In this document: positions 1 to 64,000 of the stretch, piece by piece | Numbering within the stretch: position 1 is the first letter of the stretch | Layout: each line of letters begins with the position of its first letter | From: Methanosarcinales archaeon Methan_01 | GTDB taxonomy: Archaea > Halobacteriota > Methanosarcinia > Methanotrichales > Methanotrichaceae | Length of the DNA: 64,000 bases | Reading direction: 5' to 3' | Assembly: GCA_001602645.1 (NCBI GenBank) | Contig: LUYE01000012.1 | Coordinates: 1 to 64,000, forward strand | Program-made: the position numbers and the translations under genes | Notes under the pieces: model-generated | Seen by the model: the letters and a program-made list of their open reading frames with translations, nothing else | The model's database searches: none | What the model was told of the DNA's origin: nothing

Positions 1-53
1 GAGGGAGTTGTTGACTTATCCGTATCACAGAATATCAACCGGTTAGGGGCGCA

Positions 54-866
54 CTACCTATCTATTAGCTCCTGGATTATTGCCTCTGCTGAGGCTTTTT
101 CATCGGCTTTGACTGGAGTAAGCCAATATATAACGTCGAGTTCCTTTGAGACATCTAATTCCCTTGATTTTTCCTCTTCGCACGCAACTTCGACCACTGG
201 AGGCTCGGGTGGGGGTGAATGGGCAATCAATCTGGACATTAGATCGACAATCGGATCAATTTTAGGGCCGGATGGGCGGAAAATAGAGATAATATCTTCA
301 TGATTCACATCATACTCATTCATTAACTCAGCTAAGGATAACAAATTTTCTGCAGAAATTACACGTAGGCGATGTGTATTATTTTCTGCAAGAATGGAGT
401 TTTCGAGTTGTTTGACTTCGGGATCAAATCGACCAACAACATAAATTCCCAGGGCATGATTCCAGTTTTGAATTTTCTTTTCCGATATCAATGTGTCAAT
501 GTAACTGATTAATGTTGCAGTTTTAATTGGATACGTCTCACTTGTTTTAACTTCAACTACAACATTTAGTCCCGTTGGAGAGGTCCAAATTCCATCGAAG
601 CCGATCTGACCAGAGACCCCCGAATATCTACCAAATATAACATCAAAACCCATAAAATATCCGATATAATTTATTAGGTCTTGTAAAGCTCGGTTGTGCT
701 GGGAATCATTAATTCTAATAGCCTCGTCCACATAATCTCTAATTTGCCCTACTTCATTGACTTTAACTTTAAGATAATTGCGAAATCGCTCACGAGCGTT
801 GTCATCCCCTGGAGTATCATCCAATTTACCTACAAGTGACAATATCTCACCTAATGATATAGCCAT
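54..866 (-). CDS. PD-(D/E)XK nuclease-like protein, AT-rich
   Basis: About 270 residues. The middle of the protein has a pattern typical of the restriction-endonuclease fold: an Asp in GFDGIW (about residue 91) followed 14 residues later by VVVEVK (Glu about 105, Lys about 107). That is the D...ExK signature, and the TSETYPI stretch after it resembles nuclease domains that handle DNA ends or foreign DNA. The N-terminal part is helical and the C-terminus acidic and Pro-rich. I chose the ATG at 866 because an AGGTG motif lies about 7 bases upstream; an in-frame GTG lies at 875. Base composition is clearly richer in A+T than the neighbours, which suggests acquisition. No methylase partner is visible. 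The exact family and target are unknown. Confidence 0.6.
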   Translation of the reverse strand: MAISLGEILSLVGKLDDTPGDDNARERFRNYLKVKVNEVGQIRDYVDEAIRINDSQHNRALQDLINYIGYFMGFDVIFGRYSGVSGQIGFDGIWTSPTGLNVVVEVKTSETYPIKTATLISYIDTLISEKKIQNWNHALGIYVVGRFDPEVKQLENSILAENNTHRLRVISAENLLSLAELMNEYDVNHEDIISIFRPSGPKIDPIVDLMSRLIAHSPPPEPPVVEVACEEEKSRELDVSKELDVIYWLTPVKADEKASAEAIIQELIDR

Positions 867-918
867 GATTTCCACCTTTGACGAATGACACTCATAAGCC
901 GATTAAAATCTTTTGGTG

Positions 919-1317
919 TCATCGCCCCAAAATGAACCCCACCAGCCCCGGCGATACCTCCGCCTCCTCAGCCACTTTCGCCACGATCTCCCCGGAGTCC
1001 AGCCCCTCGGCGCGAAGTTCCCCCGCCCTCTGGAGGATCAAGCCTTCATCGACGGTGTAATATTCGTCTATGTCGGTCCTATGGCCCCATACCCGCCCCG
1101 GAAAGACCTTCACCCCCTGGACCTCCAGGAGGCACATAGTAGGCTTGGAAAGCATTGTGAACCGCGATGGAGGGACCTCGATAGCCTTCAGTCGGGGGCA
1201 TCTTTTCATCAGCTCGAAGAGGATGACGGCGGGGAGGGGGAAGGCCAGATGGACGACCCTCTCCCTTGGATCAAGTTTCGCTATCTCTTCTCTGGAGTTG
1301 ACGATCCGAATCTTCAT
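919..1317 (-). CDS. DUF1699 family protein
   Basis: 132 residues, starting MKIRIV. The sequence matches my memory of DUF1699, a small family known mainly from Methanosarcinales: the pattern REEI.....RERVVHLAF near the start, then KRCP.L.AI..P and VWGHR.DI.EYYTV. The function is unknown. The last 30 residues look like a short helix-turn-helix (LDSGEIVAKVAEEAEVSPGLV), so a DNA-binding role is possible but unproven. The ATG at 1317 overlaps the stop codon of the upstream nuclease gene as ATGA, so the two are probably translationally coupled. A longer reading from 1338 is possible but less likely. Confidence 0.75.
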   Translation of the reverse strand: MKIRIVNSREEIAKLDPRERVVHLAFPLPAVILFELMKRCPRLKAIEVPPSRFTMLSKPTMCLLEVQGVKVFPGRVWGHRTDIDEYYTVDEGLILQRAGELRAEGLDSGEIVAKVAEEAEVSPGLVGFILGR

Positions 1318-2375
1318 GGTGGGTTGCATTTTTTGCATGGACGATACCCATGGGCCCTAGCATCCGCAGACGACGAGAACTGTACCAGGTTCGACGACTT
1401 TATCTGCTTAGCACTTGAGCACCACGGATAATGATAAACGTCGCTTTTTTTCGACCCAACAAAAGGCCCATCCGATACCGAAGATGCCGGGGTTGCTGAT
1501 GGACCAATCCCGCTCGATGAACCGAATCCGGTCGTGATGGCTGAAGATGTTATCTGGAAGCTTATAACCTTCTCATCATCAAAATTAGTCTCGTCAGCAT
1601 GTCCCGGTTGGCCATCCCTCGCCCAAACTCGAAATTGATTAGTCCCGATGTCGGATGACGAGGTTGACTTCATCCAAATGCTGGTGGCGCCCCATGGCCT
1701 AACAATACGCCATACTCCACCTGTGGCGGGGCCGTTCTGCCAGAACTGATAATAAATGGGATCCCCTTCGGCATCATTGGCCCTCGCATTAAAGATTATT
1801 GATTCCCCCGCCCTCTGGGGGCTGGCCTTGTTGGTATCAAAGCTGATGATCGAGGGACGTTGATTTCCCGAAATTTCAGCAGGAATGCCAACAGTTTCTC
1901 CAACCATCCACCATACATCAGGATTAAACTCGTTATCTGTGAAATTCTTAATAACGGCATAGCCGGCATCCACCAGAAGCCGGTTGAAGGGGTGAGTAAT
2001 GTTGATCGTTCCGTTGGTGGTCTCATTTAGGTCCTCCAGGTAGACCACAGCAAGGAGCCTCTCGTAGGGGTCCCTTCCATCCTTGGATCGATCGTCGATG
2101 TCCAGCCAGACCCTTTGACCCAACAGGATCTCGGTAGCGTAGGCCTTCGCCAGGGGGCCTTCTGGCGTGCTCATCTCGGGGCTATCCACGTCAGCCAGCC
2201 GAACCCGCTCGATCTCGTAGAGAATCCGGGGATCGGTCTTCTCGATTCTGAGGTCGAAGGTGTCGCCATCTACGACATTAGTTACGGTCCCGCTCGCCTC
2301 GTCGGGGGCCGCAAATGCCAGCATTGGCAATAGAAACGCCAGGACTAGCAGGGGAAAAATCAGTTCCCGCCTCAT
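1314..2375 (-). CDS. Secreted staphylococcal-nuclease-like protein with Ada-type metal-binding tail
   Basis: 353 residues. Residues 1-23 are a signal peptide (LIFPLLVLAFLLPMLAFAA). Residues about 28-150 are an SNase/thermonuclease domain: VVDGDTFDL, then VRLADVDSPE and DPYERLLAVVY, supplying the catalytic Arg59, Glu67 and Arg106 equivalents. Residues about 170-280 look like an Ig/fibronectin-type beta domain. The last 50 residues (SKKSDVYHYPWC ... YRPCKKC) match the Ada-like Cys-rich metal-binding module often fused to secreted nucleases, with Cys319, Cys347 and Cys350. Likely role: extracellular Ca-dependent DNA/RNA degradation. A GGAGGAG ribosome-binding site precedes the ATG at 2375. The stop overlaps the DUF1699 start (ATGA). 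Confidence 0.85.
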   Translation of the reverse strand: MRRELIFPLLVLAFLLPMLAFAAPDEASGTVTNVVDGDTFDLRIEKTDPRILYEIERVRLADVDSPEMSTPEGPLAKAYATEILLGQRVWLDIDDRSKDGRDPYERLLAVVYLEDLNETTNGTINITHPFNRLLVDAGYAVIKNFTDNEFNPDVWWMVGETVGIPAEISGNQRPSIISFDTNKASPQRAGESIIFNARANDAEGDPIYYQFWQNGPATGGVWRIVRPWGATSIWMKSTSSSDIGTNQFRVWARDGQPGHADETNFDDEKVISFQITSSAITTGFGSSSGIGPSATPASSVSDGPFVGSKKSDVYHYPWCSSAKQIKSSNLVQFSSSADARAHGYRPCKKCNPP

Positions 2376-2560
2376 CTTAATCTCCTCCTTCTGCGAGGGA
2401 GACTATCGTAATAGGCTAAAAATGTTTCTATTATGCCATCCTTATAGGAACCCGCCCCGTATATCCTCCCCCTGGCAAAGACCCCCAGCAGTGTTGGTGG
2501 AGACGATCCGAAGATTACACTCAGAAAAGAAAGAGGGGCGCGGGAAAGGCCTGAGATCGC

Positions 2561-3544
2561 TTATATCCCCAGCTGCGGTATGTGGGCGAGGTAGCTCTCT
2601 CGAAGCTCCTTTCGGTCGATGTGGTCGTAGATATCTATCGCCTCTTTCCGCACGTCGCCCCTCAGCTCCTGGATGAATTCGCGAGGCATCCCCGCCCGTC
2701 GGAGGTGGGTGGTGAACCAGTGGCGGCAACAGTGAGGCGAGAAATGGTCTTCCATCCGGTCCGAGTGGGGATCATGCAAGCCAACAAACTCCGCTGCCTT
2801 TATGACGGCGGTGTAGACTCCGTTGCGGTTAAGCCGCCCGCCAGTGCTGTTAATAAAAAGGGCCTTCGATTTGCCACCATTTCGAGATTCCCTAGACCGA
2901 AGCCACCTCTTGAGGATGAAAGCGGTCTCGTCATCGAAGAAAACTATCCTGTTCGTCCTCTTGGGGGTTGGCTTGAGCCTGATGCTCTGCTCCAACCAGT
3001 CGATGTCGTCAACATCAAGGGTGATCAGCTCTCGTCTCCTGATGCCAGTTTTCGCAAGAAGGGTGATGACCGCCCTATCTCTTACGTCCATGGTCGAGTT
3101 AATGAGATGGGTCATCTCCTCCACCGAGATGAGCTTGCGCATCTGGCCTTCATCGTTGTCCTTGAAGCGCCTTATGTACCGCTTTCTTATTGATTGAACC
3201 GGATTCTTGCCGATGTATCGCTCATATTCCAGAAACTCGTAAAAGCTTGATAGAGCGGCAAAGTAATTCTCGACGGTCCTCTGCTTTATTTTGCGGTCCC
3301 TTCGGAGGTAATCCAAAAATCCCCTGAGAATATCCCTGTCGGATGATAATAGGTCAAGCTCATTCGTTTCAAGATACTGGACGAAAATTCCGATTGATGA
3401 GAGGTATCTTCGGATGGTTTCTCTGGTCAGACCTCTTCTCTCGCAGTCGTCTTTGTACTCTTCGATCAGGTAGTTGATATCTGGGAGGCTCTCTCTTGAA
3501 GATCGAAGACTAGTCTCAAATTCCATATCTGAAGCTCTCATCAT
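2561..3544 (-). CDS. Tyrosine recombinase (XerD/phage-integrase family)
   Basis: 327 residues. Residues 22-115 are the SAM-like core-binding domain; 135-320 are the catalytic domain. Catalytic residues visible: Arg169 in TGIRRREL, Lys195 in TPKRTNR, His271 and Arg274 in HCCRHWFTTHL, and nucleophile Tyr306 in IYDHI. All are present, so the enzyme looks intact. It cuts and rejoins DNA at a specific site, here probably the 3' part of the tRNA-Leu gene about 570 bases away. Its ATG overlaps the stop of the RHH-like gene as ATGA, so the two form one operon. It could also act as a chromosome-dimer resolvase (XerA), but the tRNA context favours an element integrase. Confidence 0.9.
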   Translation of the reverse strand: MMRASDMEFETSLRSSRESLPDINYLIEEYKDDCERRGLTRETIRRYLSSIGIFVQYLETNELDLLSSDRDILRGFLDYLRRDRKIKQRTVENYFAALSSFYEFLEYERYIGKNPVQSIRKRYIRRFKDNDEGQMRKLISVEEMTHLINSTMDVRDRAVITLLAKTGIRRRELITLDVDDIDWLEQSIRLKPTPKRTNRIVFFDDETAFILKRWLRSRESRNGGKSKALFINSTGGRLNRNGVYTAVIKAAEFVGLHDPHSDRMEDHFSPHCCRHWFTTHLRRAGMPREFIQELRGDVRKEAIDIYDHIDRKELRESYLAHIPQLGI

Positions 3545-4059
3545 TCACTCCACCTCCAGCCCCGTGGAGTGGACGTGATTAGGCCGTATGCCTCAAGATT
3601 ATCAAGCTCCACCGATACAGCCTTTACCTGATCAGCATCACGAGGATCAATGCCAAGCTCTTCAAGAATCTTGTAGCTATCGATAACGTTGCCTCGCTTC
3701 AGGATATTTATGAGACCCTTGCTGTATTCTCTGGTGCCTTTGAAGTCGTCGTCTAAAAAGGTAGCACTACGATATCTCTTGAGCTCATTCTCGTACTTGT
3801 CGAGAACAACGTTTTTGAGTCTCAGCTCATCCTGGAGCTTTCGGATCTCGTCCTTCAGAGATCCCAGCTCTTTGACAATCTCCGCACGAGGCTTGATATC
3901 CGACTCTTCGGCCAGAGCATTCTCCACGATCTCGATCACGAACCTCGAAAGAGGAACGCCGGCCTCTGATGCGAGCTTATCCCATCGCGCTTTATCTTCG
4001 GCAGAAGGAAGATAGACGTAGACATAACGAGACTTGTCAGGCTTAACCAAGGCATCCAC
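3541..4059 (-). CDS. Ribbon-helix-helix-like regulator with coiled coil and winged-helix tail
   Basis: About 172 residues. The N-terminus (SRYVYVYLPSAEDKARWDKL ... PLSRFVIEIVENAL) looks like a ribbon-helix-helix DNA-binding unit. Residues 60-95 are a charged coiled coil (KELGSLKDEIRKLQDELRLK). Residues 105-173 resemble a small winged helix ending in GLITSTPRGWRW. It is the first gene of the integrase operon and overlaps it by four bases. A TATA-like box at 4083-4092 puts transcription start next to the GTG at 4059 (a TTG lies at 4062), so the message is probably leaderless. An inverted repeat over the start suggests it represses itself. The function as element regulator or excision factor is inferred. 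Confidence 0.6.
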   Translation of the reverse strand: MDALVKPDKSRYVYVYLPSAEDKARWDKLASEAGVPLSRFVIEIVENALAEESDIKPRAEIVKELGSLKDEIRKLQDELRLKNVVLDKYENELKRYRSATFLDDDFKGTREYSKGLINILKRGNVIDSYKILEELGIDPRDADQVKAVSVELDNLEAYGLITSTPRGWRWSE

Positions 4060-4075
4060 CAAATAAATAAGTGGA
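4055..4075 (-). promoter_or_regulatory. Inverted repeat at the start of the RHH gene: candidate operator
   Basis: TCCAC (4055-4059) and GTGGA (4071-4075) form a perfect five-base inverted repeat around an AT-rich spacer. It covers the start codon and the predicted transcription start, just downstream of the TATA-like box at 4083-4092. The position suits repression by the gene's own RHH product. Confidence 0.4.
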
Positions 4076-4108
4076 CCTCTTGCTATTTAAACATTACCAG
4101 TAAAATGA

Positions 4109-4191
4109 TGCGGGGAACGGGATTCGAACCCGCGAACTCCTGCGAGACGGGATCTTAAGTCCCGCGCCTTTGGCCACTTGGCAACCCCCGC
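4109..4191 (-). tRNA. tRNA-Leu (anticodon TAA)
   Basis: Reads as a class II tRNA on the minus strand: acceptor GCGGGGG pairing with UCCCCGC (one G-U), a D-loop region, anticodon stem GGGAC / GATCCC-type pairing around anticodon TAA, a long variable arm, and a T-arm with GGTTCGAATCC. Discriminator A; CCA is not encoded. Length 83 bases. Its 3' end faces the integrase operon. Confidence 0.93.
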
Positions 4192-4272
4192 CCGGGAATC
4201 GATGGCGATGCCCCCCGATAGAAGCGACCTCGGAGACGGACCCCACCGATGGGGCGGGGTTTAAGCGCGGAA

Positions 4273-4281
4273 GATAAATAG
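4273..4281 (+). promoter_or_regulatory. TATA-like box for the 4326 gene
   Basis: GATAAATAG lies about 50 bases before the ATG at 4326, which predicts a leader of about 20-25 bases containing a GAGGTGAG ribosome-binding site. Confidence 0.4.
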
Positions 4282-4325
4282 TTTCCCGCAAGTGAAAAAC
4301 CCTCGATAACGGCCGAGGTGAGGCG

Positions 4326-4760
4326 ATGCCCCGACGCGAATCCCCAGATCACCCGTCGTCCGCCCGCCAGTCCGGGAAAAGGGACGAAGATCAAGAGGTA
4401 GACGAGGACGGAGATATAGGATATAAGGACGATAAAGGCGAAGCTGAAAATTTTGAAGCCGAAGAGTACGACTTTTTGACCTTCATCAAGGCTGCAGGCT
4501 TCGAGGAGGACGAACTCCTGGCGGTGATCACAGAGCTTGAAGCCTATAGGTCCATCCCCAGCACCACCCTCAATAGGTACGTCCACCGGGTCGAGAACTC
4601 CGTCGAGACCGACTGCAGGGCCGCCTTCCTCAAGGGTGTGATCGTCGGGACGGCGATCAGCCAGCACCTGGTGGTCGATCGCGGCGACGCGGAGAGGAGG
4701 ATCGAGGCCGAGGTGAGGAGGAGGGTCTCGGAGATCCTCTCGGAGCTGGAGAGGGTCTGA
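4326..4760 (+). CDS. Hypothetical helical protein
   Basis: 144 residues. The first 45 are charged, acidic and low in complexity (DEDQEVDEDGDI), probably disordered. From residue 48 the protein becomes regular: EEYDFLTFIKAAGFEEDELLAVITEL, then FLKGVIVGTAISQHLVVDR and a C-terminal amphipathic helix (RRIEAEVRRRVSEILSELERV). There is no signal peptide or membrane segment. A ribosome-binding site GAGGTGAG precedes the ATG. I do not recognise a family. Codon use and composition fit the GC-rich neighbourhood, so it is likely a real gene rather than a shadow. A long antisense reading across it is not credible. Confidence 0.6.
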   Translation: MPRRESPDHPSSARQSGKRDEDQEVDEDGDIGYKDDKGEAENFEAEEYDFLTFIKAAGFEEDELLAVITELEAYRSIPSTTLNRYVHRVENSVETDCRAAFLKGVIVGTAISQHLVVDRGDAERRIEAEVRRRVSEILSELERV

Positions 4761-4828
4761 GAGGCCGTCCCTGCCAGCCGCACCCCCAACGGCCAAACCT
4801 GTTATAGGAAAAGGGCGATCCTCCTCCC

Positions 4829-5263
4829 ATGGAGAAAGGGATCTACACCCTCGTCCTCCGCCTCCCGGCCGAAAGGCTGGTGGATGTCGGCTCCCTCGGC
4901 CCCGTCCGCTTCGAGGCCGGCTACTACGCCTACACCGGCTCCGCCAGGGGCCCCGGCGGCCTCGCCCGGGTGGAGCGGCACATGCGGGTGATGGTGGGGA
5001 CGAACCCCGCCCGGAGGTGGCACATCGATCACCTCCTCCCCCATACTGCTTTGGTGACGGTGGTGGCGACGAGGACCGAGATGGATCTGGAGTGCGCCAT
5101 CGCCCGAGCCATCGGCGAGGTCCTCCCTTCCGTCGAGGGCTTCGGCTGCACCGACTGTCGGTGCTCCAGCCACCTCCACTGCTCCCCGGATCGGGAGGAG
5201 ATCCTGTCGGCGGTGAAGTCCGCCCACGCCCGCGACTCCATCCCCGATTCATACGAAAAATAG
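4829..5263 (+). CDS. DUF123 / GIY-YIG-like protein
   Basis: 144 residues. Family signs: GIYTLVLRLP at the N-terminus, GYYAYTGSARGPGGLARVERH around residues 30-51, RRWHIDHLLP at 65-74, and a Cys-rich end GFGCTDCRCSSHLHC. These are typical of DUF123, an archaeal family related to GIY-YIG nucleases and sometimes fused to endonuclease III. A role in nucleic-acid metabolism is inferred from the fold, not proven. A TATA-like GTTATAGG at about 4801-4808 puts the transcription start near the ATG, so the message is probably leaderless. The 3' end overlaps the convergent permease gene by 15 bases. Confidence 0.85.
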   Translation: MEKGIYTLVLRLPAERLVDVGSLGPVRFEAGYYAYTGSARGPGGLARVERHMRVMVGTNPARRWHIDHLLPHTALVTVVATRTEMDLECAIARAIGEVLPSVEGFGCTDCRCSSHLHCSPDREEILSAVKSAHARDSIPDSYEK

Positions 5264-6475
5264 CCAGCGGAGGACGGTGGCCAAAAAGACGATGAGGCCG
5301 AAGAGGGTCAGGGGGAGGGTGTAGCCGAGGATGTTCTGCCTCAAATCCGAACCCGTCGTCTCCTTCACCAGCCAGAAGTAGGGGTCGCTTAGGCTGGAGA
5401 GGACGAAGGCCCCCGCCGAGATCGAGAAGAGGAGGGTCGTGGGGTCCATCGGGTAGCCCCCCATGATCTCTGCGGCTATCACCACCGTCACCACCCTCGA
5501 GCCCTGGGCCAGCTGGATCAGGGACGCCACCAAGAAGGGAAGGGCCACCGCCGGGATTATGGGCCCCAGCACCAGAGAAAGCTCGGGCCCTAGGCCGCCC
5601 TGGGCGATGACGTACCCGAAGGCTCCGGCCCCGCAGAGGTCGAAGATTATCACCCCCGCCCTCCTGGTCGCCCTCTTGATCGTCTCCTCCGCATCTCCCT
5701 TTGCCAGGGCAGCCGAGAGGAGGGCGCCGGCGAGGAGGGCGACGTCAGGAGAGCCCAAGAGACCCATCGGGGGATAGATGAGCCCCGCCAAGATCATGAG
5801 GATGGGTAGGGCCAGGGGCGCCCAAGAGACGAGCCTCGGGGGGAGGGGGAGCGGCTCGACAGCGGCGCCCTCCTCGGCGATCGGGATCCGACCCAGGTAG
5901 ACGAAGGCGGGGATGAAGAGGAGGAGGGAGAGGGGAAGGCCGAACTTCAGCGCCTCCGCCGGCGAGACCCCCAGGGATCTGGTGAGGGTGATGATCACCG
6001 GCGATGGATAGACCAGGTTGAAGGAGATCACCGAGAAGGCTGCGGCTGAGAATAGAAACCTCCTCCTCGACCCCCCCGCCCTCCGGCCCATCCCTCCGAC
6101 GACCGGCTCCAGGATCAGATAGGAGGTCATGGTGCACATCACCGGCAGGGCGACCAGGTATCCGGATAGCCCCGCCGCCAGGTGCCCCCGCCCCCCGCCG
6201 ACGGCCGCGAGGATGTCGGCGACGATCCGCTCCACCCCCCCGGACCTGCGGAGATGCTCGGCGATCACCGACCCCGATAGGACTATGATGGCAAGGGCGG
6301 AGAAGACCCGGGCCAGCCCCTCCGATATGGCTCCCATCAGCTCGGGGCCCATCCCCGTCATGACCCCGTAGGCGAGGGCCGATACGACGAGGCTGAGGAA
6401 GGGAGATAGCCGACCTTTCGTCGTCAGGAAGGCCACCAGGAATATCGCCACCAGGAAGGCCATAATGGGATCCAT
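5249..6475 (-). CDS. GntP-type permease
   Basis: 408 residues with about ten to twelve hydrophobic segments over the whole length. The arrangement (DPIMAFLVAIFLVAFLTTKGRL at the start, GLARVFSALAIIVLSGSVIAEHLRRSGG at about 50-77, YLVALPVMCTMTSYLILEP at about 105-123) resembles the GntP/ion-transporter superfamily, which imports gluconate, lactate or related organic acids with protons. The substrate cannot be read from the sequence. A TATA-like box at about 6499-6510 is some 25 bases before the ATG at 6475, which predicts a leaderless message. The gene stands alone and converges on the DUF123 gene. Another anion-transporter family is possible. Confidence 0.7.
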   Translation of the reverse strand: MDPIMAFLVAIFLVAFLTTKGRLSPFLSLVVSALAYGVMTGMGPELMGAISEGLARVFSALAIIVLSGSVIAEHLRRSGGVERIVADILAAVGGGRGHLAAGLSGYLVALPVMCTMTSYLILEPVVGGMGRRAGGSRRRFLFSAAAFSVISFNLVYPSPVIITLTRSLGVSPAEALKFGLPLSLLLFIPAFVYLGRIPIAEEGAAVEPLPLPPRLVSWAPLALPILMILAGLIYPPMGLLGSPDVALLAGALLSAALAKGDAEETIKRATRRAGVIIFDLCGAGAFGYVIAQGGLGPELSLVLGPIIPAVALPFLVASLIQLAQGSRVVTVVIAAEIMGGYPMDPTTLLFSISAGAFVLSSLSDPYFWLVKETTGSDLRQNILGYTLPLTLFGLIVFLATVLRWLFFV

Positions 6476-6498
6476 AGCAGGCTAATATCGCAGCAAGA

Positions 6499-6510
6499 AT
6501 ATAAAAAGAT
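6499..6510 (-). promoter_or_regulatory. TATA box of the GntP-type permease gene
   Basis: On the minus strand the sequence reads ATCTTTTTATAT. It is about 25 bases from the ATG at 6475, consistent with a leaderless transcript. Confidence 0.5.
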
Positions 6511-6570
6511 CCCCCGGAGATCGTTTCTCTGAGTCAAATAATATGAAAAAAGACTTATACCGGGGTGAAG

Positions 6571-6582
6571 GTTCTTATATAT
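6571..6582 (+). promoter_or_regulatory. TATA box of the Ig-repeat surface protein gene
   Basis: GTTCTTATATAT is about 75-85 bases before the ATG at 6656, giving a leader near 50 bases with a GGGGGAG ribosome-binding site. Confidence 0.5.
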
Positions 6583-6655
6583 GGCCGTACCGCCTAATTG
6601 TTCCGAAATTCCTTTATAGAAGGAAAACAATAAAACGTTTGCTCAGGGGGAGCTT

Positions 6656-9600
6656 ATGAAGGGTGGCTCTTGGATGGAATCCCCCAAACGGGATGGGATA
6701 GCGCATTTGTTCTGGTTAGCTGGTCTCATCCTAATCACAATATCGCTCTCCACCGCCTCGGCCTGGTCCTTTCCCTTCACCATCCCCTTCCTCGCAAGCC
6801 CTGAAGGTGGCTGCCAAATCTCCCTGGACCTGGACGCCGCCTCGATAGGTTATGGAACTTCCGCCAACTACACCATCCACATAAAAAATTCGGGCCGAGA
6901 GGCTTTGACCGATATATCGGTATCCGACAACTTCGGCCAAGCGGGTTTCATCGCCCGCCTTCCTGGAGGCGGATCCCTCGACCTCGCCAGAACCACCCCG
7001 TCCCTGATGGCCAGCACCCAGCTCAGGGTCGTGGCCACATCGAACGGAGAGGAGGTGGGGGCCGCCGAGACCGCCGTCCAGATCGGCCACCCCCCCGAGG
7101 AGCCCGCTGCCGAAGGGGCAATCCGGACGCTCTCCGGTCGAGGGGATGACCAGATCCTCAGGACCTTGGCGGCCTCGCCGCAGATGGAGCTCGCCGTCGC
7201 GGCCGACCCCGCCACCGTCCGGCCGGGGGATGGGGCGACGGTGAGGATGACCGTCACCAACCGAGGACCCAAACCCCTGAGAGCCGTCGAGATATCGGGG
7301 CCGGGCTGGACCGTTGAGGCAGGGGATCTCAACCCCGGCGAGTCGAAGACCTTCTCCAGAACCGTCACTGTCGCCGAAGACCTATCCATCGAGATAGTCG
7401 CCGCCGGGACGACCGACGACGGCGAGACCACCACAGCCCAGGAGGGTTTGACGATCGCCGCCACCAGCCCAGACCTCTCCGTCACCATCGTCGCCGTCCC
7501 TGGCCCCTCCGGTGAGGCCGCTGCCATCGTCTACAGGCTGAAGAACGAAGGGGAGGAGGTCCTCAGCCGGGTGACCCTGAAAGGCGGCGGAGGTGCCACC
7601 CTGGGGATCCTCCCCCAGCTCGCCCCGGGGGAGACGAAGAACCTCAGCCAGACCGGGGACCATGGCGGAGAGGAGAGGGGCCCCTTCGAGGTGACGGCCC
7701 TCTCCCCGGAGGGGAGGACGGTCACCGGCGAGGTGACGGTCCAGTCCTCGGGGATCCAGAGGCCAGGGACGGGATCGGGAACCTCGAAGACCGCCTCGAA
7801 ACCGATCGTCTCGATGGAGCTTGGGGCGCTCCCCAGCTTCGATATGGGGCTGGATCTGAAGCTCCAGGATCCAGCCTCCAGCTTCGGGACGCCCTCGGAT
7901 GCCAGCGGCGAGAGGGGGAGCGGCAGTTCCGCCCCGGCCTCGATCGCCCCATCCATCGGCCCTGGATTTGGAGACTTCAGCTTCAACTTCGAAGACTTCG
8001 GTCTCCTCGACCCTCCTCGCCCATCGGCCGCCGATGGAGCCTCCGGCTCCGAGGCCGCGGAGACGAGGGTGGAGACAGAGGGGGATAAAACGGGCGATGC
8101 CGGCTCCCCCAACCTGGCGGTGACCCTCCAGGCCAACAGGACCCTCGTCCATCGGGGCGACGCCATCGCCTACAGGTGTGCCGCCGTCAACCGGGGGACG
8201 GGGCTCCTCACCGACGTAAAGCTCCGATGCGGTGGCGAGGAGGCTTTGGCCGAGAAGCTCGCCCCCGGCGATGGCCTGCCCCTGAATGGGGTGATGAGGG
8301 TGGAGGGGCCCCTCGCCCTTACCGCCTCCGCCAACGCCGCAGGCCCCGACGGCTCGATCATCTCCGAGGAGGCAGCCCTGGAGATAGGGGCGGTCTCTCC
8401 GGATCTCCGGGTCGAGGTCCGCCTGGAGCCCGATAGGATATCCCGGGGACAGAGGGGATCCATCACCGTCCGGCTCGAGAACGGCGGAGACGACGCCCTG
8501 ACGGACCTGGTGGTCGATGACGACCTGGGAGAGATCGGAAGGGTCCCGGTCCTCGGCCCCGGGAAGGTCGTGACCCTATCGAGGAACTCGACGATCTATT
8601 CAGGCCTTGAGGACGAGGTGAGGGTAGCAGCCATCGACTCCACCGGGAGCCCGGTCTTGAGGTCCGAGATCCTGGAGATCGTCCTCTCCGAACCGGGCCT
8701 CAGCCTCGAGGTCGAGCCGGAGGAAGCCGCCGCCTACCCCGGCGAGACGGTGGAGGTGGTCTGGACGATCAGGAACACCGGCGAAGTCGACCTGGTGGAC
8801 GTGACGATGGTGGTCGACGGCGATAGCAGGTTCAGGCTTCCCGCCATCGCCTCCGGCGGATCGACCCAGATATCCTCGTCCCATCAACCCGACGGAAGCC
8901 GGAGGTTCCTGGCCCAGGCCGAGGGGAAGACCGCTGGAGGCGAGACGGTATCCTCCGAGGCGGCCTTCGACGTCAAGGTGGTATCTCCAGGGATAAGCCT
9001 CAACGTCAAACCCACCGAGGTGGAGGCGTGTCAGAAGAAGCCCTTCAACCTGACGTTCCTCGTGACCAACACCGGGGACGACGTCCTCCGGGACGTGACG
9101 GTCTCCGAGAGGAGCCTGGGAACCCTGGTGAAGATCGGGAGGCTGGAGCCAGGCGACTTCAAGGTGGCCTCTCACGACTTCTTCACCGAGACCAACACCA
9201 CCTTCAGGCTCCAGGCGACGGGCATAGACTCGCGGGGGAACGGCGTCAACGACACCCAGGAGGTGGCGGTGAAGCTCGCCTCCGCCAACATCGAGCTATC
9301 CATCAGGGCTGATCCGGCGGAGACCGCCCCCGACGGCTCCGTCGCCATCGTCTTCGCCGTAGAGAACAGAGGAGAGGTTCCCATCTTCAGCACCTTCATC
9401 ATGGGCGGGTCCCTCGGCCACCTGGGGACCATTGACTACATCTCCCCCGGGTCCAGCCGCAGCCTGGAGACGGTGTTGGAGATCTCCGAGGAGCTGGAGG
9501 AGGAGATCGTCGCCGAGGGGTTCACCAAGGACGGCTCCCCAGTGAGGGACACCGAGATCCTCTCGGTGGGGCTCGCGTTGCCGACGCCCCAGGCCGAGGA

Positions 9601-11464
9601 GGTTCGCCCTCCCGAGACCTCCGGGGCCGTCCCGGCGGCGACGGTGGAGGCTACTGAGGTCTACGCTCCCGAGGCCGGAGACCAGGAAGGGCTCGGTCCC
9701 GGAGAGGGGAACGATACAGGAGCCGCCATCTCCGCCTTCGTCGGGGAGGAAGATGGCTCCGGGGTAAACGGCCTTCTAAACCGGCTGATGGGGATACTGG
9801 AGAAGATCAGGCTGACGAAGGAGAGCCCGGAAGGAGCATCGGCTGAAGGTTACGCCCCGGGGACGGCCCCCGCCGGATCGGAGGCCCCGAAATCCTCGGG
9901 AGCCCCCCCATCGTCGAGCCTGCCGGGGTCCTCGACGGCCTGGTCAGGATACGGCACCCATGAAGAGAAGGCCACCGGACCGGCGGCTCCCGGAGGCGCC
10001 CTCCCGGAGGGGGCGGGATACGCCCCTTCGGATCTGGGGAGGGCGTCCGGAAACCTCTCGCCCCTGGGGCCTAGGCCTGAACCCGTCGGATACACTTACT
10101 CGGCAGATGGTCCGGCCTCCTCATATCTATCAAGCCCTGAGATGGTCCCGGGGGCCGCAGGGGGGGCCTATTCCGCCAGCGGACCCGCCTCGGAGTACCT
10201 CTCGACCCCCTGGACAGCCGCCGGGACTGCAGAGTACGCCACTTCTAAGAGCGGCCCCTTCTCGGCCCTCACCTCCGCCGGGGGATCGCCGACTATCGCA
10301 GGATCCAGCGCCCCCGCTGGATACGAAAACGTCGACCTCAGGTCCGCCTCCGAGGCGTCCCCGGCGGTCGCCGAGGCGAGGTCCTCTGCAGGCTATTCGA
10401 GCCGCCACATCCGCTCCGAGGTCTCACCGGGCTACGCCGAGGCATCGGCTCCGGCCGAACGGCTCAGCCTCGACATCCAGTCCACCTCAAAGACCCCATC
10501 CGAGGGGGGCAAGCTGATGATAGGGGATACCACCAACCTCCAGGTAGACCGGCCTCCGAGGATAATCGACGTCGGGGCGTTCCCTCCGGAGCCCCCCGCC
10601 TGGACCCCGGTGGTATTGACGGTCCACGCCTCCGACGACATAGGAATAAAGTCCGCGAACCTCCTGTGGGCCACCCCCACCACCTCCATCAGCCGACTCG
10701 ATCTCGTCGACGCCACCAAGATCAACACCCAGAAGATGGCCCTTGAGGAGGGGGACCTCCATGAGGGGTACTGGAGCTACGAGATCCCAGGCCAGCCCGC
10801 CGGAACCTATATGGCGGTCTTCGTCAAGGTGAACGATGGGGAGCGGTGGGCCGAAGACGGCCCATACATCATATTCTGGTCGGCAGAGGCCTCCCCCGAG
10901 GCCGAGGCGCCGCCGGCCACCGCCAGCCCTCCAGAGGTAGAGGTGGCGGAAAGAGGGGCCGTCGGCGAGACCAGGAAGGAAGGGATGCTCTTCGTCGAGT
11001 CTACGACCGTCGTCGGGAGGGGGGACGTCTCGATCAAAAACGAGATCCGGGAGGATAACGCCAGGTACAAAGAGGAGCTGGACGGGAAGGGATCGATAGA
11101 GATGCAGTCCGAGAAGACGATAAACAAAGGAAACCCCGTCGTCAACATCACCGATTCCAGGCTCCTCGTCTTCGACCAGGGATACCTCAAGGGCTTCAAG
11201 ATCATGCAGTCCCCCAGCTTCCACGGCGGAATGGGAGCGAGCGTAACCGAGAGGTTCAACGCCACCACCCTCGAGAAGAGCGAAACGGGGACTATATCCT
11301 CGTACAACAGGTCTGAGCACGCCCTCCTCTTCAACAGCCAGCAGGCCTTTGAGGGGATATGGGGTACCAGGACCGAGTACTCAAACTTCAACAAGAAGAT
11401 TAAAGCGGACCAGACCCTCACCGGGACCTTCGAGACCCAGAAGAGGATCACCTTCAAGGACTAA
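6656..11464 (+). CDS. Giant secreted surface protein with eight CARDB/Ig-like repeats
   Basis: 1602 residues. An N-terminal hydrophobic signal segment lies at about 20-40. Residues about 52-975 hold eight related beta domains of about 95-100 residues, each opening SP(D/G)L.V.. and containing an N.G...L..V pattern; this resembles CARDB/COG1361 Ig-like modules of archaeal envelope proteins. A spacer rich in Ser, Gly and Pro splits repeats 3 and 4. Residues about 1040-1280 are a Tyr/Gly/Ser/Ala-rich low-complexity stretch (SYLSSPE, EYLSTPW). A further Ig-like domain at about 1300-1400 and a beta-rich C-terminal domain follow. I see no C-terminal anchor. Start chosen at 6656 because GGGGGAG lies six bases upstream. 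Likely an S-layer-associated or adhesive protein. Confidence 0.8.
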   Translation: MKGGSWMESPKRDGIAHLFWLAGLILITISLSTASAWSFPFTIPFLASPEGGCQISLDLDAASIGYGTSANYTIHIKNSGREALTDISVSDNFGQAGFIARLPGGGSLDLARTTPSLMASTQLRVVATSNGEEVGAAETAVQIGHPPEEPAAEGAIRTLSGRGDDQILRTLAASPQMELAVAADPATVRPGDGATVRMTVTNRGPKPLRAVEISGPGWTVEAGDLNPGESKTFSRTVTVAEDLSIEIVAAGTTDDGETTTAQEGLTIAATSPDLSVTIVAVPGPSGEAAAIVYRLKNEGEEVLSRVTLKGGGGATLGILPQLAPGETKNLSQTGDHGGEERGPFEVTALSPEGRTVTGEVTVQSSGIQRPGTGSGTSKTASKPIVSMELGALPSFDMGLDLKLQDPASSFGTPSDASGERGSGSSAPASIAPSIGPGFGDFSFNFEDFGLLDPPRPSAADGASGSEAAETRVETEGDKTGDAGSPNLAVTLQANRTLVHRGDAIAYRCAAVNRGTGLLTDVKLRCGGEEALAEKLAPGDGLPLNGVMRVEGPLALTASANAAGPDGSIISEEAALEIGAVSPDLRVEVRLEPDRISRGQRGSITVRLENGGDDALTDLVVDDDLGEIGRVPVLGPGKVVTLSRNSTIYSGLEDEVRVAAIDSTGSPVLRSEILEIVLSEPGLSLEVEPEEAAAYPGETVEVVWTIRNTGEVDLVDVTMVVDGDSRFRLPAIASGGSTQISSSHQPDGSRRFLAQAEGKTAGGETVSSEAAFDVKVVSPGISLNVKPTEVEACQKKPFNLTFLVTNTGDDVLRDVTVSERSLGTLVKIGRLEPGDFKVASHDFFTETNTTFRLQATGIDSRGNGVNDTQEVAVKLASANIELSIRADPAETAPDGSVAIVFAVENRGEVPIFSTFIMGGSLGHLGTIDYISPGSSRSLETVLEISEELEEEIVAEGFTKDGSPVRDTEILSVGLALPTPQAEEVRPPETSGAVPAATVEATEVYAPEAGDQEGLGPGEGNDTGAAISAFVGEEDGSGVNGLLNRLMGILEKIRLTKESPEGASAEGYAPGTAPAGSEAPKSSGAPPSSSLPGSSTAWSGYGTHEEKATGPAAPGGALPEGAGYAPSDLGRASGNLSPLGPRPEPVGYTYSADGPASSYLSSPEMVPGAAGGAYSASGPASEYLSTPWTAAGTAEYATSKSGPFSALTSAGGSPTIAGSSAPAGYENVDLRSASEASPAVAEARSSAGYSSRHIRSEVSPGYAEASAPAERLSLDIQSTSKTPSEGGKLMIGDTTNLQVDRPPRIIDVGAFPPEPPAWTPVVLTVHASDDIGIKSANLLWATPTTSISRLDLVDATKINTQKMALEEGDLHEGYWSYEIPGQPAGTYMAVFVKVNDGERWAEDGPYIIFWSAEASPEAEAPPATASPPEVEVAERGAVGETRKEGMLFVESTTVVGRGDVSIKNEIREDNARYKEELDGKGSIEMQSEKTINKGNPVVNITDSRLLVFDQGYLKGFKIMQSPSFHGGMGASVTERFNATTLEKSETGTISSYNRSEHALLFNSQQAFEGIWGTRTEYSNFNKKIKADQTLTGTFETQKRITFKD

Positions 11465-11498
11465 AGGGGCGGAGACGCTCGGGGGACGCCAGAGGGGT

Positions 11499-11861
11499 CT
11501 AGGGCCTTCCAGCCCTGACCGCCCTCTTCCAGATCTCGTCCGCCCTGTCCACCACGGCCGCGATCTGATCGTGGATCTCGAGCCGGTGCTTGATGTCTCC
11601 AGCCTTGAGGGCGGAGTCCACCGAAAGCCTCACCATCTCTCGGCTCTCGGCCCGGAGCTCCTCCGACTCCTGCCACATCTCTTCGGCGGCCTCCGGGTCC
11701 GCCGACCGGAGGTCCACCGATCGGCTCCGGAGCTCGTCGGACCGTCTCAGAAGCTCTGTCGCCTCCTTCTTCTGCCTTTCCGACTCCCTCTGGAGCTTCA
11801 GCATATCCTCCTCCATCTCCTCGAAGCTCCTCTCTACGAAGACCTCATCAACGCCGAACAC
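11499..11861 (-). CDS. Hypothetical coiled-coil protein
   Basis: 120 residues, almost entirely charged heptad-type helix: MEEDMLKLQRESERQKKEATEL, then SDELRSRSVDLRSADPEAAEEM, then EIHDQIAAVVDRADEIWKRA. No signal peptide, membrane segment or recognisable domain. The gene follows pdxT by 13 bases on the same strand, so it may be the last gene of the pdxS-pdxT transcript. I cannot assign a function. Composition and codon pattern fit a real gene. Confidence 0.55.
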   Translation of the reverse strand: MFGVDEVFVERSFEEMEEDMLKLQRESERQKKEATELLRRSDELRSRSVDLRSADPEAAEEMWQESEELRAESREMVRLSVDSALKAGDIKHRLEIHDQIAAVVDRADEIWKRAVRAGRP

Positions 11862-11874
11862 GGATCTGAACCTC

Positions 11875-12498
11875 CTAGATCATCTCCAAAAAGACCTCAT
11901 GAAAACGCAGGTCGGCCGTCAGCTCGGGGTGGAAGGCGAGCCCCAGGAGATTCTCCTGCCTCGCCGCCACCGCCACCTCCTCGATCATGGCGAGGGGCTC
12001 GACCCCCGCCCCCCAGCCGACGATCGCCGGGGCCCTGATGAAGACCCCGCGGTAGGGAGAGTCGAAGCCCGCCACCTCGAGGTCCGCCTCGAAGGACTCC
12101 CTCTGGGACCCGAAGGCGTTCCTCGTCACCCTGACGTCGAGGAGGCCCAGGGGAAGAAACCTCGTCTCCTCGACGATCTCCTTTGATATGACGATCAGCC
12201 CCGCACAGGTGGCCATGATGGGGACTCCCGCCATCGCGGCGGCTGCGACCTCATCTCCGACCCCGGTCCGCGCCAGGTGTCTCGCGATGGTGGTGCTCTC
12301 CCCGCCGGGGAGGACGATCCCGTCGCAGCCGGGGACGATCCCCCCCCTCCTGACCTCCACCACCGAACCTTCCGACCCCAGGCCCACCTCCATGGCGCGG
12401 ACGTGCTCGGAGACGTCGCCCTGGAAGGCCACGACGCCGATCCTCGATCTACCAACCCCTGGTCTGGAGGGTTTCCCCCTCGCCGAGGGTCCCGGCAT
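11875..12498 (-). CDS. pdxT: Pyridoxal 5'-phosphate synthase glutaminase subunit PdxT
   Basis: 207 residues from the first ATG. Releases ammonia from glutamine and passes it to PdxS for vitamin B6 synthesis. Class I glutaminase signs: [13 protein letters not shown] at 20-32, LPGGESTT at 63-70, nucleophile Cys98 in ATCAGLI, and FHPEL with the His-Glu pair near residue 190. The start is unclear: the family begins just before IGVV, but no standard start codon sits there, so translation may begin at the ATG at 12498. That would give a 50-base overlap with the end of pdxS and an unusual 18-residue N-terminal extension. The pair is an operon. Confidence 0.93.
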
Positions 12499-13342
12499 CG
12501 ATCCCCTTCATCGGCTCGCCGAGGCCTATGGATGCCTCGAGAAGCTTCTCGGGGTCGTCGTAGTTGTTCACCGCCTCGACGATCGCCGAGGCCATAATCT
12601 CAGGCCTCTGGGATTTGAATATGCCGGAGCCGACGAAGACGCCGTCCGCCCCCATCTGCATCATCAGCGAGGCGTCGGCAGGGGTGGCGATACCCCCGGC
12701 GGCGAAGTTCACCACAGGAAGCCTCTGCATATCTCTGCACTCGAGGACCAGCTCAAAATCCGCCTCGATATCCCTCGCGACCTTCGAGAGCTCCTCGTCA
12801 GCCATCCCCTTTAGGCTCCTGATCGAGCCCCCGATCAGCCTCATGTGCCGGACCGCCTCCCGGACGTCGCCGGTCCCAGCCTCCCCCTTGGTCCTGACCA
12901 TGGCCGCCCCCTCCTTGATCCTCCTCAGGGCCTCCCCCAGGTTCCTCGCACCGCAGACGAAGGGGACGGTGAACTTGGACTTGTCGACGTGGAACTCATC
13001 GGCGGGTGTCAACACCTCCGACTCGTCGATCATGTCGACCCCGATCGCCTCCAGGATCTGAGCCTCGGCAAAGTGGCCGATCCTGACCTTGGCCATCACC
13101 GGTATCGTCACCGCATCGATGATCTCCATGATGATCTTGGGGTCGGCCATCCTGGCCACCCCGCCCATCTTCCTTATGTCAGCCGGCACCGCCTGGAGGG
13201 CCATCACGGCCACGGCCCCCGCATCCTCTGCGATCACGGCCTGCTCGGGGGTGGTGACGTCCATGATGACACCCCCCTTCTGCATCTTGGCAAAGCCGCG
13301 CTTGAGCAGCTCCGTGCCGAAACGTAGTTCTTCCAGTTGCAT
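12449..13342 (-). CDS. pdxS: Pyridoxal 5'-phosphate synthase lyase subunit PdxS
   Basis: 297 residues, the usual length. Builds PLP from ribose 5-phosphate, glyceraldehyde 3-phosphate and ammonia supplied by PdxT; works as a dodecamer in the cytoplasm. Family signs: [17 protein letters not shown] near the start, [19 protein letters not shown] with the active-site Lys at about 81, [12 protein letters not shown], and [14 protein letters not shown] with the phosphate-binding loop, followed by [14 protein letters not shown]. It is the first gene of the pdxS-pdxT unit. A T-run/AT-rich stretch at 13361-13374 (minus strand CTTAAAAAAG) may be the TATA box, which would make the message nearly leaderless. 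Confidence 0.97.
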
Positions 13343-13509
13343 GATAGTCAGATGCCCCGATCTTTTTTAAGCCGCTTACAAGTGAGGGCCTATTAAATAA
13401 ACTTTGCTCCCAGTCCCCTTGTCGCCATCGATAAAAACGGTATTGGAAGGGGTGGTGGAGGCCCTAACCCTCGGCAGGAAGCCGGCCCCCCACCTCGAGC
13501 TATCCGAAC

Positions 13510-16500
13510 CTATTCCCTGTAGATCTCGTACATGTAGATGTCTTTGTCCCCCTTCCGATCGTCGACCCAGACGATCTTGTCGCTCCCCGTCCGGGGATCG
13601 GTCTGGTTGCCGGGACCGGTGAAGATCTCCATCTCCCTTCCGGTAGCCAGGTCCAACGCCCGGATGTCCCAGTCCCCGTCCCGATCGTCCTGCCAGACCA
13701 GCACCCCATCCTGAAGGTGGGGCCTCGTCTGGTTCGAGGGGTCGAAGGTGAGCTGCTCGACCTTGCCTGTGGCGAGATCGTAGGAGTAGAGATCCCAGTT
13801 CCCGTTTCGATCATCCTGCCAGACGACGAGGGACCCGTCGGTGGTGGGATAGATCTGGTCCCCGGGACCGGCGTAGACCGGCGTTCGGGTCGTGCCGGAC
13901 CACATATAGACGTCCCAGTCGCCCTTCTGGTTGTCCTGGTAGACGACCAGGCTTCCGCCTGCATCGGGCTCTCCTCCCCTGGGGGGTATCGCCTCCATCG
14001 TCTCGGTGGTGTAGAGGGGCTTCTTCTGGACCCGCCATCCGAAGGACGCTATCGGTAGGTCTCCCCAGGCCAGCATCTCCTCGCTGATGGAGGGCCTGGT
14101 GGGGACGGAGATCCCCCTCTGCAGCTGGGTCCTGTTGACGGTGGGTATATCCAACGCCCTGATCGCCCAGGAGCCGAACTCCTCTTCGAGGTACATCCAG
14201 ACGACGACGTCGTTTCTGATGTCGGGGTACATGTCGAAGTCCCTCCCAGCCGCGAGGGGCCACTCGACGTTCTCGACGAGGTTGTATAGGTATATGTCGG
14301 GGTTCTGGGTTCGGTTGTCCATCCAGACGACCCATTCCCCGCTGACGGCGGGGCTCGTCTGGTCGCCGGAGGCCTGACAGATGACGCTCGTCTGGTCAGA
14401 CCCCAGGTTCCTGTACCCGAACTTTCCGGTCGGAGAGATCAGCCAGGCGAGCCTCGAATCGAAGTCGAACTCCACCTCGCCGGAGCTTCTCGCTACCTCC
14501 TTATCCTTCCAGGTGTTGGGATCGAAGGTGTGGATCGACCAGCCCTCGTCGGTCGCCTCCTGATAGACGATCCGCTTCCCGTAGACCTTCGGCTTGACCT
14601 GCTCTCCAGCCCGGGCGTAGGCTCTCCCCCACTCCGTATCCCAGAAGTAGTAGCTGACGTCGCCGGTGGTCGAATCCTCCCAGACGATGATGTTTCCGCT
14701 TACGTGCGGATTTATCTGGTCCCCCTCGCCGGTCAGCTTCCTCTCCTCACCGGTGACGAGGTCCCAGGCGTAGACGTCCCAGTCGCCGTTCCTGTCGTCC
14801 TGCCAGACCAGAAGGTCCCCGCTGATCCCGGGGTTGATCTGATCCCCGGACCTCGGGGCCGGCGGCTTGATCGGGGCCCCGTCCAAGTCCCTCGCCGAGA
14901 TGTCCCAGCTTCCCGAGGAGTTGTCCATCCAGGCGACGCGCCTTCCGCTGACAGCGGGGTTCATCTGAGATCCCCGCCCTTCGGCGACGACGACCTCGTC
15001 CCCCGAGGAGAGGTCGAGGGCCAGGAGATCCCAGTCGCCCTTCCGATCGTCCTGCCAGACCAGAAGGTCCCCGCCGACGGCGGAGTTCCTCTGGTTGCCC
15101 GGAGCCCGGACCAGGGGCCTCTCGAACCGGTTGTAGAAGTCGAAGCCGAAGATGTCCCAGTCGCCGCCCCGGTTGTCGGACCAGAGGATGAGGCTTCCGT
15201 TGGTGGCTATGTCCACCTTCTTCAGAAGCAATAAAGGATCGTCCTCGATCGACCTCGTCATGATCCGCGAATTGACCTGGCTGTAGTCGATCCAGACCAA
15301 CCGGTCGCCGCTCAAAATCTGAGATCCTCCTACGACCCTGACGTAGAAGGGAAAGCCAACACCGTCGTTGGGCTTCTGATGAAGAGGTCCTGTGACGGCA
15401 GGGATCTCCTGGACCTGCTTCAGGTCGTAGACGTATACGTCGTAGTCGCCGTTCCGATCGTCGAGCCAGGCGACCCGGCTTCCAGAGATGACGGGCTGGA
15501 CCTGGTTATCTATGCTGGTGGTGATCACCGTCTCCGCGCCGGTGGTGAGGTTTTTGGCCCTGATGTCCCAGTTCTCGTTCCGATCGTCCATCCAGACTAT
15601 CACGTCCCCATAAACCCAGGGTGCCTCCTGCTTTCCTGGATCGGTCGTCACCTGGGCCTCCGTCCGGCTGGCCAGGTCGTAGACGAATATGTCCCAGTTC
15701 CCCGCCCGGTTGTCCATCCAGGCTACGGTATCGCCCCAGATCATCGCCGTGGCCTTCTTGGAGGTGGCTGTGGTGATCTGCTCCTCGGATTTGGCCGCTA
15801 CGTCGTAGACGTATATCTGGTCGCCGCCGCTCCGGTCATCGATCCAGACGACCCGGCCGTCCGCCACCATCCCGTACCGCTGATCTGAGGGGTCGTCGGT
15901 CACCCTCGTCTCCTCCTCCGTCCTGAGGTCGTAGAGGAACAGGTCGAGGTTTCCCGATCGGTTGTCGGTGTATAGTATCAGGTCGCCGCTGATGCTGGGG
16001 CTGCTCTTCTCGTCCTCAGCGTCGGTGATCTGAGCCTCCTGGGATGTGGAGAGGTCGACCATGTAGACGTTGAACTTCCCGGTCCGGTCGTCGGTCCAGA
16101 CCACCCGATCCCCGTCGATCCAGGGGTTTGTGCAGTTGTAAGAGCCGGAGGTGATCTGGTCGTCGGCCTGGAGGCTGAAGTCGTATATGTAAACGTCAGA
16201 GTCGGGGGCCCGATAGTCGGTCCAGACGACGCCCCGATCCCCCAGAGCCGGCTCCATCTTGAGGGAGCCCGGACTTATGGCCGTCTCCTCCTCGGTATCT
16301 AGGTTGTAGAGGTAAACCTCCGCTACGCCGCTCCGGTGGTCCTGCCAGGCGACGAGGTCTCCCCTCACCGCTGGAGCGGTCTGGAGCCCAGGCCTCACGA
16401 TCACCTTCTCCGTCTTCGTCGATAAATCGTAAACGATAATATCGTAGTCTCCGGTCCTGTTGTCAGACCAGACCAGGAGGTCTCCGTCGATGGCCGGGAA

Positions 16501-17130
16501 GATCTGCTCCCCCGGAGCCACGGATACGGGGCTCTCCCGGCCGGCCTTCAGATCGTAGAGGTAGATGTCGGAGTTGCCGTTCCGGTCGTCGACCCAGACG
16601 ATCAGGTCGCCGCTGATCTTCGGCTGGATCTGGTCTTTGGGATCGGTGGTGATCCTCCGCTCCTCGCCGGTCGCGAGATCGTACATGTATATGTTCCAGT
16701 CGCCGTCCCGGTCGTCCATCCACACCACCCGATCGCCGTCTATGTCAGGAAGAAACTGGCTTCCGTTGGCATCTGTGACCAGGATCTCCTCTCTTGTGAC
16801 GTAGTCGTAGAGGTAGATGTCGGACTCCCCGGACCTCATATCCTGCCATACGATCCGGTTCCCCGATACCGCAGGATGGTCCTGATGGCCAGCATAGAAG
16901 GAGACGCCCCTCTCGGTCCCCGTCTCCAAGTCGTACATGAATATGTCAAAGTTGCCGCTTCTGTTGTCCGCCCAGGCCACGATGTGGCCGTCTATGGCAG
17001 GCTGCCCCTGCAGCCCGCCCGATGTGCAGATGGGACGCTCCTTTCCCCCACTCAATCCGGAGGCGACGCCCGCCAGAAGCAGCGCCGCCGCAAATAAAAT
17101 TATGGTCCGCCTCGACATCTTAGCACTCAT
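13510..17130 (-). CDS. Secreted TolB-like beta-propeller protein with 28 repeats
   Basis: 1206 residues. Signal peptide at about 6-28 (RTIILFAAALLLAGVASG). The rest is a run of about 42-residue repeats, each ending in a strand of the form VW.DDR.G.WDIY.YDL. I count 28 by eye, some degenerate near residues 800-1000. This is a TolB/PD40-like propeller blade; 28 would fit four seven-bladed propellers. No transmembrane tail or sorting signal is visible. Related repeat proteins are surface antigens in Methanosarcinales. A TATA box at 17179-17187 lies about 50 bases before the start; a second ATG at 17118 is an alternative. Role: probably envelope structure or cell contact, inferred. Confidence 0.85.
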   Translation of the reverse strand: MSAKMSRRTIILFAAALLLAGVASGLSGGKERPICTSGGLQGQPAIDGHIVAWADNRSGNFDIFMYDLETGTERGVSFYAGHQDHPAVSGNRIVWQDMRSGESDIYLYDYVTREEILVTDANGSQFLPDIDGDRVVWMDDRDGDWNIYMYDLATGEERRITTDPKDQIQPKISGDLIVWVDDRNGNSDIYLYDLKAGRESPVSVAPGEQIFPAIDGDLLVWSDNRTGDYDIIVYDLSTKTEKVIVRPGLQTAPAVRGDLVAWQDHRSGVAEVYLYNLDTEEETAISPGSLKMEPALGDRGVVWTDYRAPDSDVYIYDFSLQADDQITSGSYNCTNPWIDGDRVVWTDDRTGKFNVYMVDLSTSQEAQITDAEDEKSSPSISGDLILYTDNRSGNLDLFLYDLRTEEETRVTDDPSDQRYGMVADGRVVWIDDRSGGDQIYVYDVAAKSEEQITTATSKKATAMIWGDTVAWMDNRAGNWDIFVYDLASRTEAQVTTDPGKQEAPWVYGDVIVWMDDRNENWDIRAKNLTTGAETVITTSIDNQVQPVISGSRVAWLDDRNGDYDVYVYDLKQVQEIPAVTGPLHQKPNDGVGFPFYVRVVGGSQILSGDRLVWIDYSQVNSRIMTRSIEDDPLLLLKKVDIATNGSLILWSDNRGGDWDIFGFDFYNRFERPLVRAPGNQRNSAVGGDLLVWQDDRKGDWDLLALDLSSGDEVVVAEGRGSQMNPAVSGRRVAWMDNSSGSWDISARDLDGAPIKPPAPRSGDQINPGISGDLLVWQDDRNGDWDVYAWDLVTGEERKLTGEGDQINPHVSGNIIVWEDSTTGDVSYYFWDTEWGRAYARAGEQVKPKVYGKRIVYQEATDEGWSIHTFDPNTWKDKEVARSSGEVEFDFDSRLAWLISPTGKFGYRNLGSDQTSVICQASGDQTSPAVSGEWVVWMDNRTQNPDIYLYNLVENVEWPLAAGRDFDMYPDIRNDVVVWMYLEEEFGSWAIRALDIPTVNRTQLQRGISVPTRPSISEEMLAWGDLPIASFGWRVQKKPLYTTETMEAIPPRGGEPDAGGSLVVYQDNQKGDWDVYMWSGTTRTPVYAGPGDQIYPTTDGSLVVWQDDRNGNWDLYSYDLATGKVEQLTFDPSNQTRPHLQDGVLVWQDDRDGDWDIRALDLATGREMEIFTGPGNQTDPRTGSDKIVWVDDRKGDKDIYMYEIYRE

Positions 17131-17178
17131 CCTGTCGAAGTTGAGCTGACGATCTCAACGCCAGGAAGGAGGGGGACG

Positions 17179-17187
17179 AATATATAA
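17179..17187 (-). promoter_or_regulatory. TATA box of the propeller gene
   Basis: Minus-strand TTATATATT, about 25 bases before a predicted transcription start near 17155 and about 50 bases before the start codon at 17130. Confidence 0.55.
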
Positions 17188-17327
17188 GGACTTACCTCCC
17201 GCCCGGAAGCATTCTCCCTTTTAGGTATACTCGCATTATAGATGTGGACAACAAGATCAAATCATGTCGGAGGGGAGATGAAGGGCATTTCCCTGAGCTG
17301 GGGAGGGATGCCAAGAAGGCAAGAGCC

Positions 17328-18431
17328 CTACTTTCCCCGAACCACGATGGTGAGGACGTCCTCGTCGGCGAGGACGTGGTCGAGGCCCACCGATTGGCCC
17401 GGGAACTTGGCGCTCTTCCCCCAGACCTTGGCGTACCGGAAGAGCCGGACGAAGTCCCGGTGGAGGTGCTCGCAGACGGTCCTCACCGTAGACCCATCCA
17501 GGATCACCAGCGGGTCCTTCATGTCCACCTTGTCCCGCTGGGGCTTCAGGTATACCCTGATGAAGCCGAGGGTATCGTATATCAGACATTTCAGCTCCTC
17601 AACGCCGATCTCCTTCTCGACGGATAGGGGTACGAAGTCGTGAGCGATGGTGTTCTTGATATCCTCCCGGACGTCGTCGTACTCGAGGTCGATCTTGTTT
17701 ATGACGGCGATCTTGGGGACGTAGATCCTGTTTCCGGCGAGGAAGTCGACGAGGGTCTCGGTGTCCACGTCCTCCCGGATGGTGATGATCCCGTTGACGA
17801 CCCCGTAGGCCCGGAGGATCTCAGCGATCTCCACCTCGGTCATCTTGGTGAGGGGGACGGTGTTTCTTACGATGATTCCCCCCTTATCCGAGGGGCTGAG
17901 GTGGATGTCGGGAGGGACCTGATCGAGCCTGATCCCAGCCTCGTAGAGCTCCCGCTTCAAGACGTCGAGGCGATAGTTGTATACGTCCCCCATCAGGAGG
18001 ATGATGTCTGCGGCCCTCGCCGCGGTGATCACCTCTCGGCCCCTCCCCTTCCCCTTGGAGGCGCCCTTTATGATGCCGGGCATGTCCAGGATCTGGATCT
18101 TGGCGCCCTTGTACTCCATCACCCCAGGGATCACCTCCAGGGTAGTGAAATGGTAGGCCCCCACCTCGGCGTCCGAACCCGTCAGCCGGTTGAGGAGGCT
18201 CGACTTTCCGACGGAGGGGTAGCCGACGAGGGCCACCGTCGCGTCCCCCGACTTCTTTACGTAATACCCCTTCCCGCCTCCTGCGCCCTTGATCCTCTGG
18301 AGGTCCTGTTGAGCCTTCAGCTTCGCTATCTTGGCCTTCAGCTTTCCTATGTGGTGCTCTGTGGCCTTGTTCTTCTGGGTGTTGAAGATCTCCTCTTCTA
18401 TCGCCTGGATCTGCTCGTCGATCGTCGCCAT
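17328..18431 (-). CDS. Drg-type GTP-binding protein with TGS domain
   Basis: 367 residues from ATG 18431 (MATIDEQIQ). Translation-associated GTPase of the Obg/DRG group. N-terminal helical hairpin (residues 1-45), then G1 GYPSVGKSSLLNRLTG, switch region TTLEVIPGVMEYKG, G3 LDMPGIIKGAS, G4 INKID, and a C-terminal TGS domain (about 285-365: RVYLKPQRDKVDMKDP ... LADEDVLTIV). Length and order match archaeal Drg. An upstream in-frame ATG at 18485 would add an unusual 18-residue extension, so the shorter start is preferred; AGGTTATCG precedes it. It probably acts on ribosomes. It is divergent from rps8e. Confidence 0.93.
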   Translation of the reverse strand: MATIDEQIQAIEEEIFNTQKNKATEHHIGKLKAKIAKLKAQQDLQRIKGAGGGKGYYVKKSGDATVALVGYPSVGKSSLLNRLTGSDAEVGAYHFTTLEVIPGVMEYKGAKIQILDMPGIIKGASKGKGRGREVITAARAADIILLMGDVYNYRLDVLKRELYEAGIRLDQVPPDIHLSPSDKGGIIVRNTVPLTKMTEVEIAEILRAYGVVNGIITIREDVDTETLVDFLAGNRIYVPKIAVINKIDLEYDDVREDIKNTIAHDFVPLSVEKEIGVEELKCLIYDTLGFIRVYLKPQRDKVDMKDPLVILDGSTVRTVCEHLHRDFVRLFRYAKVWGKSAKFPGQSVGLDHVLADEDVLTIVVRGK

Positions 18432-18670
18432 CGATAACCTGCCTTCAAAGGTCCCCGTCTCGCCTTTTCCGCCGGGGATACGCATCTCTCAGCCCCCTGG
18501 GGGCCGCCTAGATATTAATGGTTTGGTTTCTGGGTATGGGATCCCATGGTCGACTTGATCGGAGATCGCTCGGTCCTTCGGGGGGGCTCCCTCCGGGGTA
18601 TGGAGGGATCGAACTAAGCCGATCGTCGGCTATGGAAGGGTCAGCCCTCACCCGAAGCCCCAAGCCAAAA

Positions 18671-18680
18671 GTATAAATAT
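18671..18680 (+). promoter_or_regulatory. TATA box of rps8e
   Basis: GTATAAATAT lies about 40 bases before the ATG at 18717, predicting a leader of about a dozen bases. Confidence 0.55.
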
Positions 18681-18716
18681 CGCCCCTCCATGACTATCCC
18701 CGATCCGGGGTATAGT

Positions 18717-19112
18717 ATGAAGTGGCAAGGCAATTCAAAGAGGAAGTTCACCGGCGGAAGGCTGATCTCAAACCGGGGAAAGCAGAAGCATGAGCTCGGG
18801 AGAGAGGCGGGCGAGCCGAACGTCGACACCACCAGAAAGAAGCAGATCAGGACCAGAGGCGGCAACATCAAGGTAAGGCTCCTCCGATGCGACGCCGCCA
18901 CCGTAGCCGATCCAGTCACCGGCAAGGCCAAGATCGCGAAGATCGAGAGCGTCAAGGACAACGGCGCGAACCTCAACTACATCAGGAGAAACATCATCTC
19001 CAAAGGCGCCATCATAAAGACCGACCTGGGCGATGCGAAGGTCACCAGCAGGCCGGGGCAGGATGGGGTCATCAACGCCGTCCTGATCGCCGAGGGATCC
19101 GCAAAGATCTGA
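18717..19112 (+). CDS. rps8e: 30S ribosomal protein S8e
   Basis: 131 residues starting MKWQGNSKRKFTGGRL, the classic S8e start, so the ATG at 18717 is preferred over one at 18690. Other family signs: KQKHELGREAGEP, RGGNIKVRLLRCDAATVADP, NLNYIRRNIISKGAIIKT and the Gly-rich C-terminus RPGQDGVINAVLI. It binds the small ribosomal subunit. An archaeal/eukaryotic protein, it marks the host as archaeal. The DUF1922 gene follows after eight bases. Confidence 0.97.
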   Translation: MKWQGNSKRKFTGGRLISNRGKQKHELGREAGEPNVDTTRKKQIRTRGGNIKVRLLRCDAATVADPVTGKAKIAKIESVKDNGANLNYIRRNIISKGAIIKTDLGDAKVTSRPGQDGVINAVLIAEGSAKI

Positions 19113-19120
19113 TCATTTTG

Positions 19121-19330
19121 ATGTACCTGATATTCAGGTGTTCCAGGTGCGGGCGCCACCTATATGCGGAGGATGGCGCCGCCACCAGAGCCTGCCCCTG
19201 TGGGAGGCGGATCAGGCTCGATGGGGTGAGGGTCCTCTCCCGAGCAAAGGACGAGCGAGAGGCCGGAGACCAGGTGAGAGCCCTCCAGATGGCGGGGCGG
19301 CAGACGACAGGATTTTCCCCGGCAGGCTGA
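19121..19330 (+). CDS. DUF1922 zinc-ribbon protein
   Basis: 69 residues starting MYLIFRCSRCGRHLYA. Two Cys pairs (CSRC and CPCG, the second in ATRACPCGRRIRL) form a zinc ribbon typical of DUF1922, a small archaeal family whose function is unknown; a nucleic-acid or translation link is often assumed from its ribosomal neighbours. It lies eight bases after S8e on the same strand and is probably co-transcribed. No clear ribosome-binding site is seen, so coupling to S8e is likely. The C-terminal third is charged and less family-like. Confidence 0.8.
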   Translation: MYLIFRCSRCGRHLYAEDGAATRACPCGRRIRLDGVRVLSRAKDEREAGDQVRALQMAGRQTTGFSPAG

Positions 19331-19463
19331 TCCTCTCTGAAGGCCCCAATCTGGAGGCCGATGGACCGGTCTCCCGCCGGGCGAGCCCCTCGCCTGGCCG
19401 AAGTCCTCAAGCCTCCGGCCGAGGGGAGGCCCGGCCGCCGCCTCAGCCAGCGATGGGGTTCAA

Positions 19464-19476
19464 TAACTATATAAGC
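19464..19476 (+). promoter_or_regulatory. TATA box of the small secreted protein gene
   Basis: TAACTATATAAGC is some 35-45 bases before the TTG start at 19509. Confidence 0.5.
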
Positions 19477-19508
19477 CTCCAGGAAGAGCCCCCGACCGGG
19501 GTGATAAA

Positions 19509-19898
19509 TTGTCGGAAGGGCACTTTAAAGCGTCTATGGTGATGGCCACGGCCTTGTTCCTGGCCCTATCGGGACCTCTTGCCTCCTCCACCCTCTGGAG
19601 CTCGGGGATTTACGGCCTCGGATACGGCTCCGTCTCTTGGCCTTCGATGAAGGCCGGGACGGGTGAGGAGATCGTCCAGCTCGGGAGCTACGGCATACCG
19701 ACGGCCCGGGCATCAACGGTGCCGGTCGTCCAGATAGGAAACTACACCGTCGAGAACGTCACCACTGCGGAAACCTCAGGGTCCGTCCAGCTGAGCGGCT
19801 ACTACCAGAACATGGGAAGCTTTACGAACATATACTTCCGGCCGATCCTCGGCGGCAGCTTCGGCAGCGGCGGTAGCAGCGGATGCTGCGGCGGCTGA
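19509..19898 (+). CDS. Small secreted protein with Gly/Ser-rich CysCys C-terminus
   Basis: 129 residues. Signal peptide at about 10-26 (MVMATALFLALSGPLASS). The mature part is short and rich in Gly, Ser, Tyr and Val (SGIYGLGYGSVSW, VQIGNYTVENVTT, VQLSGYYQNMGSFTN) and ends GGSSGCCGG. Start is TTG at 19509 with GGGGTGAT just upstream. A hairpin and T-run follow the stop. I do not recognise a family. The adjacent cysteines at the end could bind metal or cross-link in the envelope; that is speculation. Confidence 0.65.
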   Translation: MSEGHFKASMVMATALFLALSGPLASSTLWSSGIYGLGYGSVSWPSMKAGTGEEIVQLGSYGIPTARASTVPVVQIGNYTVENVTTAETSGSVQLSGYYQNMGSFTNIYFRPILGGSFGSGGSSGCCGG

Positions 19899-19910
19899 TC
19901 CCTCCATAGT

Positions 19911-19940
19911 GAGGGGGCGGCCTCCCATTTTTTTATCTTT
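19911..19940 (+). terminator. Probable terminator
   Basis: GAGG and CCTC can pair around a G/C-rich loop and are followed by ATTTTTTTATC, 13 bases after the stop of the small secreted gene. Confidence 0.55.
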
Positions 19941-20012
19941 CCGGATGGCGGCATCGGAGCTCGGCGCCATAATTCGCATATCCAGCTTGGCCCCGATCCT
20001 CCAGGCCGGATC

Positions 20013-20981
20013 TCAGATCCACCTATAGTGCAGCAGGACCTCAGGGACGAAGTCGTGGAGGAGGCTGTTCTCGACGTAGCCGAAGAAGAGGCAGCCTTCG
20101 CACTCCCGGACGATCTCCTCCCGCCTCCTCTTCGACGCCTCCCAGACGGAGGCGAGGCCCTGAGATACGTTCCCCAGGGCCTCCTTGTGGACCCTGCAGG
20201 CCTGGACCGTCCCGTCGGAGGCGACGGAGAGGACGATCTCGGGGGCGTGACACCTGAAATCCGGCCTCTGGTCTCGGACCATCTTGAGGTAGGTGACCGA
20301 GTTTATGATCGGCTCGCCTCTCCTCTTCATATCGATCAGATCTTCGATCGACCGCCGGTACCCGGGGAGGTCAGCTTCCCTGATCCTAAAGTCGTCCAAG
20401 GCCCCCCCCTCCCCCAGACGGATCGGCTCAAAGGAGACGAGGGCGCCGAGCTCCTTCGCGAGGCGGACGATCTCCGAGAGCTCCCCGAGGTTCTTTCTGC
20501 TGATGACGCAGTTGATCATCACCCTGTGGCCGGCCCTCCGGGCGGCCCTGATCCCCTCGAGGACCGGATCCAGGGGAGCCCCCCGGATCTCCTTATAGGA
20601 GCCGATCCCGTCGACGGAGACGGATAAAAGGTCGAGGTCGGATAAGTCGCCTACCCTCTCGGCGAGAAGGGCGCCGTTGGTGATGAGGGAGGTGACCATC
20701 CCCAGGGCCTTGGCGTGGCGGAGTATGGCAGGAAGGTCGGGCCGGAGGAGGGGCTCGGCGGTCCAGGCGTTGTAGACCCCGATCCCAAAGGATCCCGCAT
20801 CGTCGAGCATCGCGAACACCTCGTCGGCGGTCATCTCCCGGCCGGGGGTCCGCCAGTACTCGCAGAAGGGGCAGCGGAGGTTACACCGGGCGTTGATCCC
20901 GTGGGATAGGACAAACGGCCTCCTCCTCACCCTCATCTGGACGAGGGCCTTGATGGCGATCTCTGGGTTGAAGGAGGTCAT
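20013..20981 (-). CDS. Radical SAM protein with SPASM-like tail
   Basis: 322 residues. The iron-sulfur motif CNLRCPFC is at about 33-40, followed by MTADEVFAMLDDAG and TAEPLLRPDLP, SLITNGALL and SVDGIGSYKEIRG, all usual for a radical SAM TIM barrel. The last third has extra cysteines (FRCHAPEIVLSVASDGTVQACRVH and ECEGCLFFGYVENS), which fits an auxiliary cluster of the SPASM/twitch type. It starts 17 bases after lysA on the same strand, so the two are probably co-transcribed. The substrate cannot be told; the overall pattern resembles HpnH-like or peptide-modifying enzymes, but no peptide substrate is seen next to it. Confidence 0.8.
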   Translation of the reverse strand: MTSFNPEIAIKALVQMRVRRRPFVLSHGINARCNLRCPFCEYWRTPGREMTADEVFAMLDDAGSFGIGVYNAWTAEPLLRPDLPAILRHAKALGMVTSLITNGALLAERVGDLSDLDLLSVSVDGIGSYKEIRGAPLDPVLEGIRAARRAGHRVMINCVISRKNLGELSEIVRLAKELGALVSFEPIRLGEGGALDDFRIREADLPGYRRSIEDLIDMKRRGEPIINSVTYLKMVRDQRPDFRCHAPEIVLSVASDGTVQACRVHKEALGNVSQGLASVWEASKRRREEIVRECEGCLFFGYVENSLLHDFVPEVLLHYRWI

Positions 20982-20997
20982 AGTCGCCGCCTCGCGC

Positions 20998-22281
20998 TCA
21001 CTTCAGAAGCCTCGCCGGGACGATCTGCCCCAAGAGGAGGACGCTTTGGTCCTCGCCCCGGCGGATAAGCTCGGTGCGGCCGCCGTTCACCAGGACCTCG
21101 GGGCAGCGGGGCTGGCCGTTGTAGACCGAGGCCATGGAGAAGCCGTAGGCTCCGGCGTCGAGCATCGCGATGAGGTCGCCACGCTCGACCTTGGGAAGCT
21201 CCCGATCCTTTGCCAGGACGTCCCCGCTCTCGCAGATCGGGCCGACGACGGTGTACCTCTCCTCCGCCTCCCCATCCGCCCGGTTTGCGACGACGACGTG
21301 ATGGTAGGCGTCGTAGAGCATCGGCCTCGCCAGGAGGTTGAAGCCGGCGTCGACGCCGACGAAGTTGACATGGGCCCTCTTGACGACGTTGACCCTGGTG
21401 AGGAAGAGGGTGGAGTCGGCGACGATGCTTCGCCCCGGCTCCAGGATCATCCTCGGGCTTATCCCGAGCCTCTGGCACCCCTCCTCGAAGATCGGCGTGA
21501 TGCCGGATGCCAGCTCCGACGGCGTCGGGGCCTTCGTCCCGGGGGTGTAAGGTATGCCGAGACCGCCGCCGAAGTCGATCATATCTATGGTGCCCCCGAC
21601 CTCGACGATCCGGCCGACAAGCTCCATCATCCTCGCCGCCGCCTCGACGAAGGGGGAGGTTTCGAGGATCTGGGAGCCGATGTGGCAGTGGAGGCCGACG
21701 GGGGTGACCCCCTCGAGGCCCATGGCAGTTCTATAGACCTCCACGACCTCCTGCCAGGGGATCCCGAACTTGGAGGTCTTCAGGCCGGTGGCGATCTTGG
21801 GATGGGTCTTGGCGGAGACGTCGGGGTTCACCCGGAAGGCCACCTGGGCCTCCTCCCCGATCTCTCGAGCCACCTCATCGATGGTCAGAAGCTCGTCCAG
21901 GGAGTCGGCGGAGATCCGGACGCCAGCCTCCAGGGCCATCTCCAGCTCCACCCTCCTCTTCGAGTTGCCGTTGAAGAGGACCTTCTCTCTGGGGATCCCC
22001 GCCATCCGCACCAGAGAGAGCTCCCCGGCGGAGAAGACGTCCGCCCCCAGCCCCTCCTCCGCCAGAATCCGGAGGAGGGCCAGGTTACCGTTCGCCTTGA
22101 CGGCGAAGTAGATATCCGCCTTGGGGAAGGCCTCCCGGTAGGCCCGTCCGTTCGCCCTCAGCCGAGCCTCGCTCGTCACGTAAAGGGGGGTTCCGAAATC
22201 CTCGGCGATATCGACGACGTCGACCCCGTCGATCAGAAGGTGGCCCCCTTCCGCCCTCAGGTGATCCTTCGTCCCGAACAT
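20998..22281 (-). CDS. lysA: Diaminopimelate decarboxylase
   Basis: 427 residues. Last step of lysine synthesis: meso-diaminopimelate to lysine plus CO2. PLP-binding Lys in YFAVKANGNLALLRIL (about residue 62), the HCHIGSQI loop, the FGGGLGIPY phosphate loop, EPGRSIVADS, and the catalytic GPICESGDVLAKDRELP and GAYGFSMASVYNGQPRCPEVLV near the C-terminus. Length is normal for the family. It is followed by a radical SAM gene. On the other strand a long open frame of 466 codons covers it and is a shadow. Confidence 0.97.
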   Translation of the reverse strand: MFGTKDHLRAEGGHLLIDGVDVVDIAEDFGTPLYVTSEARLRANGRAYREAFPKADIYFAVKANGNLALLRILAEEGLGADVFSAGELSLVRMAGIPREKVLFNGNSKRRVELEMALEAGVRISADSLDELLTIDEVAREIGEEAQVAFRVNPDVSAKTHPKIATGLKTSKFGIPWQEVVEVYRTAMGLEGVTPVGLHCHIGSQILETSPFVEAAARMMELVGRIVEVGGTIDMIDFGGGLGIPYTPGTKAPTPSELASGITPIFEEGCQRLGISPRMILEPGRSIVADSTLFLTRVNVVKRAHVNFVGVDAGFNLLARPMLYDAYHHVVVANRADGEAEERYTVVGPICESGDVLAKDRELPKVERGDLIAMLDAGAYGFSMASVYNGQPRCPEVLVNGGRTELIRRGEDQSVLLLGQIVPARLLK

Positions 22282-22318
22282 ACCTATGGATGAAGGGGCC
22301 AGGGGCGTAAAATCTTTT

Positions 22319-22846
22319 TCATGGCTTTCCGCTGGCGAGATCTCGGCCCGGCCCTTCGGAGGTCGCGGGAGAGGGGATCATCGCCACCTCCACCCCCGCC
22401 TGCTCCAAGAACCGGAGCGCCTCGTCGTCGGGGTAGGGATTGCCGTAGACGACCCTTTTGATCTGGGAGTTGATGATGATCTTGGCGCAGAGGATGCAGG
22501 GCTGGTGGGTGCAGTAGAGGGTGGCGCCGCTGGTGCTGACGCCGTGGATCGCCGCCTGGATGATGGCGTTCTGCTCGGCGTGGACGGCCCGGCAGAGCTC
22601 ATGACGAAAGCCGCTCTCGACGTTCTCGCGGCGGCACCCGGCCTCGAGGCAGTGGGGGAGGCCCGTAGGGGCGCCGTTGTACCCGGTGGAGAGGATCCTC
22701 TTCTCCCTCACCAGGACGGCGCCGACCTGGTGTCTGAGACAGGTGGAACGGGATGCGACCACCCTCGCTATCTCCATGAAGTACTCGTCGAGGGAGGGCC
22801 TTTCCATGGCCTCGGCTTTGAGCCGATCCGATATCACTCTTTCCAT
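22319..22846 (-). CDS. Deoxycytidylate (dCMP) deaminase family protein
   Basis: 175 residues from ATG 22846 ([10 protein letters not shown]), preferred because TTTGAGG lies just upstream; an ATG at 22807 is also possible and a longer frame from 23020 runs into the lysS promoter region. Zinc-dependent deaminase: [25 protein letters not shown], catalytic HAEQNAI and the metal ligands PCILCAK. Converts dCMP to dUMP for thymidylate synthesis; ComEB-type homologues share the fold. It is divergent from lysS with about 160 bases between the two starts. Confidence 0.92.
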
Positions 22847-23008
22847 TCCAGCCTCAAAACTTCTTTCACCAACGCCAACCCGGCCCAGCTCCGCCCTGCT
22901 GCCCGCTCCGCCATCCTGCAACATCCTGCCGTCCCTCCCGCGGGGCAGCCTGGCGGGGACGGCCGAGGGCGGAAAGTTAATATCACCATCTCGATCGATG
23001 GAGAGGCC

Positions 23009-24502
23009 ATGACGATTCATTGGGCCGACGTGGCGGCCGAGAAGCTAGCGGATGGTGGCCCCCATACGGTGGCTACGGGGATCACCCCTTCCGGCCAGAT
23101 CCACCTCGGCAATATGCGGGAGGTCATGACCGCCGACGCCGTCTTTCGGGCGCTCCTCGATCGGGGGTGCGACGCCCGACTGATATACATCGCCGATACC
23201 TACGACCCCCTCCGGAGGCTCTACCCGTTCCTGCCGAAGAGCTTCGAGGAGCATGTGGGTAAGCCTTTATCGGAGATCCCCTGCCCCGAGGGCTGCTGCG
23301 AGAGCTACGCAGACCACTTCCTCCTCCCCTTCTTCGAATCCCTGGAGAGGCTGGGGATCAGGCCCGAGGTTTACCGGGCGGACAGGATGTACAAGGACGG
23401 CCACTACGTCGACGCCATCAAGGCAGCCCTCCTCAGGAGGGACGAGATCGCCAAGATCCTGAAGGAGGTCTCCGGTCGGGACCTCCCCGCCGGCTGGTCT
23501 CCCCTGGACGCCATCTGCGAGAGCTGTGGGAGGCTGAACAGCACGAAGGTGACGGGATTCGACCTCGACGGCGAGACGGCCGACTACGTCTGCCGATGCG
23601 GCCATGCGGGGACGACGAGCTTCCGGGGCGGAGGAAAGCTCGCCTGGAGGATCGACTGGCCCGCCCGGTGGTCGATCCTGAAGGTGACGGTGGAGCCCTT
23701 CGGAAAAGACCACGCCACCTCCGGGGGGTCTTACGACACCGGCAAGAGGATCTCCGAGGAGGTCTACGGGTACCCCGCCCCCTACCCCGTCGTCTACGAG
23801 TGGATCCACCTGAAGGGGAAGGGGGCGATGCACTCCTCCACCGGGATCGTCGTGACGATCAGGGACATGCTGGACGTCGTCCCGCCGGAGGTCCTCCGCT
23901 ACCTGATCATCAGGACGAAGCCCGAGAAGCATATCGAGTTCGACCCCGGCCTCCCCCTCCTCTCCCTCATCGAGGAGTACGACCGCCGGGCGGGGGAGGA
24001 GAGGGCTATCGAGCTATCGAAGGTCGGGGAGGAGCCGCCGTCCGCCATACCCTACCGGCACATGGTGACGGCGGTCCAGATCGCCGGAGGCGACCAAAAG
24101 ATGCTGATGGAGGTCCTGAAGAGGAGCGGCTACGACACCTCAGAGCGGGACCGGATCCTATCCCGGGCCGCCAACGTCAGGGCCTGGCTCGACAGGTACG
24201 CCCCGCCTTTCGTCAAGTTCCAGCTCCAGGACGCCCTGCCGGCGAAGATCAAGAACGTCGAACCCGGGCTCCGGGAGGCCCTGGGCGCCCTGGCGGAGAG
24301 GATCGAGGGTAAGACCGCCGAGGAGATCCACAACGAGGTCTACGCCGTCGCCGAGGAGAGGGGGATCGAAGCAAAGATGCTCTTCAGCGCGATATACGTC
24401 GCCTTCCTGGGGCAGAAGCAGGGGCCGAAGGCCGGATGGTTTTTGGCGAGCCTCGACAAAAAATTCGTCAGGGAGAGGCTCCTCGCAGCCTCCGCCGATT
24501 AG
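23009..24502 (+). CDS. lysS: Lysyl-tRNA synthetase, class I
   Basis: 497 residues from ATG 23009 ([16 protein letters not shown]). An apparent N-terminal extension back to 22286 is a shadow over the deaminase gene. Class I signature HLGN in [15 protein letters not shown], and a KMSKS-like loop in [12 protein letters not shown]. Zinc-finger cysteines occur at CESCGRL and CRCGHAG. The C-terminal helical domain binds the tRNA anticodon. Class I LysRS is typical of archaea and some bacteria; it charges tRNA-Lys. Length is typical. Confidence 0.96.
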
Positions 24503-24602
24503 ATCGGATCCGGATGGTAAGGGGTCGCAGAAGATGGCGACGGATCGCAGCAGATCGAGGGGAGAGACGATGGCCCAGGGCGACAGAGAAGGAGGCGGCA
24601 TC

Positions 24603-25052
24603 ATGAGGGAGGGAACGGAGGATAAGATCGCCGTCTACCTCGCCGGCCCCCTCTTCAGCCGCGCCGAGATGGAGGGGGCAAGATCTCTGAAGAGGGAGAT
24701 GGAGGCGGCCTTCGGCGACAGGATCGAGGTGGTCTGGCCCTTCGAGGTCGCCTCCGGATCGAAGGGGGAGATCTTCCGGGCGAACCTGGCGGCCCTGAGC
24801 CGGTCTCCCCTGATGGTGGCGATCCTGGACGGCGCCGCCGTCGACGACGGGACCGCCTGGGAGGTGGGCTGCCACTTCGCCCTCTTCGGCCGGCGGGCGA
24901 TCGGGATCAGGACCGACATCCGTCGGGCCGGGGAGGCCCCCGACTCGAGGGTGAACCTGATGATAGAGGAGGCCTGCAGGGCGGTGGTCGGGGACCTGGG
25001 GGGGCTCCTCCGGGAGCTGGCAGCCGCCCTGGAGGAGATCAAGCCACGATAG
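24603..25052 (+). CDS. Nucleoside 2-deoxyribosyltransferase-like protein
   Basis: 149 residues. The start (DKIAVYLAGPLFSRAEMEGAR) with the GP loop, the SRSPLMVAILDGAAVDDGTAWEVGCHFALFGR stretch with catalytic Asp/Glu candidates, and the closing NLMIEEACRAVVGDLGGL match the nucleoside 2-deoxyribosyltransferase fold. It would exchange bases on deoxynucleosides or hydrolyse deoxynucleotides. The ATG at 24603 follows GGAGG by eight bases; two upstream in-frame starts are weaker. It is downstream of lysS, with a phosphoesterase gene after it, and these may form one transcript. Confidence 0.75.
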   Translation: MREGTEDKIAVYLAGPLFSRAEMEGARSLKREMEAAFGDRIEVVWPFEVASGSKGEIFRANLAALSRSPLMVAILDGAAVDDGTAWEVGCHFALFGRRAIGIRTDIRRAGEAPDSRVNLMIEEACRAVVGDLGGLLRELAAALEEIKPR

Positions 25053-25088
25053 TTGAACGCCATGGGACCAAGCTCCAAAACCGGTTGA

Positions 25089-25871
25089 ATGACGACGGCA
25101 AGGCCGATCCCCAACGAGCCCCTCCTCCTGGTGGAGGGGAGACGCCGAGGGCTGGTGGCCGCAGACCTCCACATAGGGATAGAGCACCAGCTCTGGCTCG
25201 GCGGCGCCAGCGTCCCGAGCCAGACCGGAAAGATGCTGGCGGGGCTCAGGCTCCGGGCGGAGGAGGTCGAGCCCGACCGAGTCATCCTCCTTGGGGACGT
25301 CAAGCACAACCTCCCCTGGACCTCCTTTCAGGAGAAGGGCGAGGTCCCCTCCTTCCTCAAGGCGCTATCAGAGGTTGCGAAAGTGGAGGTCATCGCCGGA
25401 AACCACGACATCGGGATCAATGAACTCGCCCCGCCGGGGGTAGTCGTCCACCCCCCCACGGGGGCGGTCATCGACTCCGTCGGCTACTTTCACGGCCACA
25501 CCTGGCCCGACCCGGAGGTCTTCGAGGCGGAGATCCTGGTGGCCTCCCACCTCCACCCAGCGGTGAGGCTCGCCGACCGGATCGGCTCCGGCCCCCCCGA
25601 GAGGGCGTGGGTGAGGACGCCCCTATCCAAGGAGGGGCTGAGGGAGGAGTACGGCCGGGATATCGAGGGGCCCGAGATGACGATCGTCCCCGCCTACAAC
25701 CCCCTCTGCGGGGGCTACCCCCTCGACGCCGTCACCCGGGAGGACCGGGGGCCGATCCCGAGGATGGCCCGCCTCGACCTCGCCAGGGTCTACCTCCTGG
25801 ACGGGACAGACCTCGGAAGGCTCGACCGGATAAGGCTCGTCCAGGCGAAGAGGACCGGAAGGCTCCGCTAA
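25089..25871 (+). CDS. Metallophosphoesterase (calcineurin-like fold)
   Basis: 260 residues. Metal-binding motifs in order: AADLHIG (about 24-30), LLGDVKHNLPW (about 66-76), AGNHDIGINE (about 101-110), FHGHTWPD and SHLHPAVRL. This order matches the archaeal YbbF/Mre11-related phosphoesterases that sit near nucleotide genes. The active site appears complete. Substrate unknown. The gene lies 36 bases after the deoxyribosyltransferase-like gene on the same strand. Confidence 0.85.
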   Translation: MTTARPIPNEPLLLVEGRRRGLVAADLHIGIEHQLWLGGASVPSQTGKMLAGLRLRAEEVEPDRVILLGDVKHNLPWTSFQEKGEVPSFLKALSEVAKVEVIAGNHDIGINELAPPGVVVHPPTGAVIDSVGYFHGHTWPDPEVFEAEILVASHLHPAVRLADRIGSGPPERAWVRTPLSKEGLREEYGRDIEGPEMTIVPAYNPLCGGYPLDAVTREDRGPIPRMARLDLARVYLLDGTDLGRLDRIRLVQAKRTGRLR

Positions 25872-25902
25872 AGTTATATCCCCGGGGGTTCTGGACGAAG
25901 CC

Positions 25903-26454
25903 ATGGAAGAGAGAGCGAGGCTTTTGGAGCTCCTAAGGACGAGGGCGCTCCGGGTGAGGAGGATCACCCTCTCATCGGGGAAGACGAGCGACTACTACGT
26001 CGACGCCCGGGAGGTCGTCCTCCACCCCGAAGGGGCGTACCTGACGGGAAGGCTCCTCCTCGAGTTGATCGACCCCGAGGCGGTGGCCGTCGCCGGGATG
26101 ACCCTGGGGGCGGACCCGATCGTGACGGCGATATCCATCGTCGGCCACCTCCAAGGGCGAGACCTCTCGGCTTTGATCATAAGAAAGGAGCCGAAGGGGC
26201 ACGGGACGGGGAAGTTTGTGGAAGGACCGACCCTCCCTGAGGGGTCGAAGGTGGCGGTAGTCGACGACGTCGTCACCACCGGCTCGTCTCTGATAAAGTC
26301 GATTGAGCGGCTTCGGGGCGAGGGGTACCGGCCGGTCCAGGTTCTCGCCATCCTCGACCGGGAGGAGGGAGGAAGGGAGAGGCTGGAGGCCTCTGGTTAC
26401 AGCCTGAAGTCCCTCTTCACCAGGGAGGACCTCCTCGTAAGATCGGGGCCTTAG
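25903..26454 (+). CDS. pyrE: Orotate phosphoribosyltransferase
   Basis: 183 residues. Converts orotate and PRPP to orotidine 5'-phosphate in pyrimidine synthesis. Signs: ITLSSGKTSDYYVDAREV near the start, AGMTLGADPIVTAIS, ALIIRKEPKGHGTGKFVEG (the flexible catalytic loop) and the PRPP motif VAVVDDVVTTGSS at about 121-133. A TATA-like AGTTATATC at about 25873-25881 lies about 25 bases before the ATG, so the message may be leaderless. It converges with the next gene, sharing four bases at the stops. Confidence 0.95.
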   Translation: MEERARLLELLRTRALRVRRITLSSGKTSDYYVDAREVVLHPEGAYLTGRLLLELIDPEAVAVAGMTLGADPIVTAISIVGHLQGRDLSALIIRKEPKGHGTGKFVEGPTLPEGSKVAVVDDVVTTGSSLIKSIERLRGEGYRPVQVLAILDREEGGRERLEASGYSLKSLFTREDLLVRSGP

Positions 26455-26825
26455 CTGACGTTCAGCTGCCTTCCGCTCCGATCGCCGCAGACGATCTGGC
26501 GGGACCGGCCCTCAAAGTCGGTGTAGGTCACCTGGGAGGTGACGGGGTAGAGGCCCGGAGCCTCCCCCCTCACCAGATAGGCGACTTGCGTCGAGCCTCC
26601 CGGCGAGAGGTTCACCGACGGAAGACCCGAACTCTGAACCGAGAGCCCCGGGGGGATCGCCGGGAAGACGGAGACGTCCAAGGCGGACTCGCCGGTGTTG
26701 CCGAGCCAGAGCATAACAGAGATCTCTTCCCCTACACCCGCATGGTAGCGGTCGAGCTGCTGCTCTACGTGGATCCCCACCACCATGAGGGCCAGCAGGA
26801 CCGGAACCATAAGACAAGTCTTCAT
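26451..26825 (-). CDS. Small secreted beta-rich protein
   Basis: 124 residues from ATG 26825, which follows GGGGG by four bases. The first 20 residues are a signal peptide (MKTCLMVPVLLALMVVGIHV). The rest resembles one Ig-like/COG1361-type domain: HAGVGEEISVMLWLGNTGES, VFPAIPPGLSV, LSPGGSTQVAYLVRGEAPGL. It is a single-domain relative in style of the repeats in the large surface protein at 6656. Function unknown; presumably in the envelope. Confidence 0.65.
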   Translation of the reverse strand: MKTCLMVPVLLALMVVGIHVEQQLDRYHAGVGEEISVMLWLGNTGESALDVSVFPAIPPGLSVQSSGLPSVNLSPGGSTQVAYLVRGEAPGLYPVTSQVTYTDFEGRSRQIVCGDRSGRQLNVS

Positions 26826-26930
26826 CAAACCCCCGTTTTTGATACGTCGAGATTTAAAGGTAGCTTTCATATAAGAGCTACGTGACCCCTCCGCGCCCCC
26901 TTTCCATCCCCATCAAGGGGCTCAAAGGGA

Positions 26931-26945
26931 CAAAAAAATACTTAT
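26931..26945 (+). promoter_or_regulatory. AT-rich promoter before the membrane-anchored protein gene
   Basis: CAAAAAAATACTTAT lies about 25-40 bases before the ATG at 26971. This favours that start over an ATG at 26947, which would lie upstream of the predicted transcription start. Confidence 0.4.
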
Positions 26946-26970
26946 CATGGTGGAGCCAGGTGTACCTGCG

Positions 26971-28482
26971 ATGGACGTTTCGTACTCGGTCTGGCGCGAT
27001 ACGGCAGCGGAGAGGCTGGAGCTGGAGGGCGATAGTTTCTCCTTCCTCTTCGACCGGCGGTATTCCAACCGCCTCAACAGGATGAGCCGCGTATTCTTCG
27101 AGGCTTACGCGAAGGCCACCCTGGAGGTCTCGGTCGAGGAGGACCGGTTCCCGAGCCTCAGCGAGATCGAGTCGAGGATGGAGAGCGGCGCCATCTACGC
27201 TTACAAGGATCGGCTGATGAGGTCCACCGGCTTCTTCGAGGAGGTGAAGATCTCAGGGATATCCTATCTGATCCCCAGGGCGAGGCGTTTCGTCGACAAG
27301 AGCGGGACCTATACAGACCTGATCCTCAACCTGGAGAGGGGGGAGGTGATCCTCCCCCGGAGGGAGAAGCCCTCCGCTGCCGTCCCACGGCCGGGAGAGG
27401 AGACCACCGAGGCGTTGGCAGAGGATGCCGATCCCTTCGGGGAGGAGACCTCCCCAGATGAGGAGCCGATCGCCCCGGTGGGAGCGGAGGAGGTCCGGGC
27501 CGAGGAGGCGGACGCAGGGGGAAAGGAGGAGCCCCGTCCTTTGGAGGAGCCCGCCCCGAATGAGAAACTTCCGGAGGATGTGCCGAGGGGGTTTGAGGCC
27601 CCGACGAGGGAAGAGACTCCGGCGGGGGCTCCCGCAGAGATCGAGGCCGGCGAGGCTCCGCCCGATAAGTCGGGGGAGATCGTCGAATCCCAAAGGGGGG
27701 GCGAGGCGAAAGAGCCGTCGGTGAAGGAGGGTTCCTTCGAAGAGACGGCCTTTGTTGATGCGACCGTCCCGATAGAGGCCGCGGCCCCCAAGGTGGCTGC
27801 GAGGCCCCCCGCCGCGAAGAGGCCGTCGCCCCCGCATGCTCCTGAGCCGAAGGGGGGGAAGGGCCTTCCGGGCTGGGGGAGGGGCCATAAGGGCCCGATC
27901 CTGGCCCTGGCTGGAGGAGCCCTGGTCATCTTGATGGCGGCGTTATTGCTCTTCTGGCCCTCCGGCCCGGATATCCCAGCCCAGCCGTCGGAGTTCGTCA
28001 GCTATTCCGCTTACCTAACCAACTCCTCCGGGAGCACGTACCTCAACTTGGACGTAACAAACCCCAAGGGGCTGGAGAGCAGGGTCGAGCTGGTCCTCCC
28101 GCCGGACGTGGACAGGAGCATCAGCGCCACAGGCGGGATCGTCACCATATCCTACACCAACACCACCGTCATCCAGCTCGCCTCTCGGAACAACGCCAGC
28201 GTCTCGGTCGCCCTCAACGACGAGTACATCCTCGTCCCCGTCACCTTCAACGTGGCGGTCCCGATGGATTACGATTCCAGCGTCATCGTATACGACAAGG
28301 ACTACCAGGTCAGCCGGACCAACAGCACCATCAGCCTCCTCTGCAACTGCACCGAGGAACGTCTGGAGTTCGATCAGATCTACAATGCGAAGAAAGTTAT
28401 TGGCGGTCCCGGTCCCCAGGCGGGAGGCCCAGCGAACGCTACAGATGGCCCTCCAACTGGGACTCCTGGACCGCAGCCGTAA
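26971..28482 (+). CDS. Single-pass membrane protein with cytoplasmic domain and Pro/Glu-rich linker
   Basis: 503 residues from ATG 26971. Residues about 1-135 form a soluble, mixed alpha/beta domain (WRDTAAERLELEGDSFSFLFDR, IESRMESGAIYAYKDRLM). Residues about 140-310 are a low-complexity Pro/Glu/Ala linker. One membrane segment (ILALAGGALVILMAALLLFW) lies at about 315-335, followed by an Ig-like exported domain of about 150 residues with several N-x-T/S sites and a C(N)C pair. The topology predicts N-terminus inside, C-terminus outside. This looks like a sensor or an envelope anchor, but I recognise no family. The end overlaps the Taw2 gene by 98 bases. Confidence 0.65.
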   Translation: MDVSYSVWRDTAAERLELEGDSFSFLFDRRYSNRLNRMSRVFFEAYAKATLEVSVEEDRFPSLSEIESRMESGAIYAYKDRLMRSTGFFEEVKISGISYLIPRARRFVDKSGTYTDLILNLERGEVILPRREKPSAAVPRPGEETTEALAEDADPFGEETSPDEEPIAPVGAEEVRAEEADAGGKEEPRPLEEPAPNEKLPEDVPRGFEAPTREETPAGAPAEIEAGEAPPDKSGEIVESQRGGEAKEPSVKEGSFEETAFVDATVPIEAAAPKVAARPPAAKRPSPPHAPEPKGGKGLPGWGRGHKGPILALAGGALVILMAALLLFWPSGPDIPAQPSEFVSYSAYLTNSSGSTYLNLDVTNPKGLESRVELVLPPDVDRSISATGGIVTISYTNTTVIQLASRNNASVSVALNDEYILVPVTFNVAVPMDYDSSVIVYDKDYQVSRTNSTISLLCNCTEERLEFDQIYNAKKVIGGPGPQAGGPANATDGPPTGTPGPQP

Positions 28483-29398
28483 GACCATCTCAAAGGAAGG
28501 CTACGTCGAGGTGCCGGTGACGGGGCCCCTCCCGGGGCTGGAGGCGCGCCTCCAGGAGGCCCCCGACTTCTATGACAAAAACCCGGAGCTCGCCGACCTT
28601 CTCGCCGATTCTATATCCCGGGTGGAGAGGGTGCTCCTCCCCAAAGGCTGGTCGATCCTGGGGAAGGTGATCATCGTCAAGGTCGACCCAGAGATCGAGG
28701 ACCTGGTGGGAAGGATCGGCGAGGCGCTCCTCGATATGTACCCAAGATGCAGCACCGTCCTCCTGGACCGGGGGATCGAGGGGAAGCTCCGGGAGCCGGA
28801 CCGAAAGGTGATCGCAGGCTCCGCCGAGACGGAGACGGTCCACCGGGAGGACGGCGTCGTCTTCAAGCTCGACCCCAGGAGGGTGATGTTCTCGCCCGGA
28901 AACCTCCGGGAGAGGATGAGGATGGGCAGCCTCGGCGGAGGGGAGACCGTCGTCGACATGTTCGCCGGGATCGGTTACTTCACCCTCCCCATGGCCGTCC
29001 ACTCCCGGCCCAATAGGATCGTCGCCATCGAGATCAACCCCATCGCCTACGGGTACCTGGTGGAGAACGTGAGGCTGAACCATGTAGAAGATATTGTCCA
29101 GCCTATTCTCGGCGACTGCGCCGTTGCGACCCCAAAAGGCATAGCTGACCGGGCCTTGATGGGGTACGTGGGAACCACAGACCAGTACCTGGACGCCGGC
29201 ATCGCCGCTCTCCGGCCCGGAGGGGTCCTCCACTACCACCAGACCGTCCCCGAGAAGCTCTACCCACGAAGGCTCGAAGAGGACCTGGCCGAGGCGGGGG
29301 AGAGGGCGGGTCGATCGGTGAAGATCGAGAGGTGCGCTCGGGTGAAGAAGTACTCGCCGGGGATCCTCCACGCCGTCGTCGACGCGCGGGTCGAATGA
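28385..29398 (+). CDS. taw2: tRNA 4-demethylwyosine aminocarboxypropyltransferase Taw2
   Basis: 337 residues. Uses S-adenosylmethionine to add an aminocarboxypropyl group during wyosine formation at G37 of tRNA-Phe. Relatives are Trm5 methyltransferases. Signs: FSPGN at 169-173 followed by RER, DMFAGIGYF at 191-199 and EINP at 216-219. The FSPGN and FAGIGYF forms point to Taw2 rather than Trm5, which has a DPP-type catalytic loop. The N-terminal LLAVPVPRREAQ matches family starts, supporting ATG 28385 and the 98-base overlap with the upstream gene; ATG 28445 is the next candidate. Trm5 activity cannot be fully excluded. Confidence 0.85.
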   Translation: MRRKLLAVPVPRREAQRTLQMALQLGLLDRSRKTISKEGYVEVPVTGPLPGLEARLQEAPDFYDKNPELADLLADSISRVERVLLPKGWSILGKVIIVKVDPEIEDLVGRIGEALLDMYPRCSTVLLDRGIEGKLREPDRKVIAGSAETETVHREDGVVFKLDPRRVMFSPGNLRERMRMGSLGGGETVVDMFAGIGYFTLPMAVHSRPNRIVAIEINPIAYGYLVENVRLNHVEDIVQPILGDCAVATPKGIADRALMGYVGTTDQYLDAGIAALRPGGVLHYHQTVPEKLYPRRLEEDLAEAGERAGRSVKIERCARVKKYSPGILHAVVDARVE

Positions 29399-29439
29399 TT
29401 ATTATCCTTTGAGGCCGATAATTGATATCGGTGATATGA

Positions 29440-30081
29440 TTGAAGATATCCTGGCTAGGCCACTCCTGCTTCAGGATCGAGGACGGCTCGGGGAGGGTCG
29501 TCGTCACCGACCCCTTCGACGAGGCCGTCGGCTACCCCCTCCCAAAGACGAAGGCGGACGTCGTCACCATCAGCCACGACCACCACGACCACAACAACGT
29601 GAGGACACTGAAGGGCAACCCCGCCGTCGTCAGAGGTCCCGGAAAAAAGGCCGCCGCGGGGATCGAGTTTCGCGGAATCGCATCCTACCACGACGACCAG
29701 GGCGGAAAGCGAAGGGGCAAGAACACCATCTTCTCCTTCGAGATGGACGGGATCCGGGTCTGCCACTTAGGCGACCTGGGCCACCTCCTCAGCGAAGAAG
29801 ACGCCGCCGCCCTCGGCGAGGTGGACGTTCTGATGATACCCGTCGGCGGGGTCTACACCCTCGACGCCGGGGGCGCCAAGAAGGTCGTCGGCCAGATAAG
29901 GCCGAAGGTCGTCATCCCGATGCACTTCATGACCCCAGCCCTCACCTTCAAGGTCGAATCCGCCGACCGGTTCCTCTCGGGCCAGAGGGTCGAGAGGCCG
30001 GGACATACCTTGGAGGTATCGAAGGAGACCCTGCCGAAAGGTGGCGAGGGGCCCCTGATCGTCCTTCTCGACTACAAATGA
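29440..30081 (+). CDS. MBL-fold metal-dependent hydrolase
   Basis: 213 residues. Metallo-beta-lactamase fold of the UlaG/UPF0173 type: ISWLGHSCFRIED at the start, VVTISHDHHDHNNV (the HxHxDH zinc motif, about residues 46-51), RVCHLGDLGHLLSEED, and VVIPMHFMTP near the C-terminus. The start is TTG at 29440 with GGTGAT four bases upstream. Substrate unknown. Its last 36 bases recur beyond the following proC-like gene, see the repeats at 30046 and 31030. Confidence 0.88.
   Translation: MKISWLGHSCFRIEDGSGRVVVTDPFDEAVGYPLPKTKADVVTISHDHHDHNNVRTLKGNPAVVRGPGKKAAAGIEFRGIASYHDDQGGKRRGKNTIFSFEMDGIRVCHLGDLGHLLSEEDAAALGEVDVLMIPVGGVYTLDAGGAKKVVGQIRPKVVIPMHFMTPALTFKVESADRFLSGQRVERPGHTLEVSKETLPKGGEGPLIVLLDYK
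30046..30081 (+). repeat. Direct repeat, copy 1 (3' end of the MBL hydrolase gene)
   Basis: 36 bases covering the last codons and stop of the hydrolase gene (coding EGPLIVLLDYK). It matches 31030-31065 at 33 of 36 positions by direct comparison. Confidence 0.85.
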
Positions 30082-30170
30082 CAGAAGGGAGAGGACTGTG
30101 GGAAGAAGGCAGCGACCTCTTTCGCTCTGCAGGCTCAGGGGAACGAGGATTGATGACTGGAGGGATTTGT

Positions 30171-30986
30171 ATGGCGAGGATAGGCGTCATAGGTACTGGG
30201 AGCATGGGTGGCATGCTGATACGCAAATTTGTTGAGACAGGAGCGTTTCCGGCGGGCGATATCGTCGCTAGTAACCGGTCTCCCGAAAAGGTCAGGGCGG
30301 TAGCTGTGGCTACAGGGATTGGGATTGCAGCGAGTAACCTAGCTCTGGTGGCCGCTTCGGACGTGATTTTCATCTGCGTTAAGCCGCTCGAAGTCAAGCC
30401 CTTGTTGAAAGAGCTCAGGGGCGCATTGGCGGCCGATAAGCTGCTGGTCTCTATAGCGGCCGATGTCGCGATCCACGAAATATCCGCCCTGTGCGACGCG
30501 AGGGTGGCCAGGGTAATCCCGAGCGTCACATCCGAATGCTCGAAAGGGGTGTCGCTCGTCACCTTTGGCGATAACTCAACAGAGATGGATAGACGCCTGC
30601 TCCTGTCAGCATTGGGCCGCATATGTCGGCCGGTCGAGACTGAGGAGGAAAATTTAGAGATGCTGGCCGATCTTACGAGCTGTGCGCCAGCGTTCATCTC
30701 ATCTATAATGCATGAGTTCGCACTTTCTGCCACAAGACGAGAGAACATATCGCCCGAGTTCGCAGAGCTTCTCGTAATGGAGACGCTTGTGGGGACCGCT
30801 GAGTTGTTGAAAACCGTCAACAGCTTTGAGGAGGTCGTCACGAGGGTCGCCACAAAGGGCGGCATTACCGAGGAAGGCGTGAAGGTGATCAGGAAAGTGG
30901 TGCCGTCCATGTATGATGAGCTTCTGGAGGTCACGCTGGCAAAACATAGTTTGGTTAAAGAGAGGATCAGGAACCAGGCGTCGTGA
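30171..30986 (+). CDS. Pyrroline-5-carboxylate reductase family protein (ProC-like)
   Basis: 271 residues from ATG 30171 after GGAGGG. The N-terminus ARIGVIGTGSMGGMLIRKF is a Rossmann NAD(P)-binding fold, followed by VIFICVKPLEVKPLL, VSIAADVAIHEI and RVIPSVTSECSKGV, then ADLTSCAPAFISSIMHEFA in the helical dimerisation domain. It could make proline from pyrroline-5-carboxylate; the ComER-like branch is also possible because the usual GSGPAY motif is replaced by SCAPAF. G+C content is visibly lower than in the surrounding genes, and direct repeats flank the gene, which suggests insertion. The open frame upstream of the ATG is a shadow. Confidence 0.8.
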   Translation: MARIGVIGTGSMGGMLIRKFVETGAFPAGDIVASNRSPEKVRAVAVATGIGIAASNLALVAASDVIFICVKPLEVKPLLKELRGALAADKLLVSIAADVAIHEISALCDARVARVIPSVTSECSKGVSLVTFGDNSTEMDRRLLLSALGRICRPVETEEENLEMLADLTSCAPAFISSIMHEFALSATRRENISPEFAELLVMETLVGTAELLKTVNSFEEVVTRVATKGGITEEGVKVIRKVVPSMYDELLEVTLAKHSLVKERIRNQAS

Positions 30987-31029
30987 CTATCATGGTCAAC
31001 GGCCTCAGCTATGACTGGTCGGCTAGGGG

Positions 31030-31065
31030 GAGGGGCCGGTGATCGTCCTTCTCGACTACGAATGA
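31030..31065 (+). repeat. Direct repeat, copy 2 (remnant of MBL hydrolase 3' end)
   Basis: Encodes EGPVIVLLDYE and a stop, but the frame is closed by a TAG immediately upstream, so it is only a fragment. Three mismatches to 30046-30081. Confidence 0.85.
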
Positions 31066-31092
31066 GCCCCGGCCGGGGGCGTCGGATCGACA

Positions 31093-31102
31093 GATTAATA
31101 CA
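31093..31102 (+). promoter_or_regulatory. TATA-like box of tRNA-Gln
   Basis: ATTAATACAT is about 25-30 bases before the tRNA 5' end. Confidence 0.4.
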
Positions 31103-31126
31103 TGAAAAGCGAAACTTGCGGTCTGA

Positions 31127-31199
31127 AGCCCGGTGATGTAGCGGTCAATCATACGAGGCTCTGGACCTCGTCACCAAGGTTCGAATCCTTGCCGGGCTA
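31127..31199 (+). tRNA. tRNA-Gln (anticodon CTG)
   Basis: 73 bases. Acceptor AGCCCGG pairs with CCGGGCT, discriminator A; D-arm with GTGATGTAGCGG; anticodon stem CGAGG/CCTCG around the loop CTCTGGA (anticodon CTG); T-arm AAGG-TTCGAAT-CCTT. CCA is not encoded. AT-rich DNA begins immediately after it, so it may be an integration site. Confidence 0.93.
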
Positions 31200-31283
31200 T
31201 GATATACATTTATTGGATTATATTTTAAAGAAATTTTCGCTTACTTAAATCCAAGTTCCGATGGACATTGTTTGGATTACCTG

Positions 31284-32900
31284 CTAATAAAGGAGTTTCC
31301 CTAAGTTTAATGCTCGCCTGAATCCATAGTGTATTACATAGCGTCTATGTGTCTTTACCTTGGGCGAAATATTTGAGAAATTTCTCTCTCGAAAACACCA
31401 TCTCATGAAATTGTCCTCGTCAAAGGTCTTTTCAGTGTAGCATAAGATGTTGAGATCATAGAGAAATTGTAAAAACTCATCTGCTGTCTCGCAAAAAACC
31501 GGTTTTGTTTTCTTATTTTCTATAATAAATTGTATGAACTTATAATAGGCATCGCAATACTTCTCGTATGTGAAGGTGTATGAACCATCGAGATATTCAA
31601 AGAATTTGAGAAATAATTCATAATCTGCGTTACTATAATAAAATAATATCTGCTCCTTAACCTCACCCAATAAATATATAGATAGTTTTCGTATAAAATC
31701 GTGGCCGTTAAAATCACCCTCTATGAATGCATGCCTTGTATAATTTTGCTCTTTAAAATTCTCTTGCAGAATTGTGAGCATTGTTATGATGTCTCTGGGA
31801 CGATATAATGAGAATCTTAGAAATTGAATAAATGAAGTTGGGGTGGTTAGATTAGGCAACTTCTCCTTTTTTACGCTGGCTGGATCGTACGGAAAATAAT
31901 AGTCCCAAGCTTCGCCTAATTTTAGCTCAGTCTGCTGCTGGCAACTAAGAAGCCGGTCAGCCATCATAAATATTGGTGACTGCCTGTGTGAGCGATATGT
32001 AGTCCGCCAATCAAGTAATATTGAGTTATCTCTAACTTTATTATTTATATTTTGTAATCCTATTGAGTTAAAAATATCTGGCCTTATTAATAATACAATT
32101 CGAAGCCTTCCTTTCGAGTCCTTTATCGAGGAGAAGAAGTCATTGTTTATACTCCATATAGCATTTGATAGCCCCTTTACACATTCTAAGAATTCTACGT
32201 ACGACATGCTTGAAGGTCTGATATCGATACCATCTATAAACAAAATGTGATTATGAGATAGTTTTAACGACCGTAAAGCTTCCTCAAATTTTTTTTGTAT
32301 ATATAATAAGTTTATCTGAAAACGCTGTCCATTAAAGGCCATCTGATGCGATTGTTCGGATCCTACTTTAAGAGTGTGTTTATATATTAGTTCTGCTGCA
32401 AGCTTAGAATCCTCTACAAAATTAAGGGCACAAATAATTTCTGGAGAAAATGCATTAGAGTAATATTCATCAATAGCATCATTAATATCTCTAAATTTAG
32501 AGAAGTTAGAGAGAAATCCTTTGTTCTCTGTTTCCTTAATCTGTTCAGAAATCAATAAATATAAAATGACTTTCCATATATCGTTGTAGTCAGAAATTCC
32601 TAGGTGTTTTTCACGTTTTAACGCAAAAAATCTTTGATAATCCGTTTCTTGTACGTATCTGACGCTTGATATGTTATTTTTATATAAAACATTGTTCGAT
32701 AAATAAACCGCATAAGCTGTTTTTCCGGTCCCTTTTTCACCTAAAAGGAAGAATATATTACTTTCAAGCAGTTTATCTAATGTGTCATCACGGAGAAATA
32801 TATTATTGAAGAACTCTTTACGATCTTTCCTCCTATAATTTATTGCATCGCTGAAACCAAAGTTGAGTTGAAGAATCTCTAGCACTTTAATCAGCCTCAC
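31284..32900 (-). CDS. P-loop ATPase, Sll1717-like
   Basis: 538 residues. N-terminal LNFGFSDAINYRRKDRKEFF, then Walker A GEKGTGKT at 54-61 and Walker B HILFIDGID at about 216-224. The middle shows RIVLLIRPDIF, and a later YRPRDIITML matches my memory of the Sll1717 family of stand-alone P-loop ATPases. The C-terminal part is helical with no recognised domain. Such ATPases are often found in defence islands or near mobile DNA, but no substrate is known. GTG at 32900 fits a TATA-like box at 32924-32933, so the transcript is probably leaderless. Composition is AT-rich with AT-ending codons, unlike the host average. Confidence 0.65.
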   Translation of the reverse strand: MRLIKVLEILQLNFGFSDAINYRRKDRKEFFNNIFLRDDTLDKLLESNIFFLLGEKGTGKTAYAVYLSNNVLYKNNISSVRYVQETDYQRFFALKREKHLGISDYNDIWKVILYLLISEQIKETENKGFLSNFSKFRDINDAIDEYYSNAFSPEIICALNFVEDSKLAAELIYKHTLKVGSEQSHQMAFNGQRFQINLLYIQKKFEEALRSLKLSHNHILFIDGIDIRPSSMSYVEFLECVKGLSNAIWSINNDFFSSIKDSKGRLRIVLLIRPDIFNSIGLQNINNKVRDNSILLDWRTTYRSHRQSPIFMMADRLLSCQQQTELKLGEAWDYYFPYDPASVKKEKLPNLTTPTSFIQFLRFSLYRPRDIITMLTILQENFKEQNYTRHAFIEGDFNGHDFIRKLSIYLLGEVKEQILFYYSNADYELFLKFFEYLDGSYTFTYEKYCDAYYKFIQFIIENKKTKPVFCETADEFLQFLYDLNILCYTEKTFDEDNFMRWCFRERNFSNISPKVKTHRRYVIHYGFRRALNLGKLLY

Positions 32901-32923
32901 GTTGTAGTGTCATTGTAACTCCC

Positions 32924-32933
32924 TAATTTAAAG
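32924..32933 (-). promoter_or_regulatory. TATA box of the P-loop ATPase gene
   Basis: Minus-strand CTTTAAATTA lies about 25 bases before the GTG at 32900. Confidence 0.45.
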
Positions 32934-33425
32934 ATTATGATCATAACCGTAGTCCCAACTGTCAGGAAGTAGAAGCTGAACCGCCATGAAGACAGCTTTA
33001 AGGATGAAGGCCAACAGCCTTAAAGACAAGATCTTATATTTTTCCGTCCTGACGCGGCGGGATTACAACTGCCTGAATCCTGATATGATGGAGCTATGCC
33101 GACCAAAAAAGAACAGCACTAAAATAGGGCGATGATGGGATCGAGGGAATGTATAGGATCGAATAATGCCGTCGGCTCGCTTTTCCCATCACCCCTTGCC
33201 ATCGATCTTGATCTCCGATCTCGAACGTCTCCTTCCCCGACTTATCCCGCCGACTTATATGCCCAGACCCAGTCCTGCGGCAACGGATCTCGCCAGCACC
33301 TCATCTAGAATTCGATCGCCTCCGCCCCCCCCCTCGCCACCTGGACGCCCGCCGCATGCACCGCTCGACTCGATCCCCATAACAGAAAGAGAGATATCGA
33401 CGCAGTCGCTCACTTTGAGTAAGCG
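32934..33425. other. Intergenic stretch with one doubtful small ORF
   Basis: About 490 bases between the ATPase promoter and the antiporter gene. The only candidate is a 49-codon frame on the plus strand, 32986-33135 (begins MKTALRMKANSLKDKIL), without a clear ribosome-binding site or recognised homologue. The part after 33166 becomes GC-rich and contains only shadow-type frames. A short Asp/Arg/Asn-bearing piece in the ORF might be a transposase remnant, but this is not supported enough to call. Confidence 0.3.
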
Positions 33426-34901
33426 ATGATACCCTTCGAGTACCTTCTCCTGGGAGTGGCGGTGCTGCTCCTTCTGAGCGTCGTCTCCAGCAAGGCGTCC
33501 ACCCAGCTGGGGGTGCCGGCCCTCCTCCTCTTCCTGGTGATAGGGATGCTCGCCGGAGCCGACGGCCCCGGAGGCGTCGACTTCAACAACTCCTGGCTCG
33601 CCCAGTCCCTGGGGACGGTGGCCCTGATCTTCATCCTCTTCTCGGGAGGGCTGGACACCCGGTGGAGCGAGGTGAGGCCGGTCCTCTGGAAGGGCGTCCT
33701 CCTCTCCACGGTGGGGGTCCTCCTCACCACCATCATCGTGGGATATGCGGCTTACTGTGCCTTGGACTTCTCCCTCCTGGAGGGCCTCCTCCTCGCCGCC
33801 ATCGTCTCCTCGACGGACGCGGCAGCGGTCTTCTCCATTCTCCGGTCGAAACAGATCCACCTCAAAGGGGAGCTGAGGCCGCTTCTGGAGCTGGAGTCCG
33901 GGAGCAACGACCCCATGGCCATCTTCCTCACCATCAGCCTCATGGGCCTCATCACCGCTCCGACCGCCTCCCCTGCGGCGCTCCTCCCCATCTTCGCCCA
34001 GCAGATGGCGCTGGGGGCCGTCTGCGGCCACATGATGGGTAGAGCCATGGCCATCGCCGTCAACCGGATCCGGCTGGACTATCGGGGGCTCTACCCCATC
34101 CTGACCATATCCCTCGTCCTCTTCGCCTACGGACTGGCGGCAATCCTCGGAGGCAACGGCTTTCTCGCGGTTTACCTGGCCGGCCTGACCCTGGGAAACC
34201 GCTCCTTCATCCACAAGAGAAGCCTGATGCACGATCACGACAGCCTCGCCTGGATGATGCAGATCGTCATGTTCCTTACCCTGGGGCTCCTGGTTTATCC
34301 ATCCCAGCTCATCCCCGTGGCAGGGGCCGGCCTCTTCGTCTGCATCATATTGATATTCGTGGCCAGGCCCATCAGCGTTCTATTATGTCTTCTCCCCTTC
34401 CGGAAGATGCGCCTTCCGGAGAGGATCATGATATCCTGGGTGGGCCTCAAGGGATCGGTGCCGATCATCCTGGCCACCTTCCCCCTCACATACGGGATAG
34501 AGAAGGCAGATCTGATCTTCAACATCGTCTTCTTCGTCGTCCTCACCTCCGTCCTGGTTCAGGGGTCCTCCATCCCCTTTCTGGCTCGCCGACTGGAGGT
34601 GGATGAGCCCCCGAAACCATCCTCGGCGCTCTCGGAGATGGCGGCGGGAGGAATGATGCGGGAACCTATGGTGGAGCTGGAGGTGATGCCCGGCAGCGCC
34701 GCTGTAGGAAAGCAGATCGCCGACCTCAACCTCCCCGACGATACGTGGATAGCGATCTTGAGGAGGGACGGCCGCCCCCTCCGGCCAGGGGGGAGCACCG
34801 TCCTCCAGGCGGGAGACGGTCTATCTGTCCAGTCGAGCGGGCCATCCCTGGAACTGCTGCGGTTCCAGGTGGAGAAGAGGGCCGAAGAGGATCAGCCGTG
34901 A
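33426..34901 (+). CDS. Potassium/proton antiporter, CPA family with TrkA-C domain
   Basis: 491 residues. Residues 1-385 carry about 12 membrane segments; motifs of CPA1/NhaP2-type exchangers are visible: FSGGLDTRW (about 60-68), AAIVSSTDAAAVFSILR with the ion-binding Asp, ELESGSNDPMAIFLT (the ND pair) and SWVGLKGSVPIILA. Residues about 405-485 form a cytoplasmic TrkA-C regulatory domain (MVELEVMPGSAAVGKQIADLNLPDDTWIA ... GDGLSVQ). Likely exports K+ or Na+ in exchange for protons. Start is ATG 33426. The gene is monocistronic. Confidence 0.88.
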   Translation: MIPFEYLLLGVAVLLLLSVVSSKASTQLGVPALLLFLVIGMLAGADGPGGVDFNNSWLAQSLGTVALIFILFSGGLDTRWSEVRPVLWKGVLLSTVGVLLTTIIVGYAAYCALDFSLLEGLLLAAIVSSTDAAAVFSILRSKQIHLKGELRPLLELESGSNDPMAIFLTISLMGLITAPTASPAALLPIFAQQMALGAVCGHMMGRAMAIAVNRIRLDYRGLYPILTISLVLFAYGLAAILGGNGFLAVYLAGLTLGNRSFIHKRSLMHDHDSLAWMMQIVMFLTLGLLVYPSQLIPVAGAGLFVCIILIFVARPISVLLCLLPFRKMRLPERIMISWVGLKGSVPIILATFPLTYGIEKADLIFNIVFFVVLTSVLVQGSSIPFLARRLEVDEPPKPSSALSEMAAGGMMREPMVELEVMPGSAAVGKQIADLNLPDDTWIAILRRDGRPLRPGGSTVLQAGDGLSVQSSGPSLELLRFQVEKRAEEDQP

Positions 34902-35061
34902 AGAGGATGCTCCAGCCCGTCGAGCAGAAACGCCGTCTGACTGGCGAGGCGGCGGCGCATCCTCGGGCGATGCTCCCCCTCGAAGGCGGTGCTTTTTCTT
35001 TCCGCCTCCCCCCTTCGCCAGAGGGTGGCCCGCCGCCAATTCCAGACGCGCCAACTCCGGG

Positions 35062-35856
35062 TCAGACCAGCTTATAAATCTTCATCCTGCCGTTGTCGAA
35101 CTCCTTCGAGAACCCCTCTATATCATCGCCGCTCACCATGCTGGTCAGGATGGTCTGCCTCTTCGGGTACGGCCTCTCATCGGAATTGCCGGAGCTGAAG
35201 TTGGAGGGGATCGCCATGTAATCGTGATAGTTTACTCCGGCGGCCATCAGCACCGCAAAATACTTGCCCAAATCGTCGGACGTCGCCAGCGCATAATCTG
35301 CTCCATACTTTTGGGCGATCTCCCTGGCCGCTGTTACATCCTCAGACCCGGATACGAAGAAATCCGCCACGTCCTTGACCTTCTCGCCAGGCTCGAATGG
35401 ATACCAGAGAGCATATTCTATCTTATGCCAGGGCTTTCTGGGATGAGCGTAGCCGGCGATCGTATTCTTTATCTCCCAGGACGCCTCGTTTATCACAACT
35501 CCGCGGTGCCCAATCTTCTCGATCCCGTCGGCATAATCCCACCAGGCCAGGACCGTCTCATCCTCCTCGGTGTTGTTCGCTAGCCACTGGTAGCCTTCCA
35601 AGCCTTCTGAGTCATTGGCGAAGTAGAGCCAATCCTGGGACTGAAGGTCAGCGAACTCGAGCCTCATCCCCACCAATGCTACGGCGAGGACCAACGCCAG
35701 AATAATTGCTATCCCTGTCATCCTGCTTCTCGTCCTCGACTGCGTTCTCATCGACGTCTCCTCCTGCAGAAAATCGGTTCCAGATGCGTTATTCACCCTC
35801 TGCTTCTTGGGGCACCACCCGGTCCAGTCTTCGACGATCTCACCCAACCGCACCAT
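35062..35856 (-). CDS. Free-standing STT3/AglB-like soluble domain with one membrane anchor
   Basis: 264 residues. One membrane segment (MTGIAIILALVLAVALVGM) at about 46-64. The rest resembles the extracellular C-terminal domain of archaeal oligosaccharyltransferase AglB: GYQWLANNTEEDETVLAWWDYADG with a WWDY motif at 105-108 (the family motif is WWDYG), then GHRGVVIN, REIAQKYGADYALATSDDLGK and a beta-rich end. The 12-13 membrane helices and catalytic acidic loops of a real transferase are missing, so it cannot transfer glycans alone. The gene starts by a one-base TGATG overlap with the HTH gene, implying coupling. Role unknown: a decoy, partner subunit or sensor are possible. Confidence 0.6.
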   Translation of the reverse strand: MVRLGEIVEDWTGWCPKKQRVNNASGTDFLQEETSMRTQSRTRSRMTGIAIILALVLAVALVGMRLEFADLQSQDWLYFANDSEGLEGYQWLANNTEEDETVLAWWDYADGIEKIGHRGVVINEASWEIKNTIAGYAHPRKPWHKIEYALWYPFEPGEKVKDVADFFVSGSEDVTAAREIAQKYGADYALATSDDLGKYFAVLMAAGVNYHDYMAIPSNFSSGNSDERPYPKRQTILTSMVSGDDIEGFSKEFDNGRMKIYKLV

Positions 35857-36302
35857 CAGACCATCTCCTTCACCTTGGAGAATAGCTCCTCTGCCATCTT
35901 CGTCGGATCAGCCGTCCGCTTCAGGGCGATGCCGAGCTCATCAGCGTAATCCCAGAGGAGCCTGATGCATGCCGCGTACTCCTCGCACGCACCACAATCG
36001 CCGTCGTGCTCGTACCAGACCTGCAGGCCATGCCTCCCTGAGACGAAGATTATCGCATCCGTGCCCAGGGGAACCGAGCGGCCAAAGAGGACCCCCAGCT
36101 GGGGATTAATTATCTCGATCGAGATCTTGTTGGCTCTTGCCATCTCCCGGAGGGAGGTCTCGATCTTCCCATCTATCGCAAGAAGGGCCTTCGAGACCGC
36201 CTGTCGGGAGATCCCGAAGCTCGTGGCGATCGCCGAGTTGGATATCCGGGCGCGTCTAAGCTTCCAGAACTCGAACTGTTTTTCGTTGATGAATAAGCTC
36301 AC
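35856..36302 (-). CDS. HTH transcriptional regulator (methanogen type)
   Basis: 148 residues, GTG start at 36302. Residues about 10-45 are a helix-turn-helix of the sigma-region-4/recombinase-like type (FEFWKLRRARISNSAIATSFGISRQAVSKALLAID). The rest is an alpha/beta domain with four Cys in HDGDCGACEEYAACIRLLWDYADELGIALKR; CGAC and CIR may bind metal. Similar small HTH proteins with this tail occur in many copies in methanogens. A TATA-like box at 36326-36334 and an inverted repeat directly before the start suggest self-regulation. It is coupled to the STT3-like gene. Confidence 0.75.
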   Translation of the reverse strand: MSLFINEKQFEFWKLRRARISNSAIATSFGISRQAVSKALLAIDGKIETSLREMARANKISIEIINPQLGVLFGRSVPLGTDAIIFVSGRHGLQVWYEHDGDCGACEEYAACIRLLWDYADELGIALKRTADPTKMAEELFSKVKEMV

Positions 36303-36304
36303 GT

Positions 36305-36324
36305 GTCAACGTCTGAGGGTTGAC
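36305..36324 (-). promoter_or_regulatory. Inverted repeat before the HTH gene: candidate operator
   Basis: GTCAAC (36305-36310) and GTTGAC (36319-36324) are perfect inverted repeats with an eight-base spacer. They lie between the TATA-like box (36326-36334) and the GTG start at 36302, over the predicted transcription start, a place suited to repression by the HTH protein. Confidence 0.5.
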
Positions 36325-36548
36325 ATACTTATAGTTTCCCCTGCCACGCAGCTTAAGCGCTGCCCCGATTTAATCTGCGGTGCGTTATATCCGGGACCCT
36401 CGCCGTCCTCGCTTCCCACCAGGCTCGGGACTTCGGCCGCACCGATGGCCTCCGCCGCGAAGGCGAGGAGTATCAATAAAAACTGTAAAGAGTTCGTATT
36501 ACGTCGAAAACCGCCCCCATATCCGGGATGAACGTTTTGATAAAACAT
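36306..36548 (-). pseudogene. Decayed third copy of the small secreted protein family
   Basis: An open frame of 80 codons containing a signal-peptide-like stretch (LLILLAFAAEAIGA) followed by AEVPSLVG....GEGPGY. This matches the start of the two intact paralogues downstream in coordinate (SEIPNLVG..SGVGPGY at 36644-37066 and ADLPDLVG at 37355-37768). After GPGYN the resemblance stops and the frame ends within the HTH promoter. The N-terminal codons before the signal stretch also look unrelated. I read it as a truncated paralogue whose 3' part was replaced by the HTH/STT3-like operon. Confidence 0.55.
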
Positions 36549-36643
36549 CCGTGTTCAAATAGTGAAGAAAAAGAGACGGTCGAATGGCCGAGCGGGCGGA
36601 GATCGACCCGCCCGTAGACTCCCCATCGACCGGAGATCGACGG

Positions 36644-37066
36644 TTACTCCACGACCCTGAGGAGGGAGTCTATGTACACCCCGCCCCCTTCGCCGTCCTG
36701 GAGGTAGAGGAGCTCGACCTCATCCTCGGAGACGATCGTCCCCACATCGTACCCGGAGCCGAACTCGGCGATGTAGAAGCCAGTATTATCCAGGGCGATG
36801 ACCCCGGCAAACTCCTCTGTCATCTCGAACCCCTCCTCCGTGTAGGTCACCACCCCGTTGAAGATCCTCCCCCTCTGCTCAGTGACGTTCATGGTGAGGA
36901 TCCCGAAATCCTCATCGCTGACGTACCCTCCTTCGTCCCCATACCCAGGCCCGACGCCGGACCAGAGCCCCACCAGGTTCGGGATCTCTGAAGCCGTCGC
37001 CGAGACCGAATCCGTCGCCATCGACGCCAGGGCGATGGCCAATAGTCCCAAAATCCACCTCTTCAT
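36644..37066 (-). CDS. Small secreted beta-sheet protein, paralogue 1
   Basis: 140 residues. Signal peptide at 1-22 (MKRWILGLLAIALASMATDS). The mature part begins SEIPNLVGLWSGVGPGY and continues with alternating hydrophobic strands (FGILTMNVTEQRGRIFNGVVTY, FAGVIALDNTGFYIAEF, YDVGTIVSEDEVELLYLQDGEGGG). This small barrel-like pattern resembles lipocalin-type or avidin-like folds, but that is only by look. It shares about half its residues by eye with the neighbouring paralogue. A TATA box at 37183-37192 serves it. Confidence 0.7.
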   Translation of the reverse strand: MKRWILGLLAIALASMATDSVSATASEIPNLVGLWSGVGPGYGDEGGYVSDEDFGILTMNVTEQRGRIFNGVVTYTEEGFEMTEEFAGVIALDNTGFYIAEFGSGYDVGTIVSEDEVELLYLQDGEGGGVYIDSLLRVVE

Positions 37067-37182
37067 GCTCTGCTATTAGAGCCCATCTCCCAGATGAACT
37101 TATCCACCTCGATCCCGATGAACCGGAGCTCAAGATGGCCTCTCATGGACAGAAGACGCCGTTTTGGCGGCCATCCCACCAG

Positions 37183-37192
37183 GATATATAGA
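37183..37192 (-). promoter_or_regulatory. TATA box of secreted paralogue 1
   Basis: Minus-strand CTATATATCC, about 115 bases before the ATG at 37066, which implies a leader of almost 100 bases. Confidence 0.4.
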
Positions 37193-37354
37193 GCAATATT
37201 ATTATCCGGAAGCGCCGGGAGGCAGCCTTCAGAAAGAAGGCCTGCAAGAAGGAGGGGCTATGGAGGGAAGGTCGACCAGGGGGTCCGAAAGGTAGGATCT
37301 AAAAAGCCTCGGAGCGGGGCGGGCGGAGGGCCGTACGCCCCCCCCCCCCAGGGT

Positions 37355-37768
37355 TCACTCCGGAACGCGGCGGAGAATGTCCAGGGATACCCCGCCCATC
37401 TCGCCGTCGCGGAGGTAAAGGAGCTCGATCTCGTCCTCGGAGATGATCGTCCCCAAGTCGTACCCGGCGATGAACTCGGCGATGTAGAAGGTCGTATTAT
37501 CCGGGGCTATCACCCCGGCGAGACCCTCCACAACCTCGCTATCGTTCACGTCCAGGTAGGTGATGGTGCCGTTGAACAATCGGCCCCTCTGCTCGGCGAT
37601 GGTGAGGGTGACGGTGTAGTTCTCTCCTTCTCCGTAGTACCCCTCCAGAGGGTCGTAGCCCATGTCAGGGCCCTCCCAGGTCCCGACCAGGTCGGGGAGG
37701 TCCGCCCCGGAGACGGCCGGGGCCGCGAGGAAGAAGGCCAATATTCCAAAGATCCAGATCGTCTTCAT
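37355..37768 (-). CDS. Small secreted beta-sheet protein, paralogue 2
   Basis: 137 residues. Signal peptide at 1-21 (MKTIWIFGILAFFLAAPAVSG). The mature part starts ADLPDLVGTWEGPDMGY and follows the same strand pattern as the neighbour: LTIAEQRGRLFNGTITY, LAGVIAPDNTTFYIAEF, YDLGTIISEDEIELLYLRDGEMGG. The two genes clearly arose by tandem duplication. The 288 bases between them carry only the promoter of paralogue 1. Function unknown; possibly a ligand-binding envelope protein. Confidence 0.7.
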   Translation of the reverse strand: MKTIWIFGILAFFLAAPAVSGADLPDLVGTWEGPDMGYDPLEGYYGEGENYTVTLTIAEQRGRLFNGTITYLDVNDSEVVEGLAGVIAPDNTTFYIAEFIAGYDLGTIISEDEIELLYLRDGEMGGVSLDILRRVPE

Positions 37769-37951
37769 GATAGGTTATGGGGTCGGATCTCTCTTGAATT
37801 TTTCCCTCACGCCTTGGAGGGGCCATGAAGGACGGAATCCTCTTGGTGAAAAGCCAGCTAAAAACAGCTTCGAAGTCGGAAAGGAGATGAGGGGGACGTC
37901 TTTACATCGCCCCTCCGCCGGATCGCCTCTGACCAAGAAGACGTTCCCCGA

Positions 37952-40513
<2,562 letters not shown>

Positions 40514-40690
40514 ATGCCCGACAGATCGACTCAGGGATCAGGGAAGGGGAAGGAAAATAAGCGGAATCGGGACCAGAACTCCAGCGCCTGCGTCTGCCCC
40601 CGGTGCGGCTTCGAGATCGAGAGGGCCCCCGGCGTGAACTGCCGTTCGATCAAATGTCCAGAGTGCAGAGTCCCCCTTATGGGCAAGTGA
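40514..40690 (+). CDS. Small zinc-ribbon protein
   Basis: 58 residues, missed by length-limited gene finding but well supported: AAGGAGGA at 40498-40505 sits about nine bases before the ATG, and a TATA-like box lies upstream. The first 22 residues are Lys/Asn/Gly-rich and probably disordered. The rest is CVCPRCGFEIERAPGV then CRSIKCPECRVPLMGK: two CPxC knuckles that should bind one zinc. No family name comes to mind. It may bind nucleic acid or act as a small adaptor. Confidence 0.75.
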   Translation: MPDRSTQGSGKGKENKRNRDQNSSACVCPRCGFEIERAPGVNCRSIKCPECRVPLMGK

Positions 40691-40842
40691 TCCCCCATCC
40701 TTCCAGCTGCGGTTGACCTCATCCGGGCCGCAGCATCGTCATTGAGGTTCGCCGGGGGTTTCTGATCCCTCGGGCCAGAGGCGTCCACTTTTCTGACGTT
40801 CCATCCGGGGCCGTGGAGCTCTGCGGCTGAGCCCCCAGATCA

Positions 40843-41013
40843 GAACCTGAGGGCCCCCTTCGGACAGGCCTCGACGGACCGGGAGCCCTTGATTCAGGCG
40901 AGATTTCCGCCGATCTCGGCCATCTCAAGCTCCATCGGACAGACCTTCCAGCAGGGGCCGCCTATCGAGACGAGGACGACGATGAGTCCTGAGGAGGGGG
41001 TCATCTTGAGCAA
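40843..41013 (-). pseudogene. Ferredoxin-like gene fragment interrupted by in-frame TGA
   Basis: On the minus strand the frame reads LLKMTPSSGLIVVLVSIGG, then PCWKVCPMELEMAEIGGNLA, a TGA, then IKGSRSVEACPKGALRF and a second TGA. The two halves fit one 4Fe-4S-type domain: C..VCP before and EACPKGALRF after the interruption. Several cluster cysteines are missing, so it may be a degenerate relative even without the stop. The internal TGA is at about 40893-40895. I see no SECIS-like context and the host is not expected to use selenocysteine, so a nonsense mutation is the simple reading. Confidence 0.5.
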
Positions 41014-41077
41014 TATATCTCCGGAGATGGGGTCAGCGCCGACGGCCCGGCCACGATCGGGGGTCGGAACGAGCCGA

Positions 41078-41680
41078 TCACTTCAAGAAGTCGGATCCCA
41101 GGTCGAGGAGGAGGTGGAGGCAATAGCCGAGGAAGGAGGCGAGGGCTATGAAAAGAGCTTCGCCGGGGGCCGCCTCGAAGCCGAACCGGACGATGGCGAA
41201 GGCGAGGAGGGCGTAGACGGCGGCGAAGACCGTAGAGTGGACGACGCCCCGGTGGTCTGGCATCAGGAGCCGGAAGAGGTTCCAGCCGACGACGGCGACG
41301 AGAGCCGCAAAAAACCAGGCAAGGGCGAGGTTTAGGATCGGGTACGGGGTGAACGCGAGGGCAAAGCCCAGGTTCTTGAAGGCCGATATCCCGACGGCGA
41401 CGGCGACGAAGGGCTTGATCACCCTGTGGATGAGGGCCTCGGGATGGTCCATGTCCGGGAGGTCCGAGCCGATGACGTAGAAGACGTAGCCTAGGGCCAT
41501 CGCCATGAAGGTCGTCTCGATGGGAAACCCCAGGTGGACGTCCAGGACTGCCAGGATGAAGACCGCCGCCGGGTAAGTCAATATCCCCGCCAGGACGTGC
41601 TCATCGTAGTTCAGGGCAGCCGCCCCCGACCCAAAAACCGCCCCTCCTCCGATATCTCCGGCCCGAAGATCTCCATCCAA
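41078..41680 (-). CDS. YdjM/DUF457-type membrane-bound metal-dependent hydrolase
   Basis: 200 residues. Four to five membrane segments. Family signs: NYDEHVLAGILTYPA near residue 24, YVIGSDLPDMDHP (a metal-binding DxxDxxH-like site) at about 68-80, and MPDHRGVVHSTVFA, then YCLHLLLDLGSDFLK at the end with His and Asp. These match the LexA-induced inner-membrane protein YdjM and archaeal DUF457 relatives. The start is uncertain because the family usually begins near NYDEH, where no standard start codon is present. Function unproven. Confidence 0.8.
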   Translation of the reverse strand: MDGDLRAGDIGGGAVFGSGAAALNYDEHVLAGILTYPAAVFILAVLDVHLGFPIETTFMAMALGYVFYVIGSDLPDMDHPEALIHRVIKPFVAVAVGISAFKNLGFALAFTPYPILNLALAWFFAALVAVVGWNLFRLLMPDHRGVVHSTVFAAVYALLAFAIVRFGFEAAPGEALFIALASFLGYCLHLLLDLGSDFLK

Positions 41681-41751
41681 CTCGCCCCTTCAGGTCGGAA
41701 GCGACGACCGGCGGGGATTTTACCCTTTCCCTTCGCGGGAAAACCGCGAAC

Positions 41752-42366
41752 TCACTTCAGGGGCCACTCGCCTACGGCCGAGTCGACCTCCTCCATCAGC
41801 CGGATCGTCTCCTTTAGGGCCGCGATCATCTTCTGGTAGTGGGTCAGGTCGTCGTAGGAGAGCTGCCTTCCCCGCCGGTCCTTCAGCCACTTGTCGCAGA
41901 CCTGGTAGCCGCCGACCTGGAACTCCCAGACCTCGGGAGGAACGCCCTCGAAGTGCTGGCTCTTGTTGATGTAGACCCGCCCGACCTCCAGGACTGCGCC
42001 GTCGCCGTCGCCGTCGCCGCCCTTTGAACCCGACCCAGGCCCGACCTCCCCCGGCGCGAAATATTTGGGGTGGCCCTTCTCCACCCGGTTGTCCCCGACG
42101 ACGGGATAGCGGGTGGCAGGCCGGGCCAGGATGGAAGACTCCAGGAGGTGGAGGGCCACCAGCTCGCCGCCGAGCTTCACGAGGCTTCGGAACTTCTCGC
42201 GGTCAGAGGTCAGGGGCACCCTTGGGAAGTCGATCTTCAGAAACTCGGCGTACCTCTCCCGGTATCTCGGCGAGTGAAAGACGGCGTAGATGTAGTCGAA
42301 GACGTCCTCCGGCCCGAAGGTCGCCTCGCGGTCACCCCTCCCGTCGATCCTGCGCCAAATGACCAC
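41752..42366 (-). pseudogene. C-terminal remnant of a type ISP restriction-modification enzyme
   Basis: 204 codons with an apparent GTG start. The sequence opens FGPEDVFDYIYAVFHSPRYRERYAEFLKIDFPRVPLT and later has FEGVPPEVWEFQVGGYQVCDKWLKDRRGRQLSYDD.THYQKMIAALKETIRLM. These are hallmarks of the C-terminal specificity domain of very large type ISP/IIG enzymes, which normally follow an N-terminal nuclease, helicase and methylase. None of that is present upstream: an in-frame TAA and the divergent DUF2281 promoter lie there. The fragment also has a Gly/Asp tract (SKGGDGDGDG) not usual in the family. It is most likely the leftover of a deleted restriction gene. Confidence 0.75.
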
Positions 42367-42375
42367 ATTTCCGGA

Positions 42376-42386
42376 TAATTATATAC
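42376..42386 (+). promoter_or_regulatory. TATA box of the DUF2281 gene
   Basis: TAATTATATAC is about 26-36 bases before the ATG at 42412, consistent with a leaderless message starting at that ATG. Confidence 0.5.
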
Positions 42387-42411
42387 CTCTGCAGAGCCAA
42401 AGTTGAGACTG

Positions 42412-42618
42412 ATGGAGAGCATAGAAGAGCTGATGACGAAGCTCCCTCCAAACCTCCAACAGGAGGTCAAGGATTATGCCCGGCACCTGGTGGAGAAAGA
42501 GGCAAAGCCGAGACGAAAGAAGCTCAGGCTGACCTGGGCAGGGGGCCTCCGGGAGTTTCGCGACAGGTACACGTCGCTGGAGCTCCAAGAGAAGTCCCTT
42601 GGATGGTGGGGCGACTGA
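42412..42618 (+). CDS. DUF2281-type antitoxin, no toxin gene nearby
   Basis: 68 residues starting MESIEELMTKLPPNLQQEVKDYA, the classic N-terminus of DUF2281 proteins, with a basic middle (KPRRKKLRLTWAGGLREF) and the tail ELQEKSLGWWGD. Members are usually antitoxins paired with a PIN-domain VapC toxin. Here the next gene begins (convergently) after about 40 bases, so no toxin partner exists. The start at 42412 fits the TATA box; a TTG at 42403 is an alternative. It may be an orphan antitoxin or a repurposed protein. Confidence 0.75.
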   Translation: MESIEELMTKLPPNLQQEVKDYARHLVEKEAKPRRKKLRLTWAGGLREFRDRYTSLELQEKSLGWWGD

Positions 42619-42658
42619 CCCCACCAGCAGAAACCCGCTTTTGATTGATTGATGCTCT

Positions 42659-43564
42659 TCAGATCCCAAGGCCCCTAGAGAGCCCCGCCGCTTGTGCGAC
42701 GGCGACCGCCTCGGCGTACTCTCTCAGGTTTATGGGCCGGGAGAGCTCCGGGAACTGATGGGCCCAATAGCAGGGATGGTACTGGGCCATGACGTTCAGG
42801 TACGTCTCCGGCGAGACCTCCTCGGCGAGGAACCGCACCACCTCGGCGGTCCCTGCCAGCCCCTCGGGGAGGACCAGGTGGCGGACGAGAAGACCCCGGA
42901 CGGCGACCCCGTCCTTGTCGATCTCCAGAGGCCCCACCTGCCGGTGCATCTCTAGGATCGCCGCCTTCATGATCCGGGTGTAGTCGGGGGCGTCGGAGTA
43001 CTTTTTGGCGGCCGAGTCGGTCCCGTACTTGGCGTCAGGCATGTAGATGTCGAATATCCCGTCAAGGAGCCGGAGGGTCTCGACGGAGTCGTAGCCCCCG
43101 GAGTTGTAGACGAGAGGTACGGTGAGGCCCATCTTCACCGCCTCGACGACCGCCTCCAGGATCTGGGGGACGAAGTGGGTGGGGGTGACGAAGTTGACGT
43201 TGTGGCATCCGCCGTCCGCAAGGCAGACCATCATCTCGGCGAGCTTCTCGGGCGAGACCTCCCTTCCCTCGCCGAGCTGGCTGATATCGTAGTTCTGGCA
43301 ATAGACGCAACCAAGGTTGCAGCCGGTCATGAATATCGTCCCCGAGCCGTGTGAGCCGACGAGGGGCGCCTCCTCGCCGAAGTGGGGGGTGAAGCTCGAA
43401 ACCCGAGCGAAGCGGCCGCTCCGGCAGTACCCCTGCTCGTCCTCCAATCGATTTACTCCACAGGCTCGGGGGCATAGGTCGCAGCTCTCAAGCCTGCCGA
43501 GGGCGATCTCGGCCCGCTCCCGCAAGATCTCCGGGGGCATACGGTTGTAGCTCGCCAAGGGCAT
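42659..43564 (-). CDS. Radical SAM protein, PflX-like
   Basis: 301 residues. An N-terminal Cys-rich module (ESCDLCPRACGVNR, about 27-40, and GYCRSG) is followed by the radical SAM motif CNLGCVYCQNYDISQ (about 81-95), CHNVNFVTPTHFVPQI, YNSGGYDSVETLRLL and DIYMPDAKYG. This is the PflX group, related to pyruvate-formate-lyase activating enzymes. Its substrate in archaea is unknown. GAGGTGA lies right at the ATG. Strand and spacing suggest a monocistronic gene converging on the DUF2281 gene. Confidence 0.85.
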   Translation of the reverse strand: MPLASYNRMPPEILRERAEIALGRLESCDLCPRACGVNRLEDEQGYCRSGRFARVSSFTPHFGEEAPLVGSHGSGTIFMTGCNLGCVYCQNYDISQLGEGREVSPEKLAEMMVCLADGGCHNVNFVTPTHFVPQILEAVVEAVKMGLTVPLVYNSGGYDSVETLRLLDGIFDIYMPDAKYGTDSAAKKYSDAPDYTRIMKAAILEMHRQVGPLEIDKDGVAVRGLLVRHLVLPEGLAGTAEVVRFLAEEVSPETYLNVMAQYHPCYWAHQFPELSRPINLREYAEAVAVAQAAGLSRGLGI

Positions 43565-43701
43565 TCACCTCAAAAGCGGTCTCTTGATGTTAGTTCGTAT
43601 CTGATCGACATTGCCAGCTGGCTGTTACGAGGAGGATAAATCGGGGAGAGGGCATCACCGGGATGCCCCCTCGGCGGCGCCGATCCTCTCCAGGCCCCCC
43701 T

Positions 43702-45177
43702 TCAGTCGAACTTTATAGCCCTATCATACACGATCTCTGAGTAGGACGGCCCCGTCTTTGTAGACTCTTCCAGATAGCTCCTCCAGGCGATGAAGAGGGG
43801 CTGATCCAGCTCTATGCCGTAGGCCCCAACGCCGTAGGGAACCTCGTAGCAGAACGGATCGCCGTTGCAGCTCCTGGCAAACTTGTAGACGTAGAGGTAC
43901 TTCGCATCGGGGTTGTCGGGGAGGTATTCCTCAGCAGTTCCATTGAAATCCTCGTCGGTAATCGCTTTGACCCCATTGAACAAATCCGCACCGTAGAGGG
44001 CGAAGTTCGAGTAAGTAGCCTTTCCCGTAGCTACGTGGTTGACCCCATAGACGATTATGAACTCGTCGATATCGTCGCCCAAAGTGATGGCAGGGTCCCG
44101 CAAGAAATCATAGTACTGCGCGAGGTCGGGGAAAGGAGGTGTCGGCGAAGATACCGTTTGGTCGGATGACCAGAGATAGCAGGCATCGTTATCAGGACCC
44201 AGGGCATCGACCCCCCTCTGGATGGCATCGCTCCCGAATGGGACGGCTATGCTGGTGGGAAGCTCTGTGGCATTCAGCCCGCTGTATTTGTCGAGGATCG
44301 CCATCCTCAGCTCTTCAAGATCGGCCAGGAGGTCGAACTCGGTCGTACCCGTTCCGCGGACTCTCAGCTCCGGATAATCATACGGATCGAGCTCGGCGGT
44401 CTCTTTTGGGGTTACGCGGAAGACCTTCGCGGGAGGATCGTTGAGATAGTCCTCGCCGGCTTGAGGATCCTTGTATAGAGCCGGACGAATTACGATGAGG
44501 AACAGATCTGAGCTCTCATCCGAACCCATCCTCAGCATGGAAGAGGGAAATACCAGGGTGTTGAATATCTCGCCCGAATACCCTGCCGAGAGGGCAGCGG
44601 CCCGGATTCGCTGATCAATGCCTCTGTCGGCCGTAGCGACTATCAGGGTAGTTTGATCGAAAGGATCTCCAGCCGCCCCGTCGGGCGTTCCTTCAGTATT
44701 GATGACCAGGTTGTTCACTGTATCGGCCAGATTCGCAAAGATCCATCTGGTCTCATCTCCGTATGTCCTGGACAACAGATAATGATCGTAACTGAAGTAT
44801 CTGCACTCCGGAGGCGTTCTTCCTACAAAGACGATGGCTTCATCTGGACTGAGAGTCCAAAAGGCGGAAGCGTCCTGAGACATTCCCAGGGCTGCGCTAA
44901 CTCTAGAAAATAATTCAGGCATCTCAAGGCCAGGCGCGGGTGGAACAAAACATGTCAAATATTTTGTGCTGGGGTTGTTTCCATATGCGGCGGGCAGCAC
45001 TCCCAGATCGCATAATCTGATCAGATCTAAATACCCTATCCTTCCTTCTTGAACGGTGAACCCATCTTCTTCCAAGGCTTCTTGAAACGCTTTTGCGTCG
45101 CCTGTAGTCGCATTCTCTGCAAGACAGGTTCCCATCAGCAAGGCGAATACAAATAAGAGCAGCGTATAACCTCGCAT
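43702..45177 (-). CDS. Secreted protein of unknown function
   Basis: 491 residues. Signal peptide at about 1-20 (MRGYTLLLFVFALLMGTCLA). The mature part contains VQEGRIGYLDLIRLCDLGVLPAAYGNNPS near the start, then CFVPPAPGLEMPELFSRVSAALGMSQDASAFWTL, FVGRTPPECRYFSYDHYLLSRTYG, and a long C-terminal part with IDEFIIVYGVNHVATGKATYSNF and YLYVYKFARSCNGDPFCYEVPYG. Several Cys could form disulfides. It looks like a well-folded extracellular enzyme or binding protein, but I do not recognise the family. A TATA box (minus strand, 45196-45206) predicts a leaderless start. Confidence 0.65.
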   Translation of the reverse strand: MRGYTLLLFVFALLMGTCLAENATTGDAKAFQEALEEDGFTVQEGRIGYLDLIRLCDLGVLPAAYGNNPSTKYLTCFVPPAPGLEMPELFSRVSAALGMSQDASAFWTLSPDEAIVFVGRTPPECRYFSYDHYLLSRTYGDETRWIFANLADTVNNLVINTEGTPDGAAGDPFDQTTLIVATADRGIDQRIRAAALSAGYSGEIFNTLVFPSSMLRMGSDESSDLFLIVIRPALYKDPQAGEDYLNDPPAKVFRVTPKETAELDPYDYPELRVRGTGTTEFDLLADLEELRMAILDKYSGLNATELPTSIAVPFGSDAIQRGVDALGPDNDACYLWSSDQTVSSPTPPFPDLAQYYDFLRDPAITLGDDIDEFIIVYGVNHVATGKATYSNFALYGADLFNGVKAITDEDFNGTAEEYLPDNPDAKYLYVYKFARSCNGDPFCYEVPYGVGAYGIELDQPLFIAWRSYLEESTKTGPSYSEIVYDRAIKFD

Positions 45178-45195
45178 CTACTTAGTCCCTCCACC

Positions 45196-45224
45196 CTATA
45201 TATTTCGACCCGATCTATAAAAAC
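45196..45224. promoter_or_regulatory. Divergent TATA boxes
   Basis: AAATATATAGG on the minus strand (45196-45206) serves the secreted protein at 45177; CTATAAAAAC on the plus strand (45215-45224) serves the small gene at 45247. Both are about 20-30 bases from a start codon. Confidence 0.5.
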
Positions 45225-45246
45225 TTTCGCAGTGTTGGAGGACGGG

Positions 45247-45400
45247 ATGCGCGCGATCCTGGAGACGATGGCGCCCGAGCTCTCGGAGATGGACGAGGGG
45301 ACCCGCGATGAGGTGATGAGAGAGATCCGGGCGATTTACGGAAAAGGACGATTCGGTCCTCAAGAGCTTCATCTACGGGCCGGTGGAGGTGGATCTGTAA
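45247..45400 (+). pseudogene. Small ORF with an apparent one-base frameshift
   Basis: From ATG 45247 the frame reads MRAILETMAPELSEMDEGTR then DEVMREIRAIYGK and continues in an unnatural, Gly-rich way to 45423. If one A is removed from the AAAA run near 45343-45346, the reading becomes KDDSVLKSFIYGPVEVDL and stops at TAA 45398-45400, giving a plausible 50-residue protein. A TATA box sits about 25 bases before the ATG, so the gene seems genuine. The cause could be a sequencing error in the A-run, a mutation, or recoding. No family recognised. Confidence 0.45.
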
Positions 45401-45437
45401 CGGAGCCGATCGAGCCAGAATAGAAAAGATAGGAGGA

Positions 45438-46925
45438 TCAGAGGAACCTGATCCCCTTCGGCATCTCGCCGACGCGCTTCCGGAACGCCTCGGGCCAGTT
45501 CTCGGGGTCCAGCCCCTTCTGGCCGAGGAAAGCGCTCGCCCACCGCTCCAGGCCGACGCCGGAGCAGCCGCTCCATAGCGGGTCGTTGGACTGGGCCTTG
45601 ACGTTGAAGCCCCGGGGGTACTTGTCGCCATTTATGCTCAAATTCTGAAACTCTATCCAGTCGCCGCTGTAGGGGAGGACCGCCTCGTAGTCGACGGTCC
45701 CGGCCCCGGTCATCTCCGCTAGGCCCGTCTTCCCCTCCTGGGCCATGAACCAGGGGGTCACCCAGGCCATCCTCCACCGGAGCTCTAAGATCTCCTCGAA
45801 GATCCTCTTGTAGCAGTCTTTGAGCTTCTCCGCCTCTTCCTTCACCTGATCCTGGGACCCCATCCAGACGAGCTCGATCCGATGGAACTCGTCGACCCTC
45901 TCGATCCCGTGGATCCCGCCGCTCTCGTACCGGTGGCTCGTCCCCGACCGGTCGAAGATCCTTATCGGCAGGTCCCCGTTAGGAAGCGTCCTCCCCTGGA
46001 AGAAGACCCAGGAGGGGGGACACTGGGCGTAGCACATCCCGCCGATGGGGTTATCGATCTTCTCCTTGACTAGCTCGACGGGAACCTCGCGGGTCACCTT
46101 GTAGTGGTCGATCACCTCGGCCCAGAACTCGGGGTCCCTCGTCTTGGGGGGGCAGACGTAGTAGATCTCCGGGTAGACCCCCAGGGCGTGGCCGCTCTTC
46201 TTCCAGACGTCCCAGGTGACGAGCTTCGGAAAGATCATCTCTCGGTAGCCTAAAGGCTCAATGATCTCCTCGAGGACGATCCTCTCGAAGGTCCTGAAGA
46301 GGTGGGTCCCCTCGGGGCCGTAGATCCACTGGCCCCGGCTTGCGCCGTGCTTGATCCAGCCTCGGCCGACCATCTCCTCGGTGGGGTTTCCGTCGAACTT
46401 CGGCGGCCGTTCGGGGCTCTCCCAGAGGAGCTCCCAGTGCTCGGCCTTTCCGCCGTACCCCTCGGCTGCGAGCTTCTCGTCGAGGAGGCTGACGATCCTG
46501 TCGGGGACCTGGTTTTTAATGTCCGACTCGTCGACGTCCAAAGAGAGAATCAACCACCCGCCATCGTGCTTCATCTCTTTGACGTGGGGGATCTTGTGGT
46601 CGATGGACCGATTGGATGCGACCTCGATCTCGTACTTCGAGATCTCGATGCCTCTGACCCCGACCCTGTACTTCTTGCCGAGAAGATCAGCCAGAGGCCT
46701 TCGGAGCCTCAGGACGGCGTCGTGAGCCCTCACGTAACGGTCGCTCTCGATGACCACGGATATGTCTGTATTGCCAAGCTTCCAGCTTTTGACCTCAGCC
46801 CCCTTCCCGTCGGCTGCCCCCTTCTTCAGAAGGTCGGCAGCCCCGGCGAAGAAATCCCCGAGCTCCGTCTCGGCGGCGCCGGCGTCGGCGCTCAGCCTGA
46901 AGCTCGCCTCCAGATGAAACTTCAC
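45438..46925 (-). CDS. serS: Seryl-tRNA synthetase, methanogen type (SerRS2)
   Basis: 495 residues. Begins [17 protein letters not shown]; this long N-terminal domain without the coiled coil of normal SerRS is typical of the methanogenic form. Class II motifs: [39 protein letters not shown] and zinc-binding Cys residues, [27 protein letters not shown] (motif 2), and [28 protein letters not shown] (motif 3). It charges tRNA-Ser. It is the last gene of the rps15-recJ-pcc1-serS operon; the start overlaps the pcc1 stop as ATGA. Confidence 0.96.
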
Positions 46926-47143
46926 TTCCCCACCTCTTTCTCCAGCAGATCTAAAGCGATCTTCATGTTCATCATCAGGTCATCGGCGGTCCCGAGGATC
47001 GTCCCCGCCCTCTCGGCGGAGAACTCCACCTCGAACGTTTCTTCCCCCACCAGGACCCTCATCCCCGGCAGGTTGTCGGGATGGAGGGACGAAGCCGCCG
47101 CCGCCGCCCCCTCCCCCTCAAACTTCAGCCTCGCCCGGATCAT
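46922..47143 (-). CDS. pcc1: KEOPS complex subunit Pcc1
   Basis: 73 residues. Starts [24 protein letters not shown] and contains [41 protein letters not shown], the small Pcc1 fold that dimerises inside KEOPS. KEOPS makes t6A37 in tRNAs that read ANN codons, together with Kae1, Bud32 and Cgi121. Both ends overlap neighbours by four bases (ATGA), which is strong evidence for one message with recJ and serS. Confidence 0.85.
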
Positions 47144-48432
47144 CTCTTCCGCCCTTCCGAGAGCTGCCGGCCTACCACCCCATCTACGGCAGCTATGAAC
47201 TCCTCCTCCGACCCGAGGGGGATCGAGGCGCCGCTGGCGACGCTGTGGCCGCCGCCGTTTCCGCCCACCTTCTCCGCCGCCCCCTTCAGGGCGACGGATA
47301 GGTCGAGGCCGCAGAATACCAGGAGCCGATTCCCCCGGGCCGAGACCTTTACGATCCCCTCGGACCTGTTAAGGACTATCATAGGCCTGTCGGCGTAGAG
47401 GTACCTGACCAAAAGGCCGCAGACGACCCCCGCAGCGTCCATCTCGTTGAGGACGACGTACCGGAGGTTCTCCGTCTCGCGCAGCCGCTCCTGGACTAGG
47501 CGTACCTCCTTTAAGATCCGGGCCCTGTAATCCCGGTCGATCTTTCTCCCCTCGCTGAGGAGGGCCCTATCCCTCATGCAGAGGGTGAGGGCGAGGCCCG
47601 TCTCCTTCATCTTGCCGCAGGAGTTGAGGATCCACATCATCTCGAAGGCGTTCTCGACGACCTCCCTCTTCAGCCTTATCGTCTCACCGACGACGGAGTC
47701 GGCGGCAGTGCTCCCCTGGAGGAGGAGCTTCAGGATGAGGGCCGTCGAGAGGCGGGAGAGGTCCTTTCTGCCGATGCTCGGAAGCTCGCCAGATACTCCG
47801 ATCTCATCGAGGAAGGCCGCCGCCCTGGCGGGATCGCCGGTTATCTCGAGGAGGGGGTCGAGGGACCCGGCCAAGACCGTCCCCAGGGGGCCGTCGTCCA
47901 TCTTGAGGCCGGGGGCCACCTCCACCACCCCCGAGGCCGCCGCCTCCTCCAGGATCGTCCTGTTAGCCCCGATCATCATCTGCCGGTCGCCTAGGGCCCC
48001 CACCAGGGCGAGGCCCGCGAGGTCGACGTTATCTCCCATCTCCCGGACGACGGTGTAGACCGTCCCCGAGCCGCTCATCTCGAAGGCGCCGTCCACCCCC
48101 CCCAGATGAGGGTTGACGTGGACGCAAGCTAGGTTTCCCACCGGAACGTGGTGGTCGAAGACGAAGACCTCCCCCTCGATCTTGGATATAAGGTGGGGCT
48201 TTCCGCTCCCCATGTCGCAGAAGACCACCGGCGGCTCGATGGAGTCGACTACCGAATGGTCGAGCCTGCTGACCAGGGTGGCATGAAAGGGTATATTCGC
48301 CCTCATGAGGGCGGTGCAGATCAGGCCCGCAGAGGTTATCCCGTCGGCATCGTTGTGGGATATGACCCTGACGTTCTCACACTTCAAGAGGGAGCTGGCG
48401 GCGGGCTTCGCCAGCTTCTCCAGCCTCTTCAT
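47140..48432 (-). CDS. Archaeal RecJ-like DHH exonuclease
   Basis: 430 residues. DHH phosphoesterase motifs: VISHNDADGITSAG at about 23-36, PVVFCDMGS, FVFDHHVPVG, and GALGDRQMM, then DHHA1-type GGNGGGHSVASGASIPLG near the C-terminus. It resembles the GAN/RecJ nucleases that associate with the archaeal replication machinery and process single-stranded DNA or RNA. It overlaps S15 upstream (ATGA) and pcc1 downstream (ATGA). The gene order S15-RecJ-Pcc1 is widely kept in archaea. Confidence 0.9.
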   Translation of the reverse strand: MKRLEKLAKPAASSLLKCENVRVISHNDADGITSAGLICTALMRANIPFHATLVSRLDHSVVDSIEPPVVFCDMGSGKPHLISKIEGEVFVFDHHVPVGNLACVHVNPHLGGVDGAFEMSGSGTVYTVVREMGDNVDLAGLALVGALGDRQMMIGANRTILEEAAASGVVEVAPGLKMDDGPLGTVLAGSLDPLLEITGDPARAAAFLDEIGVSGELPSIGRKDLSRLSTALILKLLLQGSTAADSVVGETIRLKREVVENAFEMMWILNSCGKMKETGLALTLCMRDRALLSEGRKIDRDYRARILKEVRLVQERLRETENLRYVVLNEMDAAGVVCGLLVRYLYADRPMIVLNRSEGIVKVSARGNRLLVFCGLDLSVALKGAAEKVGGNGGGHSVASGASIPLGSEEEFIAAVDGVVGRQLSEGRKR

Positions 48433-48884
48433 GTGATGAGCATCTCAGCGGTCTCGGGCCTGTACTGCCAGTTCTCTGGCAGCCTTCCGGTGCTGCGATA
48501 GTACTTTGCAAGACGGCGGATCTTGTTCTCGGTGAGCTGGAGCCACCTTCTGTTGTGAAGATCTTTCTTGTTGCTGTCCAGGTGCTTTCTCATGCCGATC
48601 GCCTTCCGCATGAGGTTAGCGAGGTCCTCGGGGATCTCCTGCACCTCGGCGTTCTCCCTGAGATACCTGGTGAGCTTCGTCCCCAGGATCGGCTTTGAGC
48701 TGGGGACCCCATACTGGTCCCGGAGGGTGAGCCCGATCATGGTCGGGGCGACGCCGTTTCCGTGGAGCCTGAGGACGTGCTTTCCCAGCTCCTCCTTGTT
48801 CATGTCGCACCACTCGGGCGGAGTTGATCGAAAAGGCGGCCTCGACCTCGAGGAACCCTTTCTTCTGGTGTGCATTCTGGCCAT
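48429..48884 (-). CDS. rps15: 30S ribosomal protein S15
   Basis: 151 residues, the longer archaeal/eukaryotic S13-type form of the S15 family. Starts MARMHTRRKGSSRSRPPF and contains GLTLRDQYGVPSSKPILGTKL, MRKAIGMRKHLDSNKKDLHNRR and IRRLAKYYRSTGRLPENW. First gene of the operon; its stop overlaps recJ by four bases. A TATA-like ATTATAAT is about 15 bases upstream and an alternative CTATTTATCG lies at 48949-48958. Confidence 0.97.
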   Translation of the reverse strand: MARMHTRRKGSSRSRPPFRSTPPEWCDMNKEELGKHVLRLHGNGVAPTMIGLTLRDQYGVPSSKPILGTKLTRYLRENAEVQEIPEDLANLMRKAIGMRKHLDSNKKDLHNRRWLQLTENKIRRLAKYYRSTGRLPENWQYRPETAEMLIT

Positions 48885-49090
48885 ATCGAATCCTCATTAT
48901 AATCCTAAGTCAGATGAAGGCGAAGGTAACCACTCCAACCTACCATGCGATAAATAGCTTGCGGCCTTGGGCGGAGGCCGCCCTTTGGGAGCGGAACCGA
49001 CCGCCCCTGAAGGATCAGGCCCTCGTCGCCGGAGTTTCTCGATCAGAGGGACCGGCTCTCCTTATATAGACATGCCGTCCATCTCCTTTC

Positions 49091-49804
49091 ATGCTCCCAC
49101 CCTTCATGGACCCGTTCTTCTACCTCCTGGGAAAGGCGGTATTCATCGTCGCCGCAGGCGTCCTCGCCGCCGCCCTCTTCGGCGCCGCCCTGATAGCCTA
49201 CTCCTTCAAGACCGGCCACTTCTTCATGGCCAGGATCATGCTCATCTCCGTCTCCCTCCTCGAGAGCCTGATCAAGAGCATCTTCAGAACCTTCCGGGCC
49301 GACGACGCAATCGTCGACGATGTGGGGGTGAGGCTCCGAAACTACATCAACGCCGAGAAGTTCGAGGCGGTCCCCATGGATGAGAGGGCGATATTCATCC
49401 CCCAGTGCCTCCGATCCGTCGACTGCCCCGCCAAGCTCACCCCCGAGGGCTTGCGCTGCGTCAACTGCGGCAGGTGCGAGGTCGGCCCCGCCAAGGCCTT
49501 CGCCGAAGATCTCGGCTACAGGTTCTTCCTCGCCCCCGGATCCAGCGTCATAAAGAGGATGATCAAGAAGTACCGGCCCCGGGCCATCGTCGGCGTCGGA
49601 TGCTCCATGGAGATCAAGGAGGGGCTCGAACTCTGTCAGGGCCACGACATCCCGGCGATCGGCGTCCCCCTTCTGACGAACGGCTGCGTCTCGACGACCC
49701 TCGACTGGGACCGGTTCTACGAGGTCATCTCCGGCCGGGGGACCGTCCCCGAGGACGGAGATGAGGAGCTGACGATCGGGATCTGCGGCCGGAGCAGAAC
49801 CTGA
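49091..49804 (+). CDS. DUF116 family protein
   Basis: 237 residues. Membrane segment at about 10-37 (YLLGKAVFIVAAGVLAAALF). The soluble part has IPQCLRSVDCPAKLTPEGLRCVNCGRC, a Cys-rich metal-binding motif typical of DUF116, then LAPGSSVIKRMIKKYRPRAIVGVGC, CVST...W. Function unknown; it is usually linked to lipoate or cobalt-related genes in some archaea, but not here. CTTATATAGA at 49061-49070 predicts a leaderless start at ATG 49091. Confidence 0.85.
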   Translation: MLPPFMDPFFYLLGKAVFIVAAGVLAAALFGAALIAYSFKTGHFFMARIMLISVSLLESLIKSIFRTFRADDAIVDDVGVRLRNYINAEKFEAVPMDERAIFIPQCLRSVDCPAKLTPEGLRCVNCGRCEVGPAKAFAEDLGYRFFLAPGSSVIKRMIKKYRPRAIVGVGCSMEIKEGLELCQGHDIPAIGVPLLTNGCVSTTLDWDRFYEVISGRGTVPEDGDEELTIGICGRSRT

Positions 49805-49898
49805 TCGGCGAGGCCAAATCCGCGGTATGGCGCCCCGGATTTCTGCCTGCCCCCTGCAGAGATACGGCTTTAGCTCCCGAGGAGACCACTTCCCAACT

Positions 49899-52586
49899 TC
49901 AGGAGCCTGATGCCGCAGGTTCCGCCGCCGCCGTCGGCTCCGCCCCCGCCCTCTCCTCCAGGGCGGCTATCACATCGCCGAGCCGTTCTATCCTTTGGCC
50001 GTACCCGGACCAGTTCCCGGCCCGGAGCTCCTCCTGGGCGGATCGGTATAGGGACCCAGCCTCGCCGATCAGCTCGGCGGTGCTGAGATCATCCCTCATC
50101 TCAGAGATCAAAACCACGGCTCCGCTCTGGGGAGCGACCTCGCCCACCAGCCCGAATATCGCCGCCAGGGCCTCCTCCAGGGTCTCCGCCATCACCACCC
50201 GGCTGCCGTAGGCGACGATCACCCGTTTCAGCTCCGGAAGCTCGCTGTTCTCGGCCTTGAGAAAGAGAGGCTCGACGTAAAGGAGGCTCTCCTCGAGGGG
50301 GATGACGAGGAGGTTTCCCCTCATGACGCTGGACCCCTTCTGGCTCCAGAGGGTGATCTGCTGGGAGATGGCGGTGTCCTGGTCGATCCTCGCCTCGATC
50401 TGGATTGGGCCGTATATCAGCTGGTCTTTGGGGAACTTGAAGACGACTATCTCGCCGTAATTCGGCTCGTCGGACTTCGCGCACATCCAGGAGATCATGT
50501 TGTTCTTGGAGCGAGGGGTGAAGGGCAAAATCAGCATGAACTCCTCCCCTCCCTCGGCGCCGGGGTCCTTCATGATGACGTAGTAGGGCTCGACGGGCTG
50601 GCGCGTCCCCTGGTAGACCTCCATCGGGATCTCCCAGGCGTCCTCCCGGTTGTAGAAGACCTGGGGGTCTTTCATGTGGTAGTCCCTGTAGATCCGGGCC
50701 TGGACCTCGAAGAGGTCGACGGGGTACCTGAGATGGGACCGCAGCTCCTCGGGCATCGAGCTGATGGGCTGGAAGAGCTCCGGGAAGATCTCCCGGTAGG
50801 CCCGGACCAGGGGCTCCTCCTCGACTACGTAGTACCGGACCGTCCCGTTGTAGGCGTCGATGACGACCTTCACCGAGTTTCGTATGTAGTTGAACTCCCC
50901 CGAGGGCTCCGAGTAGGGGTAGCCGTCGGTGAGGGTGTAGGCGTCGACGATCCAGAAGAGCCGTCCATCGGCGAAGACGGGGTAGGGGTCCTGGTCGAAG
51001 GCAAGGAAGGGGGCGACGGCACCGGACCGGTCGAGAACGCTTCTTCTGATCATCACTCTGCTCTCAGAGGTGATGTCGTCGCTGAGGAGGATCTTGAGGC
51101 TTGCGAGCCGATAGGCGAAGAGGAGCCTCATCATGGGATCGAGCTCGATGCCTCCAGCCCCCTGGTATTCGGCGTAGACGTTCTCGTCTCCCCGGGGATA
51201 ATCGAACTCCCCGAGCTTCGTCTTCACGATTACGTACTCCTTCTCTCCCTCGCCGTAGTAGATCTCCGGCCTGCCCATCTCCCCCAGGACCGATTCGGGG
51301 GGGATGTTCTTGACGAAGAACTCTGGGAGACCCTCTGGCGTCACCAGGTTTGATGGGCTCATGCAGATCCCGTAGCCGTGGGTGTAGAAGAGGTGGAGGT
51401 TCTGCCAGGTCTTGGCCTGATCGGGGAGGTCCACCTGGGAGAGCTCCCTCGCCGAGAGCATCACCTGCCTCGTTCTGCCGTCGATCTCGTAGCGATCGAC
51501 GTCGACGTCGAAGAACTCGTAGTACAGCCGAATCTCCTGGAGCTGCTTGTAGGTGCTGAGGAGGGGACGCCAGTCCCAGAGCCGTACATTCTCAACCGTC
51601 TCCCAGTTGGCCTTCAGTTCCTCGGCGGTCAGGTTGTAGGAGACGGGGAACGGCCTCTCCTCCACCCGATCCAGTCCATAGGCGCGGAGGGTGGCGTCGA
51701 TGTTTGCGGCGATGAAGGGCGCCTCCATCACGATCTCGTTGGGGGCGACCCGGTACTGCTGGACCGCTGCCGGATAGATCAGCCCCAGGAGGGCGATGCC
51801 GACGACGACCGCCCCGACGATCGGCAATATCCGCCTTGGCCTCCTCCCGGCGGCGACGGCGAAGAGGAGGAGGGCGACGAGAACCGCAGCAACTGCGTAT
51901 AGGTGGAGGAAGGGAAGGCGAGCGTGGACGTCGGAGTACCCCGCGCCGTAGACGACCCCGCCGGCGGAGCAGAGGAGGTCGTACCGGTCGAGGAGGAATC
52001 GGGCGGCTAAGAGGAGGGCTGCAGCCCCGAGGAGGCCGCTGCAATGGGCGACGGCCCTGGCTGGGATCGAACGGGCGATCTCCGCGTAACCCCTCAGCTC
52101 CGAGCCGGATATGATCCGGTCGGCCTGGAGGAAGACGTAGATACCGGCGGTGATGGCGAGGTTGATGAGGACGACGAAGAGGGCGGCATCCCAGAGGGAC
52201 CGGAGGAGAGGGAGGGTGAAGACGTAGAACCCGACCTCCTTTCCGAATAGAGGGTCCGTCGCCCCGAAGGGCTGGGCGTTCATGGCCAACAGAACCGTCT
52301 CCCAGCCAGCCTGAGCCGCAAGGCCGAAGAGGATCGATGCGGGGACCACAAACCATGACAGATATCGGGGCCGATCGCCGATCAGCCTCGTGTTCGCGAG
52401 GCTAACCGCCCCAAAGGCGAGGGCAGATGCCGCAAAGATGGAAATCTTCGCGGCCATGATCGTCCCGAAGACGGTGGAGTAGCCGAGGGACGCAAACCAC
52501 CTCCATTCGGTGATCAGATAAGCCACGTGGCCTGAAAATATCAGAAGAAGGGCCAGGGCAGCCAGAGCCCACCGTGAACCCCTCAT
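49899..52586 (-). CDS. UPF0182 family membrane protein
   Basis: 895 residues from ATG 52586 after GGGGGG. Seven or so membrane helices fill residues 1-280 (WALAALALLLIFSGHVAYLI, YVFTLPLLRSLWDAALFVVL). The following large exported part is marked by APNEIVMEAPFIAANIDATLRAYGLDRVEERPF, then DWRPLLSTYKQLQEIRLYYEFFDVDVDRY, THGYGICMSP, and DQDPYPVFADGRLFWIVDAYT, hallmark stretches of UPF0182/COG1615. The function is unknown although the family is widespread. The C-terminal 100 residues are helical and acidic. Minus-strand TATA box at 52694-52703. Confidence 0.92.
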   Translation of the reverse strand: MRGSRWALAALALLLIFSGHVAYLITEWRWFASLGYSTVFGTIMAAKISIFAASALAFGAVSLANTRLIGDRPRYLSWFVVPASILFGLAAQAGWETVLLAMNAQPFGATDPLFGKEVGFYVFTLPLLRSLWDAALFVVLINLAITAGIYVFLQADRIISGSELRGYAEIARSIPARAVAHCSGLLGAAALLLAARFLLDRYDLLCSAGGVVYGAGYSDVHARLPFLHLYAVAAVLVALLLFAVAAGRRPRRILPIVGAVVVGIALLGLIYPAAVQQYRVAPNEIVMEAPFIAANIDATLRAYGLDRVEERPFPVSYNLTAEELKANWETVENVRLWDWRPLLSTYKQLQEIRLYYEFFDVDVDRYEIDGRTRQVMLSARELSQVDLPDQAKTWQNLHLFYTHGYGICMSPSNLVTPEGLPEFFVKNIPPESVLGEMGRPEIYYGEGEKEYVIVKTKLGEFDYPRGDENVYAEYQGAGGIELDPMMRLLFAYRLASLKILLSDDITSESRVMIRRSVLDRSGAVAPFLAFDQDPYPVFADGRLFWIVDAYTLTDGYPYSEPSGEFNYIRNSVKVVIDAYNGTVRYYVVEEEPLVRAYREIFPELFQPISSMPEELRSHLRYPVDLFEVQARIYRDYHMKDPQVFYNREDAWEIPMEVYQGTRQPVEPYYVIMKDPGAEGGEEFMLILPFTPRSKNNMISWMCAKSDEPNYGEIVVFKFPKDQLIYGPIQIEARIDQDTAISQQITLWSQKGSSVMRGNLLVIPLEESLLYVEPLFLKAENSELPELKRVIVAYGSRVVMAETLEEALAAIFGLVGEVAPQSGAVVLISEMRDDLSTAELIGEAGSLYRSAQEELRAGNWSGYGQRIERLGDVIAALEERAGAEPTAAAEPAASGS

Positions 52587-52693
52587 AAAGCCCCCCAAAA
52601 ATCGAGCAGCATGGGGCAGGCCACCCAACCGACGGTCCTAAAACGATCCCGCAAAGCCGCCGTGATGGACATATTCGAAGACCGGCGGGTCTC

Positions 52694-52703
52694 GATATAT
52701 ATC
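52694..52703 (-). promoter_or_regulatory. TATA box of the UPF0182 gene
   Basis: Minus-strand GATATATATC, about 110 bases before the ATG at 52586. Confidence 0.45.
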
Positions 52704-52839
52704 TTTCGTAAACCTTCCGCCCCTGGGAGGGGCGTGGGAGGCAGGAGGGAGATGGTGCCCCGCTCGGGGGGTGTGGTGAAGGGCAGCAAGGGCTCCTGGA
52801 GCCAAGGTGCCAAAGGGTGTGCCGGAGAGCAGTCAACGA

Positions 52840-52860
52840 AAAATTTTAAAAGAGGGCCGA
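52840..52860 (-). terminator. T-rich terminator of the ferredoxin gene
   Basis: Right after the ferredoxin stop the minus strand reads CTCTTTTAAAATTTTTCG, a T-rich tract typical of archaeal termination. Confidence 0.5.
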
Positions 52861-53037
52861 TCACTCGATGGAGATGGCCTCAGAGGGGCAGGCCTCGACG
52901 CACGTGCCGCACTCTGTGCACTTGTCGGCGTTGACCACTGCTATTTCTTCGTCGTCCAGGGCAATGGCGTTTTCCGGACACTCCTCGACACAGGTTCCGC
53001 AACTTACACACTCTTCTCTGTTGACTACTGCCGGCAT
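52861..53037 (-). CDS. 2[4Fe-4S] ferredoxin
   Basis: 58 residues from ATG 53037 after GGAGG. Two classic cluster motifs: [16 protein letters not shown] and [16 protein letters not shown]. The eight cysteines should bind two [4Fe-4S] clusters. A small electron carrier in the cytoplasm. A longer open frame upstream is a shadow: a minus-strand TATA box at 53091-53100 lies downstream of its start. The gene has its own promoter and terminator and sits next to nrdD. Confidence 0.95.
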
Positions 53038-53090
53038 TACAAATTCCTCCAAAGTCGCCAAAGTAGGCAAATTTACAGTCCGGGATATAC

Positions 53091-53100
53091 GATATATAAC
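53091..53100 (-). promoter_or_regulatory. TATA box of the ferredoxin gene
   Basis: Minus-strand GTTATATATC, about 60 bases before the ATG at 53037; leader near 30 bases. Confidence 0.55.
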
Positions 53101-53156
53101 TTTCGTTAGGGGGGGCGGAGGCCGAAAAAGAAGATAGATGTGCTCCCCCGGAGGGG

Positions 53157-55370
53157 TCAGCTCAGGTCTGAGTACCTGTTCCTGTCCTTCAGCTCCTGCT
53201 TCTTCGCCTCGTTCCATCCGCTCACCGACTGGAGGTAGCCGGTGACCCGAGATAGGTACTCCAGATGGTCGGAGCCGCACCGCGGGCAACTATCCTTCAG
53301 GCCCGGAGATACGCAGAAGCAGCTGAGACAGACGGTCATGTCCCTGGTGAAGGCGAAGTATCCTATCTGGGTGCTCCTCGCCAGGTTCATGGCGAAGTCC
53401 ATCAGCCCCTCGGGGTCGGGAGCCGACTCCCCCAGGAAGATGTGGAATATGTTCCCTCCGTCGACGATCGGGAAGAAGATGTGCTCGAGCTTCGCCCTCT
53501 CGAAGATGGAGACGTCCAGGGATGGCGGGACGTGGGTCCCGTTGGTATAGTAGACGGGGAGGTCGCGGGTCGTATGGACCCTCTTCATGGCGGCATCGAT
53601 GTCGCCCTTGACGACCCTGGTGGCGCAGTCCCGGAACTCCTCGGAGAGGAGGTCTGAGACCGCAAACCTCTGGACGACCGTCTCCGCCGGGGTCCTCGCC
53701 AAGGCGATCGTCATCCCGTGGCGGCGGCTGAGCTCCTTCGCGTAGATCTCCATCTCCGTCATCGCCCTCACCGCCAGCTTCCAGGCCTCCTTCGACTCGT
53801 GCATCTGAGACCCGGTATGGAACTGGACCATCTCGTTCACCCCCACAACCCCGATGGTGTAGACGAGGCTCTCCAGGTCGACGGCCACCGTCCCCTTCTT
53901 TCCCGTTCGGGGGTCTTTCGGCCTCTGGGTTGCGAAGGGCATCCTCCGGTTCTTGATCACCTGGTTCATCCAGTCCCGCTTCACCTTGAAGATCTCTACG
54001 GCGGTGTCCATCAGCCCGCGGAGGTACTCGAAGAGGAGGTCATCATCCCCCCGGGCGAGGTAGGCGGCCCGGGGACAGTTGAGGGAGACTACCTGCCAGG
54101 AGCCCATGGAGAAGTGCATCCCGTCCCTGAAGTAGAGCTTATCCTCGAAGGCGGCGTCGCTCTCGAAGGTGGCGGCGAACTGGTAGGCGCAGCACTGGTA
54201 GCAGCTTATCCCCTTCCCGGCCCCCCTGTATGCCGGAAGCTGGTTGTCATAGTAGGGGGTGCCGAACTTGGAGGCGAGATGGAAGGTCAAGAGGTAGAGG
54301 TCCCGGTACGTCGGAACGTCGGGGTGGGCGGCGTTGAACTCATCGTCCTCTTCCATGAAATCCGGCTCGATGGAGATCTCGGGCTTGGGGAAGTTGAAGG
54401 GCTTGCCCCAGTAGTCCCCCTCCAGCATCACCTCCATTAGGGCCTTGAAGCCGAGGCGGACCTCCTTCTCGAACTCGCCATAGGTCCTGAGGGGTGCGCC
54501 GTCGCCGTCCCAGACCTTCCCTTTGTAGACGACGGGCTTGTCCCGCCAGAGCTTCGGTACCCCGGGGCTGAGCTGGACGGAGGAGAAGACGACCTGGCCG
54601 CCCCGGGCGACCATCATCTGGGTCATCTCGTAGACGAACATCTGCATCAGCTGGCAGATCTCCTCGTAATCGAGCCCTTCGAGGTACGGGGCGAGGAAGG
54701 TGAGGAAGTTGTAGAAACCCTGCCCTCCGGCGAAGTTCGTCTGAGCTGAGGCGAGGGCCTTTACGGCGTGGAGCATGGCCACCTCCGGCTTCTTGGCCGG
54801 CCCCGCCACGGACGCCTTCGTCCCCGAGCCGTCGGGCATGAGGCCGTAATAGAAGAAGTAGCGAAGGTCCCAGTCCTGGCAGAAGGGGCGGGTCCCGAAG
54901 TACTCCAGGTCGTGGATGTGGAGGTCGCCGGCGAGGTGATGGTCCGATAGGTACGGCGGGATCAGGAGGAGGTACTGCTCCTTCGAGATCTTGTCCGCCT
55001 TCTTCTTGTGGCTCGTCTCGGCGTTCTCCTGGAGGTTTGCGTTCTCGTGGGCCTCGAAACCCGAGCCGACGTCGATCAGGTGGGCGTCGTAGACGGGGGT
55101 CCCGACCCTGGTGCAGATGTTTCTCCACTCCAGGTGGTGCCTTTCGAGGAGGATGACGTTGACGATCTCCCTCACCAGGGGGCCGGAGAGAAACTTGACG
55201 TCCATCCACCGGATCCGCCGCTCCACCTCCCGGGCTATCTCCGCCGCCTCCTCCTCGGAGATGCCGGGGATCCGATAGAACTGCTCCGAGAGCTTCGTCT
55301 CCCGCAGGAGCTGTTTCACCACCGCCTCCCTGTTCCACCTCATCAGGTGGCCGTCGGTGGTCCTGACCAT
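53157..55370 (-). CDS. nrdD: Anaerobic ribonucleoside-triphosphate reductase
   Basis: 737 residues from ATG 55370; GGAGAT lies close upstream and a TATA box at 55414-55424 excludes most earlier starts (55376 is also possible, 55517 is not likely). N-terminal ATP-cone ([19 protein letters not shown]), then the (beta/alpha)10 barrel with [26 protein letters not shown]. Zinc cysteines CLSCFC and CPRC are near the end, followed by the glycyl-radical motif RVTGYLQS. Makes dNTPs from NTPs without oxygen. The activating enzyme NrdG is not adjacent. The neighbouring ferredoxin might supply electrons, an inference. Confidence 0.95.
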
Positions 55371-55821
55371 CGGCATCTCCGATAGGGAGACGCCCTCCAG
55401 CGTTATCTGCTGCGTTTTATATCCGTTAACCCTCCGGCTCAAAGACTTATACCCCCGATGAGATGCGACAGAAGGCGCTAAGAATATGTACCCCCTGATG
55501 ACGCGATCCTCAACCATTCCTGTAAGGGCCCTAAATTTATAATCCCTTCGGCCGATATCGCCTAAAATTATAATTTAAGTTGGCCCAAAACCAGATCCCC
55601 TCGCCGGGGGGGCATTCGTAACTCTTCATTGATATTTAAAGCCCCGGAAAAAGGCCGAATATTTGAGGTACCGACGAATAAAAACCGATTAATTCGGGCG
55701 GATGCCCCCCCGCGAATTATGATCAGCAGGCCGTTTTCGGTTATCCGACCTCTCCGCCGATCGCGAATGCTGGAATGCCCATCTTCCAATATTTTTGATT
55801 ACAATGCCCCTCTGGACCCCA
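55371..55821. other. Intergenic region between nrdD and the FMN reductase gene
   Basis: About 450 bases. Contains the nrdD TATA box (55414-55424, minus strand GATATAAAACG) and an AT-rich stretch around 55557-55580 and 55640-55700. A small open frame of 73 codons on the minus strand has no gene-like features. No RNA gene recognised. Confidence 0.4.
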
Positions 55822-56370
55822 TTATTGTCCATCTCCGCCGCCCCCGAGCTTCTCGGCGTACTCGGCGAGGACGGCGTAGAACTTCTCCGCCCTCCGGTGA
55901 TAAGCCTCCTTCTTGATCGCCCCGGAGTCGTCGAAGAGCTCCTGGACCCGGGGGAAGTACAGCACCTCTCCCGTCGGGAGCATGTGGAAGCGGACGCAGG
56001 TCGCGACCAGATGCTCGATCATCCGGGCGCCGCCGAAGACCCCGGAGGATACGCCGCAGATCCCGACGGGCTTTCTGAAGTACTCCTCGTAGAGGAGGTC
56101 GAGCATCATCTTCAGCTCGCCGGGGCAGCCGTGGTTGTACTCCGGGGAGACGATGACGATCCCGTCGGCCCGGAGGATCCGCCCCTTCAGCCGAGCCGCC
56201 GCCTCCGAGGTTTTGGTGTCATCCGTCGCCGGGAGCCGATAGTCGCGGACGTCGACGATCTCGCTCTCAAGGCCGAACTCGGCGGCCTTCGCCAGCATGA
56301 ACCGGGCGACCTTCTCGGACTCGCGCCCCTCCCGGGCGGTCCCGAGGATGATGGGGATGTACATGGGCAT
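55822..56370 (-). CDS. NAD(P)H-dependent FMN reductase-like flavoprotein
   Basis: 182 residues. Flavodoxin-like fold: YIPIILGTAREGRESEKVARFMLAKA with the FMN phosphate loop, VIVSPEYNHGCPGELKMMLDLLYEEYFRKPVG, and ICGVSSGVFGGARM. Probably reduces FMN or azo/quinone compounds with NAD(P)H. The N-terminus is short and starts at ATG 56370. It is divergent from the RidA gene with about 100 bases between the starts. Confidence 0.85.
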   Translation of the reverse strand: MPMYIPIILGTAREGRESEKVARFMLAKAAEFGLESEIVDVRDYRLPATDDTKTSEAAARLKGRILRADGIVIVSPEYNHGCPGELKMMLDLLYEEYFRKPVGICGVSSGVFGGARMIEHLVATCVRFHMLPTGEVLYFPRVQELFDDSGAIKKEAYHRRAEKFYAVLAEYAEKLGGGGDGQ

Positions 56371-56473
56371 CTATTTCTTGGTCAAGATATGAATATCCTT
56401 GTCTCTCGTCTCGACCCGGAAGGCCTGCCCCAGCAGTCGGCCGCCCGGCAGACGCGGAAAGGAGGATCCCAAA

Positions 56474-56893
56474 ATGACGGAAAGAACTCGCGGAAGGGTG
56501 GAGCACATAAACCCCGAGGGGCTCACAAAAAATCCGGCCTTCTCCCAGGCCGTCGTGGTGACCGGCCCGGCGAAGACGATTTATGTCGGAGGTCAGGACG
56601 CCGTCGACGGATCGGGGAATATAGTCGGAGAGGGCGACATCGGCCGCCAGACCGAACAGGTCCTGAAAAACATCCAGACGGCGCTCGCGGCCGCAGGCGG
56701 AGACCTCGGGGACGTCGTCAAGTGGAACGTTTACGTGGTCGAGGGCCAGCCCCTCCAGGCGGGCTTCGAGGCGTTCATGAGAGCGTGGGGCCGCCGGCCC
56801 AACCCGCCGGCGATCACCGCCGCCTTCGTCAGCGGGCTCGCCCGCCCGGAGTTTCTGGTGGAGATCGACGCGGTAGCCGTGCTGCCAAAATAG
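56474..56893 (+). CDS. RidA/YjgF family protein
   Basis: 139 residues from ATG 56474 after GGAGG; an upstream in-frame start at 56399 is unlikely. Family signs: NPAFSQAVVVTGPAKTIYVGGQDAVDG, GEGDIGRQTEQVLKNIQTALAAAGGDLGDVVKWNVYV, and NPPAITAAFVSGLARPEFLVEIDAVAVL. RidA proteins hydrolyse reactive imines and enamines. The usual catalytic Arg falls in GLARPEFLVE. It is adjacent to hemB in a convergent arrangement. Confidence 0.88.
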   Translation: MTERTRGRVEHINPEGLTKNPAFSQAVVVTGPAKTIYVGGQDAVDGSGNIVGEGDIGRQTEQVLKNIQTALAAAGGDLGDVVKWNVYVVEGQPLQAGFEAFMRAWGRRPNPPAITAAFVSGLARPEFLVEIDAVAVLPK

Positions 56894-56963
56894 AGAGAAC
56901 TAGAGCAGATCACACCGCTCTTGTGAAGTAGCTTTCTTGGTGGGTGGACGACCGAGTTTCCGA

Positions 56964-57929
56964 TCACCCCTCCCGCCCCTTCCTCGCAAACTCCTTCGCG
57001 TAGTACGTCAGGATCATGTCAGCCCCGGCCCGCTTGATGGAGGTCAGCGCCTCCATCATCGCCCGCTCCCCATCGAGCCAGCCCCGCTCCGCCGCCGCCA
57101 TGATCATCGAGTACTCGCCGGAGACCTGGTAGGCGGCCGTCGGCATCCCGAACTCGTCTTTGACCATCCGGAGGATGTCGAGATAGGGCATCGCCGGCTT
57201 CACCATCACCATATCCGCCCCCTCCTCGATGTCGAGGCGGACCTCCCATAGTGCCTCTAAAGCGTTGGCGGGGTCCATCTGGTAGCCGGACCGGTCGCCG
57301 AAGGCGTACCCCGACTCCGCCGCTTCCCGGAAGGGGCCGTAGAAGGAGGAGGCGTACTTGGCGGCGTAACTGAGGATGGGGGTGGCGCCGAAGCCCTCTT
57401 CGTCCAGGGCTCCGCGGATCGCGGCCACCATGTGGTCCATCATCCCGCTGGGGGCGACGACGTCCGCCCCCGCCCTCGCCTGGGAGACGGCCGTCTTGCC
57501 GAGCAGCGGGAGGGTCTCGTCGTTTGCCACCTCCTGGTTTTTGATGACGCCGCAGTGGCCGTGGCTGGTGTACTCGCAGAGGCAGAGGTCGGCGATGACG
57601 ACGACCTTCGAGGTCGTCTCCTTGATCCGCTCGATGGCCTGCTGGACGACCCCCGCGAGGTCCCAGGCGCCGGAGCCGACCTCGTCTTTTTTATCTGGCA
57701 GGCCGAAGAGGATCACCGCAGGAACCCCCAGCTCCTCCAGACCCTCGACCTCTCTCGCCAGGCTCTCGATGCTATGCCTGAACTGCCCCGGCATCGACTC
57801 GATCCTCATCGGCGCATCCAGCCGCTCGTCCACGAAGAGGGGCATGATCAGATCGTCCGTCGAGACCCTCGTCTCGGCGACCATCCTCGAGAGCCCCGGT
57901 TTACGAAGCCTGCGCATCCTTCTCATCAT
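56964..57929 (-). CDS. hemB: Porphobilinogen synthase (HemB)
   Basis: About 321 residues; the start lies among several ATGs near 57929 after GGAGG, inside the end of hemA. Condenses two 5-aminolevulinate molecules to porphobilinogen. Signs: RRLRKPGLSRMVAETRVSTDDLIMPLFV, the Cys-rich zinc region CEYTSHGHCGV, APSGMMDHMVAAIRGAL, YAAKYASSFYGPFR and MVMVKPAMPYLDI with the Schiff-base lysines. Last gene of the ahb-sirC-hemA-hemB operon. Confidence 0.96.
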   Translation of the reverse strand: MMRRMRRLRKPGLSRMVAETRVSTDDLIMPLFVDERLDAPMRIESMPGQFRHSIESLAREVEGLEELGVPAVILFGLPDKKDEVGSGAWDLAGVVQQAIERIKETTSKVVVIADLCLCEYTSHGHCGVIKNQEVANDETLPLLGKTAVSQARAGADVVAPSGMMDHMVAAIRGALDEEGFGATPILSYAAKYASSFYGPFREAAESGYAFGDRSGYQMDPANALEALWEVRLDIEEGADMVMVKPAMPYLDILRMVKDEFGMPTAAYQVSGEYSMIMAAAERGWLDGERAMMEALTSIKRAGADMILTYYAKEFARKGREG

Positions 57930-59175
57930 CATCAGCCTCCAGCCCAAATAGCTCTTCGACGAACCTCAGACAGTCGTCGTCTCCCCGCTCCGCCGCCTTC
58001 CTCAGGACCTTCGTCGGCTCAGCGAAGATCTTGTTGACGATGGAGTGGCTCATGTCCATCAGGACCCGCTCCTCGATCTCCCCCAGGGTGTGGCGGGCGC
58101 CGAGCTTGTTCATCGCCCTCATGCACTCCTGGGCCTTGATCTCCTCGGCGACGAAGTAGATCCTGCCCAAAAGCTCCTCCGCCCTCCTCCTCTTGTACTT
58201 CGCCTTGAGGAATCCCAGCTCCTCGGCGATGATCGCCTCGGCCCGGGCCATCTCCGCCATCCGGAGCCTCATATTCTCGGCGCTGATCTCCCGGAGGGCG
58301 TCGATGTTGCGGAGCTCGACGCCGGGGATCTCGCCGACGTCCTCATCGATGTCCCGGGGGTTTGCGATGTCGATCATCAGGAGGGTCCCCTTCGTCCTCC
58401 GGGCCATCACCTCCTCCAGGTCGTCTCGCCTCAGGATGTAATGGGGGGCGGAGGTGGCGCTGATGACGAGGTCGGAGGTCCTGATCATCTCCTTCATCTC
58501 ATCGAAGGGGACGGCCTCGACGCCGAGGCTCGCGGCCAGGGCGAGGGCCCGGCCGAAGGTCCTGTTGGTGACCCGAAGATCGCCGATATTCTTGGAGAGG
58601 AGGGCCTTCGAGATGAGGGCCCCGGTATCCCCCGCCCCGATCACCAGGACGCTCCTTCCCGCGAGGCTCCCCAGGATCTCCTCGGCGAGGTCGACGGCAG
58701 CCGAGCCGACGGAGATCGACCGCTCGTTGATCCTCGTCTCTCGACGGACCCTCTTTCCTACGGAGATCGCCTTCTTGAAGGCGACGTCCAGAGTCCATCC
58801 GGTGGTCCCCGCCGCCTTGGCCATATTGTAGAGCTCCTTCATCTGGCCGAGGATCTGGTCCTCGCCAATGATCATCGACTCAAGCCCCGAGGCGAGGCGG
58901 AGCAGGTGGCTGAGCGACTCATCGTGGTCGTGAAAATCGATGATCCGAGACGATATCCTCGCCTTCTTCGCGAGCTCGAAGAGGACCTTCTCCCCCCGGG
59001 GGGATACGACGTAGATCTCGACCCGGTTGCAGGTCTTGAGGACGGCGCACTCCTCCACTAGGCTGTGGGAGGAGATCCATTTGAGGAGGGCTTCCAGGTC
59101 GCCGTGCCAGGCCCGCTCAATCTCGTCGATATTGGCCTTCCGGTGGGTCACCAGCATCGAGGCTATCTCGCTCAT
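57901..59175 (-). CDS. hemA: Glutamyl-tRNA reductase (HemA)
   Basis: 424 residues. Reduces glutamyl-tRNA to glutamate-1-semialdehyde, the entry of the C5 tetrapyrrole route. Catalytic Cys49 in LKTCNRVEIYVVS; then GLESMIIGEDQILGQMKEL, the NADPH-binding VLVIGAGDTGALISKAL and the helical dimer domain. The start overlaps sirC by about 59 bases and the end overlaps hemB by about 29, so the operon is tightly packed. GSA aminotransferase (hemL) is not in the window. Confidence 0.96.
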   Translation of the reverse strand: MSEIASMLVTHRKANIDEIERAWHGDLEALLKWISSHSLVEECAVLKTCNRVEIYVVSPRGEKVLFELAKKARISSRIIDFHDHDESLSHLLRLASGLESMIIGEDQILGQMKELYNMAKAAGTTGWTLDVAFKKAISVGKRVRRETRINERSISVGSAAVDLAEEILGSLAGRSVLVIGAGDTGALISKALLSKNIGDLRVTNRTFGRALALAASLGVEAVPFDEMKEMIRTSDLVISATSAPHYILRRDDLEEVMARRTKGTLLMIDIANPRDIDEDVGEIPGVELRNIDALREISAENMRLRMAEMARAEAIIAEELGFLKAKYKRRRAEELLGRIYFVAEEIKAQECMRAMNKLGARHTLGEIEERVLMDMSHSIVNKIFAEPTKVLRKAAERGDDDCLRFVEELFGLEADDDEKDAQAS

Positions 59176-59803
59176 CGAGGGGGAGATGTTCTCCGGCCCT
59201 CTTATAGCCCTTTTCGTAGGACTCCGAGAGGAGCCGCCAGACCTCGCGATCGGAGATGATCTCCCAGAGGATCCGGCGCCGCTCCGCCTGGTCGGCGACC
59301 CGCTCCTTCAGAACCCCTCTCATCTCCCCCAGGAGGAGGGCCATCTCGCCATACCCCTCGTCCATGACCTCCTCGATCGCCCATCGGAGCCGCCTTGCTA
59401 GGGCGGGGCTCTCCCCAAAGGTAGATATGGCGACGACGATGGGACCTCTCCTGACGACGGAAGGGACGATCACCTCCCCGACGCCGTCGACCCGGTTCAC
59501 CAGGATTCCCGCAGCCCTCGCCATCTCTTCGAGCCGACGGTTCAGCTCTCGATCGCTGGTGGCGGGGACGGCGATGAAGGCGCCCCGGAGGAGGTCGGCC
59601 CCGCCCCTCCGGAGGTCCACCTCCACCAGCTCCACCTCCCCCGCCGCCGCCATCCTCCGGATCCCGGGGGTGAAGTCGAGGCTTCCGACCGTCACCCTGG
59701 CATGCTCTGAGAAGAGCCGCGCCTTCCTCTCGCCGACGGCACCCCCGCCGAAGATGACGACCTTTCGGCCGGACAGATCCAGGAGGAGGGGGAGGTGATC
59801 CAT
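59117..59803 (-). CDS. Precorrin-2 dehydrogenase / sirohydrochlorin ferrochelatase-like protein
   Basis: 228 residues. Starts MDHLPLLLDLSGRKVVIFGGGAVGERKARLF, a Rossmann NAD-binding fold of the Met8p/CysG N-terminal type, followed by FIAVPATSDRELNRRLEEMA and VVRRGPIVVAISTFGESPALARRLR. It oxidises precorrin-2 to sirohydrochlorin and may insert iron. It begins by a TGATG overlap with the ahb gene. In methanogens it feeds siroheme, heme or F430/cobalamin branches. Confidence 0.9.
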   Translation of the reverse strand: MDHLPLLLDLSGRKVVIFGGGAVGERKARLFSEHARVTVGSLDFTPGIRRMAAAGEVELVEVDLRRGGADLLRGAFIAVPATSDRELNRRLEEMARAAGILVNRVDGVGEVIVPSVVRRGPIVVAISTFGESPALARRLRWAIEEVMDEGYGEMALLLGEMRGVLKERVADQAERRRILWEIISDREVWRLLSESYEKGYKRAGEHLPLDERDSLDAGDPPEGQYRRD

Positions 59804-60291
59804 CAGATCCGAGCCCCCGTCTTCTTGAACTCCCTCTCGCTGAAGAGGACCTGGTATTCAGAGATCCCGACCTTCCGGGAGATCTCGGCGGCGACCTTCC
59901 GGCAGTCCTCCCTCGACTGAGAGTGGACGACGGTGTAGAGGTTGTAGGGCCACTCCGGCCTTTCGGGCCGCTCGTAGCAGTGGGTGACCTCATCGAAGGT
60001 GGCCATGATCCCGCCGACCCGCTCCATCTCTTCCATAGGGACCCGCCAGACGATCATGGCGTTGGCGACTATCCCCAGGGCCCTGTGGCCTATCGTCGCC
60101 GAGAACCTCCGGATCACCTCCAATCCGAGGAGGGCCGCTAGCCTCTCCAGGACCGCCTCCTCGCCGAGGGATAGCTTCTCTCCCAGGGCTTCGTAGGGCC
60201 GGGGTGAGATAGTTATCCCCTCCTGGGCCACCCTTATGAGGGCGAGGTCCAGATCGTCGATATCCTCCGACGTCCCATCATCTCCCATCAA
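59803..60291 (-). CDS. Siroheme decarboxylase subunit (AhbA/AhbB, Lrp-like)
   Basis: 162 residues. An AsnC/Lrp-type helix-turn-helix (DDLDLALIRVAQEGITISPRPYEALGEKL) is followed by a ferredoxin-like domain with FSATIGHRALGIVANAMIVWRV and VTHCYERPERPEWPYNLYTVVHSQSRE. The HCYERP..WPYNLY part is the mark of the Ahb enzymes that remove two carboxyl groups from siroheme, and the HTH is kept only structurally. AhbA and AhbB normally pair; only one subunit is encoded here. First gene of the tetrapyrrole operon. Confidence 0.85.
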   Translation of the reverse strand: MMGDDGTSEDIDDLDLALIRVAQEGITISPRPYEALGEKLSLGEEAVLERLAALLGLEVIRRFSATIGHRALGIVANAMIVWRVPMEEMERVGGIMATFDEVTHCYERPERPEWPYNLYTVVHSQSREDCRKVAAEISRKVGISEYQVLFSEREFKKTGARI

Positions 60292-60310
60292 TTCTGTCGA
60301 TCATCCCTGA

Positions 60311-62545
60311 TCACCTCTGCCTCCAGCCGTCGGGATCCTGGAAGGGGTACCGGTCCATCCCCCTCGTCGAGACCTGCTTGGGGTCAGACCCCGGATTTCC
60401 GGAGACCGGATGGTCGCTCCAATAGTTTCCGCCCACCACGGGGCCCGCGTCCCAGGAGTTCTCGCCGTTATCGACGGCGTTCTGGGGGAGCATGGGATAG
60501 CCGTTATCGATGAAGTTGTTGTGGTAGACGAGACAGCCACCGCAGTCGATCAGCCCCACCCCCCCGAGGCCGTTCTGGACGAAGGTGTTTCCAACGACCT
60601 TCCCGTCCCGGGAGAAGCTCATCCTGAGGCCGTAGCGGCCGTTCCCGCTCAGGTTGTTCCCCTCGACCTTCGAGCCCGTCACCGCCTGGAGGAAGACCCC
60701 TTCCCCGTTCTCGGCTGCCAGGCAACCCGCCACCGTCGCCCCCGAGAGCTGCTGGAGGGAGAGGCCTGCCTCCTGGTTTTTCGATAGGTTATTTCGGATC
60801 GCCATCGTCCCGTCGGAGCCGGAGACGCTGATCCCCCTCAGGTTTGCCGAGGCGGAGTTTGTGTTCAGGACAGACTTCGGGGACCGTATCAGCCTGATCC
60901 CATCATCGGAGTTCCTCCTCGCCTCTGACTGGAGGACCGTAGAGGAAGTACAGTTGACGAGGGCTATCCCCACCGCCCCCTCGGAGGCGTCAAGCCCCCT
61001 CAACGCCACCCCCGTCGAGTCCTGAACCTTGAAGCCCGCATCCGAAGAGCTCCAGGCCGCCGATCCCAAGATGACGTCGCCTTCGCCACCCTGGACCAGA
61101 AACCCGATGGTGCATTCCTCGGCCCTGCAGCCCACCACCTCGCATCCGGCCGTCCATAGCATTCGGACCCCGGCCTCGTTCCTGGCGAGGGCGAGATCTC
61201 GGACGCCGCAGCCGGAGGAGTTGACGATGAGGGCTCCGACGGTGTTGTTGGATAAGGCCAGCCCCTCCGCGGTGACGTTTTTACACCCCACTAGGGCGAA
61301 GAAGCCCCAGTCTCCAGAGACGTAACGATCCCTCCCGTCAATTATGTAGCAGAAGGGCCGACCGTCGACGGTGTTGGTGGAGTCGGCGTCCTGGCGGAAG
61401 GGGCCGTCGTCGGTGACCGATGCGTCCTCTCGATCGACCCTTAGGGCTCGGAGGTTCTGATTCATCTGGTTTCCCCGGAGGAGGTTCAACCCCGATCCGA
61501 GGATGGAGAGGCCCAGCCCGTTCAAAAGGAACTGGTTATCCTCGAGGGTGTTGGCGGCAGAGCCGGACTGTAAAATCAGCCCCTCCCCATTCTCCTGGAG
61601 GAGGTTTCCGGCGAGGTTGTTGTACTTAGACCCCTCCAGGAGAACGGCGATCTCGTTCTCCAACAGGCGGTTATTCTCGATCTGGCCGGCCGTCGAGGCG
61701 TTCATCCTGATCCCCGTTCTGCATCCCCGGACCGAATTGTTGGCGATCAGGCTCTTGCCAGAGGTGTGGAGGAGGACCCCCACATTGCTGGCCTCCGATA
61801 CGATGTTCTCTCGGATCTCGTTCGCCTCTGACCTCATGACGACGATCCCCCTCTCCGGAGATGAGATCTCGTTTCCCTCGACCCTGATATCCTCGGAGTC
61901 GGAGATCTCGATACCGGTTCTGGATAGGAGGAGGGATCCTGAGACGGTGCACCCGCTGGAGTTGGCGATCACTGCCCCGGCTCCGCCCGAGATGTTGCAG
62001 TTGGAGATGGAGGAACTCCGGGAACCCGCCATCTCGACCCCGACGTCGGAGCTTATGCGAGAGTCTCTGATGGCGTCGTCGAAACCTCCCTGGAGCCTGA
62101 CGCCGACGGCGCACTCCTCGATCGAAGTTCCTGCGATCAGGTTGTTGGAAGAGGATGAAAGGATCCCCGTCGAGAAGTCTCGGATGGTACAGCCTTCTAG
62201 GGTGGTTTGGGGGGATTTCAGCTCCACCGCGACGCCGGAGCCGAAGCCCCGAATCTCGAAGCCTGAGACGGAGGAGCCGGAAGCCTCCACCACAAACCCC
62301 CCCTCCAGGGTCGCCTGGCCGGGGGACCCGGTGAGGGCCAGCGGCCGGAGGATCGGTATCACCCCCTCCTTGTAGTATCCGGGACTGACCAGAATTTCGT
62401 CGCCAGCATCAGCGGCGTTGACGGCCTTCCTGATGGTGGAAAAATCTCCGCCTCCGCTCTGGTCGACGACCAGCCTCTCGGCCTGGACCCCAGAGGGGTG
62501 GACGCTCAATAGAAATAGGAGAACCAAAAGCCAGAACTTATCCAT
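60311..62545 (-). CDS. Secreted right-handed beta-helix protein (NosD-like)
   Basis: 744 residues from ATG 62545 (signal peptide FWLLVLLFLLSVHPSGVQA at 3-21). The first mature part RLVVDQSGGGDFSTIRKAVNAADAGDEILVSPGYY is the usual opening of NosD/pectate-lyase-like helices. The rest is built of short PbH1 rungs with N.I..N and GI.L patterns (VLLEGSKYNNLAGNLLQENGEGL, GIRLIRSPKSVLNTN). The family includes surface carbohydrate-binding or sugar-cleaving proteins. No C-terminal anchor. An upstream extension of the open frame is a shadow. Confidence 0.8.
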   Translation of the reverse strand: MDKFWLLVLLFLLSVHPSGVQAERLVVDQSGGGDFSTIRKAVNAADAGDEILVSPGYYKEGVIPILRPLALTGSPGQATLEGGFVVEASGSSVSGFEIRGFGSGVAVELKSPQTTLEGCTIRDFSTGILSSSSNNLIAGTSIEECAVGVRLQGGFDDAIRDSRISSDVGVEMAGSRSSSISNCNISGGAGAVIANSSGCTVSGSLLLSRTGIEISDSEDIRVEGNEISSPERGIVVMRSEANEIRENIVSEASNVGVLLHTSGKSLIANNSVRGCRTGIRMNASTAGQIENNRLLENEIAVLLEGSKYNNLAGNLLQENGEGLILQSGSAANTLEDNQFLLNGLGLSILGSGLNLLRGNQMNQNLRALRVDREDASVTDDGPFRQDADSTNTVDGRPFCYIIDGRDRYVSGDWGFFALVGCKNVTAEGLALSNNTVGALIVNSSGCGVRDLALARNEAGVRMLWTAGCEVVGCRAEECTIGFLVQGGEGDVILGSAAWSSSDAGFKVQDSTGVALRGLDASEGAVGIALVNCTSSTVLQSEARRNSDDGIRLIRSPKSVLNTNSASANLRGISVSGSDGTMAIRNNLSKNQEAGLSLQQLSGATVAGCLAAENGEGVFLQAVTGSKVEGNNLSGNGRYGLRMSFSRDGKVVGNTFVQNGLGGVGLIDCGGCLVYHNNFIDNGYPMLPQNAVDNGENSWDAGPVVGGNYWSDHPVSGNPGSDPKQVSTRGMDRYPFQDPDGWRQR

Positions 62546-62785
62546 GACGACGCCCCCAATCCTGTGCGATAGTCCCCGTTGTGGTGGGAAATAGATAACT
62601 CTATCCCCAGGGCCGTGGTGAAGGGAAGATCGATCAATTCGGCTCTCGTGGTCGGGGATCCGATCCTCCCAAGCCGAAGACGATCCCCGCCAATCCCCCG
62701 AACCCAACCGACCGGGCCGAGAACGGGAAGGTACTAATCTTATGAAAGTGAATGGTTGCGAGATGAGATCGAGAGGCGGAACGGC

Positions 62786-64000
62786 ATGACCACCCCTTAC
62801 AAGATCCTGATCATCGAGGACGAACCCGATGACGTCGAGCTGATCCTCCTCGGCTTCTCGAAGCACGACGAGTTCTTCGTGGACGTGGCCACCACCGGGG
62901 AGGAGGGGCTAGAGAGGGTCGCGACGAACCACTACGACCTGGTCTCCGTCGACTTCGCCCTGCCGGGCATAAGCGGCCTCGACGTCTTGGAGGAGATCCG
63001 AAAGTCCGACCAGGACGTCCCCGTCGTCATGGTCACGGGCCGGGGGACCGAGGAGCTCCAGGTGGTCGCCTTCGAGAAGTTCGCCACAAGCTACGTCATG
63101 AAGAGCGTCGACAGCTTCCGGAGCCTCCCCACCGTCTTCGAGGCGCTGATCAACGAGTCGCGGTACCGGTCCCAGGAGCGGCGGATGAAACGGGAGATCG
63201 AGCGTTCAGAGACGGTGAGCAGGTACATCCTGGAAAACTCTCCGATGGGGATATACGTCCTCCAGAACGGCTCCTTCAAGATGGCCAACTCCAAGTTCGC
63301 CGAGATCTTCGGCTGCGATAAGGAGAAGCTGATCGGAGAGCCCTTCTGGAGCCTGGCGGAGCCCGCGAGCTTCGAGTGTGAAGACGAAGAGGCCGAGGAG
63401 CCCCGCCACCCCCCGGGCGAGGGCGATCCCAAAAGGCCCATCGTCCACGAGTTCGGGGTGACCAGGAAGGACGGGTCGAAGCGCTGGGTCGAGGTGAGGA
63501 TCGCCCTCCTGGACGACCTCGAGGAGCGGTATGTCCTGGGAAACGTGGTGGACGCCACCGATCGGAAGAAGGGGGAGAGGGACCTCATGATGCTGAACAG
63601 GAGGCTCGCCATCCTCCACAACCTCATCCTAAAGGCGATCGACTTTCGAGGTGAGGCCGACGACCTGGTGAGGGAGGCCCTCGTCGAGGCGATGGCCGGG
63701 CCGGACGGGTTCGAGGTGGGGGGCGTCTTCCATCTGGACGAGGGGCGGCTCGTCCTCCGGGGCATGGCCGGACCTCTGGAGGCCCTGATGGAGTTTGCGG
63801 AGAAGGTCGACGTCGAGGAGCTTCTGGAGGGAGGAGGGAAGGTGACGGTGGTGGGGAGGAGCCGACCCCTCTCCTGGGGCTCGACGCCCTACTCCGTTGG
63901 CGGTGGCCGAAAAGGCCTGCTGGTTTTGGGTCGAGAGGAGAAGATCGGGGACGACCTTCTGAAGTTCATGATGGAACTCGCCTGGCACTTTGGAAAGATG
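62786..64000 (+). CDS. Response regulator with PAS domain, cut by the window edge
   Basis: At least 405 codons, open at 64000. Residues 1-125 are a receiver domain: KILIIEDEPDDVELI with acidic pocket Glu11/Asp12, phospho-acceptor Asp56 in DLVSVDFALPG, Thr84 in MVTGRG and Lys106. Residues about 145-260 are a PAS domain (RYILENSPMGIYVLQNGSFKMANSKFAEIFG). A further domain follows (residues about 275-405), GAF-like by outline, and is incomplete. It probably continues into a histidine kinase, as is common in methanogens. ATG 62786; no start problem is apparent. Confidence 0.85.
   Translation, partial: MTTPYKILIIEDEPDDVELILLGFSKHDEFFVDVATTGEEGLERVATNHYDLVSVDFALPGISGLDVLEEIRKSDQDVPVVMVTGRGTEELQVVAFEKFATSYVMKSVDSFRSLPTVFEALINESRYRSQERRMKREIERSETVSRYILENSPMGIYVLQNGSFKMANSKFAEIFGCDKEKLIGEPFWSLAEPASFECEDEEAEEPRHPPGEGDPKRPIVHEFGVTRKDGSKRWVEVRIALLDDLEERYVLGNVVDATDRKKGERDLMMLNRRLAILHNLILKAIDFRGEADDLVREALVEAMAGPDGFEVGGVFHLDEGRLVLRGMAGPLEALMEFAEKVDVEELLEGGGKVTVVGRSRPLSWGSTPYSVGGGRKGLLVLGREEKIGDDLLKFMMELAWHFGKM

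Follow-up and report, generated by a model that had tools for sequence, protein, structure and literature searches.

A coupled HTH regulator and tagged STT3/AglB-like membrane protein in a Methanothrix relative: one variant of a phylum-wide regulator/tagged-membrane-protein operon

Introduction

The SdpR/SdpI system of Bacillus subtilis is encoded by a two-gene operon with the HTH regulator first and its membrane partner second, and sequestration of the repressor has been described for the SdpI family (PMC1626106). EnfR is a Tfx-family repressor in which its authors found no effector domain, and for which they proposed an antirepressor (PMC10570040). In oligosaccharyltransferases (OSTs), the Ser/Thr pocket is formed by the WWD of the WWDYG motif together with the Asp and Lys residues of the DK motif, DXXKXXX(M/I) (PMC3703281). 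Finally, a 2014 study recorded the "MGWCP motif" of DUF1673 (arCOG06827), to which it gave no function, and the presence of this family within fast-evolving "dark matter islands" (PMC4158269).

Here we compare these systems with a gene pair in a window of 64,000 nucleotides, meaning the whole stretch of DNA that was analysed, which lies on contig 58 of an archaeal genome (Methanotrichaceae) of 2.6 Mb in 85 contigs. The nearest relatives of the locus are in Methanothrix. As in SdpR/SdpI, an HTH regulator is followed by a membrane protein. The regulator is similar in size, helix/strand order and HTH type to the Tfx/EnfR "eighth note" regulators (TIGR00721; 8hno, PMC10570040), while the membrane protein displays WWDY, FF...A..IA..Y and the DK motif in the same order as the soluble domain of STT3/AglB (PF21436, PF22627, TIGR04154; PMC3703281), with this domain also anchored after a transmembrane helix. 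In addition, it has the same N-terminal tag as DUF1673 (PF07895).

Results

The pair is located on the minus strand and starts with the 148-aa HTH regulator, which has a GTG start codon (35856–36302), followed by the translationally coupled 264-aa membrane protein (35062–35856). The second gene starts on the final base of the stop codon of the first, giving a one-base TGATG overlap at 35856, and stop-start coupling is also seen in the relatives. Hydropathy analysis placed a single transmembrane segment at residues ~42–71 (35644–35733, minus strand), with an Arg-rich stretch before it. A first-pass annotation of the sequence had described the one-base overlap, a 264-residue protein with one membrane anchor and a promoter-proximal inverted repeat, and all of these are borne out. 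The repeat, GTCAAC-N8-GTTGAC, is spelled GTCAAC-CCTCAGAC-GTTGAC (36305–36324) and ends 2 nt before the HTH start codon, with a TATA-like element, AAACTATAAGTA, providing the putative operon promoter (36326–36337, minus strand). Given this spacing, a leaderless transcript is expected with the repeat lying over the start site, and its operator-like position leads us to expect autorepression, as in SdpR/SdpI. We rejected a chance palindrome, since the repeat is kept in 91 of 92 HTH loci (see below), its exact form has one copy in the 2.6 Mb genome, and a reversed-pattern control gave 0.

Upstream of the pair there are two tandem genes for small secreted proteins of ~140 aa (IPNLVG.W.G.GPGY...) without a Pfam match, with an apparent degraded third copy abutting the upstream side of the HTH promoter (together 36306–36548, 36644–37066 and 37355–37768, minus strand), and one copy is also found upstream of the pair at another locus (L016). 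A 538-aa P-loop protein (31284–32900, minus strand) gave a near-threshold nSTAND3 match (E=4.5e-6) and no PADLOC match, and is positioned within a stretch of lower G+C (0.53–0.55) at 28–36 kb.

A profile search with the HTH regulator returned matches in 72 of 393 Halobacteriota genomes, from which 92 distinct HTH loci were read, although as several genomes are close relatives these loci are not independent. The inverted repeat GTCAAC-N8-GTTGAC, or a variant of it, was present between the TATA box and the start codon in 91 of the 92, with 2 nt separating it from the start codon in 87 of these 91, and most of the 92 also had a TATA-like element 6–9 nt upstream of the operator. Likewise, when a loose test was applied, the first downstream gene encoded an N-terminal G-(W/L/R)-C tag in 87 of the 92 loci. 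Among the remaining five, a tagged gene appears a few hundred bases later in two, the locus extends past the fetched stretch in one, and the HTH is divergent or degraded in two; the HTH partners at L142 and L147 have no recognisable tag. In its general form, E-x-IRKxMGWCPN, the tag is a short cytoplasmic segment on otherwise unrelated membrane proteins. HTHs with an RQGVSQ recognition helix were accompanied by a GTAAAY..ATTTAC operator (12/12) and a G-L-C or L-C-P tag (11/12), and the other HTHs mainly by GTCAAC-type operators and a GWCP tag, the combination seen with an RQAVS helix; at the level of sequence, a change in the recognition helix thus goes along with a change in both operator and tag.

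The link between the HTH and the tag is also seen from the side of DUF1673. Among the tag-containing DUF1673 matches listed, 146 of 147 are within 5 kb downstream of a same-strand HTH, and 53 of the 55 genomes with DUF1673 also possess the HTH, compared with 10 expected, although the exact P value of this excess is best treated with caution given the relatedness of the genomes. We sorted 176 tagged proteins, a list made with a GWCP DNA pattern and in which GWCP is therefore fixed by construction, into 17 unrelated body clusters that include DUF1673, SdpI/DUF1648, Yip1, PH-like and GPDPase-membrane-like bodies, with tagged paralogues forming tandem arrays of up to seven; STT3-like bodies are also among the tagged types. 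Since the same HTH, operator and tag are combined with many unrelated bodies, this system is not specific to glycosylation but is a general operon type.

The tagged partner at L066, the one locus submitted to the Pfam test, matched SdpI/DUF1648 with E=6e-17. SdpI/DUF1648-type bodies with a GWCP tag were observed at L066, L067, L069, L094, L099, L121, L127, L133, L135 and L140 (a cluster of 11), and these proteins may be archaeal equivalents of the SdpI receptor. At L078, the second gene downstream of the HTH has the GWCP tag fused in frame to another body type, which we take to be Wzx-like, that is, a polysaccharide flippase.

Perfect operator sites in 13 genomes were nearly confined to HTH promoters, with a single site, or close to that, per genome. 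Two further sites (L205 and L206) have a TATA box and a perfect operator with no intact HTH gene behind them, and are likely relics of lost operons. With nearly all perfect sites at HTH promoters and the two extras relic-like, we rejected a global regulon. A search of the literature consulted here for experiments on any member of this family found none, and the association of a single repressor family with many different tagged membrane proteins, while widespread in archaea, is apparently undescribed.

In the 264-aa protein, the first ~35 residues form a separate conserved tag, EIVEDWTGWCPKKQ, containing the cytoplasmic GWCP tag at residues 1–20 (35797–35856, minus strand), with the Methanotrichaceae consensus F-x-E-I-I-E-H-W-T-G-W-C-P-K-K-Q. 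The tag motif has a pN/pS of 0.27 in frame against shifted-frame values of 0.77 and 1.38, which indicates purifying selection as protein, and on this basis a non-coding or spurious N-terminal extension was rejected. The tag resembles the DUF1673 N-terminus, and the N-terminal part of PF07895 matches the tags of relatives. However, the 264-aa protein has no counterpart of the DUF1673 membrane part, and the whole PF07895 profile matched neither this protein nor its genome. The two families are bridged at L057, where a protein directly downstream of a same-family HTH unites the tag, a DUF1673-like membrane part and an STT3/AglB core, with the PF07895 match (residues 2–158) and the core both below cut-off. 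A Shine-Dalgarno-like GGAGGAG (35758–35764) precedes an internal ATG at Met36 (together 35749–35764, minus strand). This purine-rich stretch is found in all ten Methanotrichaceae loci and ANME-1 proteins start at the equivalent Met, which suggests either a second start or a scar from fusion of the tag with a single-span ectodomain protein.

The extracytoplasmic region of the 264-aa protein (residues ~86–264; 35065–35601, minus strand) had been annotated as an AglB-like soluble domain with WWDY in place of WWDYG and without the catalytic helices, and each part of this description held at the level of sequence. A single-sequence search matched archaeo_STT3 (E=1.1e-5) and, in the PDB, an STT3A chain (E=2.7e-5), while 19 of the 21 PDB matches to a family profile were OSTs (best E=5.6e-10), and hhalign against the AglB C-termini of the same genome gave a probability of 97.6 and E=2.6e-12 over 120 columns. 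The AlphaFold model, built on a shallow alignment, had a pLDDT of 41. WWDY (residues 105–108; 35533–35544, minus strand) aligns with the WWDYG position of STT3 as part of WWDYADG, where Ala replaces the last residue of the motif, and is invariant in 15 relatives. Likewise, D195-x-x-K198 (35263–35274, minus strand) matches the DXXK of the DK motif and is invariant in the closest set of 14 sequences (alignment A3). With both elements of the Ser/Thr pocket invariant, acceptor recognition is a reasonable reading, and the domain may bind sequons.

Unlike STT3/AglB, the 264-aa protein is single-span, ends its motif as WWDYA and shares its operon with a regulator. It has only one hydrophobic segment, the multi-span catalytic part with its DXD motifs being absent, and therefore it cannot be a catalytic OST. 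PF02516 had no match at the pair locus and four elsewhere in the genome. Other contigs hold the full-length counterparts that the annotation had proposed looking for: the genome has four STT3-family genes with multiple spans, of which three carry WWDYG and the fourth WWDRG. A split OST with its catalytic half adjoining was rejected, as no multi-span STT3 gene is found beside the pair in the examined loci.

Relatives of the STT3-like domain have four layouts. In addition to the tagged Methanotrichaceae form, there is a long tagged form with several predicted spans (L050, L057 and L058), an untagged single-span form in ANME-1-type genomes, once in tandem, and a lipoprotein-like form. The ANME-1-type bodies have neither tag nor HTH, so the STT3-like domain can work outside the circuit. 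At L025 and L026, both ANME-1-type, the untagged gene follows a small gene with an apparent 2TM domain, the tandem duplication being that of L026. The lipoprotein-like proteins (L053–L055 and L061–L063) combine a signal peptide and Cys lipobox with a free STT3-like domain bearing a WWDYAG or WWDYG-type motif, and have no HTH or tag. In the HTH tree, L050, L057/L058 and the Methanotrichaceae HTHs are at different places, and in the ectodomain tree the same three fall in separate clades, a hint that the tag and the STT3 body came together on more than one occasion.

These relatives bear on the idea that the 264-aa protein is an accessory glycosylation factor, namely an acceptor-binding subunit or chaperone acting beside the full AglBs, with the HTH setting its dose and the tag serving insertion or stability without any signalling. 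Conservation of both pocket elements, the four full STT3-family genes in the genome and the existence of untagged and lipoprotein versions without an HTH would all be in keeping with such a role. However, bodies with no relation to glycosylation are found with the same HTH, operator and tag, and the type of tag follows that of the HTH, which dose-setting does not need, and we consider this explanation unlikely. The annotation's own proposal, a control or acceptor-recognition module for surface glycoproteins, survives in part: the pocket residues are invariant and the HTH gene is coupled to the domain, but what is conserved beside the HTH is the GWCP tag and not the STT3 domain. Likewise, acceptor recognition is reasonable, whereas the link to surface glycoproteins finds no counterpart in genes next to the pair, and tagged bodies unrelated to glycosylation also occur.

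The annotation had also called for a survey of co-occurrence, and here the two genes proved inseparable. Of the 50 genomes of the order, ten carry the 264-aa gene and a further fragment lies at a contig end. Within the order the HTH occurs in those ten Methanotrichaceae genomes only, always immediately upstream, with neither gene found alone. Save for one same-genus locus, flanking genes are otherwise unshared among the loci, which identifies the two genes as the unit, and neighbourhood comparison found no link to surface-glycoprotein or glycosylation genes beside the pair. Both ends of one 6656-base contig (G035:C222; L038 and L039) carry the pair promoter and first 21 HTH codons facing outward, which could mean two divergent copies or be an effect of assembly.

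Such a patchy distribution could also be that of an immunity or envelope-stress operon, in which the tagged proteins would guard against membrane-active peptides or toxins, the HTH would be lifted on challenge and the STT3-like body would bind a foreign peptide. The tandem arrays, in which as many as seven tagged paralogues stand together, the location of DUF1673 in "dark matter islands" (PMC4158269) and the SdpI/DUF1648 bodies, SdpI being both the immunity protein and the receptor for the SDP toxin, all fit with this. On the other hand, no toxin gene was seen beside the operons and there was no PADLOC match, most bodies are without a known immunity role, and the sequon-pocket residues are left unexplained by immunity alone, making it an improbable account of the family.

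The AlphaFold model of the HTH regulator (pLDDT 85) has three N-terminal helices, the third of them long, followed by a four-stranded sheet and two helices. Its best fold match in the PDB was EnfR (8hno/8hnp), with a similar order of elements and a probability of 0.97, but with E=0.02 and a TM score of 0.37. Matches to HTH and Tfx profiles were weak: the regulator in the window scored 12.7 bits against TIGR00721, for which the cut-off is 60.25, and 9 of 13 HTH family members gave weak matches (best E=2.6e-5), all below cut-off at family level. For this reason we do not claim membership of Tfx. Nonetheless, the protein probably works like a Tfx regulator, with a His/Cys3 site added in the loop that leads into its C-terminal helices. 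This site, H99-x3-C103-x2-C106-x5-C112 (35967–36008, minus strand), is invariant in alignment A5 and a candidate ligand set for a metal or Fe-S cluster, and H-x3-C-x2-C-x5-C is found in 90 of the 92 HTH proteins. It sets the regulator apart from Tfx/EnfR, as do the autoregulatory-type operator at the start codon and the membrane-protein partner in its operon.

The breadth of this motif raises the question of whether it is the HTH that does the sensing, of redox state or metal and for example through an Fe-S cluster, with the membrane proteins as its output. The motif has a weak Pfam hint of a 4Fe-4S site (E=0.18), its spacing is that of the 4Fe-4S motif with His/Cys ligands in NuoG-type proteins, and the hosts are mostly methanogens and their relatives, likely strict anaerobes. 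However, the motif could be a structural Zn site, and a sensing HTH leaves unexplained both why unrelated outputs should have a short N-terminal tag in common and why the type of tag changes with HTH subfamily. We therefore regard this as a doubtful explanation and the least probable of those considered.

Discussion

The anatomy, homology and linkage of the operon can be read from the sequences themselves, and our preferred reading, which we offer tentatively and rate a little short of an even chance, is that of an autorepressed, leaderless two-gene signalling operon, in which the GWCP tag holds or releases the HTH and the body is an interchangeable sensor. Here, a dimer of the HTH on the operator would block its own operon, and the HTH would dock on the GWCP tag, which would keep it at the membrane or let it go, perhaps via the H-C-C-C site. 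The state of the membrane-protein body would control binding between the tag and the HTH. In Methanotrichaceae, the sensor would bind segments of the Asn-x-Ser/Thr type or a similar extracellular peptide, and build-up of this ligand would alter the hold of the tag on the HTH and so adjust operon expression.

A bacterial precedent for such a mechanism is SdpR/SdpI, where a membrane receptor sequesters an autorepressor. The two systems share SdpI-family bodies, which are among the tagged partners of the HTH family. They differ in that the archaeal regulator resembles Tfx and bears a His/Cys3 motif, its GWCP-tagged partners are mostly non-SdpI, and the 264-aa partner has an STT3-like ectodomain, gave no match to the SdpI profile and has no toxin gene found with it. 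For the operon in the window, the agreement with SdpR/SdpI is one of gene arrangement and operator position only. A more ambitious form of our preferred reading is an archaeal signalling chassis, in which metal- or Fe-S-binding Tfx-fold autorepressors would read any membrane body through a portable GWCP tag of ~17 residues, with the Methanothrix body acting as a sensor of unglycosylated acceptors; taken as a whole, we think this unlikely to be correct.

Few pairs of a membrane receptor and a dedicated repressor have been described in archaea, and the STT3-like version analysed here is one variant of a phylum-wide regulator/tagged-membrane-protein operon. As the regulator family, its operator and the short tag recur across the phylum while the body changes, the tag is the predicted plug between membrane proteins and the repressor. 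The MGWCP/DUF1673 family, known only for its motif, is now tied to a regulator and a DNA site, and the Tfx/EnfR fold, which is without an effector domain, gains a candidate antirepressor. Likewise, the operon places the acceptor-recognition domain of OSTs in a role that is non-catalytic and may be sensory, a novelty should it be confirmed.
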